From Methanosaeta sp. PtaB.Bin018 (GTDB lineage Archaea; Halobacteriota; Methanosarcinia; Methanotrichales; Methanotrichaceae), in contig MVQH01000101.1 in the NCBI GenBank assembly GCA_002067755.1, positions 78,277-142,276 of the forward strand: a stretch of DNA of 64,000 bases. Direction: 5' to 3'. Below are positions 1-64,000 of this stretch, piece by piece (within the stretch, counting starts at the first letter, position 1; each line of letters starts with the position of its first letter). The position numbers and the translations under genes are program-made. The notes below the pieces were generated by a model. That model had not been told where the DNA came from, made no database searches, and was given only the letters and a program-made list of their open reading frames with translations.

Positions 1-7
1 GGCAGAT

Positions 8-412
8 TCATTGATCATCCTCCTTCTTTAAAAAGGCCTGGCTGAACTTCTTCAGCCACTCTAGGTACGCCAGAGCCTCTGCCTGGGCAAGGACATATTG
101 GTCCTGAGAGCCGCTCACGATGGCGCTCATCAGATCGGACTTTTCGGGATAGATCTTTCGCTCTGCCAAAAGCCAATTTTTGATTGCCTCATAAAGGCTT
201 TCATGCGCTTCCTTATCGCTCTTTCCCACCTCACCTCTTCCGGCAGCGGCAAGCTCGCTTGCCAGAGCCTGGCCCAGGCCGTTCATCACGATAGACGCCG
301 GCAGCCTCACGACGTAGCTGCGAAATTTGCCTTCATAGCCCTTGCCTTTTATCCTGTTCACGGTCTCCAACGCTATGGCTGCCCTTCTCTGCTCAAGGCT
401 GTTTTGGGCCAT
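8..412 (-). CDS. cmr5: CRISPR type III-B RAMP module protein Cmr5
   Basis: Small alpha-helical Cmr5 subunit, one of the backbone proteins that line the Cmr RNA-guided complex beside Cmr4. The ORF is open further upstream, but the extension out to 643 is a shadow of cmr4. The ATG at 412 gives a 134-residue protein starting MAQNSLEQRRA, with the family's N-terminal 'LEQRRA..A' helix and usual length (about 120-150 residues). It overlaps the 3' end of cmr4 by 20 nt, which implies translational coupling. It is the last gene visible in the operon; cmr6 would be expected beyond the left edge. The call rests on length, N-terminal motif and position. Confidence 0.87.
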   Translation of the reverse strand: MAQNSLEQRRAAIALETVNRIKGKGYEGKFRSYVVRLPASIVMNGLGQALASELAAAGRGEVGKSDKEAHESLYEAIKNWLLAERKIYPEKSDLMSAIVSGSQDQYVLAQAEALAYLEWLKKFSQAFLKKEDDQ

Positions 413-1208
413 CCACTCCCCCCAGGATGCTGACCGCAAACCAGCCCATGCCCACAGTCTCATTGCCTCCAAGCTGTAAATATGGTCTGCTATTATTGCT
501 ATTATTGAACATGCCCTTGATATCATCCAAGGCGTTCTCCTTCCTCTCAAAGAGCATCGAATAAAGCAGAGTGTCTGGTGCCAGTGACTCCTCATACCAG
601 AGGTTCTCGCTCTTCTTATTCGAATCGAGCTTGTTTCGGGCATTCACAGGCAGGCCGTAGCTCGCAAACCACTGGAAATCGTCATTGTGCACCACTATGA
701 GCTGATCTTCGAGGCGGGCCCGGGTCTGCTGATGGACTATGAGATTACCTATCTCCTCCCTGAGTTCCTTCGGCACTTTCCCATACAGGTTGAACTCCCG
801 CTCTTCCAGGAACAGCTTGCCACTTCCTGTCCCAAGAACGCCTCCTTTCTCGATGGTAAGCGGTAGATTATCGAATTTTGGGGTAAGGCCGCAGAGCTTG
901 AGATCCCTGCCTAGTCGTTCGATTATGTGAGGACAGGTGGCCCACTTGTACTGGCTGGTGAGGCTTCGCACAGGAAGGAGCAGAAGTCTAGCATCAGATA
1001 TCAGAAAGTCTCCCGCTCTGTACTCATCTCCGAAGATATCTTTGTCCTTTGCCAGATCTTTGAGTGATCCTTTGATGCTGGAGGCTGCGATGACCGGATA
1101 GTTGGTCACAGCCTCTCTTGCCACAGGCAGATCGATGAACCCCTCTGACCGTCCGGCCCCTGAATGAACAGGCGTCTCGGCAAGCAAACCCAAGATCATG
1201 CTTTTCAT
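393..1208 (-). CDS. cmr4: CRISPR type III-B RAMP protein Cmr4 (target-RNA cleaving backbone subunit)
   Basis: Cas7-family RAMP protein; several copies form the filament of the Cmr complex and cut target RNA at 6-nt steps. The sequence shows the family's N-terminal 'PVHSG' turn, the loop 'FIDLPVARE' and the glycine-rich 'SSIKGSLKD' segment. A TTG codon at 1217 is in frame, but the ATG at 1208 has a GGTGA-like ribosome site just upstream and gives 271 residues. With that start the loop aspartate is residue 26, the position of the catalytic Asp described for Pyrococcus Cmr4, so RNase activity is likely retained. It lies 2 nt downstream of cmr3 and overlaps cmr5. Confidence 0.93.
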   Translation of the reverse strand: MKSMILGLLAETPVHSGAGRSEGFIDLPVAREAVTNYPVIAASSIKGSLKDLAKDKDIFGDEYRAGDFLISDARLLLLPVRSLTSQYKWATCPHIIERLGRDLKLCGLTPKFDNLPLTIEKGGVLGTGSGKLFLEEREFNLYGKVPKELREEIGNLIVHQQTRARLEDQLIVVHNDDFQWFASYGLPVNARNKLDSNKKSENLWYEESLAPDTLLYSMLFERKENALDDIKGMFNNSNNSRPYLQLGGNETVGMGWFAVSILGGVDGPKQP

Positions 1209-1210
1209 AA

Positions 1211-2308
1211 TCACCAAGCTCCTATCACCACTTCACCAAATCCAAAACCAGTATATTCTCCTATCCTGCTGCCGTGAAGCTGCAGCACTTCCTCTTTCTT
1301 ATTCGCATCTGCCTCGCAGAACCAGATTGAGCCAGGCCGAATAAAGGGCTTCAATGCTACAGGTTCTCTCTTAACTGAGTCCCAGCCTCCGATTCGTATA
1401 GGCCTATCCAGGCAGGCTGAGACCACCTTTCCTGGAACTCCTGGAAGCACCTCGCCTGGGCCTGGCCATCTCTCGAGCCAGGCTGGAGTGAGGTGCGTCA
1501 ATGTAAATCTGAGATGCCTGTTCTCGCATTCGAGGCTGGGCTTGTTGAAAAGATCTTCCTGAATAACCACCCTCTCAGCGACGGACATTTTGCTCTCCCC
1601 TCCCATCGCAAGAGCAAACTGATCTGGAAGATCATCTCTTACGCCTTCAATCCCCATCATTAGAAACGCACTTTTTTTCAGTCGGATCTTGCAACTGGAA
1701 TAGAGATGCCCCTCCCTTGCAGTCCTGGTATCTGCATCCCTTGCGAGTCCAACCGCATACTCTGACTCCCATAGTTCATCGGAGGCAACTATCTTTAGAT
1801 CCTCTGTCTTGCCCTGAAGAACATCTGTAAAGCTCTTAGCGGTAAGGTAGTGTTGAATAAATGTCTTCATCCCCTCGATTCCTTCAGCCGATGGAAATCT
1901 GACTTTTCCAAGATCGGAATCTATGCCTTTGCCAGGAGATAGCAGCTTAAACAGACGATCCTTTCCCTCTTCGTATCTGCCAAGCAGATGGAGGGGCACT
2001 GGAAACAGAGGTTCAATCACTCCGCTGCTCTCTCTGCCGATGAAAGGGCCCCTGAACATCAGAGGCCCAAGGTCGTAGCCATCTCCCAGGACCCTGATGA
2101 TCTTCTCATCCCACTTGCCATCCCTCCATCCCATCCTCTGGTACTTCCATCCCATCCTCTGGGCGAGATAGGCCCTTATCGCTCCAACAATGGTGAATGC
2201 ACTTGGAGGAAAGATGCTTTCTATATCTGCAGATGGCTCGCCCTGATGAAACGGCCGACCATCCCTGAAGAACCATGAGTCAAGGGGGGTCAGCTTGAGA
2301 TAGTTCAC
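1211..2308 (-). CDS. cmr3: CRISPR type III-B RAMP protein Cmr3 (crRNA 5'-tag binding)
   Basis: Cas5-like subunit that pairs with Cmr2 at the base of the Cmr complex and holds the 5' tag of the crRNA. The 365-residue protein starts with the family signature 'LDSWFFRDGRPF', continues with 'FPPSAFTIVGAIRA', and ends in a glycine-rich RAMP loop ('GEYTGFGFGEV'). Length is normal for Cmr3. Its start overlaps the cmr2 stop by 4 nt (ATGA type), so it is co-translated with cmr2. Confidence 0.93.
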   Translation of the reverse strand: MNYLKLTPLDSWFFRDGRPFHQGEPSADIESIFPPSAFTIVGAIRAYLAQRMGWKYQRMGWRDGKWDEKIIRVLGDGYDLGPLMFRGPFIGRESSGVIEPLFPVPLHLLGRYEEGKDRLFKLLSPGKGIDSDLGKVRFPSAEGIEGMKTFIQHYLTAKSFTDVLQGKTEDLKIVASDELWESEYAVGLARDADTRTAREGHLYSSCKIRLKKSAFLMMGIEGVRDDLPDQFALAMGGESKMSVAERVVIQEDLFNKPSLECENRHLRFTLTHLTPAWLERWPGPGEVLPGVPGKVVSACLDRPIRIGGWDSVKREPVALKPFIRPGSIWFCEADANKKEEVLQLHGSRIGEYTGFGFGEVVIGAW

Positions 2309-4266
2309 TCAGACACCTCCTTTTGTGCCAGAAACTTTATCAAGAGAGGACCATCGACTCCGAAGGCTGGATTGAGATGCGCTGTCCCTCTACCAATCTC
2401 GATACCTTTATGCCTCTGGCTGACTTTGTGAAGCTTGCTCATGATTATTTCTGCATTCTTTCGAGCCATATCATCTATCTCAATGGTATGCTCCAGTGCG
2501 TTGAGATATTCGGCTAAAAGTAGCTGCTTGATATCGATATCTTTTATCTCTCCCTCCAGCTCGAGAAACATGCCCGGCCTCCAGAGGGATTCGCCTGACA
2601 GCATTACCATCAGATCCCTCATCTTGTAGAAGAAGGACCTTGAGAGACGCCCCTCTCTATTCAGCGAGTTTGCTATATCTTCAAGAAGGACTCCCTTTTC
2701 ATCTGTCAGACCCTTCCAGGAGCTGACATACTGGCAGTACTTGCCGCTTCCCTTGAGAACGCTCACCGCTATGCTCCCCCGACCGTTCTCCTCTTTGGCA
2801 ACACCGTCGAGGATGAAATGGGCCTCTCTCATGACCGAGCGCAGCGGGACTTTGTAGCTGGCAAAGACAAGCCCTGCTGAGATGGTTGCGTCTATCCCCT
2901 CGCTTTGAAAAGCCCTTTTAAACTCCTGGGAGAGAGCATTAGCGCAGCCCAGCGCCTTTGGCCTTGGGAGCATGGCCAGGACATCATCGCCACCAGCGTA
3001 GATCAGGATCCCATCATGACTGCTGACGATGCGATCTACCTCATTGGTGAAGCGGGCAAGGGCCTTGCTGACCGCACTTCCATGGCCTCGAATCAACTTG
3101 CCCATGCTGTCGCCGTCCATGAGGAGCATCCCATAGAAGGGAAACGGTTCGATGTCCGATTTTTCGTAGAGTTCATTTAGCGATTCTATTAGGTCTCGGC
3201 GGCTTTTGCTCACCTCTTCAGGTTCCTTACCCTCCTCTGGAGTTCCAGCTAAGGGTGTCCTTCTAGAGTCCTTCAATGCTGATTTAAAATAGAAGTGGCC
3301 ATCGATCTCAAGGAAAGGATGGCCTCGTCCTTTTTCACCGAATATGCGCTCGGAGACCCCCCTGCGCTCTATCTGGCCCGCTTCCGTCATCGCTGCCATT
3401 GCGTATTTGTCTGCTAGGCCTAATAGGTCTGGACGATCAAGCACAGCCTTCAGCCACGGAATTGCAGCCACGTAAACTGTGGAGGGCCAACGGTCGGCCT
3501 CTACCTCCCAGCCGATAGTCTCCTTTGAGACCTTTGGGAACATCCTCTTTATGAGAGCGATGGAGCAGAGCCGCTCGCCTTTTAGCAGATCCATTCCACC
3601 AGTATTCTTCCGGAGTTCGTCCCAGAACTTGTCCTGCCTTCTGCTATCCTTGGCTCGCACATATCCGGAGATCTCCTGCCATTCGCCCATTATGGTGCAG
3701 TGGTCTCCACCCTCGATTGTGGGTCGGCCCTTCTGCCAGTTGTCGTAAAACCTCCAGTTCTTCCGCGCCTCTATGCTCGAGAGATCTCCGACCGTCCAGT
3801 AGATCTCCCAGAAGTTATTGATCTGCCGATTCCAGATCTTCTCTGTATCTGAGTCAAATTCATGGGCTGTGCTATTAACGTACTTTCTCCAGACCTCATC
3901 AGCTATCGTCTTCCAGGAGGCTTTGACGCACTTCACCGCAGCTTTGGCTGCATTGGTCGGATCTGTCGCAATTGCTTGGAATCGATTGGGTAGGGTGCCA
4001 ATCCGCGGCGGCGACTCGCTATCCTTCTCTCCCTTCTTGACTTTCTCGATCCATCTAAGTAGTGGATCTTCAGTCACATCAGGAATTATTATCTTTCCGT
4101 CCCACTTTCTGTCCGGATTTATGATCTCAGCCATAGCGCATCCTGAGAGGTAGGAGAGCAGGAAGGAGCCGCTCCACAGATCCCGTGTACGTCTGGCCTG
4201 GGCAAGAAATCCCTGCACAGGGCCGATGGTGAAATGAATTGTTAGATCATTCTGGCTGTCGCTCAT
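2305..4266 (-). CDS. cmr2: CRISPR type III-B Cas10 protein Cmr2, lacking the HD domain
   Basis: Large subunit of the Cmr effector. At 653 residues it is about 200 shorter than Cmr2 proteins with an N-terminal HD nuclease domain, and it begins directly at the palm-like region ('IGPVQGFLAQARRTRDLW', residues 14-31). No HD motif was found. The second palm domain is intact: 'MDGDSMGKL' near 383-391 and the GGDD nucleotidyl-cyclase motif at 425-428 ('YAGGDDVLAML'). By family knowledge this predicts cyclic oligoadenylate synthesis but no HD-dependent ssDNA cleavage. No CARF effector is visible in the window. Four-nt overlaps join it to cmr1 upstream and cmr3 downstream. Confidence 0.94.
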   Translation of the reverse strand: MSDSQNDLTIHFTIGPVQGFLAQARRTRDLWSGSFLLSYLSGCAMAEIINPDRKWDGKIIIPDVTEDPLLRWIEKVKKGEKDSESPPRIGTLPNRFQAIATDPTNAAKAAVKCVKASWKTIADEVWRKYVNSTAHEFDSDTEKIWNRQINNFWEIYWTVGDLSSIEARKNWRFYDNWQKGRPTIEGGDHCTIMGEWQEISGYVRAKDSRRQDKFWDELRKNTGGMDLLKGERLCSIALIKRMFPKVSKETIGWEVEADRWPSTVYVAAIPWLKAVLDRPDLLGLADKYAMAAMTEAGQIERRGVSERIFGEKGRGHPFLEIDGHFYFKSALKDSRRTPLAGTPEEGKEPEEVSKSRRDLIESLNELYEKSDIEPFPFYGMLLMDGDSMGKLIRGHGSAVSKALARFTNEVDRIVSSHDGILIYAGGDDVLAMLPRPKALGCANALSQEFKRAFQSEGIDATISAGLVFASYKVPLRSVMREAHFILDGVAKEENGRGSIAVSVLKGSGKYCQYVSSWKGLTDEKGVLLEDIANSLNREGRLSRSFFYKMRDLMVMLSGESLWRPGMFLELEGEIKDIDIKQLLLAEYLNALEHTIEIDDMARKNAEIIMSKLHKVSQRHKGIEIGRGTAHLNPAFGVDGPLLIKFLAQKEVSE

Positions 4267-5441
4267 TCTGGGAACACCTTCTCAAAATTCGAATCCAGAA
4301 AATCCCGAATAACTTTGAAGCTCTTTGCAGCATCCTCGTCGACTTGGACCTCGGACTCAGGAGGTTCTTGTATCGATTCGCCCTCCTTTTTCTGACGCTT
4401 CATGATAATTCTGGCGCCCTCTGGAAGAAAGATCGCTGGTATTAGGGCGGCAACCACAGCATATTCTCCATTCTTTAGCTCTTGAATGTGAATAAATAGA
4501 GGGCTTGCTCTTCTTTCATAGTTTGTATCTTTTGATCTACCCTTAACTTCCAAGGTCGCCTCGGGCTTAAGGAAGTGATAGTTATGGGGAAGACCGAAAA
4601 AAACTCTGTCTGGATGGCTATCAACTCTCTTAGAAAGGGCTTTTTTTGCCAGATCTGTATCTGAAGAGAACTTGCTTGGATGTCCGGGAGTACCTATGCG
4701 ATATTGTCGCATCCTTTTGCCTATTTCATCTAAAATCCTTTTGCCTATTTCATCTAAATCCTTCCGCGGATTGGTGGATCTATTTTGATAAACATAGACA
4801 GATGTCTCAGAGCTAAATGCAGTGTATTTGGGGAGATTCCTAGAGCGATCGATCCCAGATAAAAGATCGGTTATGAGCTTTTTCAAGTCGTCCAAGCTGG
4901 CCGGTTGCCCAAAGATGCTCACTCCATTGCTCTTCAAATCCAAAAGGTTGAATGAACCAAAACCTCTCCTCGACCTCGAACCAAGCCCTCCAAAGAGCCC
5001 CATGGCTATGAGGGCGGAGGAGAGCTGATCTGCAACCTCTGAATCTGGCAGCTCATTATTGCCTCCTGGTCGAATATTGATGTGAAGCTTAGCGTTTATT
5101 GGGGGCTTGAGATAATTCCGTGTAAGTTTCCCTTTTTCAATTGGACCGTATCCAAGATACATCAAATTCTGGTACCCTTTGAAAAATTGATCTTCAACTG
5201 GCCCCAGGTCTTTTTGAGATACCTCCATGATCACCCTCGACTGCCCATGCTTTGTGCTGCCGAAGATCTTGCCCTCCTCCTCCTTTATCGCTTCAAGATT
5301 CCCATCGTGCCTGCCTAATGCTGCCGCCCGCCACCAGAATCGAAGTGCGCCTTTAATTCCAGGCGCCCGCAGCGCAGGTTCCTTTGGGTCAGCTCCGCCC
5401 ATGAAGAGCGGAGTCACGATTTTAAAGTCTGCATCTATCAT
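4263..5441 (-). CDS. cmr1: CRISPR type III-B RAMP protein Cmr1
   Basis: Double-ferredoxin-fold RAMP protein that caps the 3' end of the crRNA in Cmr complexes. The 392-residue product begins with the family pattern 'ITPLFMGGA' (here 'VTPLFMGGADP'), followed by 'LRAPGIKGALRFWWRA' and 'EGKIFGS'. A glycine-rich segment 'GLFGGLGSRSRRGFGS' lies near residues 150-165. It is the first gene of the leftward operon; a GGAGAG ribosome site sits about 8 nt before the ATG. An 8-residue in-frame duplication lies near residues 229-244. Confidence 0.93.
   Translation of the reverse strand: MIDADFKIVTPLFMGGADPKEPALRAPGIKGALRFWWRAAALGRHDGNLEAIKEEEGKIFGSTKHGQSRVIMEVSQKDLGPVEDQFFKGYQNLMYLGYGPIEKGKLTRNYLKPPINAKLHINIRPGGNNELPDSEVADQLSSALIAMGLFGGLGSRSRRGFGSFNLLDLKSNGVSIFGQPASLDDLKKLITDLLSGIDRSRNLPKYTAFSSETSVYVYQNRSTNPRKDLDEIGKRILDEIGKRMRQYRIGTPGHPSKFSSDTDLAKKALSKRVDSHPDRVFFGLPHNYHFLKPEATLEVKGRSKDTNYERRASPLFIHIQELKNGEYAVVAALIPAIFLPEGARIIMKRQKKEGESIQEPPESEVQVDEDAAKSFKVIRDFLDSNFEKVFPE
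4711..4758 (-). repeat. 24-bp tandem duplication inside cmr1
   Basis: Two direct copies of a 24-bp unit starting ATCCTTTTGCC lie head to tail and stay in frame. They duplicate the octapeptide DEIGKR(I/M)(L/R) in Cmr1. The copies are nearly identical at DNA level, which suggests a recent slippage event. Confidence 0.85.
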
Positions 5442-5608
5442 TGCGAGACTCTCCTTTTAAAAGCACCAATTTTCCCTGGGTTAGGATATATGGGTCGCGA
5501 ACTGTCAATGGCAAATGGCAATGAATTCTCCTCAGATCTACTTAAGACTTTTCCATTTTGCGTTTCAGATTTGATCACGCTTGTGGGACTGATCCATGCG
5601 TCTTTCGG

Positions 5609-6136
5609 TTAAGCCCACCATTCCTCAGCAAATCGCCTTCTGTTCACATGTGGGTCGAGTGCCTCACTTAGTAAAATTTCAAATGAAGTCAGTAGGGATA
5701 TGCTCACTTCGAGATAAGACAGAACGGCATTCAGTATCTGACTGGCATTCTCCGAGAAGAAGTTGCTCCACCTGAGCTGAGTAAACCTTACAATCTTCGC
5801 CTCGGGATTGCGTCGACGTATGATTGTATAGATTCTCCTGCTGATAATCAATGTGAGAATGGCGATCCTGAACCGATAATACCAACTGCTATCGCTCAAA
5901 ATCTGTTTCGAAGCTCTCTCATAATTGCGCTTCAGACCAGCAAGGGTTCGCTGGAAAAAAGTTCCGTATCCAATAGCTAAGACCCAGAAGATGACCACTG
6001 GATCGATCTTGCGCTCACGCTTGATCAAAACAGTCTCTTTTGCCTTGTCTCTCAGCCATTCGGCTGGAGACAGCTCACATAGCTCCCTTTCGATCAGATT
6101 CTCTTCATCGAATGAGGTGCTTTTAAACACCTTCAT
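5609..6136 (-). pseudogene. IS4-type transposase remnant with internal deletion
   Basis: The 175-residue ORF joins the two ends of an IS4-family transposase. The N-terminal half ('PAEWLRDKAKETVLIKRERK', then 'FFQRTLAGLKRNYE' and 'SWYYRF') matches the start of long archaeal IS4 transposases. The C-terminal half ('ISRRIYTIIRRRNPEAKI', 'RLRW/QLRWSNFF') resembles their terminal helices. The central DDE catalytic core, some 200-250 residues in full-length relatives, is missing, so it cannot be active. The junction is in frame. It lies 167 nt upstream of the cmr operon. I could not identify convincing terminal inverted repeats. Family assignment is from memory of similar archaeal elements. Confidence 0.65.
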
Positions 6137-6274
6137 CGACCCATTCGAGGTTAGAAAGAGATCTATATTATTTATATGTTATTAACAGAGTCATTCCAAT
6201 AGATGTATAATGAGATGACACCAATGGAACAGGGAGAGTATTTAAATCAAGCCTTAACCGATGATCAATGGATG

Positions 6275-6847
6275 TTATTCCTGTCCGAATAATGGTTCTA
6301 GTAATGTAAGCACCGTTGAGCAGAATAGTGCTAAGAAACCTGCTGCAATCCCTGCCACTTCCCCATGAATATATGGATTATTAGGTATGGCTAATGCCCA
6401 TACTAAAAAAGCAACAAATCCGGCTGACATTTTCCATAGTGGAAGATCAGTTTTTGGTAAAGACAAGCCGGCCTTCTTTGATTTTCCATGATAAACTAAA
6501 TAGATTACTATCGGTGTAAATATTGCAAAAAACCAAAATAGTGATTTATCGTTGATATACGAAGATATTTGTGTCAGTGCAGAGGACGCGGAAATGGCAG
6601 CCACATACAGAGTGAGTGTTTCAGTTGGGATATAACCGGTAAGGGCGTTAAGTCCGTTGGTGATAGTATTATCTTGGATGTCTTTCTCTGCTTTTACAGT
6701 TGGTCCTATGATTTTAACTTCGTTAGCCAAACTCGCATCAAGCGAATAAAGTCTGTTGAAACTTACAATGCTCTCTTCTGGAACTTCACTCCAAGATACG
6801 TCTTTTTTGCGCCTTATTTCGGCACTTGTCATTGAATTTATACTCAT
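6275..6847 (-). CDS. Hypothetical membrane protein
   Basis: I do not recognise a family. The 190-residue protein has a polar N-terminal half (about 70 residues) followed by three or four hydrophobic segments: roughly 70-95 (weak), 104-123 ('LFWFFAIFTPIVIYLVYHG'), 137-156 ('WKMSAGFVAFLVWALAI') and 166-187 ('AGIAAGFLALFCSTVLTLL'). Base composition is more AT-rich than the metabolic genes to its right. It sits between the transposase remnant and the ribH gene, and has its own AT-rich upstream region. Transfer together with the cmr region is possible but not shown. Confidence 0.6.
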   Translation of the reverse strand: MSINSMTSAEIRRKKDVSWSEVPEESIVSFNRLYSLDASLANEVKIIGPTVKAEKDIQDNTITNGLNALTGYIPTETLTLYVAAISASSALTQISSYINDKSLFWFFAIFTPIVIYLVYHGKSKKAGLSLPKTDLPLWKMSAGFVAFLVWALAIPNNPYIHGEVAGIAAGFLALFCSTVLTLLEPLFGQE

Positions 6848-7128
6848 TCGGAGACTCCTCTATTATTATGTATCAAGTACTAACTAAAAAATGTTTGTAT
6901 GAATTCCAGGGTCGTGTATTTAGGATGAGCTCAGGGCGTCACTTGACTGGATAATGCCTTCCTTCCTGCCCCGAACATCCGGTAAAGATGTCCAGGAGGC
7001 TGAAGGCCCAAGACCTGTAGTCAGGTGCAATGTGAAGATTGCGTTTTGATCGTAAATCCCAGAACTTATCGATGGGTTTATTACTGAAGGAGAGAAGGAG
7101 TGTGGCTACTTTGCGGGGTTTGGAGCTT

Positions 7129-7539
7129 ATGGCTAAACTTGGTTTCGTTGTTTCGGAGTTCAATAGAGATATCACTTATCAAATGGAGCTGCTGGGCAAA
7201 GAGCATGCCCGTTTCCTGGACGCTGAGGTGGTCTGTGTCGTTTACGTTCCTGGTGTTTACGACATGCCACTTGCTGTAAAGAAGCTGCTACGTCGCGAGG
7301 ATATCGATGCGGTGGTGACCATAGGATGCGTCATTCAGGGAGAGACTGCCCACGATGAGGTTGTGGCTCAGCACGCCGCCCGCAAGCTGATGGATCTATC
7401 AATAGAGTTCAACAAGCCAGTAACTCTGGGAATCACAGGACCCAGGATGTCCCGGCCGGATGCACACAAGCGCGTGGAGTATGCCAAGAGGGCCGTCGAG
7501 GCTGCAGTCAAGCTGCTACAGAGGCTGGGAGGCGACTAG
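7129..7539 (+). CDS. ribH: 6,7-dimethyl-8-ribityllumazine synthase
   Basis: Penultimate enzyme of riboflavin synthesis, joining the ribityl pyrimidine with 3,4-dihydroxy-2-butanone 4-phosphate. The sequence shows the RibH order of motifs: '[11 protein letters not shown]' at the N-terminus, '[10 protein letters not shown]' (substrate loop), '[13 protein letters not shown]' with the catalytic His, and 'GITGP'. From the ATG at 7129 the protein is 136 residues, normal for archaeal RibH. In-frame GTG (7102) and TTG (7111) codons follow a GGAG at 7097-7100 and are alternative starts. A TATA-like element lies near 7074-7082. The aminotransferase gene follows after 3 nt, probably in the same transcript. 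Flavin feeds F420/FAD-dependent methanogenic enzymes. Confidence 0.92.
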
Positions 7540-7542
7540 CGC

Positions 7543-8682
7543 ATGGTATCGGCACGGATGGCTTCGATCCATGAGTCAACGACCTTGAAGATCTCCGCCA
7601 TGGCCAAGAAGCTCGCAGCCAGCGGGCTGGACATCATCGACATGGGCGTGGGAGAACCAGATTTCAATACCCCGAAGCACATCGTAGAGGCAGGATGCAA
7701 CTCCATCAAGATGGGTGAGACGCATTACGCGCCAACTGCTGGCATACCTGAGTTGCGACAGGCAGTAGCAGAGAAGCTCTGCGACGAGAATTTGCTGGAG
7801 GTAACCGCAGATGATGTCGTAATAACTCCTGGAGCAAAGATGGCAGTCTTCGCTGCCATTCAGGCGCTCATGCAGGAAGGAGATAAATGCGCTTTTCTTG
7901 GGCCTTCCTGGGTCAGTTATGAACCATGTGTGGCCTTTGCCGGTGGCAGCGTGGTATGGGGAAAGGTGGACAAACAGTTCATGCCGGTCGACCTCGCAGA
8001 GAGCATAAATTCAAAGACAAAGTTCGTTCTCGTCAACTCGCCCTCCAATCCCACGGGTGCCGTGTTCGATCGCAAGGTTCTTGAGGAGATTCGCGATTTA
8101 GCCTGCGATCATGATCTTTTCGTAATATCCGATGAGATATACGAGAAGATAATTTACGATCACGAGCACATCAGCATAGGTTCTCTGCCGGGGATGGAGG
8201 ACAGGACGGTGACCATTAACGGCTTTTCCAAGGCCTACGCCATGACCGGCTGGCGTCTGGGATACCTCACTGGGCCAAGGGAGACTATGAAGTGGGTCAC
8301 AAGGCTTCTGTCGCATTCGGTATCTCAGGCAACGACCTTCGTGCAGCGCGCCGGAGTGGCAGCTCTGCGCGGCCCTCAGGATGATGTAGCGGCCATGGTC
8401 GCGGAGTTCAGGTCTCGCCGAGACCTACTGGTCTCAGGTCTGAGGAGATTGGGGATACCATGTAACATGCCTGGCGGTGCATTTTATGTCTTCCCGGATG
8501 TGGCGCAGCTAGGTGGTGGGGATGCCTTCACCGAGAGGCTCCTAAAAGAAGCCCTCATTGCAGCCACACCAGGATCTGCATTCGGGCCAGGGGGCGTAGA
8601 CTACGTCCGGCTCTCTTATGCCACATCCCAGGACCGGATAAGAGAAGCATTGGAGCGAATTGAAAGGATGCTGGGGGGCTAA
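7543..8682 (+). CDS. Class I/II aminotransferase (aspartate aminotransferase type)
   Basis: PLP-dependent fold-type I transaminase of about 380 residues. Recognisable features are 'IDMGVGEPDFNTP' near the N-terminus, 'SPSNPTGAVF' (PLP/substrate Asn), 'ISDEIYEKIIYD' (PLP pyridine-binding Asp and Tyr), the Schiff-base lysine in 'NGFSKAYAMTGWRLGY', and the C-terminal 'VRLSYA' arginine that holds the substrate carboxylate. The pattern matches AspC-like enzymes of archaea, but substrate (aspartate, aromatic or other) cannot be fixed from sequence. The start at 7543 lies 3 nt after ribH; ATG 7558 is an alternative. Confidence 0.9.
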   Translation: MVSARMASIHESTTLKISAMAKKLAASGLDIIDMGVGEPDFNTPKHIVEAGCNSIKMGETHYAPTAGIPELRQAVAEKLCDENLLEVTADDVVITPGAKMAVFAAIQALMQEGDKCAFLGPSWVSYEPCVAFAGGSVVWGKVDKQFMPVDLAESINSKTKFVLVNSPSNPTGAVFDRKVLEEIRDLACDHDLFVISDEIYEKIIYDHEHISIGSLPGMEDRTVTINGFSKAYAMTGWRLGYLTGPRETMKWVTRLLSHSVSQATTFVQRAGVAALRGPQDDVAAMVAEFRSRRDLLVSGLRRLGIPCNMPGGAFYVFPDVAQLGGGDAFTERLLKEALIAATPGSAFGPGGVDYVRLSYATSQDRIREALERIERMLGG

Positions 8683-9311
8683 GGCAACAAAAAAAAGCAT
8701 AAAGAAGCCAATCACCTTAGTGATGCCTGAGCTCGCCAAATCATAATAAATCATAATGCCTTTGGCATTGTGCCGCGTCCTGCTGCCATATCGAGGACTC
8801 CAGAACAGAAGGCTGAGATCAAAGCATGCTGCGCATTTTACAGCGCGCATATCTACGACCTCTTATTTGGGTCATCAGCCTCTTTCTGTGCTCACGAATG
8901 CTGCTTAGAAACAGCACCCTCACAGGGCCCAGAGGAGCTTCGAAGACATCGAACTCCTTAGCCCTTAAGGCTCAGCCGTGAAGCTTGCCCTCGCGTTCGC
9001 AGCCCAATGACGCGGCAAACTGCATATATAACCATTATGATTATTTGTAGTTTGCGGTAGAACTATGCGGTAGGATTGCAAAGCCAGAATGCTGAAGGTC
9101 AGCTCAAGGGTTTTAACATCGATGGTAAAACGACCAATCCATATATTATCGCCGCCACCAATGCAGCCTCGATCGCATACACACCTAACTGGAACAGATC
9201 CATTTTTTCCACAACATGTCCTTCGGCCATACTATCCCCCAAACATAACCTGCTCGGCCAAAAAATTTTAGACAATATAATTGCGCGAGAAAAGTATTTA
9301 AAATTAATGAT
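8683..9311. other. 629-bp gene-poor stretch between convergent genes
   Basis: No convincing gene. ORFs at 8770-8961 and 9076-9357 lack family signals or ribosome sites. Directly after the aminotransferase stop lie an A-rich run and two small hairpins: ATCAC/GTGAT (8711-8715, 8720-8724) and AATGCC/GGCATT with a 3-nt loop (8755-8769). These could end transcription. A TATA-like 'GCATATATAAC' occurs near 9022-9032, so a short transcript rightward cannot be excluded. Confidence 0.4.
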
Positions 9312-11246
9312 TCAAAGGCTCGTCATCACACGAGCTTCGTCCTCTTTTCCCTTCTGATGCCCATTGGGTTTGTTGATGAAATAGGTGTATCCTTTCAGTG
9401 TCCTGTTGAGTTGCGCCTCGATCTGCTCCAGCTCCTTCTTGCGAACGCACTCCTTCTCCGCCACACAACGGTCCATGATCTCCCAGATGTAATCCTTGGT
9501 CTCATAGTTGAAGAAGTCCAGGAGCTTGCGACAGGTGTCGCCCTCCACCTTCTGGCAGATGTACCAGTCGCCAGCTTCTACCATGACGTGCACCTCATGG
9601 GCGCAGCCCAGTAAGTTGTGAAAATCCCCCAGAGTGTCTTGATATGCCCCCAGAAGGAAGATGCCCAGGTAGTAGTCCTCATTCTCCATCAGAGTGTGCA
9701 TATCCAGGTACTCCAGGCCCTCGCTGTCGCCTGCATAGCGCTTGATCTCCCCGTCCGAGTCGCAGGTGATGTCCACGATCCTCCCACGCTCGCAAGGCAT
9801 CTCGTTTAAGCGATGTAAGGGAATTGTGGGAAAGATCTGCTCCACACCCCACATGTCGGGCACTGACTGAAAGAGCGAGAAGTTGCCGATGTACTTCTGG
9901 CTCACCAGCTTCTTCAGCTCCTGAAACTCATCGGACTCGTCGCCAGCCTGCTTGGCGAGGAAGGCAGCCTTCTTGCAGACCATCCAGAAAAGCGTCTCGC
10001 CCTTCGCTCTCTCCTCGAGGCCAATGTTGCCCAGGTTGAATGAGTCGTAAAGCTCATCCCTGTACTGTAGAGCATCATGATAGTGTTCTTTGTAGTTGTC
10101 GATGTTGATCTCCTTGAAGGCGCTGCATAGATCTTCAATCTGTATCGGGTCCTCATCATTCGGGGTGCGCAGCAGCGAGTCCTTTGCATTTTTCTTCCCG
10201 ATGATCTTGAAGATGAGCATGCTGTGGTAGGCTGCGATTGCCCTGCCGCTTTCTGAGACTATGGTCGGGCAGGGCACCTCCTCATCCTCACAGATCTTTT
10301 GCACAGTATAAACTACGTCATTGGCGTACTCTTGCAATGTATAGTTGGCACTGGATGGCGTAGCTGTGTTGGAGCCGTTGTAATCCACTGAAAGGCCGCC
10401 TCCAACATTCAAGTACTCAATGTTAGCCATCTTGCGAGCTTTGGCGTATATGCGCGCAGCCTCGTTCATGGCGTTCTTGATTGTCCGAATATCTGTGATT
10501 TGCGAGCCGATATGGAAATGAATCATCTTCAGGCTGTCAATGAGCCCGTTCTCTCGCAGTATCCTCATCAGCTCCAGCGCCTCGCTGGTTGATAAGCCAA
10601 ACTTAGCAGACTCGCCGCCAGACTCCACCCAGCGCCCCGAGCCGCGGGCAAAGAGCTTTACCCTCATTCCAACTCTCGGCGTAATGCCCATCTGCCCGGC
10701 ATACTTCAGGATATCGAAGATCTCCTCAAAAAGGTCGACGACAATCACTATATTATTAACATTATGAATGCTTAGGGCCAGACGCAAATAATCTTCATCC
10801 TTGTAGCCGTTGCAGATTAGCAACGCTTCCCTGGGAAGGCCAAGGGAGAGTGCTGCCAGGAGTTCGGCTTTGGTCCCTACCTCAAGTCCGATTCTGTACT
10901 TGGCGCCATACTTGATGATGTACTCGATCACCTCTTTTCTCTGGTTGACCTTCATGGGAAAGATGGGTTGATAGGTGCCTTTGTAGGAGAAATCATCTAT
11001 CGCACCTAAAAAAGCTCCGGTGATCTCATTGATTCTGTCCTCCAAGATCTGTGGGAAGCGCAGGAGGACTGGAAACTCCAGATCTTTGGATTTTTCGATC
11101 TCCTCGATCAGGTCCATCACATCCACGGACTGGGTTCGGTCTTTGTTCGGAAGTATTATGATGTTGCCTTTATCATTGACTAAAAAATAGCCATTGCCCC
11201 AGTTCTCTATTCCGTAGAGCTCCAAAGAATCCTCAGCTTTCCACAT
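9312..11246 (-). CDS. speA: Biosynthetic arginine decarboxylase (SpeA type, PLP fold III)
   Basis: Converts arginine to agmatine, the entry to polyamines. At 644 residues it has the length of bacterial SpeA. The PLP lysine is in 'PIFPMKVNQ', followed by 'GLEVGTKAELL', 'LICNGYKD', 'HFHIGSQITDI' and 'YLNVGGGLSVDY' (phosphate-binding glycines), and the C-terminal 'CDSDGEI' with the active-site Cys-Asp pair. Many archaea instead use the small pyruvoyl-dependent enzyme, so this large form is notable. It is transcribed divergently from the deoxyhypusine-synthase-like gene across about 120 bp. Confidence 0.95.
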   Translation of the reverse strand: MWKAEDSLELYGIENWGNGYFLVNDKGNIIILPNKDRTQSVDVMDLIEEIEKSKDLEFPVLLRFPQILEDRINEITGAFLGAIDDFSYKGTYQPIFPMKVNQRKEVIEYIIKYGAKYRIGLEVGTKAELLAALSLGLPREALLICNGYKDEDYLRLALSIHNVNNIVIVVDLFEEIFDILKYAGQMGITPRVGMRVKLFARGSGRWVESGGESAKFGLSTSEALELMRILRENGLIDSLKMIHFHIGSQITDIRTIKNAMNEAARIYAKARKMANIEYLNVGGGLSVDYNGSNTATPSSANYTLQEYANDVVYTVQKICEDEEVPCPTIVSESGRAIAAYHSMLIFKIIGKKNAKDSLLRTPNDEDPIQIEDLCSAFKEINIDNYKEHYHDALQYRDELYDSFNLGNIGLEERAKGETLFWMVCKKAAFLAKQAGDESDEFQELKKLVSQKYIGNFSLFQSVPDMWGVEQIFPTIPLHRLNEMPCERGRIVDITCDSDGEIKRYAGDSEGLEYLDMHTLMENEDYYLGIFLLGAYQDTLGDFHNLLGCAHEVHVMVEAGDWYICQKVEGDTCRKLLDFFNYETKDYIWEIMDRCVAEKECVRKKELEQIEAQLNRTLKGYTYFINKPNGHQKGKEDEARVMTSL

Positions 11247-11280
11247 GATCGTATCGAACTTTGCTTTAGAGAGCTTTTTG

Positions 11281-11290
11281 GTATATAAGC
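11281..11290 (-). promoter_or_regulatory. TATA box of speA in the divergent promoter region
   Basis: The minus strand reads GCTTATATAC about 35-44 nt upstream of the speA ATG, consistent with an archaeal TATA box and a short leader. On the plus strand a second TATA-like TTTAAA at 11321-11326 lies about 40 nt upstream of the start of the facing gene. The two promoters overlap closely enough for shared control. Confidence 0.5.
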
Positions 11291-11366
11291 TTCATGCAGG
11301 GCTCATGAGAATGGATAATCTTTAAACGTCACCAGGCTGTTCTGAGAATTGCTTGGAGTGGATTGC

Positions 11367-12398
11367 ATGGATCACGGTCATGACTTTATCTGTGATGGCG
11401 AGAAGATAAGGACAACAATCCCCATGGTTGACAGAGACGTGGCAGGTCTCGTAAAAGACATGGGCAAGATGGGTTTCCAGGGAGGCCAGCTCGGGACATC
11501 CCTGCGTGTCTGGGAGCGCATGCTGGATGAGGATGTGACAATATTCCTCGGACTGGCCGGTGCGATGGTACCGGCAGGCCTTGGTGAGTTCATCGCTTAC
11601 CTCTTGCGAGAGAGAAAAGTTGACTGTCTTGTGAGCACAGGAGCAAATTTGTTTCACGACCTGTGCGAAGGCCTGGGGATCGTACATTATCGAGGTAGCG
11701 CATGCGCAGATGATGCCTACCTCAATGAATGTAAGATCGACAGGATTTATGATGTCTTCGTCTCTGAGATAGAGCTGCACAAAGCCGATAACCATATATC
11801 CAATTTCGTGAAGGGCCTCGATCCTGCTCGGCGCTACTCCTCACGCGAGCTGATGGACATGGTTGGCAGGGGCCTGCCAGAGACGACCATCTTGGGAGCA
11901 GCTCACAGGTCAGGCGTTCCCATCTTCGTGCCAGCCTTGGGAGATAGCTCATGGGGGATCGGCATGGTCATAGCCCTGCGCGAAGGCTGCAGGGTCATGG
12001 TAGACCAGATTAAGGATGTGGATGAGATCACAAGGATCGTGGAGAAGTCCTCCAAGACCGGCGTGATCTACATCGGCGGTGGAGTCCCCAAGAACTTCAT
12101 TCAGCAAACCGAGGTGATAGCAGAGCTCATAGGCGACTACTCAGGGGGCCACAGCTATGCCCTTCAATACACCACAGATGCGCCGCACTGGGGTGGCCTC
12201 TCAGGCTGCACCTTCGAGGAGGCAGTCTCCTGGGGAAAGGTGAAGAAAGAGGCGAGCAAGGTGCAGGTCTTCTCCGACGCCACCATCACAGTGCCTCTAG
12301 TGGTGCAGGCACTGCGGGCATCTGGCAAAAGGCGAAAGAGCGTGCCAGTGTTCGACTGGATGGAGAGCGGGCTGGAGCTGAGGTACGAGAAGAGATAG
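11367..12398 (+). CDS. Deoxyhypusine synthase family protein
   Basis: NAD-dependent family that transfers an aminobutyl group from a polyamine to a lysine of aIF5A or to another amine. The sequence has the NAD-site motifs 'VSTGANLFHDL', 'IYIGGGVPKNF' and the catalytic-lysine motif 'EAVSWGK' near residue 285. I chose ATG 11367 (GGAG at 11354-11357) over the TTG at 11349; length is then 343 residues. The region before the lysine reads 'PHWGGLSGCTFEEAVSWGK', unlike the 'DGSDSGA' of eukaryotic enzymes, and resembles the DHS-like paralogue group, so true hypusine synthesis is not certain. Divergence from speA supports a polyamine substrate. Confidence 0.85.
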   Translation: MDHGHDFICDGEKIRTTIPMVDRDVAGLVKDMGKMGFQGGQLGTSLRVWERMLDEDVTIFLGLAGAMVPAGLGEFIAYLLRERKVDCLVSTGANLFHDLCEGLGIVHYRGSACADDAYLNECKIDRIYDVFVSEIELHKADNHISNFVKGLDPARRYSSRELMDMVGRGLPETTILGAAHRSGVPIFVPALGDSSWGIGMVIALREGCRVMVDQIKDVDEITRIVEKSSKTGVIYIGGGVPKNFIQQTEVIAELIGDYSGGHSYALQYTTDAPHWGGLSGCTFEEAVSWGKVKKEASKVQVFSDATITVPLVVQALRASGKRRKSVPVFDWMESGLELRYEKR

Positions 12399-12434
12399 AG
12401 GGTGGGCAGGGCGTCTGGCCTGATCGCATCTTTT

Positions 12435-14972
12435 TTAAGAGAGATCTTCTCTCAAACCTTTCAAGAAGTGCCCCGAGGTTATGCCTCCCAGGGCCATGGG
12501 CCTGATGCTATCTTTCAATGTGCAAAGCCCTTCGGACAGGGATTTTTCCGTCATCTCGATGGCTTTTAGATAAATTTGAGCCATATCCTGTGCGTACCTC
12601 TCAGTCCGGCCACGGGCGTCCACTGCCACTCTGTCAAGGCCTATCTCAAAGAGCTCTGGCATCCAGTCCAGAAGGCAGGTCTCTGCAGCGTTGAAGACAT
12701 GCGTCCTTTTTTCGTCGTCCAATCTCAAGGGAAAGATGCGCCTGAAGTCCTGCAAGCCCCAGAACGTCAGAGCATCAGTGTCTTTATCCAGCCATGGAAT
12801 GCAGTCTTCGCTCACAATGACCTCCAGGTTGCCCTGCACCACCAGCTCAAGAGCGGGCACACTTTTGCTTTGGCGCGACAGGGCAATCATCCTCGCCAGT
12901 TGACCTTTGGACAGCTCAGGAGAGAGCGTTAGAAGCTGGAAGGTCGGTGTGAGCGCCTGCACAGTCAGGTGATTGCACACATTCAGGCCCGAGGCACCAT
13001 AAATGCGGGCGTTGGGACTGGCTGCCATGACCGCCTCAGCTGCGCCGATGCTCTCAACCATTATCCCATCGCAGGCAATCTCTGAGATCAGTGGCCGGAC
13101 GAACTCAAGAAAGTCCTCTCTGGTAATCTTGGGCCACTTCCAGATCAGCTCTGCATCTCTGCAAATGGCCTTGGCCCCTCGCAGCAGCTCTTGCATTCTC
13201 TTTGCTCGACCTTTCTGTACCCCAAGGCGTGGCTCAAAATAAATATGCCTGCATCCACCCTGGATCGCTCCTCGCACTGTCTCAATACTGTCGGCATAAA
13301 CTGATAGAATTGGAGCACGGCCCTCAAGCGGAGCGCTCGTCTTTGCCAATCTCAAACCATCCAGACATCTTTGTGCCCTTGCGATCTTCTCCTTGTCTGG
13401 ACGGCGAGCCTCGAGAATGGCTTGTTCTACGCTTGCAAGTATTTCGCGTCTGAGCTGATTGATGGCCCCCAGTGGTGCGAAGAGCCCGCCAGGATAGTCC
13501 ATCTCCACATCTCTGATCACAAAAGGAGTCCTTCCGGTCCTTCGCAATTGGGCCTCGATCTGTTGTGCTGTGGTTGGACATTTTACAGCGTTCTGCATTT
13601 TGAATCCGGCTCGAACCCGGAGATGAATGTCACCAGCATCGCTCTTCGGCCGTGCATCGACCAAAGGCACTCCGTCTTCCCAGCTGATGTAAAGGTCGAT
13701 GGGGACCTTGGTCTTGGCGCAGGATATGATCTTTTGGGCCTTGCGACTGAGGGCGGCGCTGCCAGTGAGGTATACTTTGGCCCCCGGCCTGACCCTCTCG
13801 GGGGTCCTCAGCCTTAGCAGACCCTCTTTGTAATTAGGCCTTTGCACCACAAGCCCCATCTCCTGGCCGGGCCAGTGGAAGACAAGTCCGTCGCCCTGCT
13901 CTGGAACCACAGTCCCTGAAAGGCGCACAGCAGCCTCGCCTCTCAGCACATCAAAGGCTGCAACGCTCCCGATGAAAACCCCTTGGTTGTCAGACATCTG
14001 CCTGCCCATGACATCTTTTGCGCCCAGCAGATATCCTTCAGTGAAGTCGCGGTTGAAGGCCAGCGCAAGGTCCAGTTCATCATCCCTAGAAGGCGACCAT
14101 GATCCGCGAGAGATGGCATCAAGCGCCTTTCTATAGATGCTGGTCACGATGGCCACGTACTCTGGAGACTTCATCCTTCCTTCGATCTTCAGCGACTGCA
14201 CAGGAGAGCGCACGATCCTGTCCAGATTCCTATAAGTGGAGAGGTCGCGGGTGGATATGAGGAACTTCTCTTTGATTGGCACAGCCACCAGGTTCTTTGG
14301 GCGGCCATACTCATCTCTCTCACCCTTGAGCAGAACGTATGGTTTGCGGCAGGGCTGCGCGCACATCCCACGATTACCACTGCGCCCTCCTATGGCCGAA
14401 GACAGAAGGCACTGTCCGGAATAAGAATAGCACAATGCGCCATGCACAAATACCTCCAGGCCTATCCCGATGTCTTTCATCTTCTCGATCTCTTTTAGGG
14501 AGACCTCTCTTGCCAGCACCACCCGCTTGAACCCATTGCGGGCAGCCCATGCAGCCCCCTCTCGGCTATGAATGGTCATCTGCGTGGAGGCGTGTAAATT
14601 CAGATCAGGCACAATTTGGCGCGCAAGAGCTGCGACTCCCAAATCCTGGACGAGCACTGCATCAGCACCCATCTCGTAGATCCGCAAAATGAACTCACCG
14701 ATCTCTGCAAGCTCGTCGTCCCTGATCAGAGTGTTGACGGTCACATAGACCTTCACGCCCCGCAGGTGGGCGTAGTCTATGGCCTGCTGCAATTCGGGCT
14801 CATCGAAGTTGGTCGCAAACTTTCTTGCTCCGAATCTCTTGCCGCTGAGATAGACAGCATCCGCTCCGGCGGCAATGGCGGCGCGCAGTGCCTCGGGCGA
14901 GCCGGCAGGCGCGAGGAGCTCAGGAGTTCTTATCAAGGTAGATCTGCGATCTCTTTGAGGTCGCGAGTTCAT
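12435..14972 (-). CDS. Peptidase U32 family protein (RlhA/TrhP-like)
   Basis: The N-terminal domain has the U32 pattern: 'ELLAPAGSPEALRAAIAAG', 'VYVTVNTLIRD', 'HASTQMTIHS', and the cysteine-rich signature 'HGALCYSYSGQC' then 'GNRGMCAQPCRKPY'. The C-terminal part (about 400-845) matches the long forms carrying a DUF3656-type domain. E. coli relatives RlhA and TrhP hydroxylate rRNA or tRNA bases rather than cut protein, and the four cysteines fit the iron-sulfur site proposed for them. Role here is inferred as RNA modification. It is monocistronic, convergent with the DHS-like gene. Confidence 0.85.
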   Translation of the reverse strand: MNSRPQRDRRSTLIRTPELLAPAGSPEALRAAIAAGADAVYLSGKRFGARKFATNFDEPELQQAIDYAHLRGVKVYVTVNTLIRDDELAEIGEFILRIYEMGADAVLVQDLGVAALARQIVPDLNLHASTQMTIHSREGAAWAARNGFKRVVLAREVSLKEIEKMKDIGIGLEVFVHGALCYSYSGQCLLSSAIGGRSGNRGMCAQPCRKPYVLLKGERDEYGRPKNLVAVPIKEKFLISTRDLSTYRNLDRIVRSPVQSLKIEGRMKSPEYVAIVTSIYRKALDAISRGSWSPSRDDELDLALAFNRDFTEGYLLGAKDVMGRQMSDNQGVFIGSVAAFDVLRGEAAVRLSGTVVPEQGDGLVFHWPGQEMGLVVQRPNYKEGLLRLRTPERVRPGAKVYLTGSAALSRKAQKIISCAKTKVPIDLYISWEDGVPLVDARPKSDAGDIHLRVRAGFKMQNAVKCPTTAQQIEAQLRRTGRTPFVIRDVEMDYPGGLFAPLGAINQLRREILASVEQAILEARRPDKEKIARAQRCLDGLRLAKTSAPLEGRAPILSVYADSIETVRGAIQGGCRHIYFEPRLGVQKGRAKRMQELLRGAKAICRDAELIWKWPKITREDFLEFVRPLISEIACDGIMVESIGAAEAVMAASPNARIYGASGLNVCNHLTVQALTPTFQLLTLSPELSKGQLARMIALSRQSKSVPALELVVQGNLEVIVSEDCIPWLDKDTDALTFWGLQDFRRIFPLRLDDEKRTHVFNAAETCLLDWMPELFEIGLDRVAVDARGRTERYAQDMAQIYLKAIEMTEKSLSEGLCTLKDSIRPMALGGITSGHFLKGLREDLS

Positions 14973-15079
14973 AAGCGCTCTCCTCTCAAGGCATTTCGGC
15001 TGAATGAGGAGCTAAACGGATGAGCAGACCTACATAGGTTATTTATTTTAGAAGACCCCAGATGCTGTCGGTGAATGAG

Positions 15080-16087
15080 ATGAAATTGTACTCAATTATT
15101 TTTATTTTGCTGGCTCTTCTCTTGCTCTCTTGCAGCGGCCAAGCATTGCGGACCTTCTCTGGAGAGACAGTCTCCATAGATGTTCCTGTAGAGGACGATG
15201 TCTTCGCGGCAGGCAGCATTGTAAACATCAATGCGCCTGTGGATTCAGTCGTGGCCGCAGGAGGTACGCTCAACATCAATGCGCCTGTGAAGGGGGATGT
15301 CTTCGCAGCCGGAGGCCAGGTTTACATCAACTCAGATGTGGGCGGAAAACTTGTGGTTGCTGGCGGGAACATCTACCTGGGCGGCAAAATAGGCACCAAT
15401 CTGGTGGCTGCTGGCGGCCAGGTGAATATCCTTCCAGGCAAGACAATCGGTCGCGATGCTCTGATCGCTGGAGGAAGCGTTTTCAATGCTGGACAGGTCA
15501 ACGGCACACTGACCGTGAGCTCCAGGCAGTTCAACGACACAGGCTCTGCTGGAAAAGTGAACTTCTACAAGGTAGAGGATAACAGGGAAGAGAGAGAAAA
15601 GTCCGAAGAGATGATTAGCATCTTTGGCCTTCTCACAATTCTGGGCTACTTCATCCTGGGACTGATTCTGGTCAGATATCTGCCAGGCATCTTCATGGCT
15701 GTAGATCGAGAGATCAGGAGCTCTCCCGTTCTGAAGACCGCTGTTGGCTTCGTTCTGATGATCGCCACATTCATAGCCATGCTGCTGGTGGCCATAACCG
15801 TCGTGGGCATACCCATTGCCTTGATGGGTGCGCTTCTGTTCGCCTCAGCGCTTATGCTCACAGGAACCTTTGTCTCCTACAGCCTAGGAAAATGGATAGG
15901 CGAGCACCTGAAGCTCAAATACGGCAACTTGGTCCTCTTTGTTATAGGCTTCGTGATACTTAATATCATGTTCCTGCTGCCATTCGTGGGCGGGCTGGTC
16001 TCTTTGATCTCCATGAGCTTGGGGTTTGCCGCAATTCTTTATGCAGGACGCCGTCTATCAGAGGTAGGCGAGACAAAGCCCGCATAG
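15080..16087 (+). CDS. Bactofilin-like repeat protein with C-terminal membrane domain
   Basis: After a signal peptide with a possible lipobox ('LLLLSCSG'), residues about 30-165 contain roughly six copies of a beta-helix-like unit of the type 'GDVFAAGGQVYINSDV' (recurring 'V.AAGG...IN'), as in polymer-forming bactofilins. A short charged linker ('DNREEREKSEE') leads to four to five hydrophobic segments from about 175 to the end. This is the layout of exported 'bactofilin-like plus membrane' proteins of unknown function common in archaea. ATG 15080 follows GGTGA; ATG 15062 is an in-frame alternative. Stand-alone gene. Confidence 0.75.
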   Translation: MKLYSIIFILLALLLLSCSGQALRTFSGETVSIDVPVEDDVFAAGSIVNINAPVDSVVAAGGTLNINAPVKGDVFAAGGQVYINSDVGGKLVVAGGNIYLGGKIGTNLVAAGGQVNILPGKTIGRDALIAGGSVFNAGQVNGTLTVSSRQFNDTGSAGKVNFYKVEDNREEREKSEEMISIFGLLTILGYFILGLILVRYLPGIFMAVDREIRSSPVLKTAVGFVLMIATFIAMLLVAITVVGIPIALMGALLFASALMLTGTFVSYSLGKWIGEHLKLKYGNLVLFVIGFVILNIMFLLPFVGGLVSLISMSLGFAAILYAGRRLSEVGETKPA

Positions 16088-16095
16088 GGAGCAAG

Positions 16096-16157
16096 GTCCG
16101 GGCATAAATCGTCTCCTCTGTGGTTGAGGCAGAGCATCGCGTTTCACCACAGAGGAC
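16096..16157. repeat. Hairpin copy of a dispersed element between convergent genes
   Basis: A perfect 10-bp inverted repeat, CCTCTGTGGT at 16115-16124 and ACCACAGAGG at 16146-16155, separated by 21 nt. It lies between the converging genes ending at 16087 and 16165 and could act as a two-way terminator. Both the flank (CGGGCATAAA followed by GTCTCCTCTGTG) and the centre (ATC.CGTTTCA) match the element at 39153-39318, so this is a shortened member of the same repeat family. Confidence 0.75.
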
Positions 16158-16164
16158 AATAATT

Positions 16165-19100
16165 TTAGCGGAACTCCAGTTTGGCATCCCTCGTGGCCTC
16201 GATCAAATAGGCCTTTCCAGGCTCAAGGGTCTCGTTCTCTCCCAGGTGCGTCCAGCCCTCATCCTCATACTTCCAGATAAAGGCAGAGACCAGGCCCTTC
16301 TGTACTGCTTCAGGATAAGTGTATCTCTTATGCTCGGCATTTACTGTAATGTTATTCATATCCACTGTCCTGTTCACAGGCAGGCCGATCATATTCCATC
16401 CTGAATGCAGATCCAGGCGATAGGGCAGATCAACCGGCTTGCCAGAGATCATCATGGTGAAGTTCCCAGCGCTGTCAATTAGATACCCTTCGCCGGGCTT
16501 GAACTTCGTGACATTGACCATGCCCGCATCCTTTGTGCTGAAGGCCCATCCGCTCGCTGCACTGGAGAATATGCCCCTGTAAGGCTTATTTTTCAGGTAC
16601 TTGCTTGCCGAAGGGTCCATTGGATTCAGGTAGACTGAGATGGCATTCCAGCCTGCCGTCACATAAATCACCTGAACCTCGCCTGGGACGAGACTATATT
16701 CGATCTGGAAGCTCCTAGTCTCACCGAGCCGCGGCCGAACGATTGGCCACATCACCTTTTTTTGGTCGCCGACGATCATCTCATCATGCCAAACAGCAAG
16801 GCCCATCTCTTTTACGACGACCTTGTCTGCATCTTTGGGCAGCGACACCTCGCCTATGATAGCGGGTGGAGCATTGAGATTCAGCTCTCCGGAGGAGCTG
16901 TCGGTCTCTATCCAGTAGATCCAGTCTGTCGCACTCTCATTCTTTGGCGTCACAGATGCCATAAGTGTGGTCTTGTTCTTTGCTGTGCCATTGGCAGCCG
17001 TGACCTTTGTGGTGTAAGGGAGAGCTGGTGATTTGGGAAGGTTGGGCCGGAAGCTGGGATCCCCTATGATCACGTTCATGTATGCAGTTTGATTGAGCAT
17101 CTGCTGCACAGTCTCTTCCCAGTTAGGAAGTTCTTCGTCGTATTTGGATATGTCCTTTAGATTCTCTGCCCCCCTGAACTTAAGCTTGAAAAGGTTGTCT
17201 GCGTCAAGCTGGGCTTGGCCCACTGTGGCGTTCTCAAAAACAAGAGACTGGTAGAACTGCTTGAAGAAGTCATCAGACACGAAGATCCAGGATAAGGCAG
17301 ACTCTCCAATATAATTTACAGCGCCAGCCCGAACGAATGCCAGGGCTATGGAGTCCTCTATATTCTTGGGTATGTACATCCTGGTCCCGCTGACGTTGAG
17401 GTAATAGCCCTTGAGGTTCACTGTAACGCAGGCCGATGATGTAGTGGTCTGAGGCGACAGGACAAGCTCCTTTACGTGCGCTCCAGTCAAAGTCGGGTCC
17501 ATGCTCGACCACTCAGACAGCGACCATGATTCTTCATTTCCATGATGATCGAAATGCACTATATTTTGACCGTTGTTCATCTGCGAGACAGCCTGCTGAT
17601 ATGTGGCCTCTTCGTATCGCAGATCTTTGACAGCAAGCCCTGCTTCTTGTAGGTAGTCTCTGATGCTTGCGGCAATCGGAGCCTGGGGATATGAGAGGGG
17701 CGGCGAAGATATGACAAGGCCGTTGTTCTTCCAGGAACCACTTAGACGGTCGTATGCTAGGGTGCGGGCTAGGAGCTGAGATGCATCATAAACTGAGAGC
17801 CCCACGATCCTACCTACAGCAACATTGCTGTAATTGTCGAATTCCTCGGGCAGTTGATAGTCCCTGTAGATCTCATACTCCATGACGCTTGTCAATTTCT
17901 GAACAAGGCCAGTGGAGATGAACGGCATTGACCCTGGATCGCCCACCACCATCAGGTATTTGGGCGAGAGCTCCAGATCATCGACCTTCTGGTTTAGTGA
18001 TGCTTCCTCGTTTAAGGGATCTATCTGTTGCGGGTCCTTTGCCACATCCAGCAGCAGGGCCCTGCGAGCTGAAGCTGCTTGAGACGCGACCATCGACAAT
18101 CTTGGCACTTTGGTATGGCTGAAGGCAGTTATGTTCACAGGATCGGTGTTCGATCGCACATCGATGCTGTAATTCTCAGTTCTGTGGGTATATCCATCTC
18201 CAGCCTCTATATTGAACTTCCAGACCCCTGGTGTCAGGAGCTGCACTCTCAGATTGTAAAGCTTGTCCGGCGCAATATCTGTGATCTTAACGCCGCCTTC
18301 CCTTCCATCAGGGCTGTAAAGGTTGAGGGCTGTGTAACTGGCATCTTTGTCGAGGTTCCATGATATGTTTGCTCTGCCAGAGTAGATCCATGTGGGATAG
18401 GTCAGATTGACGACTGGCCAGTCATCAGTATTCTCGAGCGTGTGGTTATAGGAGAATCCCTCATATGCGGCGGTCGCGCCGGTATCCAGGCGCTGCTTCC
18501 AGCCAGAGTCCATAGGATACAAGAACTCGACCTCAAGGTTCAAAGTGGCAGACTCTTCCGGCTTGAGCCTGACCAGATTCCAGCGCAGCAATGATCCATT
18601 GAGGAATGCGCTGTTGGCGTCCGTCGGCAATCCCGTATACGGATCAGTCACATTCACTTCACCCTTACTTGCTCTGGGCCATTTGATGAGCCTTCCCATT
18701 GGGAATATGTCCATCAAGCGTACGCTTGTCAGGTCCTTTGAGCCTGTGTTTGTAAGAGTTACATTGAGCCTGACTATCTCACCAAGCTCCTCTGCCGGAA
18801 TTTGGCCAGGGCTGGCCTCAGTTCTAACTTGAAGATCCTCAACATAGGCACGTTCGACCACAGGATCTGGCGAGGGGGGGAGCAGTGACAGGTCATGCGA
18901 GTTGGTCATGACCACCATATCAGGACTTTGGCCCCTATCCTTCATCTCCTTGATCAGGAGCTCGCTGTTGCCATTCAGAATGGTGATATTCATCTCCGTC
19001 AGGTTCTGTCTCACCTTCTCCGAGACTGGACCTACTATCACAACCTCCTTCGCACTGAGGCGCCTCAGTGCCGCCGCTGTCTCCTCGGGGAGTTCGTCAT

Positions 19101-20511
19101 TCACAAAGAGCAATGGCCAGTTGAGATAGGATGCAATTGGGGCTGCCTGCAAAGCTGAGCTGTAGTTCTCGCCAACTATCACTGTTCCAGGCGAGCTCTT
19201 CCAGTAGTGGCTGAGCTTCTCCGCCATATCATAACTGTTGTTGGCTTCCAGCTTTGTGTCGCTCTTCCAGGATACATTGCCAATTGCAAGCGACCTTCCG
19301 CCCAGTTGCTGAATCAGCCAGCTAGCCGCAGATGACGGCGGCTCCAGCTCCGACCACAGGGGCGTATAAACTACATCGTATTCAAAGGCCACTCCTTTGA
19401 TTTTAGCCCTGGTGAGGTCCTCGATGTACCTTACGGCACCATCCACATTTTGAGTGGAGAGGACGTAGCCCACATAATCATCGCTCAGCCTGACATAGGT
19501 CGGCTTATTGCTCATGCCTGCTGCAAGTTGTGCATCCTGGGCAGAGAGAGGTGCGATAATGGCGAAGTCGACCTTCTTGGCCATTTCTGCGTAATTGTAT
19601 CCCTGATTGCGATCAAAGGGATTGTCTACAGCAACGCCCAGCTTCACAGGACCCAAATCGGATGTTATGTTTTTGGATTCGTCCACGATCTGCAAGATCT
19701 GTTCCTGCTTCCACCTGTTCCACCTGTCAAGGTTGTAGCTGTTGGCTTTGACCTTGGTGATGTCAATGCCTGTGTCCTTGTAGAACTTCTCTTTGCAGAC
19801 GTCGCAAAAGCAGTAATTCTCATCCTGGAATCCGAATTTGTAAAGCACCACTCCATCGACTTTGTAGTCGTCAATCAAAGCCTCGATCTTGTTGTAGAGA
19901 TGATCCCGCACCTCTGGATTGGCAGGACAAAAGTAACTCGCATTGCCTCCAGTCTCGGGATTGGCAACCTGCAACCAGCTCGGATCTATTCGTGACTCAT
20001 CTGGAGCTGCGCCTTTAAGGCCGGCCTCTGCAAGGAGAGCAGCCTTTGCCTCTGGCACAGCCTCAATCTCATTCGTCTGGGGCTCTGAGATCAAAGGAAG
20101 CTCCAGAGATGCCGTAACATATGCACTCATCCCGTTCTTATGAGCTGCCTCCACCAGTGCCTTGACCTGATCTCCTTCACCGTGAATCGTGATGGCTGTG
20201 ACGTTGGCTGCTTTGAAGGTGCCCAGTATGGCTGAGGCTCCATATTTATCCAGATCGCTCTCTTCGACCCAGCCATTTCTATCGCCGGCGTTTACGTTCT
20301 TTGGCAGGATCAACAGCGTTTTCGTGATGGTCTTGTTGTCATCAGACCAAATGGCAAGTGGCGTGGCTGCAACTGATGCATGCCAGTCGTAAGCGCCTAC
20401 CAGGATCAGATCCTCTACATCACCTTTCACACCTCGTTCCAGATCAGCGGCTGCAAGAAGCATTGCACTGGACAAAACCGCCATGATCAATACTGCTCTG
20501 AGCAGTTTCAA
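16165..20511 (-). CDS. Giant secreted protein with C25 (gingipain-like) caspase-fold peptidase domain
   Basis: 1448 residues with an N-terminal signal peptide. Domains by appearance: residues about 60-370, a glycoside-hydrolase-like TIM-barrel region with 'VDGVVLYKFGF' and a four-Cys pair 'CFCDVCKEKF'; about 430-510, a cell-wall-binding-2-type module ('VIVGENYSSALQAAPIASYL', 'EVVIVGPVSE'); about 540-850, beta-rich NEW3/CARDB-like repeats; about 850-1150, a C25-type peptidase with the His in 'HFDHHG' (His989/990) and Cys1028 in 'SSACVTVN'; C-terminus, two modules beginning 'AGWNAISVYL' and 'SGWNMIGLPV'. It has many N-glycosylation sequons. It overlaps the upstream gene by 4 nt. Probable cell-surface or sheath processing protease; substrate unknown. 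Confidence 0.75.
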   Translation of the reverse strand: MKLLRAVLIMAVLSSAMLLAAADLERGVKGDVEDLILVGAYDWHASVAATPLAIWSDDNKTITKTLLILPKNVNAGDRNGWVEESDLDKYGASAILGTFKAANVTAITIHGEGDQVKALVEAAHKNGMSAYVTASLELPLISEPQTNEIEAVPEAKAALLAEAGLKGAAPDESRIDPSWLQVANPETGGNASYFCPANPEVRDHLYNKIEALIDDYKVDGVVLYKFGFQDENYCFCDVCKEKFYKDTGIDITKVKANSYNLDRWNRWKQEQILQIVDESKNITSDLGPVKLGVAVDNPFDRNQGYNYAEMAKKVDFAIIAPLSAQDAQLAAGMSNKPTYVRLSDDYVGYVLSTQNVDGAVRYIEDLTRAKIKGVAFEYDVVYTPLWSELEPPSSAASWLIQQLGGRSLAIGNVSWKSDTKLEANNSYDMAEKLSHYWKSSPGTVIVGENYSSALQAAPIASYLNWPLLFVNDELPEETAAALRRLSAKEVVIVGPVSEKVRQNLTEMNITILNGNSELLIKEMKDRGQSPDMVVMTNSHDLSLLPPSPDPVVERAYVEDLQVRTEASPGQIPAEELGEIVRLNVTLTNTGSKDLTSVRLMDIFPMGRLIKWPRASKGEVNVTDPYTGLPTDANSAFLNGSLLRWNLVRLKPEESATLNLEVEFLYPMDSGWKQRLDTGATAAYEGFSYNHTLENTDDWPVVNLTYPTWIYSGRANISWNLDKDASYTALNLYSPDGREGGVKITDIAPDKLYNLRVQLLTPGVWKFNIEAGDGYTHRTENYSIDVRSNTDPVNITAFSHTKVPRLSMVASQAASARRALLLDVAKDPQQIDPLNEEASLNQKVDDLELSPKYLMVVGDPGSMPFISTGLVQKLTSVMEYEIYRDYQLPEEFDNYSNVAVGRIVGLSVYDASQLLARTLAYDRLSGSWKNNGLVISSPPLSYPQAPIAASIRDYLQEAGLAVKDLRYEEATYQQAVSQMNNGQNIVHFDHHGNEESWSLSEWSSMDPTLTGAHVKELVLSPQTTTSSACVTVNLKGYYLNVSGTRMYIPKNIEDSIALAFVRAGAVNYIGESALSWIFVSDDFFKQFYQSLVFENATVGQAQLDADNLFKLKFRGAENLKDISKYDEELPNWEETVQQMLNQTAYMNVIIGDPSFRPNLPKSPALPYTTKVTAANGTAKNKTTLMASVTPKNESATDWIYWIETDSSSGELNLNAPPAIIGEVSLPKDADKVVVKEMGLAVWHDEMIVGDQKKVMWPIVRPRLGETRSFQIEYSLVPGEVQVIYVTAGWNAISVYLNPMDPSASKYLKNKPYRGIFSSAASGWAFSTKDAGMVNVTKFKPGEGYLIDSAGNFTMMISGKPVDLPYRLDLHSGWNMIGLPVNRTVDMNNITVNAEHKRYTYPEAVQKGLVSAFIWKYEDEGWTHLGENETLEPGKAYLIEATRDAKLEFR

Positions 20512-22088
20512 GCTCTCACCTCCTCCATCAAGACGCCAGCATCTTGCAGCGCTCTGGCATTCGCCTCTAAAATGTCTCCCACTATCAAAGCCTTGGAGAG
20601 AGTAACATTGCGTTTGGTCATGACTTTGATTGCGGATCTAGCAGCTTCTGTCACATTACCCTCGCATATTATCAAAGGCAGGCTACCGTTCTTGGCCACC
20701 TGGTAAGCCCTGAATATATCCACTGGTTTGGGACTCGATAATACGACCTCGGAGATTCCATCCTGCCACATCTCAGCTGTGAGTTGCCAGCATTCTTCAA
20801 ACAGGCCATCTCCCTGAATGCGCTTGATCTCGACGCCATCAAGGACTTTTTCGGCATCCATAGAGACTATGGTGTGGTTGCCAAAGATCACAACTCTGGC
20901 AAAGTCCTGCAGCCATTCACGATCCTTATCGCTGAGCTTGCCTGGCGGAACTGTGATGATGGCCACCGATCTATTAGCTGGCGCGCACAAGGACGCCACT
21001 GTGCTGTACTGGAGATCTTCCCCCGTCAGGACCGCCACACCCTCGGGCTGCACCACTTTGACGGAGGTCATCTCCTGGGGCATGGGAATGCCATTGGAAT
21101 CGATGAGCCTGAAAATAATCGGATAATCCCCAGTTTGAGATGCCAGCATAGTGAAGTTGGCAACGCCAGGCTTTTCCGGATTGACCTCCACTACCTGGGC
21201 CTGAGGAATGACCATTAGCTCCGACGGCGTTGCAATTCCGACCAGCACCTTCTCCTTGACATCGAGTATGACGCTAAATGAGCCTTTGTAGGTCTTATTG
21301 GCTACGATCCTATCTGGAACCTCGATATCGACGCGGTAGCCCCTGACGGCCATGCCAAACTCAACGCTGGCATTGACTGTGTCGTTTCGGGAGCGGTTGC
21401 CCAAAGATGTCGCAGTTATCTGCAGCTCACCCCTCTTTCCCGGTTCAGTTGTTTGTATCTGTAACTTCATAAAATGGGTTGTGCCGGAGTCCAAAGATAC
21501 ATCGTATGGCAAGGAGACCTCCTCTTCACCGTCGAGCAGTGTCACGCTCCAGCCATCAGGCAACGGGGAGGAGTCGACATGTGCTACATCTCTGAACAAC
21601 CCTAGGTTTTTTACAGCCAGCTCGAACTGTGCGATGTCTTCCGCTTTGGCGGCGAGCGACGCGGACTTGGCATCGTCGATGGTCATGCTGAGGCCGTAGC
21701 TCTCCTGACCCACGATGTTCAGATTGAACTCAATTCTCACTGGCATGGTGGGAGGCGTGTTGTCCAGCAGATACATGAATCCAGTATAGGACCCTGGCTT
21801 TGTCTCCTGTGGGACTGCGAAGTAGACCTTTATCTCAGCATCATCCTGAGGCTTTAGCGGTTTTTGTTCAGGCATGCTCAAGATTATAAAGTCCTTAGCA
21901 CTTCCGCTCACTTGAGTGCCTGTGATTTTGAAAATGGGCGCATCGCCCACATTGGTCAACTTTAGCGTCCTCTCCTCCACCTCCCCTGGGTGGAGCACAA
22001 CATCGAACTTCTCCTTATCTGGCGCCAGCTGGGCAGCGCCCAAGCTGATCAGCAGAATCAGAATGACTATCGGATATATTTGCCTCAT
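20508..22088 (-). CDS. Secreted NEW3/CARDB-type protein with CWB2-like C-terminus
   Basis: 526 residues with a signal peptide ('MRQIYPIVILILLISLGAA'). Residues about 25-340 form three or four beta-sandwich repeats of the NEW3/CARDB sort ('LKLTNVGDAPIFKI', 'ELAVKNLGLFRDVAHV'), usually binding or spacer modules. The C-terminal part, about 350-526, alternates 'AIITVPPG', 'VVIFGNH', 'EVVLSSPKPVDIFRAYQVA', 'ALIVGDI', reminiscent of the cell-wall-binding-2 module in the neighbouring giant protein. The 4-nt overlap with that gene means co-translation, so the two products likely act together at the cell surface. Exact function unknown. Confidence 0.7.
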   Translation of the reverse strand: MRQIYPIVILILLISLGAAQLAPDKEKFDVVLHPGEVEERTLKLTNVGDAPIFKITGTQVSGSAKDFIILSMPEQKPLKPQDDAEIKVYFAVPQETKPGSYTGFMYLLDNTPPTMPVRIEFNLNIVGQESYGLSMTIDDAKSASLAAKAEDIAQFELAVKNLGLFRDVAHVDSSPLPDGWSVTLLDGEEEVSLPYDVSLDSGTTHFMKLQIQTTEPGKRGELQITATSLGNRSRNDTVNASVEFGMAVRGYRVDIEVPDRIVANKTYKGSFSVILDVKEKVLVGIATPSELMVIPQAQVVEVNPEKPGVANFTMLASQTGDYPIIFRLIDSNGIPMPQEMTSVKVVQPEGVAVLTGEDLQYSTVASLCAPANRSVAIITVPPGKLSDKDREWLQDFARVVIFGNHTIVSMDAEKVLDGVEIKRIQGDGLFEECWQLTAEMWQDGISEVVLSSPKPVDIFRAYQVAKNGSLPLIICEGNVTEAARSAIKVMTKRNVTLSKALIVGDILEANARALQDAGVLMEEVRA

Positions 22089-22151
22089 CTAACACCACAC
22101 GATGGCATGTGCCGGATTTTTTCACAGTTATTATAAACCACGTCCCCAAGT

Positions 22152-22164
22152 GATAAATAAATTT
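22152..22164 (+). promoter_or_regulatory. TATA box upstream of the DUF2240 gene
   Basis: GATAAATAAATTT lies about 35-47 nt before the ATG at 22199, which would place the transcription start about 10-15 nt upstream of the gene. A second TATA-like GTTTATAT at 22187-22194 is too near the ATG for this start. Confidence 0.4.
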
Positions 22165-22198
22165 GGTTGCTCTTGGGGCAGGCTAGTTTATATCTGTT

Positions 22199-22705
22199 AT
22201 GTCTCAAAACAGAATATCGGGTGTATCCTTGGATCGAGAAAAAGCCTTTCTAGTGGCCACGCCCTTCAAGAAGCGCGGCAAGAAGAGCCTTAAGATCAGC
22301 GACTTCATCTTTGCATTGTACCTGGACATGAAATGGGGCCCGCCCGAGAAGGTGCGCGCTTTGCTAAGAGATGCGGAATCAGAAGGTCTGGTGAAGATGG
22401 ACGGCGATATGGTCTTTGCCACCTTCGATGCCGAGGCTGTGGATGTGCCAGTAGGGTTCAAACCAACCACGGATGAGGGCATTTTGGATCGCGGAATTCG
22501 GCTCATCACCTCCCAGACGGGTATGAGCAGAAAGGAAGTGATCGCCCTTGCCAATGAGAGACAAGATTCACTACAGAAATTGGTAGAGCTGGATGCCGTG
22601 GTCCTTCTTGTGGCGAGGGAGCTGGGCCTGGATGTGAGCAGCCTGGCAGAAGAGGCCTATCGAAACCTTCTGGCCAGAGTACAGCAAGATCAGAAAGCAC
22701 CATGA
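22199..22705 (+). CDS. DUF2240 family protein
   Basis: Archaeal protein of 168 residues matching my recollection of the DUF2240 family: 'ISDFIFALYLDMKWGPPEKVRALLRDAESEGLV' reads as a winged-helix-like N-terminal domain, followed by a linker ('FDAEAVDVPVGFKPT') and a helical region ('LDRGIRLITSQTGMSRKEVIALAN') ending in an acidic helix. No catalytic residues are evident. It is co-translated with the next gene (4-nt overlap). Function unknown; a nucleic-acid or regulatory role is plausible. Confidence 0.75.
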   Translation: MSQNRISGVSLDREKAFLVATPFKKRGKKSLKISDFIFALYLDMKWGPPEKVRALLRDAESEGLVKMDGDMVFATFDAEAVDVPVGFKPTTDEGILDRGIRLITSQTGMSRKEVIALANERQDSLQKLVELDAVVLLVARELGLDVSSLAEEAYRNLLARVQQDQKAP

Positions 22706-23028
22706 GCAGGCCTCCCATGTCTGACGTCACCCTTTATGATCTCCTGGGCATGTCCAAAGAACGCGCAGAAGAGATTGCCAGGAGGGTAAGAGCCTCCTTT
22801 TCAAAGTCCAAGAGTCCAGATGAGTGGCTAAAAAAGCTGATAGAAGAGTCGGAGGTCACGCCAGATAATGCTGAAGCCTTTGCATGCGGCTGGTTTGCCG
22901 GGCGATATGCAGGCGTCTCCGAGGTATTTCGTATAGTTCAAAAAGAGATGGATAAGATGGAGAAAGACAGAGGAGAGAGGAATAGAGAGGAGAGATATAA
23001 CCCTTCCGGCACAGATGGTTATGCATGA
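22702..23028 (+). CDS. Small hypothetical protein coupled to DUF2240
   Basis: 108 residues, no family recognised. The first part is helical ('LYDLLGMSKERAEEIARRVR'), followed by 'NAEAFACGWFAGRYAGVSE' with small residues suggesting close helix packing, then a highly charged C-terminal helix rich in Glu, Arg and Lys. No membrane segment. The start overlaps the stop of the DUF2240 gene by 4 nt, so the two products are probably made together. Confidence 0.65.
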   Translation: MSRPPMSDVTLYDLLGMSKERAEEIARRVRASFSKSKSPDEWLKKLIEESEVTPDNAEAFACGWFAGRYAGVSEVFRIVQKEMDKMEKDRGERNREERYNPSGTDGYA

Positions 23029-23107
23029 GCCTGATGCGCGAATGCTGAAATAGGCGACCTGCAATTAATCGTAAGATTAATCTTCATGCGGCGAAACAGA
23101 GCGACTA

Positions 23108-24445
23108 ATGGCCCCCAGAGTTCTGTTCGCAACCATTTACAAAAAGGCCTCCGAGCCCTATGACTACATTGGAGCCAATACCAGATCATGGTTCAGATTC
23201 TACTGGCCACGCATTCAGTCCTTTGGCCTGCGCTTTCTCAAGCAGAATATCCCCGAGCTGGAGATCTTGGAGTTTCCTACCTGGGAAGAGTACTGCAAGA
23301 AGCTAGAAGAGGGCTGGGATGTGGTGGGTCTGTCGTTCTATCTCAACGAGACCCATGAGGCCCTGGAGATGGTCAAGGAGGCGCGCAAGGCACCCGTTGG
23401 CGAGATCTGGGCCGGAAACTATGGCGCCTTGACTCCAGAGATCCAGGAGAAGTTCGACAAGGTCTTCGTGGGTTATGCTGAGCAGCAGGTCGCGTCGTAT
23501 TTCGGCCGACAAATCAAGGAGATCATACATCCGCCTCTCATCGAGTATCTAAACTCGCCTTTTGGCATAAAGCTGAACGTTTACGGCATCATGTTCACCA
23601 CGCGCGGCTGCCCAGTTGGCTGCAAATTCTGCCAGACCCCAGTGTTCTGCAATAAGCCCAACACAATTCCCCTCAAGAGCATCGAGCGACTGCTTGCCTA
23701 CTACAAAGAGCATGGCATCAACGTTGTCCTGATAGAGGATGAGAACTTCGGTTGCAACCGCCGTCATGCGGATGCCGTTGTGGAGCTGCTGGACGAGTAT
23801 GGCATGGTCTGGGGCTGCATGGCCAGAGCCGATTATCTGCGAAGAATGATCGACGAATGGGCGGAGAAGAGAAAGAGAAACGGAAAGCGTGTATCGGGCT
23901 TCGGAGGGGCAGCGATAGGCATCGAGAACCTGCACCAGGAACGATTGGACGACATAAAGAAGAAAGAGGGCACTGAGGACATCCTTGAGACGGTGCGCCT
24001 GCTGCAAAAGCACGGCCTTGGAACAGTAGGCTATTACATGATCGGCTTTGAAGACGATACCAGGGAATCGCTTAAAATCGACATCCCCAAACTGGCTGCA
24101 TTGAAGCTTGACATCACTCAGATCTGCGTATTAACACCACTGCCACAGACGCCTCTCTGGAATGAGATCGAGGAGAAGTACGGCATCTGGGACAGGGACT
24201 GGCATCATTATGACGGCAAGAACCTTGTTTGGAATCATCCAAGCATAAAACCGGATGAGATTCCGGGCATTCTGGATTGGTCGTTTAAGAAGGTTTATCC
24301 CTGGACCATGCCCCTGCGCACATCTGCACGGGTGTGGAGAGGAGCCTTTCGCTATGCAGGTTGGGCTGGAGTGAAGGAAGTGGCATCATACATAAGCAAG
24401 GCCAACAGGTTCGACTTCAGCCAGAGAAGGCTGCTGGAAGCTTAA
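23108..24445 (+). CDS. B12-binding-type radical SAM protein
   Basis: 445 residues. An N-terminal Rossmann-like region (about 1-150, 'WDVVGLSFYLNETHEALEMV', 'EIWAGNYG') is of the cobalamin-binding type, though no DxHxxG motif is visible. The radical SAM [4Fe-4S] cluster motif is 'GCPVGCKFC' (Cys168, Cys172, Cys175), with an extra Cys at 181, followed by 'VVLIEDENFG', 'IGIENLHQERLDDIKKKEG' and 'GYYMIGFEDDT'. The reaction is not known; methylation, lipid or cofactor modification are all possible in this superfamily. It abuts the next radical SAM gene with no gap. Confidence 0.82.
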   Translation: MAPRVLFATIYKKASEPYDYIGANTRSWFRFYWPRIQSFGLRFLKQNIPELEILEFPTWEEYCKKLEEGWDVVGLSFYLNETHEALEMVKEARKAPVGEIWAGNYGALTPEIQEKFDKVFVGYAEQQVASYFGRQIKEIIHPPLIEYLNSPFGIKLNVYGIMFTTRGCPVGCKFCQTPVFCNKPNTIPLKSIERLLAYYKEHGINVVLIEDENFGCNRRHADAVVELLDEYGMVWGCMARADYLRRMIDEWAEKRKRNGKRVSGFGGAAIGIENLHQERLDDIKKKEGTEDILETVRLLQKHGLGTVGYYMIGFEDDTRESLKIDIPKLAALKLDITQICVLTPLPQTPLWNEIEEKYGIWDRDWHHYDGKNLVWNHPSIKPDEIPGILDWSFKKVYPWTMPLRTSARVWRGAFRYAGWAGVKEVASYISKANRFDFSQRRLLEA

Positions 24446-25900
24446 ATGAAGATCCTACTCTTGTCATCTCCAGTGGTCCAACAGGACTTCGACCGCATAG
24501 CCCGTCTGCCTAACCTCGGGCTGGCATCACTGGCAGCACACGTGAAAGACCTTTGCACAATTCACGTCGCCGACATCCACGGCATGAAGAACTACCGCGA
24601 ATACGTGCGCAAGGCCGTCAACAGCTATGACCTTGTGGGCTTCACTGCCATGAGCTTCCAGTATCAGGAAGCGCTGAGGCTGGCCAGCATCGCAAAGGAG
24701 TCCGGTGCAAAGACGGTCTTTGGCGGATACCATCCAACACTTGCATGTGAGGAGATCGGCCAAAGCGAGGACGCAAGGCTCATCGACTACATCGTGCGAG
24801 GAGAGGGCGAGGCCTCCTTCAGGGAGCTGGTACAGTCCCTGCTTGCCGGAGTAGAGCCAAAGGGCGTCTTGGGCGTCTCATACCATGTGGGCGAGACGAT
24901 GGTGCACAATAGGCCGCGACCGCTTCTCAGGGTCGAGGAGATCGAGATGCCCGACAGGGACGCGCGACTCATCACCAAGGGCTTCTACAGCTTTGATGTT
25001 CCCATCGACTCCGTTGAGACCAGCCGGGGCTGCACTCAAGGGTGCAAGTTTTGCAGCATCAACCTGATGTACGGCCGCAACTTCCGCAAGTTTCCCATCC
25101 AGCGCGTTATCGCCGATATCCAGGACGCTGAGGAGCACGGCGCAGGTTCCATCTTCTTCCCAGACGACAACATCACCCTGGACGTGAGGCGGCTAGAGCA
25201 GCTCTGCCAGGCCATCATAGATGCTGGTCTGACGCATTTGCGCTACAAGACCCAGGCTTCGGCCTCTGGCATAGCATCCAGTAAGCGGCTGGTTGACAAG
25301 ATGAGTGAGGCCGGATTCGATGGAGTCTTCCTGGGAGTCGAGAGCGTGAACAAGCGCAATCTTCAGTTCCTCGGCAAGGGCCGCATGTCCGATGATGCTG
25401 AGAGAGCTGTACGATATTTGCATGATAATGATATCATCGTCTCCACTGGTCTCATCGGTGGAAATCCGGATGATGATGCAGAAGACATATGGGAGAATTT
25501 CCATCTAGCTCGGCGGCTGAAAGTTGATTTTCCGATTTTTTATATCAACACACCATACCCCAAGACTCAGATGCGCGCCGAGCTTGAGGAGATGGGGCTG
25601 ATCACGAGGAATGATTTCACCAAGTACGATGGCCTGCATGCCAACTTGAGGACGAAGCATCTCAGCGACGAGGAGGTTCAGTACATCACCTGGGAGATGA
25701 ATGCAAGATATTATGATTTCGAGTGGCTGCGCTACAACAAAGTAAAGAGGATTTACCCTAGGTGGTTTGCAAATGAGCTGAAGCGGCTGGCGCCATTCTA
25801 TGCAAAACGCAAGCTTGATCTGGCCCTGGGAAGGCGCACCCGGCAGGACTTCTTCCTGGAGGACCTGAAAAGCGGCGAGCTGTGCAAGGGCGTAACATAA
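24446..25900 (+). CDS. B12-binding-domain radical SAM protein
   Basis: 484 residues with a fuller cobalamin-binding domain than its neighbour: 'NLGLASLAAHV', 'VADIHGMKNY', 'DLVGFTAMS', 'TVFGGYHPTLA', 'IDYIVRGEGE'. The cluster motif is 'GCTQGCKFC' (Cys196, Cys200, Cys203), then 'IFFPDDNITLDVRRLEQLC', 'GVFLGVESVNKRNL' and 'STGLIGGNPDD'. It starts at the nucleotide after the upstream stop codon. The two proteins share layout and may act in sequence or as a complex on one substrate. It converges with the tubulin-like operon 5 nt downstream. Confidence 0.87.
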   Translation: MKILLLSSPVVQQDFDRIARLPNLGLASLAAHVKDLCTIHVADIHGMKNYREYVRKAVNSYDLVGFTAMSFQYQEALRLASIAKESGAKTVFGGYHPTLACEEIGQSEDARLIDYIVRGEGEASFRELVQSLLAGVEPKGVLGVSYHVGETMVHNRPRPLLRVEEIEMPDRDARLITKGFYSFDVPIDSVETSRGCTQGCKFCSINLMYGRNFRKFPIQRVIADIQDAEEHGAGSIFFPDDNITLDVRRLEQLCQAIIDAGLTHLRYKTQASASGIASSKRLVDKMSEAGFDGVFLGVESVNKRNLQFLGKGRMSDDAERAVRYLHDNDIIVSTGLIGGNPDDDAEDIWENFHLARRLKVDFPIFYINTPYPKTQMRAELEEMGLITRNDFTKYDGLHANLRTKHLSDEEVQYITWEMNARYYDFEWLRYNKVKRIYPRWFANELKRLAPFYAKRKLDLALGRRTRQDFFLEDLKSGELCKGVT

Positions 25901-25905
25901 GTGGA

Positions 25906-27567
25906 TTAAGATTGAAGGATCTCTCTTATTCTCCTCCTGCAGTCCTGGTCATTGAAAATCGCCCTTAGCTCCTCCTTCACCATCTTCCTCAGGCTGGCTC
26001 TATCTGAAGCAGCCATCTGCTGCTCTTCCTGACAATTTCCAAGAGCATTCATTCCATTCCCAAAGATCCTAAGAGGCCTCGTGAACACTGGCGCCTCGCC
26101 CTCCCTGAGCCGTTCCAGGCAGTCGTACAGCTCATCTAGCAGTCCATCTTTTCCATAGAAGTACTTCCTGAGCATCTCCTTCGTTATCTCCTTGTAGCTC
26201 TGGAAGCCCAAGATGTTCATCTCGTTATTCTCGATATAGTTTATCGACTCTGTGATTATATCGTGAAGCCTCCACTCCAAAGTGCCTGGACGCTTATGCT
26301 CTCCGATAGTGCCTCCATAGGGGTTGCGAAGCAGGATGAGCATATCCTCCGCCTTTCCACCACCCAATTTGCGGTAGACCATTATCTTGTTCTCCGACAG
26401 GCCCGTCCTCTCCTGTACGGCCTCCTTTATATCCTTGGTGCGGAAAAAACCGCGGGTGAAAACCAGGACTCGATCGGCCTTTGTAGGATCGCATGGGAAC
26501 AACCGTCCGTCTTTGCCCGCAGGCAAAAGGCTCCCCTTGCCAAGGGCTCCCTCCACCAGCTCCAGCTCATCTCCCTCATGTGCTGCTTGAATGCAGTAGC
26601 ACGGCACAAGAATGGGCGGAAGCAGACCTTCACTGCCAGCTCCCTCACGCCTCCTGGAGATCCCATTCGATCCATTGTTCTCCCCATTCACTTCCCAGAT
26701 GACCCTCCTGATGCCTTGTGAGTCGTCCTGGAGCAGGTCCCCTGGATAATTCCTGAGATCGAGGAGCGGCTTGAGAGAGTTGTAGATGCAGACATCCATG
26801 CCGGTGTAATTGCCCCCAAACCTCTGCACCAGGGTCTGATTGTCTACCAGGATCAGAGCATCTATTCCTTCGCCCGAGGCCTTTGTGAGCAGGTCATACA
26901 TTGCAATGACAGCGCCCAGATCTCTCTGGCCTTCTGTGGCCTTTCTCTTATCTGTTCCCTTCTCAGTCAGAATTCCCAGTACGAAGATTGGAAATATGGG
27001 CTCCTCAGATCGGACATAGCTCGTGATCGGGTTTATAAACCCAGTGCCAGTTCCACCACCTAAAGAGGCTATGAAGAGAATGCTATCGCACAGCTTGGAT
27101 CTTGCGGAGCTTGTGGAAATAATCGTATGAGGCCTTATGCCTACCTGCCACATATACCCGGAAAGGGGATTATCGTTGCTCTTGAACTCCTCCAGGCAGA
27201 CCTCCTTCAGCTTGGGGTCGAATTCGAATACCTCGAAGATCCCTTTCAGATACTCTGCCCTGCGGTCGAAGCCTGGCGCTTTGAGGTCGAGCCCGTAGGT
27301 ATCACTCAAATATCTGCGGGTGTCAGAGCCTTCGCTCACATTTCCATGACAGATCAAAAAGGGGGGGTACTGTCCCTGTACCAGACTTCCGTAGTAGCTC
27401 TGGCGTTGTGTGTCTTGGGTGGCAGATTCCAGCCACAGTCCTTTGACTCCCCCGTAGGCCAGATGCCTTCCAAATTGAAGGCCCATTAGATTGATATCCT
27501 GGCTCTGTAAAAACTGCCTCAGTATATTTCCACCTGCACCACCGATTCCAACGATACAAGGTCTCAT
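25906..27567 (-). CDS. Divergent tubulin/FtsZ-superfamily GTPase
   Basis: 553 residues from ATG 27567; the ORF is open to 27891 but that extension lies over the upstream gene. The N-terminus has 'IVGIGGAGGNIL' (residues 5-16), the first nucleotide loop of FtsZ/CetZ proteins. The tubulin signature GGGTGTG is at 170-176 ('FIASLGGGTGTGF'), followed by 'VLGILTEKGTDKRKATEGQRD' and 'LILVDNQTL' with the purine-contacting Asn. The spacing between the first loop and the signature (about 155 residues) is longer than in FtsZ, and the C-terminal half is not recognisably FtsZ. Likely a GTP-dependent polymer at the membrane. It is the last gene of a four-gene operon and overlaps the membrane gene by 4 nt. 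Confidence 0.85.
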   Translation of the reverse strand: MRPCIVGIGGAGGNILRQFLQSQDINLMGLQFGRHLAYGGVKGLWLESATQDTQRQSYYGSLVQGQYPPFLICHGNVSEGSDTRRYLSDTYGLDLKAPGFDRRAEYLKGIFEVFEFDPKLKEVCLEEFKSNDNPLSGYMWQVGIRPHTIISTSSARSKLCDSILFIASLGGGTGTGFINPITSYVRSEEPIFPIFVLGILTEKGTDKRKATEGQRDLGAVIAMYDLLTKASGEGIDALILVDNQTLVQRFGGNYTGMDVCIYNSLKPLLDLRNYPGDLLQDDSQGIRRVIWEVNGENNGSNGISRRREGAGSEGLLPPILVPCYCIQAAHEGDELELVEGALGKGSLLPAGKDGRLFPCDPTKADRVLVFTRGFFRTKDIKEAVQERTGLSENKIMVYRKLGGGKAEDMLILLRNPYGGTIGEHKRPGTLEWRLHDIITESINYIENNEMNILGFQSYKEITKEMLRKYFYGKDGLLDELYDCLERLREGEAPVFTRPLRIFGNGMNALGNCQEEQQMAASDRASLRKMVKEELRAIFNDQDCRRRIREILQS

Positions 27568-28166
27568 TGCCGCCAAGCCTCCAGAAAACCAATTGATATT
27601 GGCAAGATCATGAGGACCGCTGCCGCCGCTAGCATCATGTATCCCAGATTCCAGAAGAACGGATTGCTGGTTGGGTAGATGATTCCAAGATGCATGGAAC
27701 AGATGATAGACCCGAGAAGCAGGACGGGAGTTGCAGCTGCAATTGCTTTGAGACGTTTGTGTATCAGATAATAACTGTAGACCTTTGGAACAAATATGGA
27801 GATCAGAGCTCCTGGGATCAGTGCTGCTACGCCAAAGATGGCAAACCCCCAATCCAATGAGGCCACGCGTGGGATCTTGAAGTAGTTCCACTCCGGAAAG
27901 ATACTGGGAGTCAGCAAATAAAGAAAAGCCAGTGCCACGAACAATAGGCTCCAGGAGAGGATCATCATGATGTTGAAATTCGACCCCTGAGAGATGTGCA
28001 TAGACCTCATGAGATCTCCGAGGTTGAAATCGCTCTCTTCAGTGCGCAATACCATGGACTCAATCATTTTCAGATACATCACGTGTAGGGTTCCACCTAA
28101 AAGCAAAATAGCTACCAGGCATATGAGCATGTAAGCCTCAAATATATCATGCCCGAGCAGGTTCAT
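27564..28166 (-). CDS. Five-helix membrane protein of the tubulin-like operon
   Basis: 200 residues, no family recognised. Hydrophobic segments lie at about 10-31, 66-90, 104-127, 141-164 and 172-195. A soluble loop of about 30 residues between the first two helices contains 'EESDFNLGDLMRSMHISQGS', and a basic 'HKRLKA' precedes helix four. It overlaps the anchored secreted protein gene upstream and the tubulin-like gene downstream by 4 nt each. By position it is a candidate membrane link between the outside proteins and the cytoplasmic polymer. Confidence 0.72.
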   Translation of the reverse strand: MNLLGHDIFEAYMLICLVAILLLGGTLHVMYLKMIESMVLRTEESDFNLGDLMRSMHISQGSNFNIMMILSWSLLFVALAFLYLLTPSIFPEWNYFKIPRVASLDWGFAIFGVAALIPGALISIFVPKVYSYYLIHKRLKAIAAATPVLLLGSIICSMHLGIIYPTSNPFFWNLGYMMLAAAAVLMILPISIGFLEAWRQ

Positions 28167-29548
28167 CTGTAAAACCTCCTCTCCAGAAGAAGGCCGAGCA
28201 CAAATGCCAGCAGCAAAATGGCAGCCACATTGCCCAAGCTCAAAGCGGATATGGTGTCGTATCTGACCAGTTTAGCACTAAGCGGAGCTTGTGCATCCTG
28301 CTCTATATGATCCCTCTGGTTCTGGTCATATTCTGAATACTCGAATTTATAGCGGAAGCTCTGGTTGGCATCGAGAACATCAAAGGGCTTGACGAGGAAG
28401 TAAACTGCCTTTGGATTGCCCGATAAAACCACGTTCTGGCTCGCAATTGCCCTCCATGGGTGGGCCTTTGTGTCCAAATAGAGAGATACTTGCACCTGTG
28501 CATCCTCAGGCTCTTGGTTCTTCATCTCCAGGCTGAAGTTGTAACTCTGCCACCAATATTGGTTTTGATCTTCAGGTGTAACCTTTGGCCTCCCCACCCA
28601 TATGGCAGTGCTCTTCTTTAACTGAGGCCCCTTTTGAATGCCGGTTACGGAGACGTTTATGCCGTCTCCAAAGGAATAGTAATATGTGAAATTCTTGCCT
28701 GCATCATCCTTATTAAAAAACCCGTACTGGCTGGCCATGAATTGTACTCTCTGGCCGGAGGTGACCATTTGGGTTGCATTCGATCGTTCGCTTCCCTTCT
28801 CATCCAGTATATGCAAGGTGACATTAACAGCATCGCCGTTTGCATCAGTGACGTTGGCAACATATGTGATGGGATCATTATACCTCGTGGGGTTCGGAGC
28901 CTCGATGGACAGATCAGATAGCACAGGAGGGCTATTTGTTACATTAAGCGTGAGATTCTTAGAGGTCCAGGTGTATTGTCCGTCGGTCGCCTTCAACCTA
29001 AGAACTACAGTGCCGACCCTTTTTAGATCCCGGAATGATGTCAGCTCAGGAAAGGCTCTGTATGTGAAGTTTAATCCATCATTCGATTCCTGGTATTCAT
29101 TTATCTGAATGATCTGTGGTATGGAATTCACCTGTGAGAAGGCATTCTCGCCTGGCAAGAGGGCCTCCAGGCGCAGGTAAATCGCTCTGCGTATCTCTAT
29201 TGGATTGGAGTTTACAACATATGCTCGTACTACAAAATCCTGAGTTCTATTGAGCGTCGTGTTGCCCTTGAAATCCAGGCCCAGCCCTAACTTATCGCTG
29301 TATTCCTTAGTGGTAAACGGCTCAATGTAGAGCAGTTTCTTCAACTGCTCGAACTTCTGAGGCTTTTGCTCCTTTCCTTCCTGCAAAGCCTTTAAGATCC
29401 TGTCCAAATCGGTCTGCCTGCTCCCACCACCCCCGCCACCTCCCTGCGATGGCGTAGGTGGGGGAATGTCCAGCATCTGGCATGCGACAGGCTGGTTCAA
29501 TAGCAACAGAAGCATCAGGAGTGCAGCAAACCGAAGTGCTTGGCCCAT
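28163..29548 (-). CDS. Secreted protein with C-terminal membrane anchor, tubulin-like operon
   Basis: 461 residues: signal peptide (1-23), a proline/glycine stretch with seven consecutive glycines near 37-43, a short helical segment ('LDRILKALQEGKEQ'), then beta-rich extracellular domains (about 75-430) with cadherin/PKD-like phrases 'LRLKATDGQYTW' and 'YVANVTDANGDAVNVTLHIL'. A single hydrophobic helix (about 435-455) and a short basic tail 'ERRFYR' end the protein. Many N-X-S/T sites fit an exported archaeal glycoprotein. Its start is directly after the stop of the upstream gene; its stop overlaps the next gene by 4 nt. Confidence 0.75.
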   Translation of the reverse strand: MGQALRFAALLMLLLLLNQPVACQMLDIPPPTPSQGGGGGGGSRQTDLDRILKALQEGKEQKPQKFEQLKKLLYIEPFTTKEYSDKLGLGLDFKGNTTLNRTQDFVVRAYVVNSNPIEIRRAIYLRLEALLPGENAFSQVNSIPQIIQINEYQESNDGLNFTYRAFPELTSFRDLKRVGTVVLRLKATDGQYTWTSKNLTLNVTNSPPVLSDLSIEAPNPTRYNDPITYVANVTDANGDAVNVTLHILDEKGSERSNATQMVTSGQRVQFMASQYGFFNKDDAGKNFTYYYSFGDGINVSVTGIQKGPQLKKSTAIWVGRPKVTPEDQNQYWWQSYNFSLEMKNQEPEDAQVQVSLYLDTKAHPWRAIASQNVVLSGNPKAVYFLVKPFDVLDANQSFRYKFEYSEYDQNQRDHIEQDAQAPLSAKLVRYDTISALSLGNVAAILLLAFVLGLLLERRFYR

Positions 29549-31174
29549 TTAATTGCTCACCACATCGAATTTTATGGTCTTGTGCCAGGGTTGGTTCTTC
29601 CATATCAGCTCTTGCCATTCTGAGCAATTAGATCCATACGCTTGGATCTGATGAGATCTATTCCAGATCAATCCATCATCCGTGTAGATCAGCTCGATTT
29701 TCAGGCCAGGTCTCGATGATTTTACCTTCACCTTATAATCAAAACGATCAGTATTGCCGATGCGGCTGTACAGCAGATCCCGAAAAGCCACATCGATCTT
29801 CGGACCGACGTATTTTCCCAGAACAGTGTCTCCAAGCAAGAACCTATAGCTTGCATTGCCCAACTCATCGCTCACAGGATCTAAGCTTACATTTTTCCAA
29901 ACGAGTGTGTCATTGTCTCCACTGTATGTCGCAGTTCCTCGATTTGTCCAGACCCAGCCGTTTGGCTGTGCTGTCTGCAGTTCGATATCACAACTTGGCA
30001 GCCTTGTTTCTACCTGGACAGAATAGTTGTAACAGGTGAAGACTGAGCCATTTGCAGGGCTCACCGTCCAGTTTTTCAAGTTCACCGCAACCAGTGCTGG
30101 GCCTGAAGAATACTTACCGGTTTTTTCATAAGTGGTGGAGAAAGGATTATCAGAGCCTTGATAGTAAAAGCTGAAGTAATAGTTGGACATGCCGCTTGAT
30201 TCTGCAGACGATGAGGGATTGACCTCTTTCCAGACCATAGTCTCCCACTGACCGACGTTACCGTAGCTTTGCCTTCCTGCAGAAATATATCGTTTGTTGC
30301 TCACATCCCAGACATTCAGCCCCACATCGATGGCCTTCGCTGCTTTAACATCTATGCTGTAGTTGAAGGGCGTATCTGACAAGCCCCTATCCGGAGATAC
30401 ACTGCTATTTTTATACTCGACATCCACAGGCCATGAGGGCCCATCGAATATCATCTGTTTTCTGCCACAAATCCTGTAAGCAGCAGAGTCAAAATCGAAG
30501 CCCAGGCTTACGTTGGACCACTTGAGGGTCTGCCGGATTCCAGGCGTCGTATATGCTCGTGTGCCCACCAAAGTCCAGGGACCACTGCGTGACGGACCAA
30601 CCTCCAAAGTTATGTTATCCTGGACCGTGGATAGAACTGAAACCTCGTACTGATAACTATCCTCATTTGATCCCTTTCTTGGAGTAACCTTCTGGTCCCA
30701 AAACTCCTCGAAGACTTTTACAAGAGACGGCTTGCCGGTATGATCCTCGGCTTGTATAGGTTCCTCGAAGGGATTGAGAGAAGTGACTGCAACCCTGTAC
30801 CACGCTTTATCCCATGTTTCCGTCCGGTTTTGGTCGCTCAGCCATTTTCCAAATTCACCGCTCAAGAATTCAGAGCTCTGAAAATTCACAGGAAATTGAA
30901 CGGTGACCGATTCGCCGTTTGCGTTTATATCCTTTTTGATGGTTTTTGAGACAGATTGATCAGGTCCCGGCCCGACAGTAAGCTCAATGGTGTACAGCAT
31001 CGATTTACTTGCACCAGAGATCTGAACATCGTATACTATTGTCTTGCCCACATCAAAAGGCTCAATCAAAGTGCCTGCTTGATTTGTGAATACAGATATC
31101 TCATAAGAATTGACAGGATTGACAAGCCACAGGAGTAGTATAGAAAAAATGATCATAGATCGTAGGCAGCCCAT
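29549..31174 (-). CDS. Secreted multi-domain repeat protein, first gene of the tubulin-like operon
   Basis: 541 residues with a signal peptide ('IIFSILLLWLVNPVNS') and no C-terminal anchor. After an N-terminal domain, residues about 163-541 hold four related beta-sandwich units, each closing with a Trp-rich motif: 'LKWSNVSL' (217), 'MVWKEV' (313), 'LVWKNVSL' (424) and 'LIWKNQPW' (523). These occur about 95-110 residues apart. No enzymatic motif is visible, which suggests a structural or adhesive surface role. It starts the operon; a TATA-like CTTATAAG lies about 60 nt upstream. Confidence 0.72.
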   Translation of the reverse strand: MGCLRSMIIFSILLLWLVNPVNSYEISVFTNQAGTLIEPFDVGKTIVYDVQISGASKSMLYTIELTVGPGPDQSVSKTIKKDINANGESVTVQFPVNFQSSEFLSGEFGKWLSDQNRTETWDKAWYRVAVTSLNPFEEPIQAEDHTGKPSLVKVFEEFWDQKVTPRKGSNEDSYQYEVSVLSTVQDNITLEVGPSRSGPWTLVGTRAYTTPGIRQTLKWSNVSLGFDFDSAAYRICGRKQMIFDGPSWPVDVEYKNSSVSPDRGLSDTPFNYSIDVKAAKAIDVGLNVWDVSNKRYISAGRQSYGNVGQWETMVWKEVNPSSSAESSGMSNYYFSFYYQGSDNPFSTTYEKTGKYSSGPALVAVNLKNWTVSPANGSVFTCYNYSVQVETRLPSCDIELQTAQPNGWVWTNRGTATYSGDNDTLVWKNVSLDPVSDELGNASYRFLLGDTVLGKYVGPKIDVAFRDLLYSRIGNTDRFDYKVKVKSSRPGLKIELIYTDDGLIWNRSHQIQAYGSNCSEWQELIWKNQPWHKTIKFDVVSN

Positions 31175-31232
31175 CTCAACTCACTCAACCCTTTTGCATT
31201 CTTTTTCCAAGTTACTCAAAAGCAAAATCATG

Positions 31233-31240
31233 CTTATAAG
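31233..31240 (-). promoter_or_regulatory. TATA box of the tubulin-like operon
   Basis: The minus strand reads CTTATAAG about 60 nt before the first ATG at 31174, leaving room for a leader of about 35 nt. The 134-nt gap to the next gene is AT-rich and holds no other obvious signal. Confidence 0.35.
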
Positions 31241-31308
31241 ACTTTTGGATGGCGATATAGAATTAAATGACTCAGAAAAAATTTTATAGATTAAAGGTGT
31301 ATGACAGA

Positions 31309-32454
31309 TCAAACTCCCAGCACCCTGCTCGCGGCCTCAACGCCCGCGCCACGTGATCGCAATTGCCCTTCCTTTGCCAACACCAGCTCAAGGGTCTGGA
31401 TCGTCCTCAAAATATCGCCTGATGAGCAGGCGCCCATGGTGCCGATGCGAAAGATCTTGCCCTTGAGCTGCTCCTGGCCGCCGGACACAACCACGCCCTG
31501 CTTCTTCATGCCGCCACGCAGCTTGTCATCTGTGACCCCAGCAGGCATCTTCATGGCAGTGACCGTATTGGAGTAATGAGAATGCTCGTTCACCTGGGGG
31601 AAGAGCTCGATGTCCAGCGCTCTGGCCGCAGACCGAACTGCTTCAGCCTGACGGGCAGTTCTGGCCCTGCGAGAGGCGAAGCCCTCCTCTGACGCCATAT
31701 GCAGCGCTTCTTGTAGAGCGAAGAACAGAGGAACCGCTGGAGTGTAAGGCGTCTGCACAGGACTCTTCCTCGCGCTCTTCAGATGAGCCTTCAGATCTGC
31801 ATAATAGCTGGCGCTCTTTGCCTCAAACCTCTCTTCTGCCTTTGGCGATACTGAGACCACTGCCAGGCCAGGAGGCACCGCCAGCGCCTTCTGAGAGCCG
31901 GTGATGGCGATATCGATGTTCCAATCATCTGTCAGGAATTCATTCCCGCCTATTGAAGATATGCCGTCCACTATGAAGATCGCGTCATGCTTTTGGGCCA
32001 GCTTGCCAACCTCTTTTGCAGGGTTGGTGAGGCCGACGGAGGTCTCATTATGGACCATTGCCACAGCTTTAGCTCCCTGTTCAAGTGCAGCTTCAACCTT
32101 TTCCAGATCGAAGGGAGTGCCCCACTCGAACTTCACTGGAAGGACCTTGCCGTACCTCTCTCCGATCTCAGTGAACCTCTCGCCGAATTTTCCGTTGGAT
32201 ACGGTCACGATGGTGTCCTTCCGACCGATGATGCTGCCCACGGCTGCGTCCATACCCACCGTGCCGCTGCCGGTCATTATAACTACATCGTTCTGCGTCT
32301 CGAAAAACTGCTTGAGAAGTCCGATGCAATCGCTGTAGATGGCTCCGAACTCGCTGCTTCTGTGGCTGATCATAGGCTTGGACATGGAGCGCAAAACGCG
32401 CGGTGCGACCTTGACAGGCCCTGGAATCATGAGCAACGTATCCTCTATATCCAT
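31309..32454 (-). CDS. Class V aminotransferase (alanine-glyoxylate/serine-pyruvate type)
   Basis: PLP-dependent fold-type I enzyme, 381 residues. Family markers are 'LMIPGPVKVAPRVL', 'IMTGSGTVGMDAA' (PLP phosphate-binding), 'MVHNETSVGLTNP', 'IVDGISSIGGNEF' (PLP-binding Asp), and the Schiff-base lysine in 'ITGSQKALAVPPG'. Methanogen homologues are annotated as broad-specificity aminotransferases with alanine, serine or glyoxylate as partners; the substrate here is not fixed. A TATA-like TTTTATATAG near 32493-32502 on the minus strand lies inside the end of rnhB. Confidence 0.9.
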   Translation of the reverse strand: MDIEDTLLMIPGPVKVAPRVLRSMSKPMISHRSSEFGAIYSDCIGLLKQFFETQNDVVIMTGSGTVGMDAAVGSIIGRKDTIVTVSNGKFGERFTEIGERYGKVLPVKFEWGTPFDLEKVEAALEQGAKAVAMVHNETSVGLTNPAKEVGKLAQKHDAIFIVDGISSIGGNEFLTDDWNIDIAITGSQKALAVPPGLAVVSVSPKAEERFEAKSASYYADLKAHLKSARKSPVQTPYTPAVPLFFALQEALHMASEEGFASRRARTARQAEAVRSAARALDIELFPQVNEHSHYSNTVTAMKMPAGVTDDKLRGGMKKQGVVVSGGQEQLKGKIFRIGTMGACSSGDILRTIQTLELVLAKEGQLRSRGAGVEAASRVLGV

Positions 32455-32493
32455 GAGTATCCCAACTCTAAAGCACTCTTAGTTTCAGGCGGT

Positions 32494-33126
32494 CTATATA
32501 AAACTAGCTTTTATACGTTGTGCTGTGGTCCAGCTATGCCTGGCACATGGTGGAAGCTCCCGATTTTCTCTAACCCAGCAGCTCAAAAAGTCGAGTGTAT
32601 CCTTATCGGTGGGGTAACCGCTTCCGATCTTGCATCCCAGCTCCTCTTCCAGTTCCCGCAAAGATGCATCTCGCCTCACCTTGGCAAGGATGGATGCGGC
32701 TGAGACTACCAGGTGGCGCTCGTCTGCCTTATGCTCGGCGATCAGCTCCATGCCGGTTTTGCTGGCGTCTCTCACCCGCCCTGCGAACCTGGCAGCATCC
32801 ACATCTGCGGCGTCGAGAACAGCCCTGTCGGCATGCAGCCTCTGCACCACCTGAGAGAAGCTCCTTACCATGATCTCGTTCATGGTCATCGCCAACCGAA
32901 GCTCATCGATGACACGCGGCGAAACTTCCAGGATGTACTGGTCGGCAGAGATGCTCGAGATCTTTCTGGCCAGCACCTCGCGGGCCTTTGGGCGGAGACG
33001 CTTGGAGTCCTTTACGCCCATAGCAGCGAGGTCAAAGAGCCTATCCTCCTCGATGACCAGACCTGCGATGAACATCGATCCCACAACTGGGCCTTTTCCT
33101 GCCTCATCCACGCCCAGCAGAAGCAT
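32494..33126 (-). CDS. rnhB: Ribonuclease HII
   Basis: Removes RNA from RNA-DNA hybrids and single ribonucleotides from DNA. Catalytic acidic residues are visible: 'GVDEAGKGPVVGS' (Asp and Glu of the DEAGxG motif) near the N-terminus, 'VLDAADVD' (third Asp) mid-protein and 'SAASILAKVRRD' (fourth Asp), followed by 'GSGYPTDKDT'. From ATG 33126 it is 210 residues, typical for archaeal RNase HII; ATG 33147 would add seven residues that do not resemble the family. Confidence 0.95.
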   Translation of the reverse strand: MLLLGVDEAGKGPVVGSMFIAGLVIEEDRLFDLAAMGVKDSKRLRPKAREVLARKISSISADQYILEVSPRVIDELRLAMTMNEIMVRSFSQVVQRLHADRAVLDAADVDAARFAGRVRDASKTGMELIAEHKADERHLVVSAASILAKVRRDASLRELEEELGCKIGSGYPTDKDTLDFLSCWVRENRELPPCARHSWTTAQRIKASFI

Positions 33127-33196
33127 GACGACGAAATTGAATGCCAAGATATTTTAAGTGATCGAAAAAAAGAAGGACTAATAAGAAGTACCTGCA

Positions 33197-33853
33197 TCAG
33201 GGTGTCGGAGTCAGGCGAATGTCGCCCGTCGAAACAATGTGGCTGCCGCCTATGTGAAGGTATAGGAAATCACTGCAGACGTTGTATCCTGCATTTCCAT
33301 CAATTTCGACATACTGAATTGAGACAAATGGGAAGGCAGTCCATGGTCTTCCATTTTCGGGATTGAAGTTTCTAATTTTTGTTCCTGCTGATGGGACACT
33401 CAGTCGATCATCGCCAGTCAATAGCAACCCAAAACCACTATCTGTCGTAAAATACACTCTATCGAAACGGTCGTAGGTGCCTATCACACCGGATATATCA
33501 TTGAATACAAAGTCAGGAGCATTAAAGGCAATCAGGGGCTGATTGTAGTCTTGATCTCCCATCTCCACTTTCGTGCCTGGTGCCGCACCTGGATTGCCAT
33601 TGCCCCAGGACAGTCGAACCCTTGCATCGCTGTTTGCAAATTTTCGCAGATAGATCGTGTCTCCCACATCATAACCATTCGCACCTGAGTCCACGTATCC
33701 AATATCATTGGGGTTTGCTGTTAGAAATACTAGTGGATACCCCCAATCGTAGTTATTATGGGCAACTTTGCTTCCAAATGCATAACCCAGCGCGGAAGTG
33801 CTCAGCATTAAAATCAAACAGAGCATTAACGAGATCTTAAATATTGTTCGCAT
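33197..33853 (-). CDS. Secreted hypothetical protein
   Basis: 218 residues with a clear signal peptide ('ISLMLCLILMLSTSALG') and a mature part rich in Gly, Asp, Asn and aromatic residues, typical of extracellular beta proteins. Phrases such as 'DIGYVDSGANGYDVGDTIYL' and 'DVGDTIYLRKF' describe no family I know. Only one Cys, so no disulfides. It stands alone between rnhB and a long non-coding stretch. Probably an exported surface protein. Confidence 0.65.
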   Translation of the reverse strand: MRTIFKISLMLCLILMLSTSALGYAFGSKVAHNNYDWGYPLVFLTANPNDIGYVDSGANGYDVGDTIYLRKFANSDARVRLSWGNGNPGAAPGTKVEMGDQDYNQPLIAFNAPDFVFNDISGVIGTYDRFDRVYFTTDSGFGLLLTGDDRLSVPSAGTKIRNFNPENGRPWTAFPFVSIQYVEIDGNAGYNVCSDFLYLHIGGSHIVSTGDIRLTPTP

Positions 33854-34387
33854 ACGTACCGTTCCTCCTGCTCAATGTTAGCCAAGATCTTTTACAAAAA
33901 TCTTTTGCTAACTACAAAAACTATTGGTGATAGTATTGGTTTAAATTGATTGCTGGACCATTTTACATCACCATTTTTCCGTGCTAATCGACAGATCTCC
34001 ACAATCGTAATAAACGTATTAATAAATATTTAATTATCTCAAAAGTCTGCCGATAAGCTGCATCTGCGGGATTGAATGCAATGGGAGGGCGGAAGGTCAC
34101 GAATTCTCCGACCTTCTGGTCGGGTATGATCAAAAATTTGGTTGAAGTTTTTTTGTACTCGCATGCATAGAGCGATCATACGTGCATGCTCTGCTCAAGA
34201 TCAACTCAAGAAAATTGGCATTCTTATAAAGTTGCGCATAGGTGATCATTATATCATTTGTACCAACGAAGATAGTATGCTCATTTTGATGGTAGGGCCA
34301 CGAAGCAAAGTTTACGATGGACGATAGCATTTCCGCGCCGGCGTTCAGCGATGGTGACCGCCTACACTGCTGAAGTCGCGGGAGACT
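33854..34387. other. 534-bp gene-poor stretch with stem-loops
   Basis: No convincing gene; the small ORFs at 34130-34330 (minus) and 34142-34327 (plus) cover each other and lack ribosome sites. The left part is AT-rich and holds the promoter of the secreted protein. A 7-bp stem, GAAGGTC (34092-34098) and GACCTTC (34110-34116), with an 11-nt loop lies in the middle, followed by T-rich sequence near 34147-34155. It could be a small RNA or terminator, but nothing decides it. Confidence 0.35.
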
Positions 34388-34390
34388 TCA
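34371..34390 (-). terminator. Stem-loop at the geranylgeranyl reductase stop codon
   Basis: TGAAGTC at 34371-34377 pairs perfectly with GACTTCA at 34384-34390 across a 6-nt loop. The right arm contains the stop codon of the reductase gene. No T-run follows on the minus strand, so it may stabilise the 3' end rather than end transcription. Confidence 0.4.
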
Positions 34391-35560
34391 CCCAAGCGCG
34401 AAGCGCAGCAATCTGGCCAGCCGTATTGCATCCCAGTCCAGGTGCACAAGCATCATGGCCATGAGGCGGCTTGGCCTGTCGATATCCCCATGCGCCTCAA
34501 TGATCCTCAAGAGGCTGGGCTTTCCTGCTAGGCAGCATACCACTTCGTCGAGATCTTCTGGGCTCATCTTGTTCAGCATCCTGTTCGCCCTCAGCCCCAC
34601 ATCCAGCTCCCGGCCAAGAGCAGCCCTCCACAGTCGGTCGTACTCACCGAGGCGCTTCATAGAGCAGTCATCGTCCAGCGCTGCTGCAGCGGCCACTCTG
34701 CCCGCGATCTTGGCTGCCACAAGCCCAGGATAGATTCCCCCTCCAGAGGTGGGCTTTACCTGGCCCGCAGCATCGCCCACTGCCAGGAATCTGTCGGCTG
34801 AAGCAACCGCTGGGGGCCCAAGAGGCAGGCCGCCCACGAAGAGACCGACTGGCGAGCCAAGGATCCTTTTTTTTATCACATCTTTTTTTAAAAAAGCTTT
34901 CAGACGATCGTATCCTCTGTCACAGGCACAAAGCCCAATTCTGGCAGCCTGCTCACCGGAGGGAATTACCCATGCAAAGAGCCCGGGAGACTCGCCCAGA
35001 TGCACCTCCACTCCCTCGCGATCCTCGAGTGCAAATGGAACCTCGACCTGCGCCCCAGACAGGACCTTCGAAGGAGGCTTAATGCCTGCCAGTCGCGCCA
35101 GGCGGGCCCGTACGCCCTCTGCAGAAATCACCACATGCGTCCGGATCTCCTCACCATCTGCGAGCGTCAGGACGAGGCCGCCTTGCTCCTTCCTGATCTT
35201 TCTGACTGCTGAGCGCAGCCTCAGCTCAGCGCCCTTTTGCAAGGCATCTCTGGCCAGGGCCCTGTCAAATAGCCTCCTATCCACGACCAATGCTTTGCAA
35301 TTCTTTGCCTTGAAGTCAAGACGAAATCCACCAGGCGAGAAGACCGCAGCCCCGCGCAAGCCTTGCAATATGAATGCACCTCCTGTCAGCTCGGACTCCT
35401 GCATGGCCTCCAAGCCCAATAGACCTGCGCATTCTATAGGCCAGCCAACGCTGGAATGCTCCTCCAGTAAAAAGACCTTTGAGCCGGATGTTGCGGCATA
35501 CTTGGCTGCCATGGAGCCCGCGGGCCCGGCACCGATGACTGCTACATCGCACTGATCCAT
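34388..35560 (-). CDS. Geranylgeranyl reductase family flavoprotein
   Basis: FAD-dependent reductase of the family that saturates the isoprenoid chains of archaeal lipids or reduces related polyprenyl groups. It shows the N-terminal FAD Rossmann motif 'DVAVIGAGPAGSMAAKYAA', the family's 'GWPIECAGLLG' and 'VDRRLFDRALA', and the second FAD motif 'RFLAVGDAAGQVKPTSGGGI'. Length (390) is normal. It is 50 nt downstream of hdrD and may be a readthrough partner. Which double bonds it acts on cannot be told, as methanogens carry several paralogues. Confidence 0.88.
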   Translation of the reverse strand: MDQCDVAVIGAGPAGSMAAKYAATSGSKVFLLEEHSSVGWPIECAGLLGLEAMQESELTGGAFILQGLRGAAVFSPGGFRLDFKAKNCKALVVDRRLFDRALARDALQKGAELRLRSAVRKIRKEQGGLVLTLADGEEIRTHVVISAEGVRARLARLAGIKPPSKVLSGAQVEVPFALEDREGVEVHLGESPGLFAWVIPSGEQAARIGLCACDRGYDRLKAFLKKDVIKKRILGSPVGLFVGGLPLGPPAVASADRFLAVGDAAGQVKPTSGGGIYPGLVAAKIAGRVAAAAALDDDCSMKRLGEYDRLWRAALGRELDVGLRANRMLNKMSPEDLDEVVCCLAGKPSLLRIIEAHGDIDRPSRLMAMMLVHLDWDAIRLARLLRFALG

Positions 35561-35610
35561 TTTTTAGAAAAAAGATGTTGAAAGGATGCCCAATGACATC
35601 CTTTTTTGCT

Positions 35611-36981
35611 TTAGTGAGCCTCGCCCACAATATCCTTGCCTGGCTCCTTGCGCTCTATGGTCTCTACCTTGCAGACCTCAGGCCCGCAAACCAGGACATC
35701 CTGCTCCTGGAATTTGGTGTAAGGATTCTCGGGGATGGTCATGTCAAGGCCCATGGATGCGGCCATGAGTTCCACCACATCCAGTACTTTAATGCTGGAC
35801 TTGGCATCATTCCTGCCATCCATTATGTTCCTTCTGCAGAATGGGCATGTGGATGCGATGATGTCTGCCTGGACTTCCTCGCCATCCTTTACTCTGGCTT
35901 TGGCCATGTCCAGGGCCAGGTCGGGAATGCCGGCTTTGACTCCTCCACCCGCGCCACAACATCTCTGTAAAGCTCTATTTCTCACCATATCTTTGAACTT
36001 TACTCCGGGTATGGATTCGATGCATTCACGGGATGCTTCGAAGGCCCAATCCTTTCCTTTGAGATGCATCAAATGTCTGCCGTTGTGGCATGGATCATGA
36101 TATGTAACAGTGTAGTTCAGAGGAATCTTATACTCTACCTCACCCTTCCTTATTTTATCCCTAAGGAATACCGAGAGCGGCATAGTCTCATAAGGAATGT
36201 AGCCTTCATACCATTGGGGCCAATCAATGGCAGCATTTCTAAGACAACCTGCACAGGCAAATAGCACATTCTTTGCACCGATGTCCTTGAGAGCATCTAC
36301 ATTATGCACTGCGTGCTCTGCCATTACCTCCCTCTGGCCGGTTCTAACCATAGCAGAAGCACAGCACCACTCATCTTTGCCCAGCATCGCGAAGTCCACA
36401 TTCAGCTTATTTAAAATCCTAACAGTGGCGACTCCCAGGGCTTGCTGTCTGTATGCCGCGGTGCAGCCTGCGAAGTATACTATCTCGCCCGACTCCTCGA
36501 CCTTGGCGTCCTTTGGAACCCAGCACAGCCTGTCCTCTTGTTTGGCCTGGTAGGGGTTCCGATCTGCTTTGACGAGCTTGGGGAAGAACGACTGCTTCCC
36601 GTAAGGTCCATTTCCGCGAGCCACAAGGTTGGGCCGCATTGCCTCCCAGAGTTCTACTGTCTTTATTCCCGCCTCGCAAACAGTCCCGCAGACGCCGCAG
36701 GTGGTGCAGTAGTACACGTCCTCGGTGAAGGCCTTCATCTCGTCCTCATTAAGGGGCTTTGGCCCGAAGATCTTGGCCCTGAGGCTATGGCTCTTGGCCT
36801 GCAGCTCTCTCCACTTGGCATTCTTGTACATGGGCGTGATGCCGGGTCGGTCAGGCCTTACAGCGAAGGTCGGACACCACTTCATGCACTCCTGACAGCG
36901 GTTGCAGCCATCGATCTCCAGGAGCTGTGTAGATATCATGTAGCCTGTCATCAAAGGCTTGGATTCCTTATTGTCGGCCAT
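35611..36981 (-). CDS. hdrD: CoB-CoM heterodisulfide reductase subunit D
   Basis: Catalytic subunit of the membrane-bound heterodisulfide reductase, which reduces CoM-S-S-CoB at the end of the methanogenic respiratory chain. It has two [4Fe-4S] ferredoxin motifs, 'CNRCQECMKWCP' (near 31-42) and 'CTTCGVCGTVC' (near 92-102). Two CCG-type domains for the noncubane clusters follow: 'WCCASAM' with 'ACAGCLR', and 'RCCGAGGGVKAG' with 'STCPFCRR'. At 456 residues it is somewhat longer than Methanosarcina HdrD. It lies 1 nt after hdrE with a GAGGAGG ribosome site. Confidence 0.93.
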   Translation of the reverse strand: MADNKESKPLMTGYMISTQLLEIDGCNRCQECMKWCPTFAVRPDRPGITPMYKNAKWRELQAKSHSLRAKIFGPKPLNEDEMKAFTEDVYYCTTCGVCGTVCEAGIKTVELWEAMRPNLVARGNGPYGKQSFFPKLVKADRNPYQAKQEDRLCWVPKDAKVEESGEIVYFAGCTAAYRQQALGVATVRILNKLNVDFAMLGKDEWCCASAMVRTGQREVMAEHAVHNVDALKDIGAKNVLFACAGCLRNAAIDWPQWYEGYIPYETMPLSVFLRDKIRKGEVEYKIPLNYTVTYHDPCHNGRHLMHLKGKDWAFEASRECIESIPGVKFKDMVRNRALQRCCGAGGGVKAGIPDLALDMAKARVKDGEEVQADIIASTCPFCRRNIMDGRNDAKSSIKVLDVVELMAASMGLDMTIPENPYTKFQEQDVLVCGPEVCKVETIERKEPGKDIVGEAH

Positions 36982-36982
36982 C

Positions 36983-37735
36983 TTATTCTCCTCCTCTGTT
37001 GGCCAGAAGGGTCATGGGCGTAGCTATCACATGGATGTATTTGGTCCAAGGCAGAACGAAAGCAAAGAGTCCCAAAGCCAGCACTGTGTGAATCAGAGCG
37101 AAATGAGGCGCATAAATGGGATATTCAAAGGCATTGCCAACCAGCAGCGCATTCCCGCGCATCCACTCTGCATAAAATCCAGTGATGGTAATCAAAAATA
37201 CTGCGCCAATCAAAAAAGCGTCGTATGCAGTAGTGTTATCCCTCACGAACTTGAGCAGGATCCTTCTGGACACAGCGATGGTCGAGCCGATGAGAAGCAG
37301 GTACCCGAAGATATCAAAGGGCAGAGACATCGCCTCCTTGGCAATCTCAGCCTGCTCAGCGAGCCCAAGCAAGTTGAAGTGCTCGACGATATCGATCATG
37401 AGTCCGAGGCCAGAAAGTGCTGCAAGCGTCAGGAAGCCATAGAACATGCACATGTGCATGACCCAACGTACCGGGCTTCTGGCCAGAGTTCTTCGCAAGA
37501 GAAGAACATCAAGCACAGCCGTTCTGAGAAATACCCATACGCCTTCCTTAAATGCCTCATGAATCCAGGTGGCGATGAAGAGCCAGAAGCTATTTCGCAA
37601 CTGGTCGTGGTAACCTGTGGATCCGAGGCCCCATTTCTTAAAGTTGAAATATATACCATATATCCAAACAGCGAGTACAATAACTGTTAGGAGTATCACA
37701 AGATCAAAAGTGAGGCCCAACGTATAGAACGCCAT
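36983..37735 (-). CDS. hdrE: Heterodisulfide reductase cytochrome b subunit E
   Basis: b-type cytochrome that takes electrons from methanophenazine and passes them to HdrD. 250 residues with five hydrophobic segments (about 8-30, 85-112, 135-158, 165-190, 210-232). Candidate heme-ligand histidines lie in 'WVMHMCMFYG', 'IVEHFN' and 'APHFALIH'. The first gene of hdrED, with a strong ribosome site (complement of CCTCCTCC at 37743-37750). This gene pair marks a methanogen with cytochromes. Confidence 0.91.
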   Translation of the reverse strand: MAFYTLGLTFDLVILLTVIVLAVWIYGIYFNFKKWGLGSTGYHDQLRNSFWLFIATWIHEAFKEGVWVFLRTAVLDVLLLRRTLARSPVRWVMHMCMFYGFLTLAALSGLGLMIDIVEHFNLLGLAEQAEIAKEAMSLPFDIFGYLLLIGSTIAVSRRILLKFVRDNTTAYDAFLIGAVFLITITGFYAEWMRGNALLVGNAFEYPIYAPHFALIHTVLALGLFAFVLPWTKYIHVIATPMTLLANRGGE

Positions 37736-37815
37736 CTCATTTCCTCCTCCTTATATTTATTTAGTATCGGGGCGATACGACCAACGTTTGTGACCAGTTT
37801 ACCAGACAACTAATA

Positions 37816-37824
37816 CTTAAATAT
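37816..37824 (-). promoter_or_regulatory. TATA box of hdrED
   Basis: ATATTTAAG on the minus strand about 80-90 nt upstream of hdrE would give a leader of about 55 nt. The rest of the 365-nt gap to the next gene holds a truncated repeat copy (37880-37941) and nothing else I can name. Confidence 0.45.
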
Positions 37825-37879
37825 TCCCTCGCTGTCGCCCGATATCCTTGCTTGCTCGCAAGTGATGCACTAATCCAAG

Positions 37880-37941
37880 CATAGAGACACAGAGGAGACT
37901 ATATACGCCCAATCTTTACCACACAATTTTGGCGAAGAGCC
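37880..37941 (-). repeat. Half copy of the dispersed inverted-repeat element
   Basis: Read on the minus strand this starts GGCTCTTCGC, continues with AATTGTGTGG and ends with GTCTCCTCTGTGTCTCT. It aligns over about 60 bp with the left half of the element at 39153-39318, with some mismatches. No matching right half is seen, so it is a truncated copy. Confidence 0.7.
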
Positions 37942-38100
37942 GCAAGAGCAGTAAGAACAATTTGGCCTTTTAGGCTGGCCCGCGAAGGGTCCGAGATCCT
38001 GGATCTTGTTTCGAATAAGATCTCATAACGGGGCAGATCTCATACGGAGCAGATCGACCAAAGGAGATTAAGATCAGGACGACATCATTTGCCACGACCT

Positions 38101-38886
38101 ATGATGGAAAGCGTTATGGCCGGGAGGCTCTTTAGTCTTCTTGATGTGGCCCCAACCATTGCCAGTGTTTTGGGCATCGATCTTTCCAAGACCGATGGCC
38201 ACTCTATCGATGTGGTAGAAAAGTGGGGATGCAGAAACGTCGTGCTTATCATCATCGATAGCCTGGGATACGACCTTTATCAGTGGCTTGAGCCGCAGCT
38301 CGAAAGCATTCCAGCATTGGCAAGAGATGGCCTTCTCCTGAGAGCTGAGACTGTATCCAACCACACTACCCCAGCCATTGCTACAATCCTGAGCGGTCTT
38401 CTGCCCGAGCATCATGGTATCCTCGACAAGGCAGGAGCAAAGGAATCAAGCACGATCAGCATACCTGAGATCGCCAGCGCCAGCGGCCTCAAGACGGCTG
38501 TGATCATGGAGCAGAACGGGGCAGATGTCTATCAAGGCTTAATTGAGATCACAGGAGGAATCCCGGACAGTATAAGTCCGGAGGACTTCGATTATGAAGT
38601 ATGTCGCATGACGCTACAAGCCATTGCCCAGAGGCCCAGGCTTCTGGTAGCATACTTCATAGGAATCGACAAGAGCGTTCACTTGGGCAGAGGACCAAAG
38701 GAGATCAAAGAAGCCGCGCAGATCATCGACCGATGCGTGGGAAAGATCTTATGCGCAGCAGAAGAGCAGACATTGTTCATAATCTGCGGCGACCACCCCA
38801 TCCATGCTGGAGGTCTCAGGAGAATTAAAGGCCCCTTTGCTGTGGCTCTGATCCTTGGAAAAAGCAAAGAGCAGGATGGAGAATGA
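38101..38886 (+). CDS. Alkaline-phosphatase-superfamily protein (phosphodiesterase/nucleotide pyrophosphatase type)
   Basis: About 261 residues with the metal-binding layout of the superfamily: Asp in 'VVLIIIDSLGYD', the nucleophile Thr in 'SNHTTPAIATILSG', Asp and His in 'FIGIDKSVHLG', and 'IICGDHPIHAGG' near the C-terminus. No signal peptide, so probably cytoplasmic. The start is uncertain: TTG 38089, ATG 38101 and ATG 38116 are in frame, and none has an ideal ribosome site. Substrate unknown. It overlaps the next small gene by 11 nt. Confidence 0.78.
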   Translation: MMESVMAGRLFSLLDVAPTIASVLGIDLSKTDGHSIDVVEKWGCRNVVLIIIDSLGYDLYQWLEPQLESIPALARDGLLLRAETVSNHTTPAIATILSGLLPEHHGILDKAGAKESSTISIPEIASASGLKTAVIMEQNGADVYQGLIEITGGIPDSISPEDFDYEVCRMTLQAIAQRPRLLVAYFIGIDKSVHLGRGPKEIKEAAQIIDRCVGKILCAAEEQTLFIICGDHPIHAGGLRRIKGPFAVALILGKSKEQDGE

Positions 38887-39058
38887 TCCTGGCTGCGATA
38901 GGTTTAAATGCTGCAAGCAGATAACCAGACTATCAATGGATGAAGATCTCTTCGAGGTTTTTCAACTAATTGCCGAAGATGAACGCAAGCGCAGATACCT
39001 AAAGGAGATCGGCGACTGGCTAATCGAGGAATACTTTGAGCTGAATCAGGCGTCTTGA
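38876..39058 (+). CDS. Small hypothetical protein
   Basis: About 60 residues from ATG 38876, which overlaps the upstream stop. The start 'ENDPGCDRFKCCKQ' is Cys-rich; the rest is an acidic helical domain ('DEDLFEVFQLIAEDERKRRYLKEI' in two parts). A TATA-like GGTTTAAATG at 38901-38910 sits about 30 nt before a second in-frame ATG at 38936, so a 41-residue leaderless product is the alternative. No family recognised. Confidence 0.5.
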   Translation: MENDPGCDRFKCCKQITRLSMDEDLFEVFQLIAEDERKRRYLKEIGDWLIEEYFELNQAS

Positions 39059-39069
39059 CAAAATGGACT

Positions 39070-39152
39070 TTGTTTCTGACTTTGTATCCCTAAACATTTG
39101 TTTCTGACTTTGTATTCCTAAACACTTGTTTCTGACTTTGTATTCCTAAACA
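39070..39152. repeat. Three tandem 28-bp repeats
   Basis: Three head-to-tail copies with a period of 28 bp, each containing TTGTTTCTGACTTTGTAT then CCTAAACA. Copies differ at one or two positions only. There are no spacers, so it is not a CRISPR array. The last copy ends at the edge of the inverted-repeat element. Confidence 0.9.
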
Positions 39153-39318
39153 GTTTGGCTCTTCGCTAAATTGTGTGGGTGAGATCGGGCATAAAATGTC
39201 TCCTCTGTGCCTCTGTGTCTCTGTGGTTCAGTTAGCGAATCACGTTTCAGTACAGAGTCACGAAGACACAGAGATTTTGCGATTCAAGTTCACCCATACT
39301 AAATAGCGAGGAGCCAAC
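39153..39318. mobile_element. MITE-like inverted-repeat element, 166 bp
   Basis: Imperfect terminal inverted repeats flank the element: the left end starts GTTTGGCTCTTCGCTA, and the right end reversed reads GTTGGCTCCTCGCTA; 23 of 28 aligned bases match. Inside, a further perfect 10-bp pair (CTCTGTGTCT at 39211-39220, AGACACAGAG at 39264-39273) lets most of the element fold on itself. It has no ORF. Related partial copies lie at 37880-37941 and 16096-16157, which supports a dispersed family. No target-site duplication was verified. Between its end and the next gene (39319-39530) I see nothing else. Confidence 0.65.
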
Positions 39319-39530
39319 AGTTTTTTTGGTGGCGAACCTCCACAGAGTTGTCGCACATAAAAACCACATCGTTGGACCGTGTGATCCTAGATATACCATA
39401 TCGGGCGCCAACCAGACGCAATCCCATCATTTCGTAGCGGCTCTGAGACTCCCGGAGGACAGGTCAAAACGATGAAGGTAGACTACTCAGTTTTAGGGAT
39501 TGTATCTGTTAAAAAAAATATTTTGTTTTG

Positions 39531-39821
39531 TCACCGTAGATCTTTCAGCTCGTTATTTATTTGCTTGAAGTTGTCTAGCAGACTCATGCCTTTTTCAGTC
39601 GTCTCGTACAGTACAGTATTCTTATAGCTAACATTTATCAAACCATTTTTTATCAGCAAATCGATATAAGGGTTTACAGTTCTGAAATTTAGGTTTGCCT
39701 GGTATACTATCCTTGTCTTGCTTGCACCATCTTTGCAGATATCCAATATTTCTGATATAATATTATGCCTGCTGCGCTTAATGATCTCACGCCCTGATTC
39801 AATTATTTTTAGTATCAGCAA
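39531..39821 (-). CDS. Winged-helix transcriptional regulator
   Basis: 96 residues with the archaeal HTH_45-type winged helix: 'IISEILDICKDGASKTRIVY' (helices 1-2), 'NLNFRTVNPYIDLLIKNGLI' (recognition helix), then a beta wing ('YETTEKGMSLL') and a C-terminal helix probably for dimerisation. Such small proteins bind DNA as dimers and often control their own or neighbouring genes. It is AT-rich and stands alone in a region of low coding density beside the repeats. Confidence 0.8.
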   Translation of the reverse strand: MLILKIIESGREIIKRSRHNIISEILDICKDGASKTRIVYQANLNFRTVNPYIDLLIKNGLINVSYKNTVLYETTEKGMSLLDNFKQINNELKDLR

Positions 39822-40137
39822 TATTGCTTAGGTCGACAAGTCAATAAAAAGCTGTTGAATTTGTTATCCGTATCCCCATTAAGCAATAACAACTAATTAA
39901 TATGATTCATTATTTTTTGAATTAAAAACACATTTAAATTAAAAATATATACATAAAAGTTTTAATCGTTCATCATGACTGAAATTTTGTTTATGCTTGC
40001 CGAGCTCTGTATTAATTATTCAAATAGTTTCCTGACGGGGGGCTTTTTATATAGCAAGATTAAATTATTGTAGTTTCATAATTATTGGAGATATCCCGCG
40101 ATCTATCTTCTGAAGGCTTGACATGCCATGCGGTCGC

Positions 40138-40149
40138 TTTAAATTTAAA
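40138..40149 (+). promoter_or_regulatory. TATA box of the lipoprotein gene
   Basis: TTTAAATTTAAA lies 18-29 nt before the ATG at 40167, so the transcript is probably leaderless or nearly so. The stretch 39822-40137 upstream is very AT-rich and holds no gene I can support. Confidence 0.6.
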
Positions 40150-40166
40150 AAGAGCAAGAACTCTTC

Positions 40167-40544
40167 ATGAAACGGGTGCTATTCGTTGCCATATGCTTTG
40201 CAATTCTGATTGCAGGCTGCATCGAGCTGGAGAATGCTGGAGACGAGGATGCTACAAATGCAGCTGAAGGAGGCGCGGAAAAGCTCACAGTGACGATCTC
40301 CTCACCAAATGCTGGGGAGATCCTGCAAGGAGATGAGGATATTGGCTTTGATGCCGTCATAAAAGGTGGCAAGGAACCTTACGACTATAGCTGGAGCTCG
40401 AGCATTGACGGGGTTCTGTCCACGAGCAGATCTTTCCGCCAAGATCCATCAAAGCTGAGCAAGGGAGGACATGTGATCATCCTAAAAGTGACAGATGCCA
40501 CCGGCAGCTCGGGACAGGGCAGCGTTCAGATCGAGGTGATGTAA
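40167..40544 (+). CDS. Secreted lipoprotein with Ig/PKD-like domain
   Basis: 125 residues. The signal sequence ends in a lipobox 'LIAGC' (Cys18), so the mature protein is likely lipid-anchored outside the membrane. A short acidic linker ('DEDATNAAEGG') is followed by one beta-sandwich domain with the phrases 'TVTISSPNAGEIL', 'PYDYSWSSSIDG' and 'HVIILKVTDATGSSGQGSV', typical of PKD/Ig-like surface modules. Role unknown; a binding or spacer function is usual. Confidence 0.75.
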   Translation: MKRVLFVAICFAILIAGCIELENAGDEDATNAAEGGAEKLTVTISSPNAGEILQGDEDIGFDAVIKGGKEPYDYSWSSSIDGVLSTSRSFRQDPSKLSKGGHVIILKVTDATGSSGQGSVQIEVM

Positions 40545-40552
40545 GGCATAAG

Positions 40553-41308
40553 CTATAGCGAAGCGTCTGACAGAGCATCCTTGCAGTCGCAGGACCTATG
40601 GGCAGGAATATTTTGCGATGCCCTGTAGATTATTTCCCGGATGCTGTCGCAATATTTTTTCATCGAGTCGGAGATCTCTGAAACGCTCAGCTTCTTTTTG
40701 CCTGCCAATCCACATGCAGGATTGGTAACAATGCATAGCGATGCATAGCAAAGCGCCGCCTCTTTTGCAAGGACGACCTCCGGGTAGCCCGTCATTCCAA
40801 CCACATCCCCGAACTGGCGCAGCATCATTATCTGGGCGGGGGACTCCAGGTGGGGCCCCTCAGAACAGACGTAGATGCCCTCGGAGACCGTAAGGCATAA
40901 AGAGCGCGCAGCTTCTGCCAGGTGGGCGCGAAGTTCTGGACAGTATGGCTGGCTCATATCCACGTGAACAGCTTTATCCTCAAAGAATGTGTTGCACCTG
41001 GACTTTGTAAACTCCACAAAATCATAAGGCAAAAATATGCAGCCACTTGAGTGAGACGACATCGAGCCGACTGTATTTGTGGAGATGACACGCGAGGCGC
41101 CGCATCTCTTGGCTGCAGAAATGATGGCACGGTAATTGACCTTGTGAGGTGGCAGGTGGCCATCGCCGTGCCTGGAGATGAAGACGACTCTCCGCCCTTT
41201 CATCCTGGTAAAGACGACAGGAACATCTCCGTGTGGCGTCTCGATCTCATCTGCCAAGCCCTCTAGGCAGAAGCCCACGCCACCGATCACTGCCAGCTCT
41301 GCGTTCAT
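40553..41308 (-). CDS. S-methyl-5'-thioadenosine/thioinosine phosphorylase family
   Basis: Purine nucleoside phosphorylase family, 251 residues. Shows 'AVIGGVGF' (phosphate-binding glycine loop), 'ISRHGDGHLPPHKVNYRA' (phosphate His and Arg), 'TNTVGSM', 'YVCSEGPHLESPAQ' and 'VGMTGYPEVVLAKEAALCYA' (ribose and base contacts). In methanogens this family often acts on methylthioinosine after deamination, and the 'MTGYPE' Tyr/Pro segment instead of the 'MT..PE..LA' of MTA enzymes cannot settle base choice. It would recycle the methylthio by-product of polyamine synthesis. Confidence 0.87.
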   Translation of the reverse strand: MNAELAVIGGVGFCLEGLADEIETPHGDVPVVFTRMKGRRVVFISRHGDGHLPPHKVNYRAIISAAKRCGASRVISTNTVGSMSSHSSGCIFLPYDFVEFTKSRCNTFFEDKAVHVDMSQPYCPELRAHLAEAARSLCLTVSEGIYVCSEGPHLESPAQIMMLRQFGDVVGMTGYPEVVLAKEAALCYASLCIVTNPACGLAGKKKLSVSEISDSMKKYCDSIREIIYRASQNIPAHRSCDCKDALSDASL

Positions 41309-41323
41309 TGAAATATAAACCTG

Positions 41324-42574
41324 TTAAAGCCTGACGTAGCTGGACGCATCCCCCAGCTCCTCCTGTATCCTCAGGAGTTGGTTGTACTTGGCAGTTCGCT
41401 CAGACCGAGCAGGCGCACCTGTCTTGAGAAGCTCGCAGCCAAGGGCCACAGCCACATCTGCCAGAGCTGAATCCTCCGTCTCCGCAGATCTGTGAGAGGC
41501 CATTACCTTCCAGCCAGCCCGGAAGGCCATCCTGGCAGCATCGAAGGCCTCGGATACTGATCCGATCTGGTTTAGCTTGAGCAGCAGGGCGTTGGTGGCG
41601 CGCATCTTTATGCCCTTCTCAAGACGCTTTATGTTGGTAACATAAATGTCGTCACCTACTATTATCGTTCCTGGGAGCTTTGCAGTCAGCCTGGCAAAAT
41701 CGTCGTAAGCCTCTTCTTCAAAGGGGTCCTCCAACAGGATGATCGGATAGGTATTTACCAGGTCCACATAGTAATCGATGAGCTCTCCTGGAGAAAGCCT
41801 GTTTGCATCCACTGAGTAGCCACCTTCCATGTAAAAGCTTGAGGCAGCAGCATCAAGGCCTATCTTGATCTCGCCTTCGTAGCCTGCAGAATCAATGGCG
41901 CTCATGATGGCGTCCAGAGCATCGCGGGTCTTGATGAGCGGCGGTGCATAGCCTCCTTCATACCCAACATTGGTAGCGCCCACGCCATATTTTCCCTGCA
42001 GGATCTTTCCCAAGGAGTGGTAGGTCTCTGCAGCCATGCGCAGGCCCTCGCTGAAGCTCTTCGCGCCAGTGGGCTGGATCATGAACTCCTGAATGGACAG
42101 CTCATTGCCTGCATGCTTGCCACCGTTGAGGACATTGAAGGATGGGATGGGCAGCCGGGATGTGTTCACTCCACCCAAATATTTGTAGAGCGGCATGCCA
42201 CAGGAAGAAGCTGCAGCCTTTGCAGTGGCCAATGAGACGCCGAGAATCGCATTGGCTCCGAGATTGGACTTGTTCGGAGTCCCGTCCATCTCTATCATTA
42301 AATGATCTATCTCCCTTTGAGCCGAGGCATTCATGCCCAGCAGCTCGGGGGCTATGACCTCATTCACATTCTTCACGGCCTTCAAGACCCCTTTGCCATT
42401 GTATCTGTCGCCCCCATCGCGCAGCTCCAGGGCCTCGTGCGTGCCTGTAGACGCGCCCGAGGGCACTGCTGCACGGCCAAAGCCGCAACATGTGTAGACG
42501 TCTACCTCGACTGTCGGGTTTCCGCGCGAATCCAGTATCTCACGAGCATGAATCTTCTCGATCTCAAATGACAT
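41324..42574 (-). CDS. eno: Enolase
   Basis: Interconverts 2-phosphoglycerate and phosphoenolpyruvate. The 416-residue protein shows the full family pattern: 'IHAREILDSRGNPTVEVDV', 'AAVPSGASTGTHEALELRD', 'LNGGKHAGNELSIQEFMI', 'GLDAAASSFY' (Mg Asp), 'LLEDPFEEEAYDDF' (Mg Glu), 'IVGDDIYVTN' (Mg Asp) and 'LLKLNQIGSVSEAFDA' with the catalytic Lys; 'ASHRSAETED' near the end binds phosphate. It is divergent from the HIT gene over about 100 bp. Confidence 0.96.
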   Translation of the reverse strand: MSFEIEKIHAREILDSRGNPTVEVDVYTCCGFGRAAVPSGASTGTHEALELRDGGDRYNGKGVLKAVKNVNEVIAPELLGMNASAQREIDHLMIEMDGTPNKSNLGANAILGVSLATAKAAASSCGMPLYKYLGGVNTSRLPIPSFNVLNGGKHAGNELSIQEFMIQPTGAKSFSEGLRMAAETYHSLGKILQGKYGVGATNVGYEGGYAPPLIKTRDALDAIMSAIDSAGYEGEIKIGLDAAASSFYMEGGYSVDANRLSPGELIDYYVDLVNTYPIILLEDPFEEEAYDDFARLTAKLPGTIIVGDDIYVTNIKRLEKGIKMRATNALLLKLNQIGSVSEAFDAARMAFRAGWKVMASHRSAETEDSALADVAVALGCELLKTGAPARSERTAKYNQLLRIQEELGDASSYVRL

Positions 42575-42671
42575 GCCATATCACGCCAGGCACTTCGCAG
42601 CCTTCTTTATTAAAGGTTGGCGTCAAGAAAAAGACGTTAAAAACAAGTACCTTCAGGAACAACATTCCAGT

Positions 42672-43124
42672 ATGGCCCAACTAGCCGAAGAAAACAAGAA
42701 ATGCTGCATCTTCTGCGACATTGTCGCGGGCCTTTCGCCGTCTCATAAAATCTACGAGGACGATCTGTCCCTTTGCATTCTGGACATCAATCCATTCGCC
42801 CGCGGCCACTGCCTTGTGATCCCCAAGAGGCATGTTCCATGGTGGCATGAGCTTACGGATGCGGAGAACGCCAGCCTTTTTCGCGTAGCAAAGGCAGTGG
42901 CCAAGAAGATGATGCTGGCACTTGAGCCGGATTTCGTTTGCATGTATGCCAGGGGCAGAAGAATTCCGCACACACATATTTTCCTCGTGCCGACATACAA
43001 AGGCGATGTTCTGGACAGGTTCTTCAATGCACTGGAGCTGTTCCAGGAGTCGCCTCCCAAGCTCTCAGCTCTGAGAGATGATGCGAAGATGGACGAGACA
43101 GCAGACCAGATCCGCAAGGCATAA
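42672..43124 (+). CDS. HIT-family nucleotide-binding protein
   Basis: Histidine-triad hydrolase or transferase, 150 residues from ATG 42672; the ORF is open to 42573 but that lies over the enolase promoter. Features: 'CCIFCDIVAG' (zinc or structural Cys), 'ILDINPFARGHCLVIPKRHV' (substrate binding) and the triad motif 'PHTHIFLVP', in which the first two histidines are present (the middle one is catalytic in HINT) but the third is Phe. A T-run follows the stop. Confidence 0.88.
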   Translation: MAQLAEENKKCCIFCDIVAGLSPSHKIYEDDLSLCILDINPFARGHCLVIPKRHVPWWHELTDAENASLFRVAKAVAKKMMLALEPDFVCMYARGRRIPHTHIFLVPTYKGDVLDRFFNALELFQESPPKLSALRDDAKMDETADQIRKA

Positions 43125-43128
43125 CACC

Positions 43129-43135
43129 TTTTTTT
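43129..43135 (+). terminator. T-run terminator after the HIT gene
   Basis: Seven consecutive T directly after the stop codon, the usual archaeal termination signal. Confidence 0.5.
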
Positions 43136-43235
43136 GAAGTACACATCTCATGAACTTTTGGCGTACGTCAACATCACAAGCATCTGCCCTTGAGTTTAAA
43201 GAGAGATCATTTAGATATTGGCCTCACTCCTCCTC

Positions 43236-43691
43236 TTAATGCACGTCGCCTCCTCCCCGAACCAGCAGCACAGGTACAGCAGATTGCCGGACCACCTTCT
43301 CCGCCACGCTTCCCAGTAGAAATCTGTCAAGGCCCGTCCTCCCTACGTTGCCCATGATGAGCAAGTCCATTCCCGATTCCTGTGAGATCCTGAGCAGCTC
43401 TGTACTGGGATCTCCTTCGGCAAGGATCTTTTTGCATGGAACTGTGGCAGAACGAGCCATCTCCTCAACATACTGAGTCGCCTCACGGCCCTCCTTTTGC
43501 ATCAGCTCCAGCAATTGGTCTTTCAAGCCAGGAAAGGTCGCATAGCCAGGCAATTGGGCCAGGCGAAAAACGTCCATTACATAGACAACTGTGATGCTTC
43601 CGCCAGAACTTCTTGCAATCTCCACACCCACACGTGCAGCATTCCTGCTCGTCTCAGATCCATCGGTAGCAACCATAATCTTCTTCATCAT
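43236..43691 (-). CDS. Universal stress protein (UspA family)
   Basis: Single-domain Usp of about 151 residues. 'KKIMVATDGSETSRNAA' is the N-terminal strand and Asp, and 'IMGNVGRTGLDRFLLGSVAEKV' (given in two parts, G-x2-G-x9-G-S) is the ATP-binding motif. I chose ATG 43691, which follows a GGAG at a good distance; ATG 43709 is an alternative. Acts in the cytoplasm as an ATP-binding stress factor; target unknown. Confidence 0.88.
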   Translation of the reverse strand: MMKKIMVATDGSETSRNAARVGVEIARSSGGSITVVYVMDVFRLAQLPGYATFPGLKDQLLELMQKEGREATQYVEEMARSATVPCKKILAEGDPSTELLRISQESGMDLLIMGNVGRTGLDRFLLGSVAEKVVRQSAVPVLLVRGGGDVH

Positions 43692-43828
43692 AATTTGCTG
43701 CTCCATCATTTCTTATGATAATGATTCCCATCAATCTTAAACCCCATTTTCATGCTCATGGATGCCCAAACGAGCATGAAAGTTTAGCTCTTCAAATGTC
43801 TTTTGAGTCGACACCTCCGACTACTGGA

Positions 43829-44881
43829 TTACATCCTTGGAGTCGTATATCCCGTGAAACCAACTGCATCGAACTGATATTCCCTTCCCATCTTCGAATA
43901 GAGGACTCCTTGCAGATCTGAGACCTGCTGGAATACCAGATAACTGGGAGCAGGTGCAGGATAATCAATCATCAGAGGAACTGTCTTTTGCACATTTGCC
44001 GTCATGTTCAGTAGAAAATCATTGTTCTCAGCCACTACCTCGTACCTTGATGGATAGGTTTCAGCAGTTTGTGGGTCGTTTGCGAACCTGGTCATATTCA
44101 GCCTCACCTGCTTGCCGGAAAATATGATTGTTCTGCCCTCGAATTTTATTCCTAAATACGATCTTTGCTGCTCTCCAAGGATGTCGCCTAAAGTCAGGCT
44201 GAAGCCTTCTTTGGGAATGGAGCATTGAGCCCAGGCGAACTGGGGATCATTCAGTGCCCAGCGGCCCCAACAGTGATCATGATATCCTGTGCCGTCCACT
44301 TTGAAAACGCTCTCGCCAAGAGTCAGGCTTCCTGAAACATTCGCTGAAGGCATATAGGCCAGCCACTTCATCCAGCCACCTTTAGTGTGGCCTACTTTCT
44401 CTTGAACTGGAATTGCAAACCAGGGGCTGACTGCTGGCTGATAGATCAAGTTCCAACTGATTGGGGTGCCGGATGTCTCGTCGCTTGCCCTTCCCCAAAC
44501 ATTCAAGCTGGATTCATCCTGAAGAGCAAAGCCGCTCTGATCGAGATCGAGGGTCGGAGAATTTCGGTCCCCGCCAAATCCGCGACTCTGACGCAGGCCG
44601 ATGACCGGTGGCTTGCCGTCTTCAAGAACTGCAGCCAGTACCTGCAGCTTTCCAGATCCCGTCAGGTTATCTGGATCGCAAAGAAGGTAGAAGACAAAGA
44701 ACTGAGAGTTGTTAGATATTGCATTGAAGTACCACCACTCATTGTAGAGATTATCGTCGATGCTGTTCCTCATGTAATGGTAAGCATCGTCCTTCATAGA
44801 TGCGTCGGCTGCAAGCCCTGTGCCAGATAAAAGTAATACAGACAATATCGCTATCGCATAATGATTGCAAATTTGCGTCAA
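43829..44881 (-). CDS. Secreted CrtC/AttH-like lipocalin-type protein
   Basis: 350 residues with a signal peptide ('AIAILSVLLLSGTGLAA'). The motifs 'NEWWYFNA' near the N-terminus and 'GTGYHDHCWGRWAL' in the middle are those of the hydroxyneurosporene synthase (CrtC)/AttH family, a double-lipocalin fold that includes hydratases acting on isoprenoids. In a methanogen without carotenoid genes nearby the substrate is unknown; a hydrophobic or isoprenoid ligand is likely. Its start overlaps the upstream LOG-like gene by 4 nt. Confidence 0.75.
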   Translation of the reverse strand: MTQICNHYAIAILSVLLLSGTGLAADASMKDDAYHYMRNSIDDNLYNEWWYFNAISNNSQFFVFYLLCDPDNLTGSGKLQVLAAVLEDGKPPVIGLRQSRGFGGDRNSPTLDLDQSGFALQDESSLNVWGRASDETSGTPISWNLIYQPAVSPWFAIPVQEKVGHTKGGWMKWLAYMPSANVSGSLTLGESVFKVDGTGYHDHCWGRWALNDPQFAWAQCSIPKEGFSLTLGDILGEQQRSYLGIKFEGRTIIFSGKQVRLNMTRFANDPQTAETYPSRYEVVAENNDFLLNMTANVQKTVPLMIDYPAPAPSYLVFQQVSDLQGVLYSKMGREYQFDAVGFTGYTTPRM

Positions 44882-45315
44882 ATCACTGCCCCCGCCAGCT
44901 TCACAGCATCCTCAGGCGTCTCTGCCCTGACAGTGCCCGGAACCTCCCAGCTTTGCAGGCTGATGACGCGCTTGCCCATCTTCAAAGCAAGTGCTATCTC
45001 GGACAGGGTTCCGTGCATCCCCGGCAGGGCTATCACAACATCGGCGCTTCTCACGATTATCACATTCCTGGCATGGTTCATGCCTGTTGCGATCGCTATG
45101 CCAACGCACCTGTTTGCCTCCTCCTTGTCTCCAGGCAGTATGCCGACGGATATACCTCCTGCATCTCTCGCTCCGCAGCAAGCGGCCTCCATCACACCAC
45201 CAAGGCCGCCGCAGAGGAGGACGTGACCCTGCTCTGCCAGAAGCCTTCCCAGCCGCCGGGCCATCTCATGCACCTCCAGGCTGCAATCGCCTCCGCCCAC
45301 AACTGCTATCTGCAT
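44878..45315 (-). CDS. LOG-like nucleotide-binding protein (TIGR00725 type)
   Basis: 145 residues from ATG 45315, with a GGAGG ribosome site 8 nt upstream; the longer ORF (to 45393) has no such site. Rossmann-fold 'IAVVGGGDCS', 'LLCGGLGGVMEAACCGARDAGG' (in two parts, lysine-decarboxylase-like GGLGG motif), and 'ALPGMHGTLSEIALAL' in place of the 'PGGxGTxxE' of cytokinin-type LOG enzymes. The catalytic Arg-Glu pair of LOG is only partly recognisable, so nucleotide binding is surer than hydrolysis. Co-translated with the secreted CrtC-like gene. Confidence 0.82.
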   Translation of the reverse strand: MQIAVVGGGDCSLEVHEMARRLGRLLAEQGHVLLCGGLGGVMEAACCGARDAGGISVGILPGDKEEANRCVGIAIATGMNHARNVIIVRSADVVIALPGMHGTLSEIALALKMGKRVISLQSWEVPGTVRAETPEDAVKLAGAVI

Positions 45316-45369
45316 CTCACTAATCCTCCATCGCAAGCTTTTCATACCCTCTTCAGGATATAATTGTTT

Positions 45370-48168
45370 GTGAACGCGTTCAGCCAGCTTCATCCCAGGA
45401 TACGCGAGATGCTTGCTTGCCAGTCCATCATCGAGCCGACGCTGCCACAGGAGCAGGCGATCCCTGCAATTTTAGCAGGCGAAAATGTGCTGCTCATTGC
45501 GCCCACAGGGACTGGCAAGACCGAAGCTGCAGTCCTTCCGATCTTTCATAAAATCCTGTGCAGAGATCATCAGGGCACGCAGGCTGTCTACATCACTCCC
45601 CTTCGTGCCCTTAACAGGGACATGCTGCGCAGGTTTCATGAGTGGGGCGAGAGGCTTCAAGTATCCGTTGCAGTTCGTCATGGTGACACGAGCCAGGCCG
45701 ACCGCAGAAAACAGTCGCTTCGTCCCCCGGAGCTCCTGATCACAACCCCCGAGACTCTGCAGGTTATGCTGACAGGAAAGCGGCTGCGCAAGAACCTGGC
45801 GAGCGTGGGTGTAGTGGTTGTGGATGAGATCCATGAGATGGCCGCATCCAAGCGCGGCTCACAACTGGCGGTGCTCCTGGAACGGCTGGCTGAGAACGCA
45901 GGAGAATTTCAGAGGATCGGCCTTTCCGCTACTGTTGGGTCTCCTGATGTCGTTGCGAGGCTATTGGTCGGAAATTTTCGCAGCTATAAGATCTTTCAGG
46001 CAGATGTAAAGAGAGCAAGCGATCTTAGAGTGGTGAGCCCCAAGCCTACAAGGGCGGACTATGCCATGGCAAGCACACTTGAATGCGATCCCAGCCTGGC
46101 TGCGCAAATTCGTTTCATCCGGGAGACCACTCGCTCCAGAAAGTGCCTGATATTCGTCAATACCAGGCAGGCGGCTGAGGTTTTAGGCTCCAGGTTCCGG
46201 CAGCTTGGCGAGCCCATAGGAGTTCATCACGGCAGCCTTTCAGCCGAGGCGCGGGTGGAGGCCGAGGAGGCATTCAAAGGCGGTGAGCTGCGCGGCCTCA
46301 TCTGCACATCCTCCATGGAGCTTGGCGTTGATATTGGCGATGTGGATCACGTAATTCAGTACAGCTCGCCTCGCGAGGTCTCGCGCCTGCTGCAGCGTGT
46401 GGGCCGAGCAGGACACAAGATCGGCCTGATCTCATCTGGGACCATCATCGCGACCTGCGCAGATGACGTGGCCGAGGCCTGTGCCATCGCCCGCAGGGCC
46501 ACTGCTTCACAGCTCGAGCCCATACAGGTTCACGAGAAGCCAATGGATGTCCTGGCCAACCAGATTGTGGGGCTGGAGATGGACTTTGGAGACATCAGCC
46601 TGGAGAAGGCATACCAGATCTTCAATCGATCCTATCCGTTTCGGGATCTGACGGTGGAGGAGCTGAAAGGAGTACTGGCTCAGGTTGAAGAGCACAGGCT
46701 GGCGAGGGTGCAAGATGGCATCCTGCAGAGGACCCGCAAAGCGCGGGAGTACTACATCGAGAACCTCTCGATGATCCCTGATGAGAAGAGGTACAACATC
46801 TACGATATCGTGGGCCGCAGATCCGTGGGCACCCTGGACGAGGCTTTCGTGGTGAGCTTTGCCCAGCCAGGCGCAACCTTCGTGACAAAGGGAGAGATCT
46901 GGGAGATCTCACAGGTCGAGGAGGATGAGATCAAGGTCGTCCCAATCCACCGCAGCGGCGAGATCCCGAGCTGGACAGGCGAGGAGATTCCAGTCCCCTT
47001 CGATGTGGCACAGGAGGTAGGCATGATCAGGCGGGAGATTCGCGAGGCTCTGGAGGCGGGCTGCAGCGATGAGCAAGCAGCCGAGCAGCTCCGTGAAAGA
47101 TACCCAGTGGACCAGGAGGCTTCAGCTGAGCTGGTTGCCCTGGTAAGAGCGCAGCTCGATCAGAACCTGCCCGTTCCCGATGAGTCTCACGTGGTGGTGG
47201 AGAGCGGGGGAGATGGGGTCATCATCAACTGCTGCTTCGGCCACAAGACAAACGACACAATAGGCCGCGCCCTCACCTCCATCCTCTCAGCCAGATTTGG
47301 GAGCAGCGTGGCAATGCAGATCGATCCCTATCGAATTGAGCTGACGCTGCCCAAAGCCCTCCTGGCCGAGGAGATAGCGAAATTGATTGAAGAGATGAAC
47401 CCAGAATACGTCGAGCCGATCCTCGAGATGACGCTGAAGAACACCACGCTATTGCGCTGGAAGATGGTTCACGTGGCCCGAAAGTTCGGAGCCTTATCGC
47501 GCGACGTGGACTACCAGAGGGTGAGCATGAACAAGCTCCTGGCGGTCTTCGAGGGCACCCCAATGTACCGCGAGACGCTGCGGGAGATCTACCACGACCG
47601 GCTGGACCTTCCGCGAGCTAGGGGCGTCCTGGAAAAGATCCGCGACCATTCGATAGAGGTCATCACAAGCAGCATCAGCCCCATTGGAAATTGCGGCAGG
47701 GGCGGGGGAAGGGACGTCACATCGCCTGAGAATGCCGACGCTGCAGTCATCGATCTCTTGAAGAATAGGATCATGAACGATCGGGTTTTGCTGTTTTGCG
47801 TTAACTGCAAGAGGTGGAAGTCCATGCGGGTCGTCGAGCGCCTGCCCGACAGGCCAGAGTGCCCGCTCTGCGGCTCTCGCATGGTGGCGGCCCTCAAGCC
47901 CTGGGAAGAGGAGGAGATAGATGTGGTCAAGAAGCCTGAGAAGAAGAAGACGGCAGAGGATCGGCGCAGGACGAAGAGGGTTTTTCGCAATGCAAACCTG
48001 GTCCTGAGCTATGGGAAGACGGCAGCCATCGCGCTTGCGAGCCGAGGCCTTGGACCAGAGAGAGCAGCGCGTGTTGTGGGCAAACTGCAGACCAATGAGC
48101 TGGAGTTTTACAGGGATATACTGAAGGCTGAACGTGAGTATGCCAGGACCAAGCGGTTCTGGGGATGA
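45370..48168 (+). CDS. Lhr-family superfamily 2 helicase
   Basis: Large DEAD/DEAH helicase, 932 residues from GTG 45370 (TTG 45364 is also in frame). Motifs: 'PQEQAIP', Walker A 'APTGTGKTEA', 'VYITPLRALNRD', Walker B 'VVVDEIHEMAASKRG', 'IGLSATVG', 'IFVNTRQAAEVL', 'CTSSMELGVDIG' and 'LQRVGRAGH'. These are followed by the winged-helix and Lhr-core domain. A four-Cys zinc finger ('CVNCKRW' and 'CPLCGSRM', near 820-850) at the C-terminus suggests the aLhr1 group. Role in DNA repair or RNA handling. Confidence 0.93.
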   Translation: MNAFSQLHPRIREMLACQSIIEPTLPQEQAIPAILAGENVLLIAPTGTGKTEAAVLPIFHKILCRDHQGTQAVYITPLRALNRDMLRRFHEWGERLQVSVAVRHGDTSQADRRKQSLRPPELLITTPETLQVMLTGKRLRKNLASVGVVVVDEIHEMAASKRGSQLAVLLERLAENAGEFQRIGLSATVGSPDVVARLLVGNFRSYKIFQADVKRASDLRVVSPKPTRADYAMASTLECDPSLAAQIRFIRETTRSRKCLIFVNTRQAAEVLGSRFRQLGEPIGVHHGSLSAEARVEAEEAFKGGELRGLICTSSMELGVDIGDVDHVIQYSSPREVSRLLQRVGRAGHKIGLISSGTIIATCADDVAEACAIARRATASQLEPIQVHEKPMDVLANQIVGLEMDFGDISLEKAYQIFNRSYPFRDLTVEELKGVLAQVEEHRLARVQDGILQRTRKAREYYIENLSMIPDEKRYNIYDIVGRRSVGTLDEAFVVSFAQPGATFVTKGEIWEISQVEEDEIKVVPIHRSGEIPSWTGEEIPVPFDVAQEVGMIRREIREALEAGCSDEQAAEQLRERYPVDQEASAELVALVRAQLDQNLPVPDESHVVVESGGDGVIINCCFGHKTNDTIGRALTSILSARFGSSVAMQIDPYRIELTLPKALLAEEIAKLIEEMNPEYVEPILEMTLKNTTLLRWKMVHVARKFGALSRDVDYQRVSMNKLLAVFEGTPMYRETLREIYHDRLDLPRARGVLEKIRDHSIEVITSSISPIGNCGRGGGRDVTSPENADAAVIDLLKNRIMNDRVLLFCVNCKRWKSMRVVERLPDRPECPLCGSRMVAALKPWEEEEIDVVKKPEKKKTAEDRRRTKRVFRNANLVLSYGKTAAIALASRGLGPERAARVVGKLQTNELEFYRDILKAEREYARTKRFWG

Positions 48169-48181
48169 TCGACGCCCAAGA

Positions 48182-49453
48182 TCATGCGTTTTGTCTTCTC
48201 TCGACCTCGTTGAAGTATACATAATAAAGGATCGCAGTTATCCCATAAAATACGCTCGTGATCAGGAACGGCATGGCGTTTTGCCCTCTGGCCATCAATA
48301 GCCCTCCTGCATATGTGCCGATCCCAACAAACGTGTAGCAGGCCATCCAAGTCAGGCTGTTCATGATGGTCCTCTGCTCATTGCTTACTATCTCCAGCTT
48401 AAAGCTGTTCAATATCGGGTTGGCCATGTTCATTAGCAGCCAGCGCATGACATAGCCCAATGCTGCGACCAGAACGCTCGACGTAAAGGTGAACATCAGA
48501 AGAAATGGTATGGATAAAACCTGCACTATGGAAGCCAGCTTGATTTTTCCCAACTTTTCTGTCAGCATGGGCACTAAAAAGTATCCGATCACCATGGTCA
48601 GTTGCGATGCTGAGAATATAATGCCTATCTGGCTTGTGTCCGCTCCCAGTATTGTGTCGAAGTATACGTTGAAATACGGAAGTGAGACGCCCCATCCGAT
48701 TCCATAAAGACAGAAAATAAATATCATCCGGCAAGCTGTCTTCGATTGGAATATGGATTTGTAGACCTTGAGATGGCTCATGTTCGCATTCTTTGGGTAG
48801 CTTTTCTCCTTTATGTACGACAGCGGCAGCAATGAGATGATCGTTGCGGCCAATGAGACGTACAACGTCAAACGATAGGACATGGCTCCCTCAGGCTCAA
48901 ACGATAGGATGTCAGCCAGCATGCCTGGTAGGAAGCCGCCAACCATATTCCCAGATAGTATCGAGACCGTATAGATAATGTAATACATTGAAAAAAGGTG
49001 CATTCTCTCATAAGCCGTGGAGTTCTCAACTAAAAAAGTCCCTCCAGTGACAAGGCTCAGCGCCAGAGCCACACCATATGCAATGCTTGAGATGGCCAAT
49101 AACTCCCGCGAAGTAGAATTATATAAAAAAATGAGAGAGAGTGTGTAAAGCACTGATGAGAGCAACAATGTGTTCTTCCTGCCCAAGCAATCGCATATTA
49201 GAGCAGCAGGTATTGCGAAGAGCCCAATAGATGCAGACGAGAGTGATAGTATAAGACCTAAAAAGTCCTCCCTGAATCCCAGACTTAAAATATACAGGTT
49301 AAAGATCACGCCATAAATTCCCTGGTTTAGCGTCGTCAGAAAAACGAATAGCAGATATTGTCTCGCATTATGACTAAAACTCTTCAGCCTGGCAAGATAG
49401 TCGCAAGAAGTCACGCTCAGGCGTCTATTGAAGAACATAATAATATTTCGCAT
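48182..49453 (-). CDS. MFS transporter
   Basis: 423 residues with about 12 hydrophobic segments. 'AALICDCLGRKNTLLLSSVLY' (in two parts) is the conserved loop after helix 2 of the major facilitator superfamily (D.lGRK). Helix 1 starts at 'FLTTLNQGIYGVIFNLYILS'. The second half repeats the layout ('VPMLTEKLGKIKLAS'). Substrate unknown. The first 25 residues are basic and may not all be translated; ATG 49438 is an alternative. It converges with the helicase gene. Confidence 0.87.
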   Translation of the reverse strand: MRNIIMFFNRRLSVTSCDYLARLKSFSHNARQYLLFVFLTTLNQGIYGVIFNLYILSLGFREDFLGLILSLSSASIGLFAIPAALICDCLGRKNTLLLSSVLYTLSLIFLYNSTSRELLAISSIAYGVALALSLVTGGTFLVENSTAYERMHLFSMYYIIYTVSILSGNMVGGFLPGMLADILSFEPEGAMSYRLTLYVSLAATIISLLPLSYIKEKSYPKNANMSHLKVYKSIFQSKTACRMIFIFCLYGIGWGVSLPYFNVYFDTILGADTSQIGIIFSASQLTMVIGYFLVPMLTEKLGKIKLASIVQVLSIPFLLMFTFTSSVLVAALGYVMRWLLMNMANPILNSFKLEIVSNEQRTIMNSLTWMACYTFVGIGTYAGGLLMARGQNAMPFLITSVFYGITAILYYVYFNEVERRQNA

Positions 49454-49511
49454 CTCGCATCGGCCCAGCCTCCCAGGGCCTCGAATTGGCCGGCGTATAA
49501 GTGACGGCCAT

Positions 49512-49973
49512 TCACGAGCACGGCAACCAATCTACGCTTATCTCTCCAGGCTGGCTGCCAGACCACAGCTCGATGAACTTCTCGATTGAGAACACGCCAG
49601 TCAGGTCCTCAACGCTACGACCGATGAGCGGATGACGACCATTGACGGTTGTGCTTGGTGCGACGGACTGCCATGCGATATGAGCTTTGCCGATGACCTG
49701 AGAGCTTATGCTGGCCTCCAGGACGCCGCCAGAGGCTGCGCGGTCTGGAGCGTCTCCGTATGATCTGGTGGTGACAAATGTGTTCCTGTTCAATCTATCG
49801 GCGTCGGTATACAGTTCGGTCATCGACGCTCCAGTTTCATAGTTTCTGACGAAAAGTGCATCCTCCTGGCCATCGTTATTCATAGCAGCGGTAAAGCCCA
49901 GGGGCATCTCTGCGAGCCCGAAGTGCACCATGGCCAAAATTATCATCGCAAGACAGATCTGCCTCGCCCTCAC
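49512..49973 (-). CDS. Secreted hypothetical protein
   Basis: 153 residues with a signal peptide ('ICLAMIILAMVHFGLA'). The mature part ('GFTAAMNNDGQEDALFVRN', 'TFVTTRSYGDAPDRAA', 'GKAHIAWQSV') looks like a soluble extracellular beta protein; 'HIAWQS' followed by 'GRHPLIGRSVEDLTGVFSIE' gives no family. Single gene between the MFS and TPR genes, each with its own upstream region. Confidence 0.6.
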   Translation of the reverse strand: MRARQICLAMIILAMVHFGLAEMPLGFTAAMNNDGQEDALFVRNYETGASMTELYTDADRLNRNTFVTTRSYGDAPDRAASGGVLEASISSQVIGKAHIAWQSVAPSTTVNGRHPLIGRSVEDLTGVFSIEKFIELWSGSQPGEISVDWLPCS

Positions 49974-50052
49974 TTTACAATCACCCCATTATCGGTGATC
50001 GTCGTACTTGCATTTTAAGTTGTTGCCCGCCAAAAAATTTATTCTGGGCATC

Positions 50053-50730
50053 TCATAATATGTGCGACATGGAGTGAACCGAGTTCTCGTCGGAGTTCCA
50101 GTTGATGTCCTGAAGCGCATACTCTCTGTTTTGCATTGCAACTTCGTAGGACGGGTTCAACTCAATGGCTTTATTGAAACACGTGACTGATTCCTCGTAT
50201 CTGCCCATATCTCGCAGGACAACTCCTTTGTTGTTCCAGCCCTTTGGGTCCTGAGGATTTATCTTGGTGATCTCTTCGAAACAAACGAGGGCTTCATCCA
50301 GCTTGCCTTCATTGGCCAGAGTCATGCCCATGGTCGTCAAGACATCACAAGACATTGGATCTATCTGCAAGGCCCTGTCAAGGATTGCAATGGCCTCAGC
50401 ATATCTCCCCAGACCCTGCGAGAGTGCTAGGGCTTTCAGGTTCAGGGTCTGGACGCTTGTGGAATTGATCTCAAGTGCTTTGTCAAAACAGGCGATCGCA
50501 TCCTCGAACCTTCCCAAATTAGCAAGGGCAGATCCTTTGTTATCCAACAATACGATGTTGCTGGGATCCAGTTCTAGCGCTCTGTCGTAGCTTGCTGCTG
50601 CTTCTTCGTAACTACCATTCATGAAGAGCTGATCCGCCAGGCCAGACCAGTACTCTGCTGTATAATCCGCCGACGCCAGCATAATGCATACAGATACAAG
50701 AGCCATGATAATTGTAATCGCAAGCTTCAT
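50053..50730 (-). CDS. Secreted TPR protein
   Basis: 225 residues: a signal peptide ('IIMALVSVCIMLASA') followed by five tetratricopeptide repeats (e.g. 'EEAAASYDRALELDPSN', 'EDAIACFDKALEINSTS', 'AEAIAILDRALQIDP', 'DEALVCFEEITKINPQD', 'EESVTCFNKAIELNPS'). TPR arrays bind peptide partners; export implies an extracellular scaffold. Expressed alone. Confidence 0.85.
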   Translation of the reverse strand: MKLAITIIMALVSVCIMLASADYTAEYWSGLADQLFMNGSYEEAAASYDRALELDPSNIVLLDNKGSALANLGRFEDAIACFDKALEINSTSVQTLNLKALALSQGLGRYAEAIAILDRALQIDPMSCDVLTTMGMTLANEGKLDEALVCFEEITKINPQDPKGWNNKGVVLRDMGRYEESVTCFNKAIELNPSYEVAMQNREYALQDINWNSDENSVHSMSHIL

Positions 50731-50826
50731 GGCCGCAAATCTTTTACCAAGGGGTAAATATTTCTACCCCTTGACCAATAACGAGAAACCAGTAAACTAT
50801 GAGTGAATAGTAGCAGGAAAATCTTT

Positions 50827-51075
50827 ATGATCATATCCATACCGCTGTCCTCCCTTCCGCTGCTTCTGGCAGCAGCCCTCATCGCTCTGGGCTTCATCTC
50901 ATATGTCTTTTCAGCAAGGGTGGGCGTGCTATGCATAGGTGCCGGGAGCGTTATAATGGGGGCAGTTGTCCTGACCCAGTTGCCCAAAGGCTTCGAGCTT
51001 CAAGGCATTGTGCTCTTTGGAATTACCGTTGTAGTGGGGTTATGGATGATGTTCGTGGCAGTAAAAAATGGCTGA
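50827..51075 (+). CDS. Small hypothetical membrane protein
   Basis: 82 residues from ATG 50827 (GTG 50803 is in frame but without a better ribosome site). Three hydrophobic segments of about 20 residues each ('SLPLLLAAALIALGFISYVF', 'GVLCIGAGSVIMGAVVL', 'GIVLFGITVVVGLWMMFVAV'), hence integral membrane. No family recognised. It faces the TPR gene divergently. Confidence 0.6.
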   Translation: MIISIPLSSLPLLLAAALIALGFISYVFSARVGVLCIGAGSVIMGAVVLTQLPKGFELQGIVLFGITVVVGLWMMFVAVKNG

Positions 51076-51333
51076 ATCATTTCTTGATATGGCGATAGCG
51101 TTGAAACTTTTTTACCAAGGCCGAGAGAATTGCTGCTATGAAAACCGCCTTTATGAACTTCTTTATGAATTTGAACATGGTCTCTTTCACCATAAGAATA
51201 CTAACCATCAACATATAATAACTTTGCCAAATCCAAATATTTTGTTGATATCGCTTTGCAGCCCTCTCCGGTGGGTTTATAAGACGGGCGTTCGAAATCC
51301 AGGATTGCAGATTCGTTTTGCAGATATGAGAAG

Positions 51334-52383
51334 GTGACGGAAATTACCGGTGCAGTTGAGCAGGGGAACGACGCAGAGCTAGCTCTTGATGGGAGCGATG
51401 CTGCGATCTCCATTCGCGGACTGACAAAAAGGTTCGGCAATATTACTGCAGTAAATCAGATAAGTCTGGATATAAAGAAAGGCGAGCTCTTCGGCCTCCT
51501 CGGAGCCAATGGAGCCGGCAAGAGCACCATCATCAAGATGCTTACCACCATGCTCACACCTACAGAAGGCGAAGCCAGGGTGTGGGGCCATGACGTGGTC
51601 AAAGAGAGAAACCTGGTACGATCCTCCATCGGTGTCGTCTTCCAGGACCCGGCTGTTGATGGCATGCTTACGGGCCGGGAGAACCTGGACTTTCACGGAA
51701 GGATGTACGGAATGGACGGCGAATTGCGAAAGAAAAGGATTGAAGAGGTCCTGGAACTGGTGGACCTTGTTGAAAAAGCCGATGAAAAATTGGAAGAATA
51801 TTCAGGAGGAATGCAGCGTCGGCTGGAGATCGCCCGGGGTTTGATGCACTATCCACATGTGCTATTCCTGGATGAGCCTACGCTTGGTTTGGATGCCCAG
51901 ACCAGGCGTTACATCTGGCAGTACATACGCAATATGAATGAAGAGAAGGGTGTCACCATAATCCTCACCACTCACTACATGGAGGAGGCAGACAGCCTAT
52001 GCGACCGCGTTGCCATCATCGATAACGGCAAGATCGTCGCCCTGGATACTCCCGAGAACCTCAAAGATGAGATAGGATCTGATACCATTAGCCTGGATGT
52101 TCAGAGCGGCGCCGAAGCGCTCATGCAATCTTTGAGGCCTATTTCCTGGATCAAGTCCATCATCGCCAACAATGGCACCATCGAACTGATGGTGGACCAT
52201 GCTCAGTCCAGGATTCCTGAGGTCATGCAGCAAGCCAACAGATGTTGTGCGAAAATAACATCGGTGGGACTTCACGAGCCCACTTTAGAGGACGTTTTTC
52301 TAAAGTACACAGGAAGGAAAATAAGAGAGACCGGCAGCCATGCCAACTCGATGGTGGCTAGGATGCACATGAGGCATGGATGA
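51334..52383 (+). CDS. ABC-2 type exporter ATP-binding protein (DrrA-like)
   Basis: 349 residues. Walker A 'GANGAGKST', Q-loop 'VVFQDPAVDGMLTGREN', signature 'YSGGMQRRLEIARG', Walker B 'VLFLDEPTLGLD', His switch 'LTTHYMEEAD'. The C-terminal 100 residues ('TISLDVQSGAEAL', 'PTLEDVFLKYTGRKI') are of the DrrA daunorubicin-exporter type. The GTG start follows a GAGAAGG. The permease gene overlaps its end by 4 nt. Substrate unknown; a paralogous pair lies at 61944-63696. Confidence 0.93.
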   Translation: MTEITGAVEQGNDAELALDGSDAAISIRGLTKRFGNITAVNQISLDIKKGELFGLLGANGAGKSTIIKMLTTMLTPTEGEARVWGHDVVKERNLVRSSIGVVFQDPAVDGMLTGRENLDFHGRMYGMDGELRKKRIEEVLELVDLVEKADEKLEEYSGGMQRRLEIARGLMHYPHVLFLDEPTLGLDAQTRRYIWQYIRNMNEEKGVTIILTTHYMEEADSLCDRVAIIDNGKIVALDTPENLKDEIGSDTISLDVQSGAEALMQSLRPISWIKSIIANNGTIELMVDHAQSRIPEVMQQANRCCAKITSVGLHEPTLEDVFLKYTGRKIRETGSHANSMVARMHMRHG

Positions 52384-53153
52384 TGAAACAGGATCTTTAT
52401 GCCATATACAGCATCTGGCTTCGGGAGATGCTGCGCTTCTTCCGGCTGAAGAGCCGCCTCTTCGGGTCAATTGCATCGCCCTTCTTCTTCCTGGCATTCC
52501 TAGGAGTCGGATTTGGCAATGGCGCAAGCCTTCCAGGGATCCCGAAAGGCTTAGCCTACGTCAGTTTTCTGACTCCAGGGATAATCGGCATGACTCTGCT
52601 CTTCTCAGCCACTTTCGCAGGCCTATCTGTCCTCTGGGATAGAGAGTTCGGATTCTTAAAAGAGATAATGGTGGCGCCGGTTAGCAGAATTGCCATAGTT
52701 CTGGGACGCACTGCTGGCGGCCTGACCACTGGCATCTTGCAGGCAGTGATAATACTAATATCAGGGATACTTCTGGGAATGGCGATGCCAAGCATTCAGG
52801 GGTTCTTGACGTCCCTGCTCTTCATGATCCTAATAGCTGCCACGTTCATCGGCCTCGGCCTCGCCTTTGCCTCGAAGATGGAGGACATGTCTGGCTTCAG
52901 CCTGATCATGAATTTCCTCATCTTCCCTCTGTTCTTCCTTTCAGGGGCCCTCTTTCCTCTGGATAGGTTTCCAGGAGTTGTGAAGGACCTGGCATATCTC
53001 AATCCCCTAACCTATGGCGTTGATGGCTTGAGATATAGCCTGATCGGCACGAGTGCATTTTCACCAGCGCTGGACCTCGCTGTCCTTGCGATCTATTGCA
53101 GTGCCACGCTGTTCCTTGGCGCATATCTCTTTGAGAACACTGAGGTGAAGTGA
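52380..53153 (+). CDS. ABC-2 type exporter permease
   Basis: 257 residues with six hydrophobic segments and the ABC-2 permease phrases 'DREFGFLKEIMVAPVSR', 'LGRTAGGLTTGILQAV', 'FPLFFLSGALFPLDR' and 'YLNPLTYGVDGLRYSLIG'. It pairs with the ATPase it overlaps to form a small-molecule or lipid exporter in the cytoplasmic membrane. The matching 'LKRLLVAPASRYATVIGRA' of the second system shows the two pairs are paralogues. Confidence 0.92.
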   Translation: MMKQDLYAIYSIWLREMLRFFRLKSRLFGSIASPFFFLAFLGVGFGNGASLPGIPKGLAYVSFLTPGIIGMTLLFSATFAGLSVLWDREFGFLKEIMVAPVSRIAIVLGRTAGGLTTGILQAVIILISGILLGMAMPSIQGFLTSLLFMILIAATFIGLGLAFASKMEDMSGFSLIMNFLIFPLFFLSGALFPLDRFPGVVKDLAYLNPLTYGVDGLRYSLIGTSAFSPALDLAVLAIYCSATLFLGAYLFENTEVK

Positions 53154-53189
53154 AGAGCCGAAAGAAAAAAAATGATGCCAGGAAAGTCA

Positions 53190-54167
53190 TTAAATGTAGA
53201 CAGCCGTTCCTGGCTCGACATTGATTATCTTAGTGCCCCCTCTTTCAAAGAACATCGTCTTGGGGTAGTTGAACCGACCGTCATATACCCTGACCTCGTG
53301 GTTCTGGTTTCCAGCGACTTTGAATGTGAACCTTCCGTCCAGTGGATCCCCGCCAGCCCCCTCAGTCCCTATGTAATTTCCGTCTAAAAATACTTGATAT
53401 CCTCTCATGCCTTGAGAAACGATTATGGCGGTGGAATCGCCAGTGGTTGTGGTTGGAGTTGAATCAGGTGGCAGAATCGTCCCCTGAGGATATGGCTGGA
53501 TCGATGGAACCAGCGTTGGATATTGATAAGGCGGAGAATAGGCGACTACATCTATCACTACTGAATTGCTTACCTGGCCGTTGATTATGAAAAGCAGTAT
53601 ATGCTGCCCAATTGTATCAGCATAGAAGCCTATCTGGCTGCTTCCTGGGAAGAAGTAGAAGCTATTCTTGGATAGCACTCCACTTGGATGATTTATCTCG
53701 TATAGGTATCCGTTGCCTCCAGATGATGAGGTCGCCAACAGAGTCAGACTTGATCCTTGTGGAACTTGAGCATACTGCGTCCAGCTTGTGGTACCTTGTA
53801 TCCACAGTGAGTTTCCGCCTGTATATGTGGAGTAGGTTTTGTATTGCGTGTAAGGCACAGCCTGCATCTGATAGCTAAAGTAGACTGTAGCAGGAATCTC
53901 GTTCTCTATCTCATGCTTCTTCGGGGCTTCGATATGTCTTTTAGTAGAGGATCCCTTATCAATGGAGTAATATTGAGAATACGTATAATAATATGTGCTT
54001 GCGGACGGTGGATTGCCGCCTACCCATGGCTGACCAATTCCCAAGTTGAACAGCTTTTCTGCAGTAGCCTCTCCAGGTCGCATCTCCACACCATTTTTTA
54101 CATCCAATGCGAGAACACTCCCCATCAAAGAGATGATGAGGATAATCGATATCACGAATTTATTCAT
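53190..54167 (-). CDS. Secreted protein with PEGA-like C-terminal domain
   Basis: 325 residues: signal peptide ('ISIILIISLMGSVLA'), a Tyr/Ser/Thr-rich region ('TYYYTYSQYYSID', 'YTQYKTYSTYTGG'), a beta domain, a Pro/Thr-rich linker near 225-240 and a C-terminal PEGA-like domain ('YQVFLDGNYIGTEGAG', 'HEVRVYDGRF'). This composition is that of archaeal surface-layer or sheath-associated proteins; no catalytic motif. It converges with the ABC permease. Confidence 0.7.
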   Translation of the reverse strand: MNKFVISIILIISLMGSVLALDVKNGVEMRPGEATAEKLFNLGIGQPWVGGNPPSASTYYYTYSQYYSIDKGSSTKRHIEAPKKHEIENEIPATVYFSYQMQAVPYTQYKTYSTYTGGNSLWIQGTTSWTQYAQVPQGSSLTLLATSSSGGNGYLYEINHPSGVLSKNSFYFFPGSSQIGFYADTIGQHILLFIINGQVSNSVVIDVVAYSPPYQYPTLVPSIQPYPQGTILPPDSTPTTTTGDSTAIIVSQGMRGYQVFLDGNYIGTEGAGGDPLDGRFTFKVAGNQNHEVRVYDGRFNYPKTMFFERGGTKIINVEPGTAVYI

Positions 54168-54321
54168 TCCTATCTGATCTCCTATGTATGCTCGTTGGCT
54201 TTTGCTATTATGTCGAGGAGCTTTGTTTCTGTCCTATTGGGAACTATTGTATTGTTAAAGATAAAACTATATCATTCATATAAGATCGATATTGATCCTA
54301 TCGCATCAACTGAGTTGATTC

Positions 54322-55707
54322 TCATTCCAGCGTAAACCTCTGCCCGGCTTTGGGAATGATAATAACAGAGTCAAATTCGCTTCTTATCGCCTCGGCAAGC
54401 GCATGAGTGGCATTGAGCTCGCCATGATTCAGGAATATCTGGCCTGGAAATTTTTTAAATGCACGAAGCCATTTTAGAATCTCGCCTCTACCGGCATGCG
54501 CAGAGAAAGCATCCAGCGATTCTATCCTCGCTCGAACATCCAGTTGCTTGTCCATTATTTTGATGGATCCTGCTCCATCAAGTAGCCTTCTTCCTAAAGT
54601 TCCCTCTGCCTGATAACCCACAAACAGCAATGTGCAATTATTGCGCTCAATGTTCTGGATCAAATGATGCAGAACTCTGCCACCTGTACACATACCACCT
54701 GCTGAGATCACTATATGGGGCTCTCTCAGGTCATTTATGGCCTTCGATTCATCTCTCGACCTCGTGTATTGTATTCCTGGAAACTCCAGTGGGTCGTCTC
54801 CGCTTCTCAGTAAACCAAGGGTCTCCTCATCGAAACACTCTGGATGTCGGCCATAGATTTCCGTCGCAGAAACCGCCATCGGACTATCTACGAAACACTT
54901 TACACCTTTCAATTTGCCCGTTTCGGCATAGAAATTCAGCTCGTATAATATCTCTTGCGTTCGTCCGATAGCAAAAGACGGAATTATGATATTTCCGCCA
55001 CCCTCCAGCGTCTCAAGAATAATTGCCAGCAGCTTCTCTGCGCGGTCAGCTATATTTCCATGATCCTTGTCCCCATAGGTTGATTCGAGCACCAGCCAAT
55101 CTGCCTCATCCACCTTTTCTGGATCACGAAGAAATGGCGAACCAGGCCGGCCCAGATCCCCGCTGAAGACCAACTTCTTTTTGCCGAGGCATAGCTCGAC
55201 TATTGCGGAGCCCAAAATGTGTCCAGCATCCTTAAATTTTACGGAAAGTTCTCCGACGGATTTTTCTTTGCCATAATCGAGTGGCTTGAACTGTCCCAAT
55301 GCCCGCACAACGTCCTTTTCTGTGTATAACGGTGGAGTTGATCGATTGTGTTTCCAATCCCGATGGCGTCTTTCATGATCTGATGCATGATCTGATGCTT
55401 CTTGCATTAGATGGGCAGAGTCCTTGAGCATAACTTCACAAAGGTCCAAGGTGGCTGAGGTTGATAAAACAGGCCCTGAGAAGCCTTCTTTGACCAATTG
55501 AGGTATCCGGCCACTGTGATCGACGTGGGCATGTGTGAGCAATAGAGCATTGAGGGAACGTGGGTCATGCCCAAAGCCTGCTTTGTTCTGATCCATTTCG
55601 CTCCCCTGAAAAAGTCCTGCATCGACGCCAATTCGAAAACCCTCGAGGTCAATTACTGTGTGTGAGCCCGTAACGCCCCCCGCCGCCCCATAGAACCCTA
55701 GCCTCAT
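54322..55707 (-). CDS. beta-CASP metallo-beta-lactamase ribonuclease
   Basis: 461 residues of the CPSF/RNase J-related beta-CASP family. Zinc motifs: 'LLLTHAHVDHSGRIP' (HxHxDH), 'FKDAGHILGSAI' (His), 'VFSGDLGRPGSP' (Asp). The beta-CASP motifs follow: 'GGGNIIIPSFAIGRTQEIL', 'VISAGGMCTGGRVLHHL' and the terminal His in 'IFLNHGELNA'. It has no KH domain at the N-terminus, so it is the short type rather than aCPSF1. Likely an RNA exo- or endonuclease in the cytoplasm. Confidence 0.92.
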   Translation of the reverse strand: MRLGFYGAAGGVTGSHTVIDLEGFRIGVDAGLFQGSEMDQNKAGFGHDPRSLNALLLTHAHVDHSGRIPQLVKEGFSGPVLSTSATLDLCEVMLKDSAHLMQEASDHASDHERRHRDWKHNRSTPPLYTEKDVVRALGQFKPLDYGKEKSVGELSVKFKDAGHILGSAIVELCLGKKKLVFSGDLGRPGSPFLRDPEKVDEADWLVLESTYGDKDHGNIADRAEKLLAIILETLEGGGNIIIPSFAIGRTQEILYELNFYAETGKLKGVKCFVDSPMAVSATEIYGRHPECFDEETLGLLRSGDDPLEFPGIQYTRSRDESKAINDLREPHIVISAGGMCTGGRVLHHLIQNIERNNCTLLFVGYQAEGTLGRRLLDGAGSIKIMDKQLDVRARIESLDAFSAHAGRGEILKWLRAFKKFPGQIFLNHGELNATHALAEAIRSEFDSVIIIPKAGQRFTLE

Positions 55708-55772
55708 GGGTTACGGTTAGCACCTTTATTTAAGATTAAACTTCCGGCAAAGCCATGCATGAACGCGATTAA

Positions 55773-57224
55773 CTAAGACGACTTACCCAGGATGATCGAC
55801 TCCACTGCATTGATGATCCATGAATGGTTCCTGGCAGCCTTTACAGAGCCCTCACTAATGTAAGCTGAACGGCAATCGTACGAATCCTTCAGCCATTTCA
55901 GTCTTTTATAGTTGTTAATCAGCGTTTGATAAGCGGCATCATCGAACTCAAGATGGTCAACAGAATCCCAATGCAAGAAGAGCCATCCATATCTAGCCTT
56001 CGTCAAATTGATGGTATTAACCTTGACGCTCTCGAAATAGACGTTCTTTTTAAACTGTGCCCCATGAAAATTGATCTTTTTATTAAATGTCGATCTACTG
56101 AAGTCCGCTGGACCAAGAAAGCTTGTATTACAAAAATCAGTATCATGTGCAAACTGCGAACCACCGAAATCGGCGAATCCCCGGAAATTGGCCCCTAGAA
56201 AATCGGAAGGTCCTTGAAACGTTGCGTTATTGAAGACCGCATCGATCCGGAAATCGGATCGATCGAAGGTCGAGCTTTCAAGGAAATCGCATTCCATAAA
56301 CTCGACCAGATCGTTAAATTTGGCACTTGTGAAGAACGCAGGACCCCCGAACTGGGCATGTGTAAAGCATGTGTCTTTGTCAAACTGCGTGGAGTTGAAT
56401 TTTATTGTGCTATTGAAGATGGGTTTCATAAACTGGGCCGATCCGGTGAAATGTGCCCCTTCGAATGACGTCTTGTTTTTAAATTGAGTCCCATTGAATT
56501 TTGCGACCTGGCTGAATAAAGATCCACTGAAGTTGGCATCTCCATCAAAATAGGTCCTGTCAAAGGTTGCATCAGTTGCATATTGACCAGAGACAAATTC
56601 GGCACGGTCGCAAAATTGAGTCTTTATGAAGCCAACGGGTCCAGTGAACTTTGCATCTTTGAAAGATGCAACTGAGCAGAAAGTGGCAAGGCCGAAATCT
56701 GCGATGCTGCCAAATTGAGTGCTGACGAAGGATGCGATCCCAACAAAACACGTCCGCAGAAAGCTTGCCTTGCCTTTGAACTGAGAGCCTGTGAAGTCTC
56801 CGGTCTTATTGAACACGCACTGAGAAAATGATACATCTCCATTAAACACAGAGTGGCGGAAGGATGCATTTTCAACGAAGAATGTACCCTCGAAGCTGAC
56901 TTGTTTATGAAATATAGTGTTGTTGAAGTCCACCAAACCATCTATTGTGGAATTTTTAATCACGATCGAAGAATTGGCTGCCATTGGCTCATCTGTGGGC
57001 ATCTCCACCTCAAATGGGATGCGCAGGATCTCTTTTGCAGTCAAGCCAAGCTGGTCCGATGTCAAATTTCCTTTTATAACGACGTTATCGTACTCTGCGG
57101 GCAAGCCCAGCTTTATCTTGACCATGACCTCGTCGGCTGTGACCAAAGACGGGGCTTCACAAAGAGCCGCATTAGGAGTAACAAAGGACAAAACCAGCAA
57201 GGCAAGGACCAGTACCGTCTTCAT
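55773..57224 (-). CDS. Secreted pentapeptide-repeat protein
   Basis: 483 residues from ATG 57224, which starts a signal peptide ('VLVLALLVLSFVTPNAALC'); the in-frame extension to 57311 adds a charged non-secretory leader. Residues about 110-425 form some 30 tandem pentapeptide-type units in alternating pairs such as 'FNGTQFKNKTSFEGAHFTGS', with Phe at the inward position. This predicts a long right-handed beta-helix outside the cell. The tail ('LRWLK...') differs. Function unknown, likely structural or binding. Confidence 0.83.
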   Translation of the reverse strand: MKTVLVLALLVLSFVTPNAALCEAPSLVTADEVMVKIKLGLPAEYDNVVIKGNLTSDQLGLTAKEILRIPFEVEMPTDEPMAANSSIVIKNSTIDGLVDFNNTIFHKQVSFEGTFFVENASFRHSVFNGDVSFSQCVFNKTGDFTGSQFKGKASFLRTCFVGIASFVSTQFGSIADFGLATFCSVASFKDAKFTGPVGFIKTQFCDRAEFVSGQYATDATFDRTYFDGDANFSGSLFSQVAKFNGTQFKNKTSFEGAHFTGSAQFMKPIFNSTIKFNSTQFDKDTCFTHAQFGGPAFFTSAKFNDLVEFMECDFLESSTFDRSDFRIDAVFNNATFQGPSDFLGANFRGFADFGGSQFAHDTDFCNTSFLGPADFSRSTFNKKINFHGAQFKKNVYFESVKVNTINLTKARYGWLFLHWDSVDHLEFDDAAYQTLINNYKRLKWLKDSYDCRSAYISEGSVKAARNHSWIINAVESIILGKSS

Positions 57225-57504
57225 GTGCCAATACCTCCGTTTCTTCGACTGAGATGCAGTCCACGAGTCGTCGTTGTCCGCTCCGATATCGTAGTTTACG
57301 TACTTATCCAATATAAATGATACGGCTTTTGTGCATATCGCTCATTTCGTGTGACTGGATTTTCATGTGACTGAACTATGACCCTAGACTTCGGACAGAT
57401 ATATAGATAACGTATGCGGATCGAAAGTGGTACGGGTAGCATCATCCAGTGATTTCATCCAGCAATTCATTATAGATTATTAATAATTATATATTGTTAA
57501 TATT

Positions 57505-57616
57505 TATCGTTGATAATATTTATCGTTAATAATATTTATCGTTGATAATATTTATCGTTGATAATATTTGTCGTTGATAATATTCATCGTTAATAATATT
57601 TATCGCTAATAATATT
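57505..57616. repeat. Seven 16-bp iterons
   Basis: Seven adjoining copies of TATCGTTRATAATATT with at most one or two changes each, plus partial copies at both ends (57493-57504 and 57617-57620). Each copy contains the palindrome AATATT. They occupy the 530-bp gap between the pentapeptide-repeat gene and the PUA gene, about 140 bp upstream of the latter. No replication gene is adjacent, so an origin is unproven; protein-binding iterons are likely. Confidence 0.9.
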
Positions 57617-57753
57617 TATCTATTTTTAATAATTATGGGTTGTTCATAATTGCGGGCTGTTAATACCATATCCGAAAGATTTAATACACAATAAGATAAA
57701 TACATAACAATGTAGGCTCTCAAAAGAGATGAGCAGTAAAAGGTGAGTAAAAT

Positions 57754-57960
57754 ATGTCAGAAGTTGAGAGGCATCATAGAACTTCAATGGGGAGAGTAGT
57801 GGTAAGCGATGCTGCTGTTCCTTTTGTAGCCAGAGGTGGTCGTGTATTTTCAGGACAGGTTGTCAAATCTGACCCAGGCCTGGAAGATGGGGAGATTGTA
57901 CAGGTGGTGGATAAAAAAAATAACGTTCTCAACATAGCTGAATTTTATACAGCTCCATGA
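57754..57960 (+). CDS. Stand-alone PUA-domain protein
   Basis: 68 residues. 'GRVVVSDAAVPFVARGGRVF' and 'SDPGLEDGEIVQVVDKKNNVL' are the strands and loops of a PUA domain, the RNA-binding module usually fused to tRNA/rRNA-modifying enzymes such as archaeal TGT. Here it is alone, with a basic start ('VERHHRTSM'). Good AGGTGAG ribosome site 6 nt before the ATG and AT-rich TATA-like sequence near 57679-57703. A T-run at 58081-58088 follows. Probably a small RNA-binding factor. Confidence 0.8.
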   Translation: MSEVERHHRTSMGRVVVSDAAVPFVARGGRVFSGQVVKSDPGLEDGEIVQVVDKKNNVLNIAEFYTAP

Positions 57961-58080
57961 GGGTGCGACTGACAGCGCCATAATTTTGCTCACGTGGCGA
58001 TATGGTGGACGAGTCGCTGGCCTAATGATCGTTGATATGGCGGCCGAGTTGCATCAACAATGCCGTCATGTCGATTTACG

Positions 58081-58088
58081 TTTTTTTT
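58081..58088 (+). terminator. T-run terminator downstream of the PUA gene
   Basis: Eight consecutive T about 120 nt after the PUA stop, in the 231-nt gap before the flavodiiron gene; a plausible archaeal termination signal. Confidence 0.4.
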
Positions 58089-58191
58089 GAGCTTTTATTA
58101 TTAATTAAATTGAGGAATTTGCCCTGCATAATCCTAAATACTTTGCAGATTATTTGTCAGAAAAAATGTTTGAATTTGAGGTAGAGAGACG

Positions 58192-59379
58192 ATGACGTCC
58201 GTAAGAGACATCAGGCCAGGAGTGCAGTGGGTAGGCGCCATTGATTGGGACAGGAGGCTGTTCGACGCCCTCATCCCTCTGCCCAAGGGGACCAGCTATA
58301 ACTCATACTTGATCACCGGCCGCGAGAAGACCGCTTTGATAGATGCTGTGGATGCGAATATGGCTGGAGTGCTCATCGGCAATCTCAAGGGCCTTGGAAT
58401 AGAGAAGATCGACTACATAATCTCCCAGCACGCCGAGCAAGACCACTCTGGAGCCCTAAAGGAACTGGTCGAACTGTACCCTGATGCGAAGATAGCCGCC
58501 ACCAGCACGTGCCTGAGCCTGCTTGAGGAGTTTGACCTCGTATCCAGAGACAAGGGCCGGGAAGTTAAGGACGGCGATAAAATTCTTTTGGGCGGCAAGA
58601 CCCTACAATTCATCCATGCACCATGGGTACACTGGCCGGACACAATGCTCACCTATCTGCCTGAAGAAAAAGTGCTCTTTTCATGCGATTTTCTGGGCTC
58701 TCATCTGGCAACAAGCGATCTCTTCGCCCTGGACGAGGCAACTGTCTATGAGTCAGCCAAGAGGTACTATGCCGAGATCATGATGCCCTTCCGGCAGAGC
58801 ATCAAGAAACATCTGGCAAGGATCGGGGCCCTTCAGATCGATTGTATCGCTCCCAGTCATGGGCCGGTTTACAATAGGCCCAAGTTCATCCTGGATGCAT
58901 ACCGTGACTGGTCTTCGGACGACGTTAAGAACGAGGTGGTTTTGCCTTATGTTTCCATGCATGGAGCCACGAGGATCATGGTGGATTACTTTGTGGATGC
59001 CCTAATTGCCAGAGGGATCACTGTGAAGCGATTCGATCTCACCAGCTATGACGTGGGAGAGCTGGCTGAGGCCCTGGTGGACGCAGCCACTGTCGTCATA
59101 GGCACGCCCGCCATTCTGGCCGGTGCTCATCCCAATGCGCTTTTCGTTGCCATTCTGGCCAATGTTCTGCGGCCAAAGGCCAATTTTGCGTCGATCATCT
59201 GCTCTTTTGGCTGGGGTGGCCGGATGCTGGAGCAGATAACAAAAGCCATGCCCAATCTGAAGCTGCAATTTCTCGATCCCGTAGTGGCAAAGGGCCATCC
59301 CAAGAAGGCGGACTTCCAGGCCCTGGATCGGCTAGCTGATGAGATTTTGGCGAAGCATAAGGAGCTGAAAATAGCTTAA
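58192..59379 (+). CDS. fprA: Flavodiiron protein / F420H2 oxidase
   Basis: A-type flavoprotein that reduces O2 to water with F420H2, protecting the methanogen from oxygen. N-terminal metallo-beta-lactamase-like domain with the diiron ligands 'QHAEQDHSG' (HxExDH), 'FSCDFLGSH' (Asp) and 'APSHGPVY' (His). The C-terminal flavodoxin domain (about 255-395) shows the FMN loops 'YVSMHGATRIM', 'IGTPAILAGAHPN' and 'SFGWGGRM'. Length 395 is typical. A GAGG-type ribosome site precedes the ATG. The transporter gene follows after 2 nt, implying one transcript. Confidence 0.94.
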   Translation: MTSVRDIRPGVQWVGAIDWDRRLFDALIPLPKGTSYNSYLITGREKTALIDAVDANMAGVLIGNLKGLGIEKIDYIISQHAEQDHSGALKELVELYPDAKIAATSTCLSLLEEFDLVSRDKGREVKDGDKILLGGKTLQFIHAPWVHWPDTMLTYLPEEKVLFSCDFLGSHLATSDLFALDEATVYESAKRYYAEIMMPFRQSIKKHLARIGALQIDCIAPSHGPVYNRPKFILDAYRDWSSDDVKNEVVLPYVSMHGATRIMVDYFVDALIARGITVKRFDLTSYDVGELAEALVDAATVVIGTPAILAGAHPNALFVAILANVLRPKANFASIICSFGWGGRMLEQITKAMPNLKLQFLDPVVAKGHPKKADFQALDRLADEILAKHKELKIA

Positions 59380-59381
59380 CG

Positions 59382-60230
59382 ATGATCCTCGACACACAGC
59401 TACAGTATATCGTCGTTCTGCTGGGCACTGGCATTGTCGTTGGCTTTGCCTGCGGCCTATTAGGCATCGGTGGCGGCTTCGTAATGGTGCCCGTGCAGAT
59501 CTGGGCATTGACTTCAGCAGGCACAGACCCAACCATTGCTACAAGGATTGCCTTCGGAACTTCGCTGGCAGTCATCCTGCCCACCGCCCTGAGCGGTTGC
59601 CACGGCCATAACTGCAGAGGTGCTGTGCTTTTGAGGCCCGGGCTCGCACTTGGTCTGTCCGGCCTGTTGGGCGCAGTCCTGGGAGGAACTATAGCTGCTC
59701 ATGCGCCGGGTGAGCTGCTCAAAGCAGTCTTCGGAATAGTAGTAATTGCAGGAGCCATTAGATTGCTCCTTGCGGAGAAGATACTTCCCAGAGTAGATAG
59801 CCTGGCCAAGCCAAGGGAGGAGATGAAGCCGTACATCCTCTGGGGAATGGCCATTGGTGTATTGTCCGGCCTGACGGGAATTGGCGGTGGCGTGATCTTG
59901 GTTCCCGTCATGATCATCGCCATGGGATTCAATGTTTTTCAGGCTGTTGGAACCTCCTCAGTTGCCATCGCCTTCAATGCAGTCGGCGGTACCATTGCCT
60001 ATATCGTAAATGGCTGGGGCGTGTCCGGGCTTCCGGCATACTCGCTAGGCTATATCGATCTCTTCCAGTTCATGCTGCTTGCCGGGACAAGCGTGCTTAC
60101 AGCCCAATTGGGTGTGAAGGCAGCCCACCTCCTGCCAGCCGAGCGGCTAAGACACATCTTCATGATCCTTATGATTTACGTCGGCTTGAGGATGATGGGC
60201 GTCTTCACGCTTTTGGGCTTGCCGATATGA
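59382..60230 (+). CDS. TauE/SafE-family membrane transporter
   Basis: 282 residues with about eight hydrophobic helices in two related halves. Each half carries the family glycine motif: 'GLLGIGGGFVMVP' and 'GLTGIGGGVILVP'. Members export sulfite, sulfonates or other organic anions. Its pairing with fprA (2-nt gap) points to a redox or sulfur stress function, perhaps disposal of an oxidised sulfur compound, but this is only inferred. Confidence 0.88.
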   Translation: MILDTQLQYIVVLLGTGIVVGFACGLLGIGGGFVMVPVQIWALTSAGTDPTIATRIAFGTSLAVILPTALSGCHGHNCRGAVLLRPGLALGLSGLLGAVLGGTIAAHAPGELLKAVFGIVVIAGAIRLLLAEKILPRVDSLAKPREEMKPYILWGMAIGVLSGLTGIGGGVILVPVMIIAMGFNVFQAVGTSSVAIAFNAVGGTIAYIVNGWGVSGLPAYSLGYIDLFQFMLLAGTSVLTAQLGVKAAHLLPAERLRHIFMILMIYVGLRMMGVFTLLGLPI

Positions 60231-60231
60231 T

Positions 60232-60735
60232 CTATGGTGCATCAAGCCAGGATCGCGCGTAAACTGTCCAGTAATCCACACCACGGCATGTTCCTGTGGC
60301 CAGCGTTTTGAGATCACAGGTGCGACCATCTGGGAATGCACATACTGCAATGTCGCCGTAGGGAGTATGAACGCTTTGCAGGTACCCTCCGCTCTTCAGA
60401 CAGAGAGTTTCGGCTGATGAAGTCGCCTGGACGTTCGAGCCATACACGTATGCTGGGTATATACTGGGCGCAATGCCAGGCCCGCATGTTCCATGGTAAT
60501 AGGCCTGTGCATCGCACCAGGATTTATCTGGAAACTCACAGACTCCCTTTCCGTCGTTGATGCCAGGGGAGCTATGGTACAGATAACCCATCTTCACGCA
60601 GTAAGAACGTGCAAGGTCAGATGGCGCGTCCTGCGCCATTGCGGGCATGCTCGCAGTCAGTAAGGCCAGCAAGAATAGACCTGCCAGCAGCACTCTGGCT
60701 CGGCTGAATTTACATTCGTCGAATTTCATGAACAT
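60232..60735 (-). CDS. Secreted protein with two DUF333 repeats
   Basis: 167 residues: signal peptide ('LLAGLFLLALLTASMPAMA'), then two copies of the DUF333 (hemolysin-like) motif, 'YCVKMGYLYHSS' to 'CEFPDKSWCDAQAYYHGTC' and 'LCLKSGGYLQSV' to 'CAFPDGRTCDLKTLATGTC'. Each has four Cys, fitting two disulfides per unit. It lies 10 nt downstream of the next gene and is probably co-transcribed. Role unknown. Confidence 0.8.
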   Translation of the reverse strand: MFMKFDECKFSRARVLLAGLFLLALLTASMPAMAQDAPSDLARSYCVKMGYLYHSSPGINDGKGVCEFPDKSWCDAQAYYHGTCGPGIAPSIYPAYVYGSNVQATSSAETLCLKSGGYLQSVHTPYGDIAVCAFPDGRTCDLKTLATGTCRGVDYWTVYARSWLDAP

Positions 60736-60745
60736 CCCTTCTGCT

Positions 60746-61633
60746 TTAGGGTTCCACCAGGCCGAAGACAGCCCATCTCCAATCGGTTCCCTTGACGCGG
60801 AAGGATTGATTCTGGGCCTCAGCAGGAAGCTCTATTCGCACAGGCGCTCCGAAGTTCTTGTACTCTGTAGTCTCATGCAAAGACGACTCGATCTTGAAGT
60901 TCGGCTCTTCTATTTTGAGTATGGATGGGGTTGCGGTCAGTTTCGAATGGATGTCGACCCTTCTCAGAAGCGATGTCTCCTTGGATACCCATGCTGTGAG
61001 GGAGACATTGCTGTTTTCGAGCAGGCCGGTCTTATCAAATTTGAAGCTATCGTTTCCGAAGTCGTCGGGCAGCGGGAAGGGAGATCCTAGATATGATGCA
61101 AAGAGCTGTACCCCCAAAATAGCCTTTACGATCATTGGATCTGGCGTGCCCGTCAGCTTGTAGCAGTCCTCGCCTGCAGTTCGCTCAATGCCCACGATCT
61201 TCAGGTCGGAATAATTCAATAGCTCGACCTGGCTTGAGAGCTCATTGTAGTCTTGCATGACGGCTTCTTGATCTGTGAGATCGAAACGGGTCCAGTTCTG
61301 GCCCTCCTTCCAGTACTCCGAACCGTTCACGAAGTATCCCTGCATTGTGAGAACTTCGTCGTTTCCCTTATCGGTAAGCTGATGGCTCCACCAGCCTGCC
61401 TTCGCCGTCAGGTTTACTTCTCCTTCGGTGGCCTTGACAGCTTCGAATTTTTTGTCGATAGACTCATTGCTATACACGATCACACACTCAGCTGTACGAG
61501 AGTATGTGTAAGTTGTGAGATTATCTGCAAATCGAGTCATATTCTGCCAGAGCAGGTCTGGGTTTGCATCCTCTGCGAAGCAAGGAAGGACCAGGAGAGA
61601 TGGCAGAATGATGAGCATAAGACCTAATTTCAT
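60746..61633 (-). CDS. Secreted LolA/LppX-like protein
   Basis: 295 residues from ATG 61633, which begins the signal peptide ('LGLMLIILPSLLVLPCFA'); the extension to 61663 is unneeded. The mature part ('NMTRFADNLTTYTYSRTAEC', 'EGEVNLTAKAGWWSHQL', 'EYWKEGQNWTRFDLTDQE', 'CYKLTGTPDP') has the layout of half-barrel lipid carriers such as LolA and LppX: membrane-related outer-surface proteins that bind acyl or isoprenoid chains. Homology is distant. First gene of a two-gene unit with the DUF333 protein. Confidence 0.6.
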   Translation of the reverse strand: MKLGLMLIILPSLLVLPCFAEDANPDLLWQNMTRFADNLTTYTYSRTAECVIVYSNESIDKKFEAVKATEGEVNLTAKAGWWSHQLTDKGNDEVLTMQGYFVNGSEYWKEGQNWTRFDLTDQEAVMQDYNELSSQVELLNYSDLKIVGIERTAGEDCYKLTGTPDPMIVKAILGVQLFASYLGSPFPLPDDFGNDSFKFDKTGLLENSNVSLTAWVSKETSLLRRVDIHSKLTATPSILKIEEPNFKIESSLHETTEYKNFGAPVRIELPAEAQNQSFRVKGTDWRWAVFGLVEP

Positions 61634-61690
61634 GCTAAACCTCCTTAGGTTTGATGAGGCCATCTTATTGATAAATTTTTGTGTGTATTT

Positions 61691-61806
61691 GCTGTGTTGA
61701 ATAAGTCCATAAAACCCATAAGCAGAGGACCATTCGTAGTAGTAACATAAAATAATCCAAAATCGATATACGAAGGACTAAATCACCAAAAGATATTCAA
61801 CACAGC
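61691..61806. repeat. 13-bp inverted repeat pair in an intergenic region
   Basis: GCTGTGTTGAATA at 61691-61703 and its exact reverse complement TATTCAACACAGC at 61794-61806, 90 nt apart. No ORF between them. It may be a remnant of a mobile element or a regulatory site between divergent genes. Flanks do not extend the symmetry. Confidence 0.6.
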
Positions 61807-61943
61807 AGGTGTATTCTTTAAAACAAACCTGTTCTGCGTATGTTCCGCACTTTCAGTTCAACTCATAATATTTTTATACAATTTACCACAGATTTTTTAT
61901 ACATATTCATGTGATGACGTATGTGAAGCCCTGTAAGGTGAAT

Positions 61944-62939
61944 ATGGAAATTGCACTTGAAATAGATCGGCTCACCAAGGTCTATGATGGCAAGGTGAAT
62001 GCGCTGGACGGAGTAGATCTGGAGGTTGAAGATGGTGTCATCTTTGCCCTCCTCGGTCCAAATGGATCTGGCAAGACAACCTTGATGCGTGTCCTGACCA
62101 CCCAGTTCCGTCCAACATCTGGCGTGGCTCGTGCCTTCGGCCATGATGTTGTACGAGAGGATGCACAGGTTCGCAAGATCATCGGCTACGTGCCCCAGGA
62201 GATGAGCGTTTGGACCGATATCACGGGCTTTGAGAATCTGCTCATCTATGCCAAGATCTATGGCGTATCCTCCTGTAACAGAAAGAAGTGCATACAAGAT
62301 GCCTTGCAGAGCATGGGATTGGAGGAGGTAGAAGGCAAACTTGTCAAGAAATATTCTGGAGGCATGATTCGCAGGCTTGAGATCGCCTGTGCCCTGCTTG
62401 TAAAACCAAGGATCTTATTCCTGGACGAGCCGACTTTGGGCCTCGACCCTTCAGCCAGAAAAGCTGTTTGGGAGAATTTGATGTCATTCAAGAAAGAGTA
62501 CGGCACTACAGTCTTCTTCAATACCCATTATATGGATGAAGCTGATCTGTACTCCGATGAGGTCGCCATCATAAATAAAGGCAAGATCGTCAAATTCGGC
62601 ACAGCCAGCGATCTCAAGCGTTCACTTCACAGCGATATCATATCGTTCCTCCTGGCCGACGGTCAGACGGATGTGGGACGCCTATTTCGATCAAATGTCT
62701 TGGATAGAATAAAAGCTCTGAATCTCGTTGATGACGCCGCAGTTCATGGCACTGTCTTAGATGTGATAGTCGAAGACGGAGAGGTTGCTCTGCCCGCGAT
62801 CATGGAACTTCTTAATTGTGAAGGCGTGAAGCTCAAAAGGATCAAAGCAACAAAGCCGACACTTGACGATGTCTTTTTGAAATATGCTGGAATGCGCCAG
62901 CAAAGAAATCAATCAGGTTACCTCCATGGCCCCAACTGA
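61944..62939 (+). CDS. ABC-2 type exporter ATP-binding protein, second copy
   Basis: 331 residues from ATG 61944, which follows AAGGTGA; the longer ORF to 61911 has no such site. Walker A 'GPNGSGKTT', signature 'YSGGMIRRLEIACA', Walker B 'ILFLDEPTLGLD', switch 'FNTHYMDEAD'. Its C-terminus ('PTLDDVFLKYAGMRQ') matches the DrrA type as in the first copy at 51334-52383. It overlaps the permease gene by 14 nt. Substrate unknown. Confidence 0.92.
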   Translation: MEIALEIDRLTKVYDGKVNALDGVDLEVEDGVIFALLGPNGSGKTTLMRVLTTQFRPTSGVARAFGHDVVREDAQVRKIIGYVPQEMSVWTDITGFENLLIYAKIYGVSSCNRKKCIQDALQSMGLEEVEGKLVKKYSGGMIRRLEIACALLVKPRILFLDEPTLGLDPSARKAVWENLMSFKKEYGTTVFFNTHYMDEADLYSDEVAIINKGKIVKFGTASDLKRSLHSDIISFLLADGQTDVGRLFRSNVLDRIKALNLVDDAAVHGTVLDVIVEDGEVALPAIMELLNCEGVKLKRIKATKPTLDDVFLKYAGMRQQRNQSGYLHGPN

Positions 62940-63696
62940 TTCCTTGAGAGAGATGTTTGCCATGATCGAGCTTGAGATGAGAAGGCTCAAGCACGATCGT
63001 ACTGAGATTTATACCAGGGCAGTTCAGCCAATCTTGTGGCTGGCAGTCTATGGCACTGTCATGAGCCATGTGAGGGACATCCCCACTGACGGCATTCCAT
63101 ACATCGATTATATCACTCCCGGCGTGCTTCTTCAGTCGACGATCTTCGTTTCAGTCTTCTACGGGCTCACCATCGTCTGGGAGAGAGAGACAGGAATTCT
63201 AAAGCGCTTACTGGTGGCTCCGGCCTCAAGATATGCCACTGTTATCGGCCGGGCCATAGCTTCCGGAGTCCGGGCCACTGTTCAGGCCCTGATAATCTTT
63301 CCTGTAGCGATACTGCTGGGCGTGAAGTTCATCTCAAATCCGCTCTATATCCTCGCAGCATTCTTGATGTTATTCATGATCTCTGGTGGCTTCGCGGCTC
63401 TGTCCATCTTTGTGGCCTCTCTCATGAAAACCCGCGAACGCTTCATGGGCATAGGACAGGCGATGATCATGCCACTCTTCTTCGCCAGCAATGCGCTGTA
63501 CCCTACCTCGTTGATGCCTCCATTCCTGCAATCAATAGCATGCGTCAACCCATTGACCTACGCCGTTGACGCAGTGAGAGGTTTGATGATCAGTGGACAT
63601 GTGACGAACGTCTTCGCTGACTTCACTGCCGTGATAGTCTTTGACATTTTTATATTCACTGCGGCGTCGATGAGCTTTCGAAAAATCATTGAATAG
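62926..63696 (+). CDS. ABC-2 type exporter permease, second copy
   Basis: 256 residues from ATG 62926 with six hydrophobic segments. Family phrases: 'WERETGILKRLLVAPASR', 'GRAIASGVRATVQAL', 'MPLFFASNALYPTSLMP' and 'CVNPLTYAVDAVRGLMISG'. It forms the export channel with the ATPase upstream. ATG 62884 is in frame but would extend the overlap to 56 nt. Confidence 0.9.
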   Translation: MAPTDSLREMFAMIELEMRRLKHDRTEIYTRAVQPILWLAVYGTVMSHVRDIPTDGIPYIDYITPGVLLQSTIFVSVFYGLTIVWERETGILKRLLVAPASRYATVIGRAIASGVRATVQALIIFPVAILLGVKFISNPLYILAAFLMLFMISGGFAALSIFVASLMKTRERFMGIGQAMIMPLFFASNALYPTSLMPPFLQSIACVNPLTYAVDAVRGLMISGHVTNVFADFTAVIVFDIFIFTAASMSFRKIIE

Positions 63697-63750
63697 AATG
63701 CCAAGAGGCTCCTCTTGGATGAGAAACAGCAAGAGACGAGAGCTATAGCG

Positions 63751-64000
63751 TCAGATTATCCCCTTAGCCCGCAAGGCAGCCTTCATCTCGATCACATCGC
63801 TCTCCAGCTTCTCGAACCTTTGATCAAGGTAGCTTTTCAGGTCTTTTCTAGAATCTTTGACTTCATCCAGCAGATCATGTTGCAACTCCACCATCTCCTT
63901 CTGTGTATCTAACATCATATCTTGTTTCTGCAGCATCTGATCCTGCTTGTCCAGCATCTGATCCTGCTTGTCCAGCATCTGATCCTGCTTGTCCAGCATC
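63751..64000 (-). CDS. Coiled-coil heptad-repeat protein, 3' part only
   Basis: C-terminal 82 residues or more of a gene that enters from the right edge; no start is visible. Tandem heptads 'MLDKQDQ' (at least three plus variants 'MLQKQDM', 'MLDTQKE') continue into a charged coiled coil ('LLDEVKDSRKDLKSYLDQRF', 'EKLESDVIEMKAALRAKGII'). Methionine/leucine and glutamine at fixed heptad places predict an oligomer. Similar tails are attached to other domains in methanogens, so the missing N-terminus decides the function. Confidence 0.75.
   Translation of the reverse strand, partial: MLDKQDQMLDKQDQMLDKQDQMLQKQDMMLDTQKEMVELQHDLLDEVKDSRKDLKSYLDQRFEKLESDVIEMKAALRAKGII
63931..64000. repeat. 21-bp tandem repeat encoding heptads
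   Basis: At least three perfect direct copies of a 21-bp unit (CAGCATCTGATCCTGCTTG and two more bases) at 63931-63951, 63952-63972 and 63973-63993, continuing past the edge. The unit codes one MLDKQDQ heptad on the minus strand; copy number is likely to vary between strains. Confidence 0.9.

Follow-up and report, generated by a model that had tools for sequence, protein, structure and literature searches.

The window, a stretch of 64,000 nucleotides from Methanosaeta sp. PtaB.Bin018, contains a four-gene unit at positions 25906–31174, with all genes on the minus strand and in the reading order SEC4, SEC1, TM5 and TUB. The coordinates revealed a junction of 0 nt between SEC4 and SEC1 and overlaps of 4 nt both between SEC1 and TM5 and between TM5 and TUB, in agreement with an earlier note on this DNA, which had described four same-strand genes with 0- or 4-nt junctions. 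The genes next downstream of TUB lie on the opposite strand and, therefore, the unit in this genome consists of these four genes. The features of the locus, with two flanking genes outside the module that were used as controls, are the following:

29549..31174, minus strand: SEC4, predicted exported protein (541 residues), with an N-terminal signal-like stretch and tandem Ig-like-type repeats, without a C-terminal membrane helix
28163..29548, minus strand: SEC1, predicted exported protein (461 residues), with an ectodomain giving weak Ig/cadherin/PKD-like matches, one C-terminal membrane helix and the tail ERRFYR
28178..28240, minus strand: C-terminal membrane helix and start of the tail of SEC1, about residues 437–457 (sequence and hydropathy)
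27564..28166, minus strand: TM5, five-helix membrane protein (200 residues) with a long N-terminal helix (structure model, pLDDT 92.3, pTM 0.87)
25906..27567, minus strand: TUB, tubulin-family protein (553 residues; sequence, profile matches and structure model)
27526..27549, minus strand: T1 loop of TUB, GIGGAGGN, residues 7–14 (sequence)
27040..27060, minus strand: T4 loop of TUB, GGGTGTG, residues 170–176 (sequence)
26713..26724, minus strand: T7 positions 282–285 of TUB (DSQG), with the first acidic position kept in the window and Gly at the second
31309..32454, minus strand: class-V aminotransferase gene, upstream neighbour (control)
32494..33123, minus strand: RNase HII gene, flanking (control)

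The list of open reading frames also offers a longer TUB frame of 661 residues from a GTG codon; relatives, however, keep the start of the 553-residue form, which lies at the 4-nt overlap. A simple hydropathy scan gave one stretch in SEC4 (N-terminal), two in SEC1 (N- and C-terminal) and none in TUB. The predicted ends of SEC1 are those of the secreted protein with a C-terminal membrane helix proposed earlier, and the model of TM5 contains the five membrane helices expected of it. The description of SEC4 as a secreted protein with four repeats is soft as to the number of repeats, since in alignment A6 the VxPxxG unit is clear three times and the N- and C-terminal parts are related.

The structure model of TUB showed a two-domain tubulin fold to which CetZ is the nearest fold, and this fold is combined with glycine-rich T1 and T4 GTP loops, the traits by which the tubulin/FtsZ superfamily is recognised. 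The GGAGGN and GGGTGTG motifs noticed earlier in the GTPase correspond to these two loops. Across 59 TUB sequences, Gly7, Ile8, Gly9, Gly10 and Gly12 of T1 and all seven residues of T4 are invariant, and the T6/H7 position is occupied by Asp (35) or Asn (24). In FtsZ polymers, T7 is the part that the next subunit contributes to complete the GTP site. Where FtsZ and CetZ have their second acid, TUB has Ala in 54 sequences, Gly in 3 and Ser in 2, with 0 of 59 acidic. The first T7 position is acidic in 30 of 59, including the TUB of the window. These assignments come from an alignment of very divergent sequences, and the helix borders of the model are consistent with them (H8 starts at residue 283). 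The acidic pair that serves hydrolysis in CetZ (D-x-x-D or D-x-x-E) is therefore absent. The retention of T1 and T4 together with the loss of the second T7 acid suggests that TUB may bind GTP with slow or absent hydrolysis.

The C-terminal part of the TUB model is made up of extra helices and a disordered linker, with a terminal helix at residues 520–552. This region and the degenerate T7 would suit a non-polymerising TUB that acts as a GTP-loaded membrane switch, controlling SEC4 export or assembly by way of TM5 and SEC1 in the manner of a small regulatory GTPase. However, the whole two-domain tubulin fold is kept, and simple switches need hydrolysis, which the T7 change should slow; such a switch appears unlikely.

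In the trees, the TUB sequences group in a clade of their own, distinct from FtsZ, CetZ and FtsZl1. With FtsZ thinned to 10 rows, FtsZ (100/100) and TUB (100/98) are separate groups, and TUB is placed outside both CetZ groups, whose labels were assigned from resemblance to solved CetZ chains. The tree check proposed in the earlier note thus places the GTPase inside neither the FtsZ nor the CetZ clades. A sister-group relation of TUB and CetZ is not rejected (AU p 0.368), and FtsZl1 appears as a possible sister of TUB at 75/92, a placement that is not firm. Alignment A1 comprises 59 proteins/loci; five near-duplicate or redundant rows were left out of the first tree, and every third row of the L163–L192 FtsZ set was kept in a later one. 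L205–L207 gave no ORF by the motif filter, and L128 and L201 are the same protein.

Assignment of TUB to a described family was tried and rejected in each case: as FtsZ it scores 19.2 bits on TIGR00065 (cut-off 295.2) and stands in its own clade, as a member of the CetZ clade it falls outside both groups, and as FtsZl1 the TUB of the window reaches 12.1 bits on PF13809 (cut-off 27), which we take to be the FtsZl1 profile. The host genome has a separate FtsZ gene (L001, 444.1 bits on TIGR00065) and a CetZ-like gene (L002). TUB shares the tubulin fold and GTP loops with FtsZ and differs from it in T7, where D-x-x-D is not kept. With respect to CetZ (Haloferax CetZ1 and CetZ2, Methanosaeta thermophila CetZ), besides forming a separate clade, it is longer (about 510–600 residues versus about 370), with an insert ahead of T4 and additional helices at the C-terminus; its T7 is missing the second acid, and its partners, SEC4-SEC1-TM5, are fixed. 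We rate TUB as a new family within a known kind, the tubulin-family membrane systems.

The partners of TUB are less readily classified. TM5 most likely has its N-terminus outside and its C-terminus inside, as judged from its basic loops, and structure comparison gave no fold match of weight naming a role. SEC4 has no Pfam family at E≤1 and varies from 537 to 1460 residues among loci. SEC1 shows weak Ig, cadherin and PKD matches, with Big_9 in 6 of 37 relatives, and no match among solved structures; in many SEC1 proteins the helix is followed by a short basic tail (ERRFYR or similar), in others by a longer basic one. Compared with each other, the profiles of SEC1 and SEC4 gave a match (E 1.6e-5, probability 78.8).

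The gene order was compared in 48 loci, namely the window, 46 fetched loci (43 genomes) and that of G230, with G078 excluded as its TUB is split over two contigs. In 40 of the 48, SEC4, SEC1 and TM5 all precede TUB and share its strand. In seven of the other eight the contig ends no more than 2 kb from TUB, and the eighth, L046 (G070), has TUB, TM5 and a short SEC1 without SEC4. The 4-nt overlap recurs in 41/44 TM5/TUB pairs and in 28/43 SEC1/TM5 pairs. These recurrent overlaps and the number of loci with the full set place the arrangement beyond chance, and the three upstream genes do stay beside the GTPase, the point on which the earlier note had called for a neighbourhood comparison. This bears on a further possibility, that TUB is an extra CetZ-like shape or motility factor sharing an operon with surface genes by happenstance. 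CetZ is indeed its nearest fold and profile, and in 16/16 Methanosarcinia loci cetZ is preceded by a gene whose product is a surface protein with a C-terminal helix. Nevertheless, an accidental neighbour would not be kept in so tight an operon, the CetZ clades do not include TUB and the host already has its own CetZ-like and FtsZ genes, which makes this explanation very improbable.

Methanotrichaceae are acetate-eating, methane-making archaea. A strong TUB match (E 1e-50 or better, profile search) was present in 45/50 of their genomes and in 32/33 of those at least 90% complete and at most 5% contaminated. TM5 was found in 43/50; the TUB-bearing G046 and G048, which lack it, have TUB at a contig end. 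The five genomes without TUB are G029 (complete), G062, G086, G089 and G093. The contig of G062 ends inside a SEC4-like gene located after the aminotransferase, G086 (69% complete) has the aminotransferase without an adjoining module, and G089 and G093 are 58 and 56% complete. Three genomes (G039, G044 and G066) have two modules each.

Among 392 genomes of the phylum, 152 gave any match to the TUB profile and only 15 a strong one; the best weak match has an E of 9e-11, and the weak ones are, with few exceptions, in frames of CetZ or FtsZ size. SEC1 was found in the identical set of 15 genomes, 14 Methanotrichaceae plus G230 (family f18), the sole genome of the 392 outside Methanotrichaceae with the module. 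It lies there on a 14.8-kb contig, and its TUB nests within the subclade of the window in the trees; it reflects either a transfer or a misbinned contig. A protein database gave at least 330 TUB relatives at E 0.001, and among the 120 matches listed seven carry an organism name, six of them Methanothrix, Methanosaeta or Methanotrichaceae and one an uncultured archaeon. For TM5 there are at least 22 relatives, the five with an organism name all being Methanothrix.

Co-divergence was analysed in 17 loci in which the four genes and the two flanking ones are all present. Pairwise-distance correlations reach 0.92–0.94 among TUB, TM5 and SEC1, versus 0.75–0.80 for these three with SEC4 and 0.66–0.80 with the two flanking genes. 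With the flanking genes removed, the partial correlations are 0.88 (TUB–TM5), 0.83 (TUB–SEC1), 0.82 (TM5–SEC1), 0.60 (SEC1–SEC4) and 0.52 (TUB–SEC4), and none of these five values was reached in 2000 permutations. Median identities to the window (20 loci, few cells missing) are 78% for the aminotransferase and 67% for RNase HII, versus 40% for TUB, 36% for TM5, 40% for SEC1 and 41.5% for SEC4. Thus, in view of these values and the length range of SEC4, the TUB-TM5-SEC1 core moves and changes as one, quickly, and SEC4 varies more freely. Inheritance or swapping of the four genes as a block is an alternative source of co-divergence.

High divergence relative to the flanking genes, a variable SEC4, the genomes with two modules and the loss in Methanothrix soehngenii GP6 (see below) would also fit a rapidly evolving surface module maintained by conflict (virus defence or kin recognition), of which TUB would be the inner part. 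Against this, none of the four proteins has a PADLOC match of useful score (best E 0.02), and presence in 45/50 genomes is unlike a patchy defence system, so that a conflict module seems a poor candidate.

The surroundings of the unit differ among loci. In at least 5/45 genomes TUB has a secreted-type vWA protein (PF13519) no further than 3 kb away (0.68 expected, P 0.0005), and with the distance widened to 7 kb at least 11/45 have a PF13519 match (1.37 expected, P 6e-8); these distances were picked after viewing the loci and related genomes were counted separately, so the association is only a lead. The module of the window has no vWA gene beside it. A DsbD-like gene follows downstream on the same strand in 12/46 loci, mostly within one Methanothrix group, accompanied in 11 of these by a thioredoxin-like gene; no DsbD pair adjoins the module of the window.

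The vWA neighbours call to mind the operons with vWA and FtsZl1 described by Makarova and Koonin 2010 (PMC2875224), and these FtsZl1/vWA systems are the nearest described kind. FtsZl1 is likewise a divergent tubulin-family protein with a poorly kept T6–T7 part, its operons contain membrane and exported proteins as the TUB unit does, and secreted vWA proteins occur near some TUB modules. TUB differs in length, the archaeal FtsZl1 frames of this analysis being about twice as long, and its unit has no P-loop GTPase or kinase. No description of the gene set SEC4-SEC1-TM5-TUB was found in the open-licence literature.

The complete genome G029, whose second contig has 9000 bases identical to the M. 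soehngenii GP6 plasmid, was inspected closely. Profile searches of the G029/GP6 chromosome gave no TUB-family, TM5 or SEC1 match, and unrelated genes follow its aminotransferase. PMC11576556 reports sheath (SH) proteins across Methanotrichales as an order and in other groups and disulphides as important for the sheath, and it calls the helpers of sheath assembly and the plug unknown. A core sheath or filament role for the module is therefore weakened, and the filament, septum or sheath architecture suggested in the earlier note finds no support as a general role. Since the helpers are called unknown in that source, there is room for an accessory sheath part.

A sheath, septum or end-plug factor that links the cell and its division with a sheath or plug made of protein would explain why the module is confined, G230 excepted, to a family of sheathed filamentous archaea, and the DsbD- and thioredoxin-like genes in 12/46 loci would match the reported importance of disulphides (PMC11576556). 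However, GP6 lacks the module, SH proteins are reported there in all Methanotrichales and in other groups with no strong TUB match except in G230, and the window has no DsbD pair beside it; we consider this role improbable. The SH proteins of Methanothrix and Methanospirillum themselves share with the module the host family and, in some of them, Ig-like domains, and are set apart from it by distribution (order-wide, with the module missing from GP6).

The membrane-spanning device proposed in the earlier note fits the predicted topologies and the co-divergence. Our preferred reading, to which we give a probability of about 0.45, is that the four genes form a conserved unit building one envelope-spanning complex with a TUB scaffold that is stable and GTP-bound. 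In this complex TUB, a predicted GTP binder, would lie along the inner side of the membrane, and SEC1 and SEC4 would stand outside the cell. TM5 would recruit TUB, perhaps via the C-terminal helix of the latter, and pair with SEC1 in the membrane, and the SEC1 ectodomain, which resembles the SEC4 repeats, would hold SEC4, an Ig-like surface protein. As T7 is incomplete, GTP hydrolysis in TUB filaments would be slow or absent and the filaments therefore stable, so that TUB may serve as a lasting scaffold that anchors or positions a surface fibre or patch, rather than as a constricting ring. The fibre or patch could function in adhesion or in cell-to-cell or sheath-to-cell contact. Several observations count against the scaffold: GP6 lives without the module, G070 has TUB and TM5 with a short SEC1 and without SEC4, TM5 has no role-naming structural match and the first T7 acid is kept in 30/59 sequences.

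A bolder proposal, which we regard as doubtful, is an archaeal counterpart of the integrin-type link, in which T7-less TUB would form a lasting GTP lattice under the membrane and, via TM5 and SEC1, array Ig-like fibres outside, the cytoskeleton thus templating the cell surface. If the scaffold reading is true, the module would represent a third tubulin-family route in archaea, besides division (FtsZ) and shape (CetZ), with a fixed inner scaffold tied to the surface by its own membrane and exported partners as a new link from the cytoskeleton to the outside. The family-wide loss of the second T7 acid would then offer a natural test of tubulin-family filaments working without hydrolysis.

Among the compared genomes, a complete four-gene module lies on contig 75 of G230 (locus L149), a genome of another family. 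The tubulin-family protein (TUB) encoded there is nested among the Methanothrix TUBs in the tree and is identical to a protein cluster whose 33 members lie on 71 contigs. The presence of the module in G230 is attributable either to transfer or to a misbinned contig.

In G060 (L039/L035), TUB is followed directly downstream by another, incomplete TUB-like frame (184 aa, 30 percent identity). In G054 (L041) an in-frame TAG splits TUB, which may represent a sequencing error, decay or readthrough.

Several modules have genes for vWA-domain surface proteins close by, at these and further loci:

L045, 5790-8141: vWA-domain surface protein
L055, 5538-6995: vWA-domain surface protein
L149, 457-4272: vWA-domain surface protein

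G044 and G039 each have a second module in which the vWA gene is placed directly behind TUB (48 and 87 nt). At 12 of 46 loci (L048, all eight of L065-L072, L078, L079 and L083) a DsbD-like gene sits downstream of the module and on its strand, in 11 of them together with a thioredoxin-like gene.

The window encodes a further predicted exported protein, without Pfam match, whose gene shares a 4-nt overlap with the downstream gene for a 1448-aa protein:

window 20508-22088, minus strand: predicted exported protein, 526 aa

G400 (L128/L201) encodes a haloarchaeal member of the tubulin family, 387 aa long, with the motifs GLGGGTGCG and DNQ; its branch in the tree is very long and falls outside the main CetZ groups.

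A surface-protein gene lies immediately upstream of Methanosarcinia-type cetZ, on the same strand, in all 16 loci examined, which are best hits and not a random sample:

L002 (the host's own CetZ-like gene locus), 237-2604: cetZ locus with upstream surface-protein gene
L119-L127, L129-L133, L204: upstream surface-protein gene

The two of these proteins tested are DUF11/CARDB/BatD-like. The proteins carry a C-terminal helix followed by a tail ending in [QE]Y[KR][FY], and with this helix and tail the upstream surface protein is a possible membrane anchor for CetZ.
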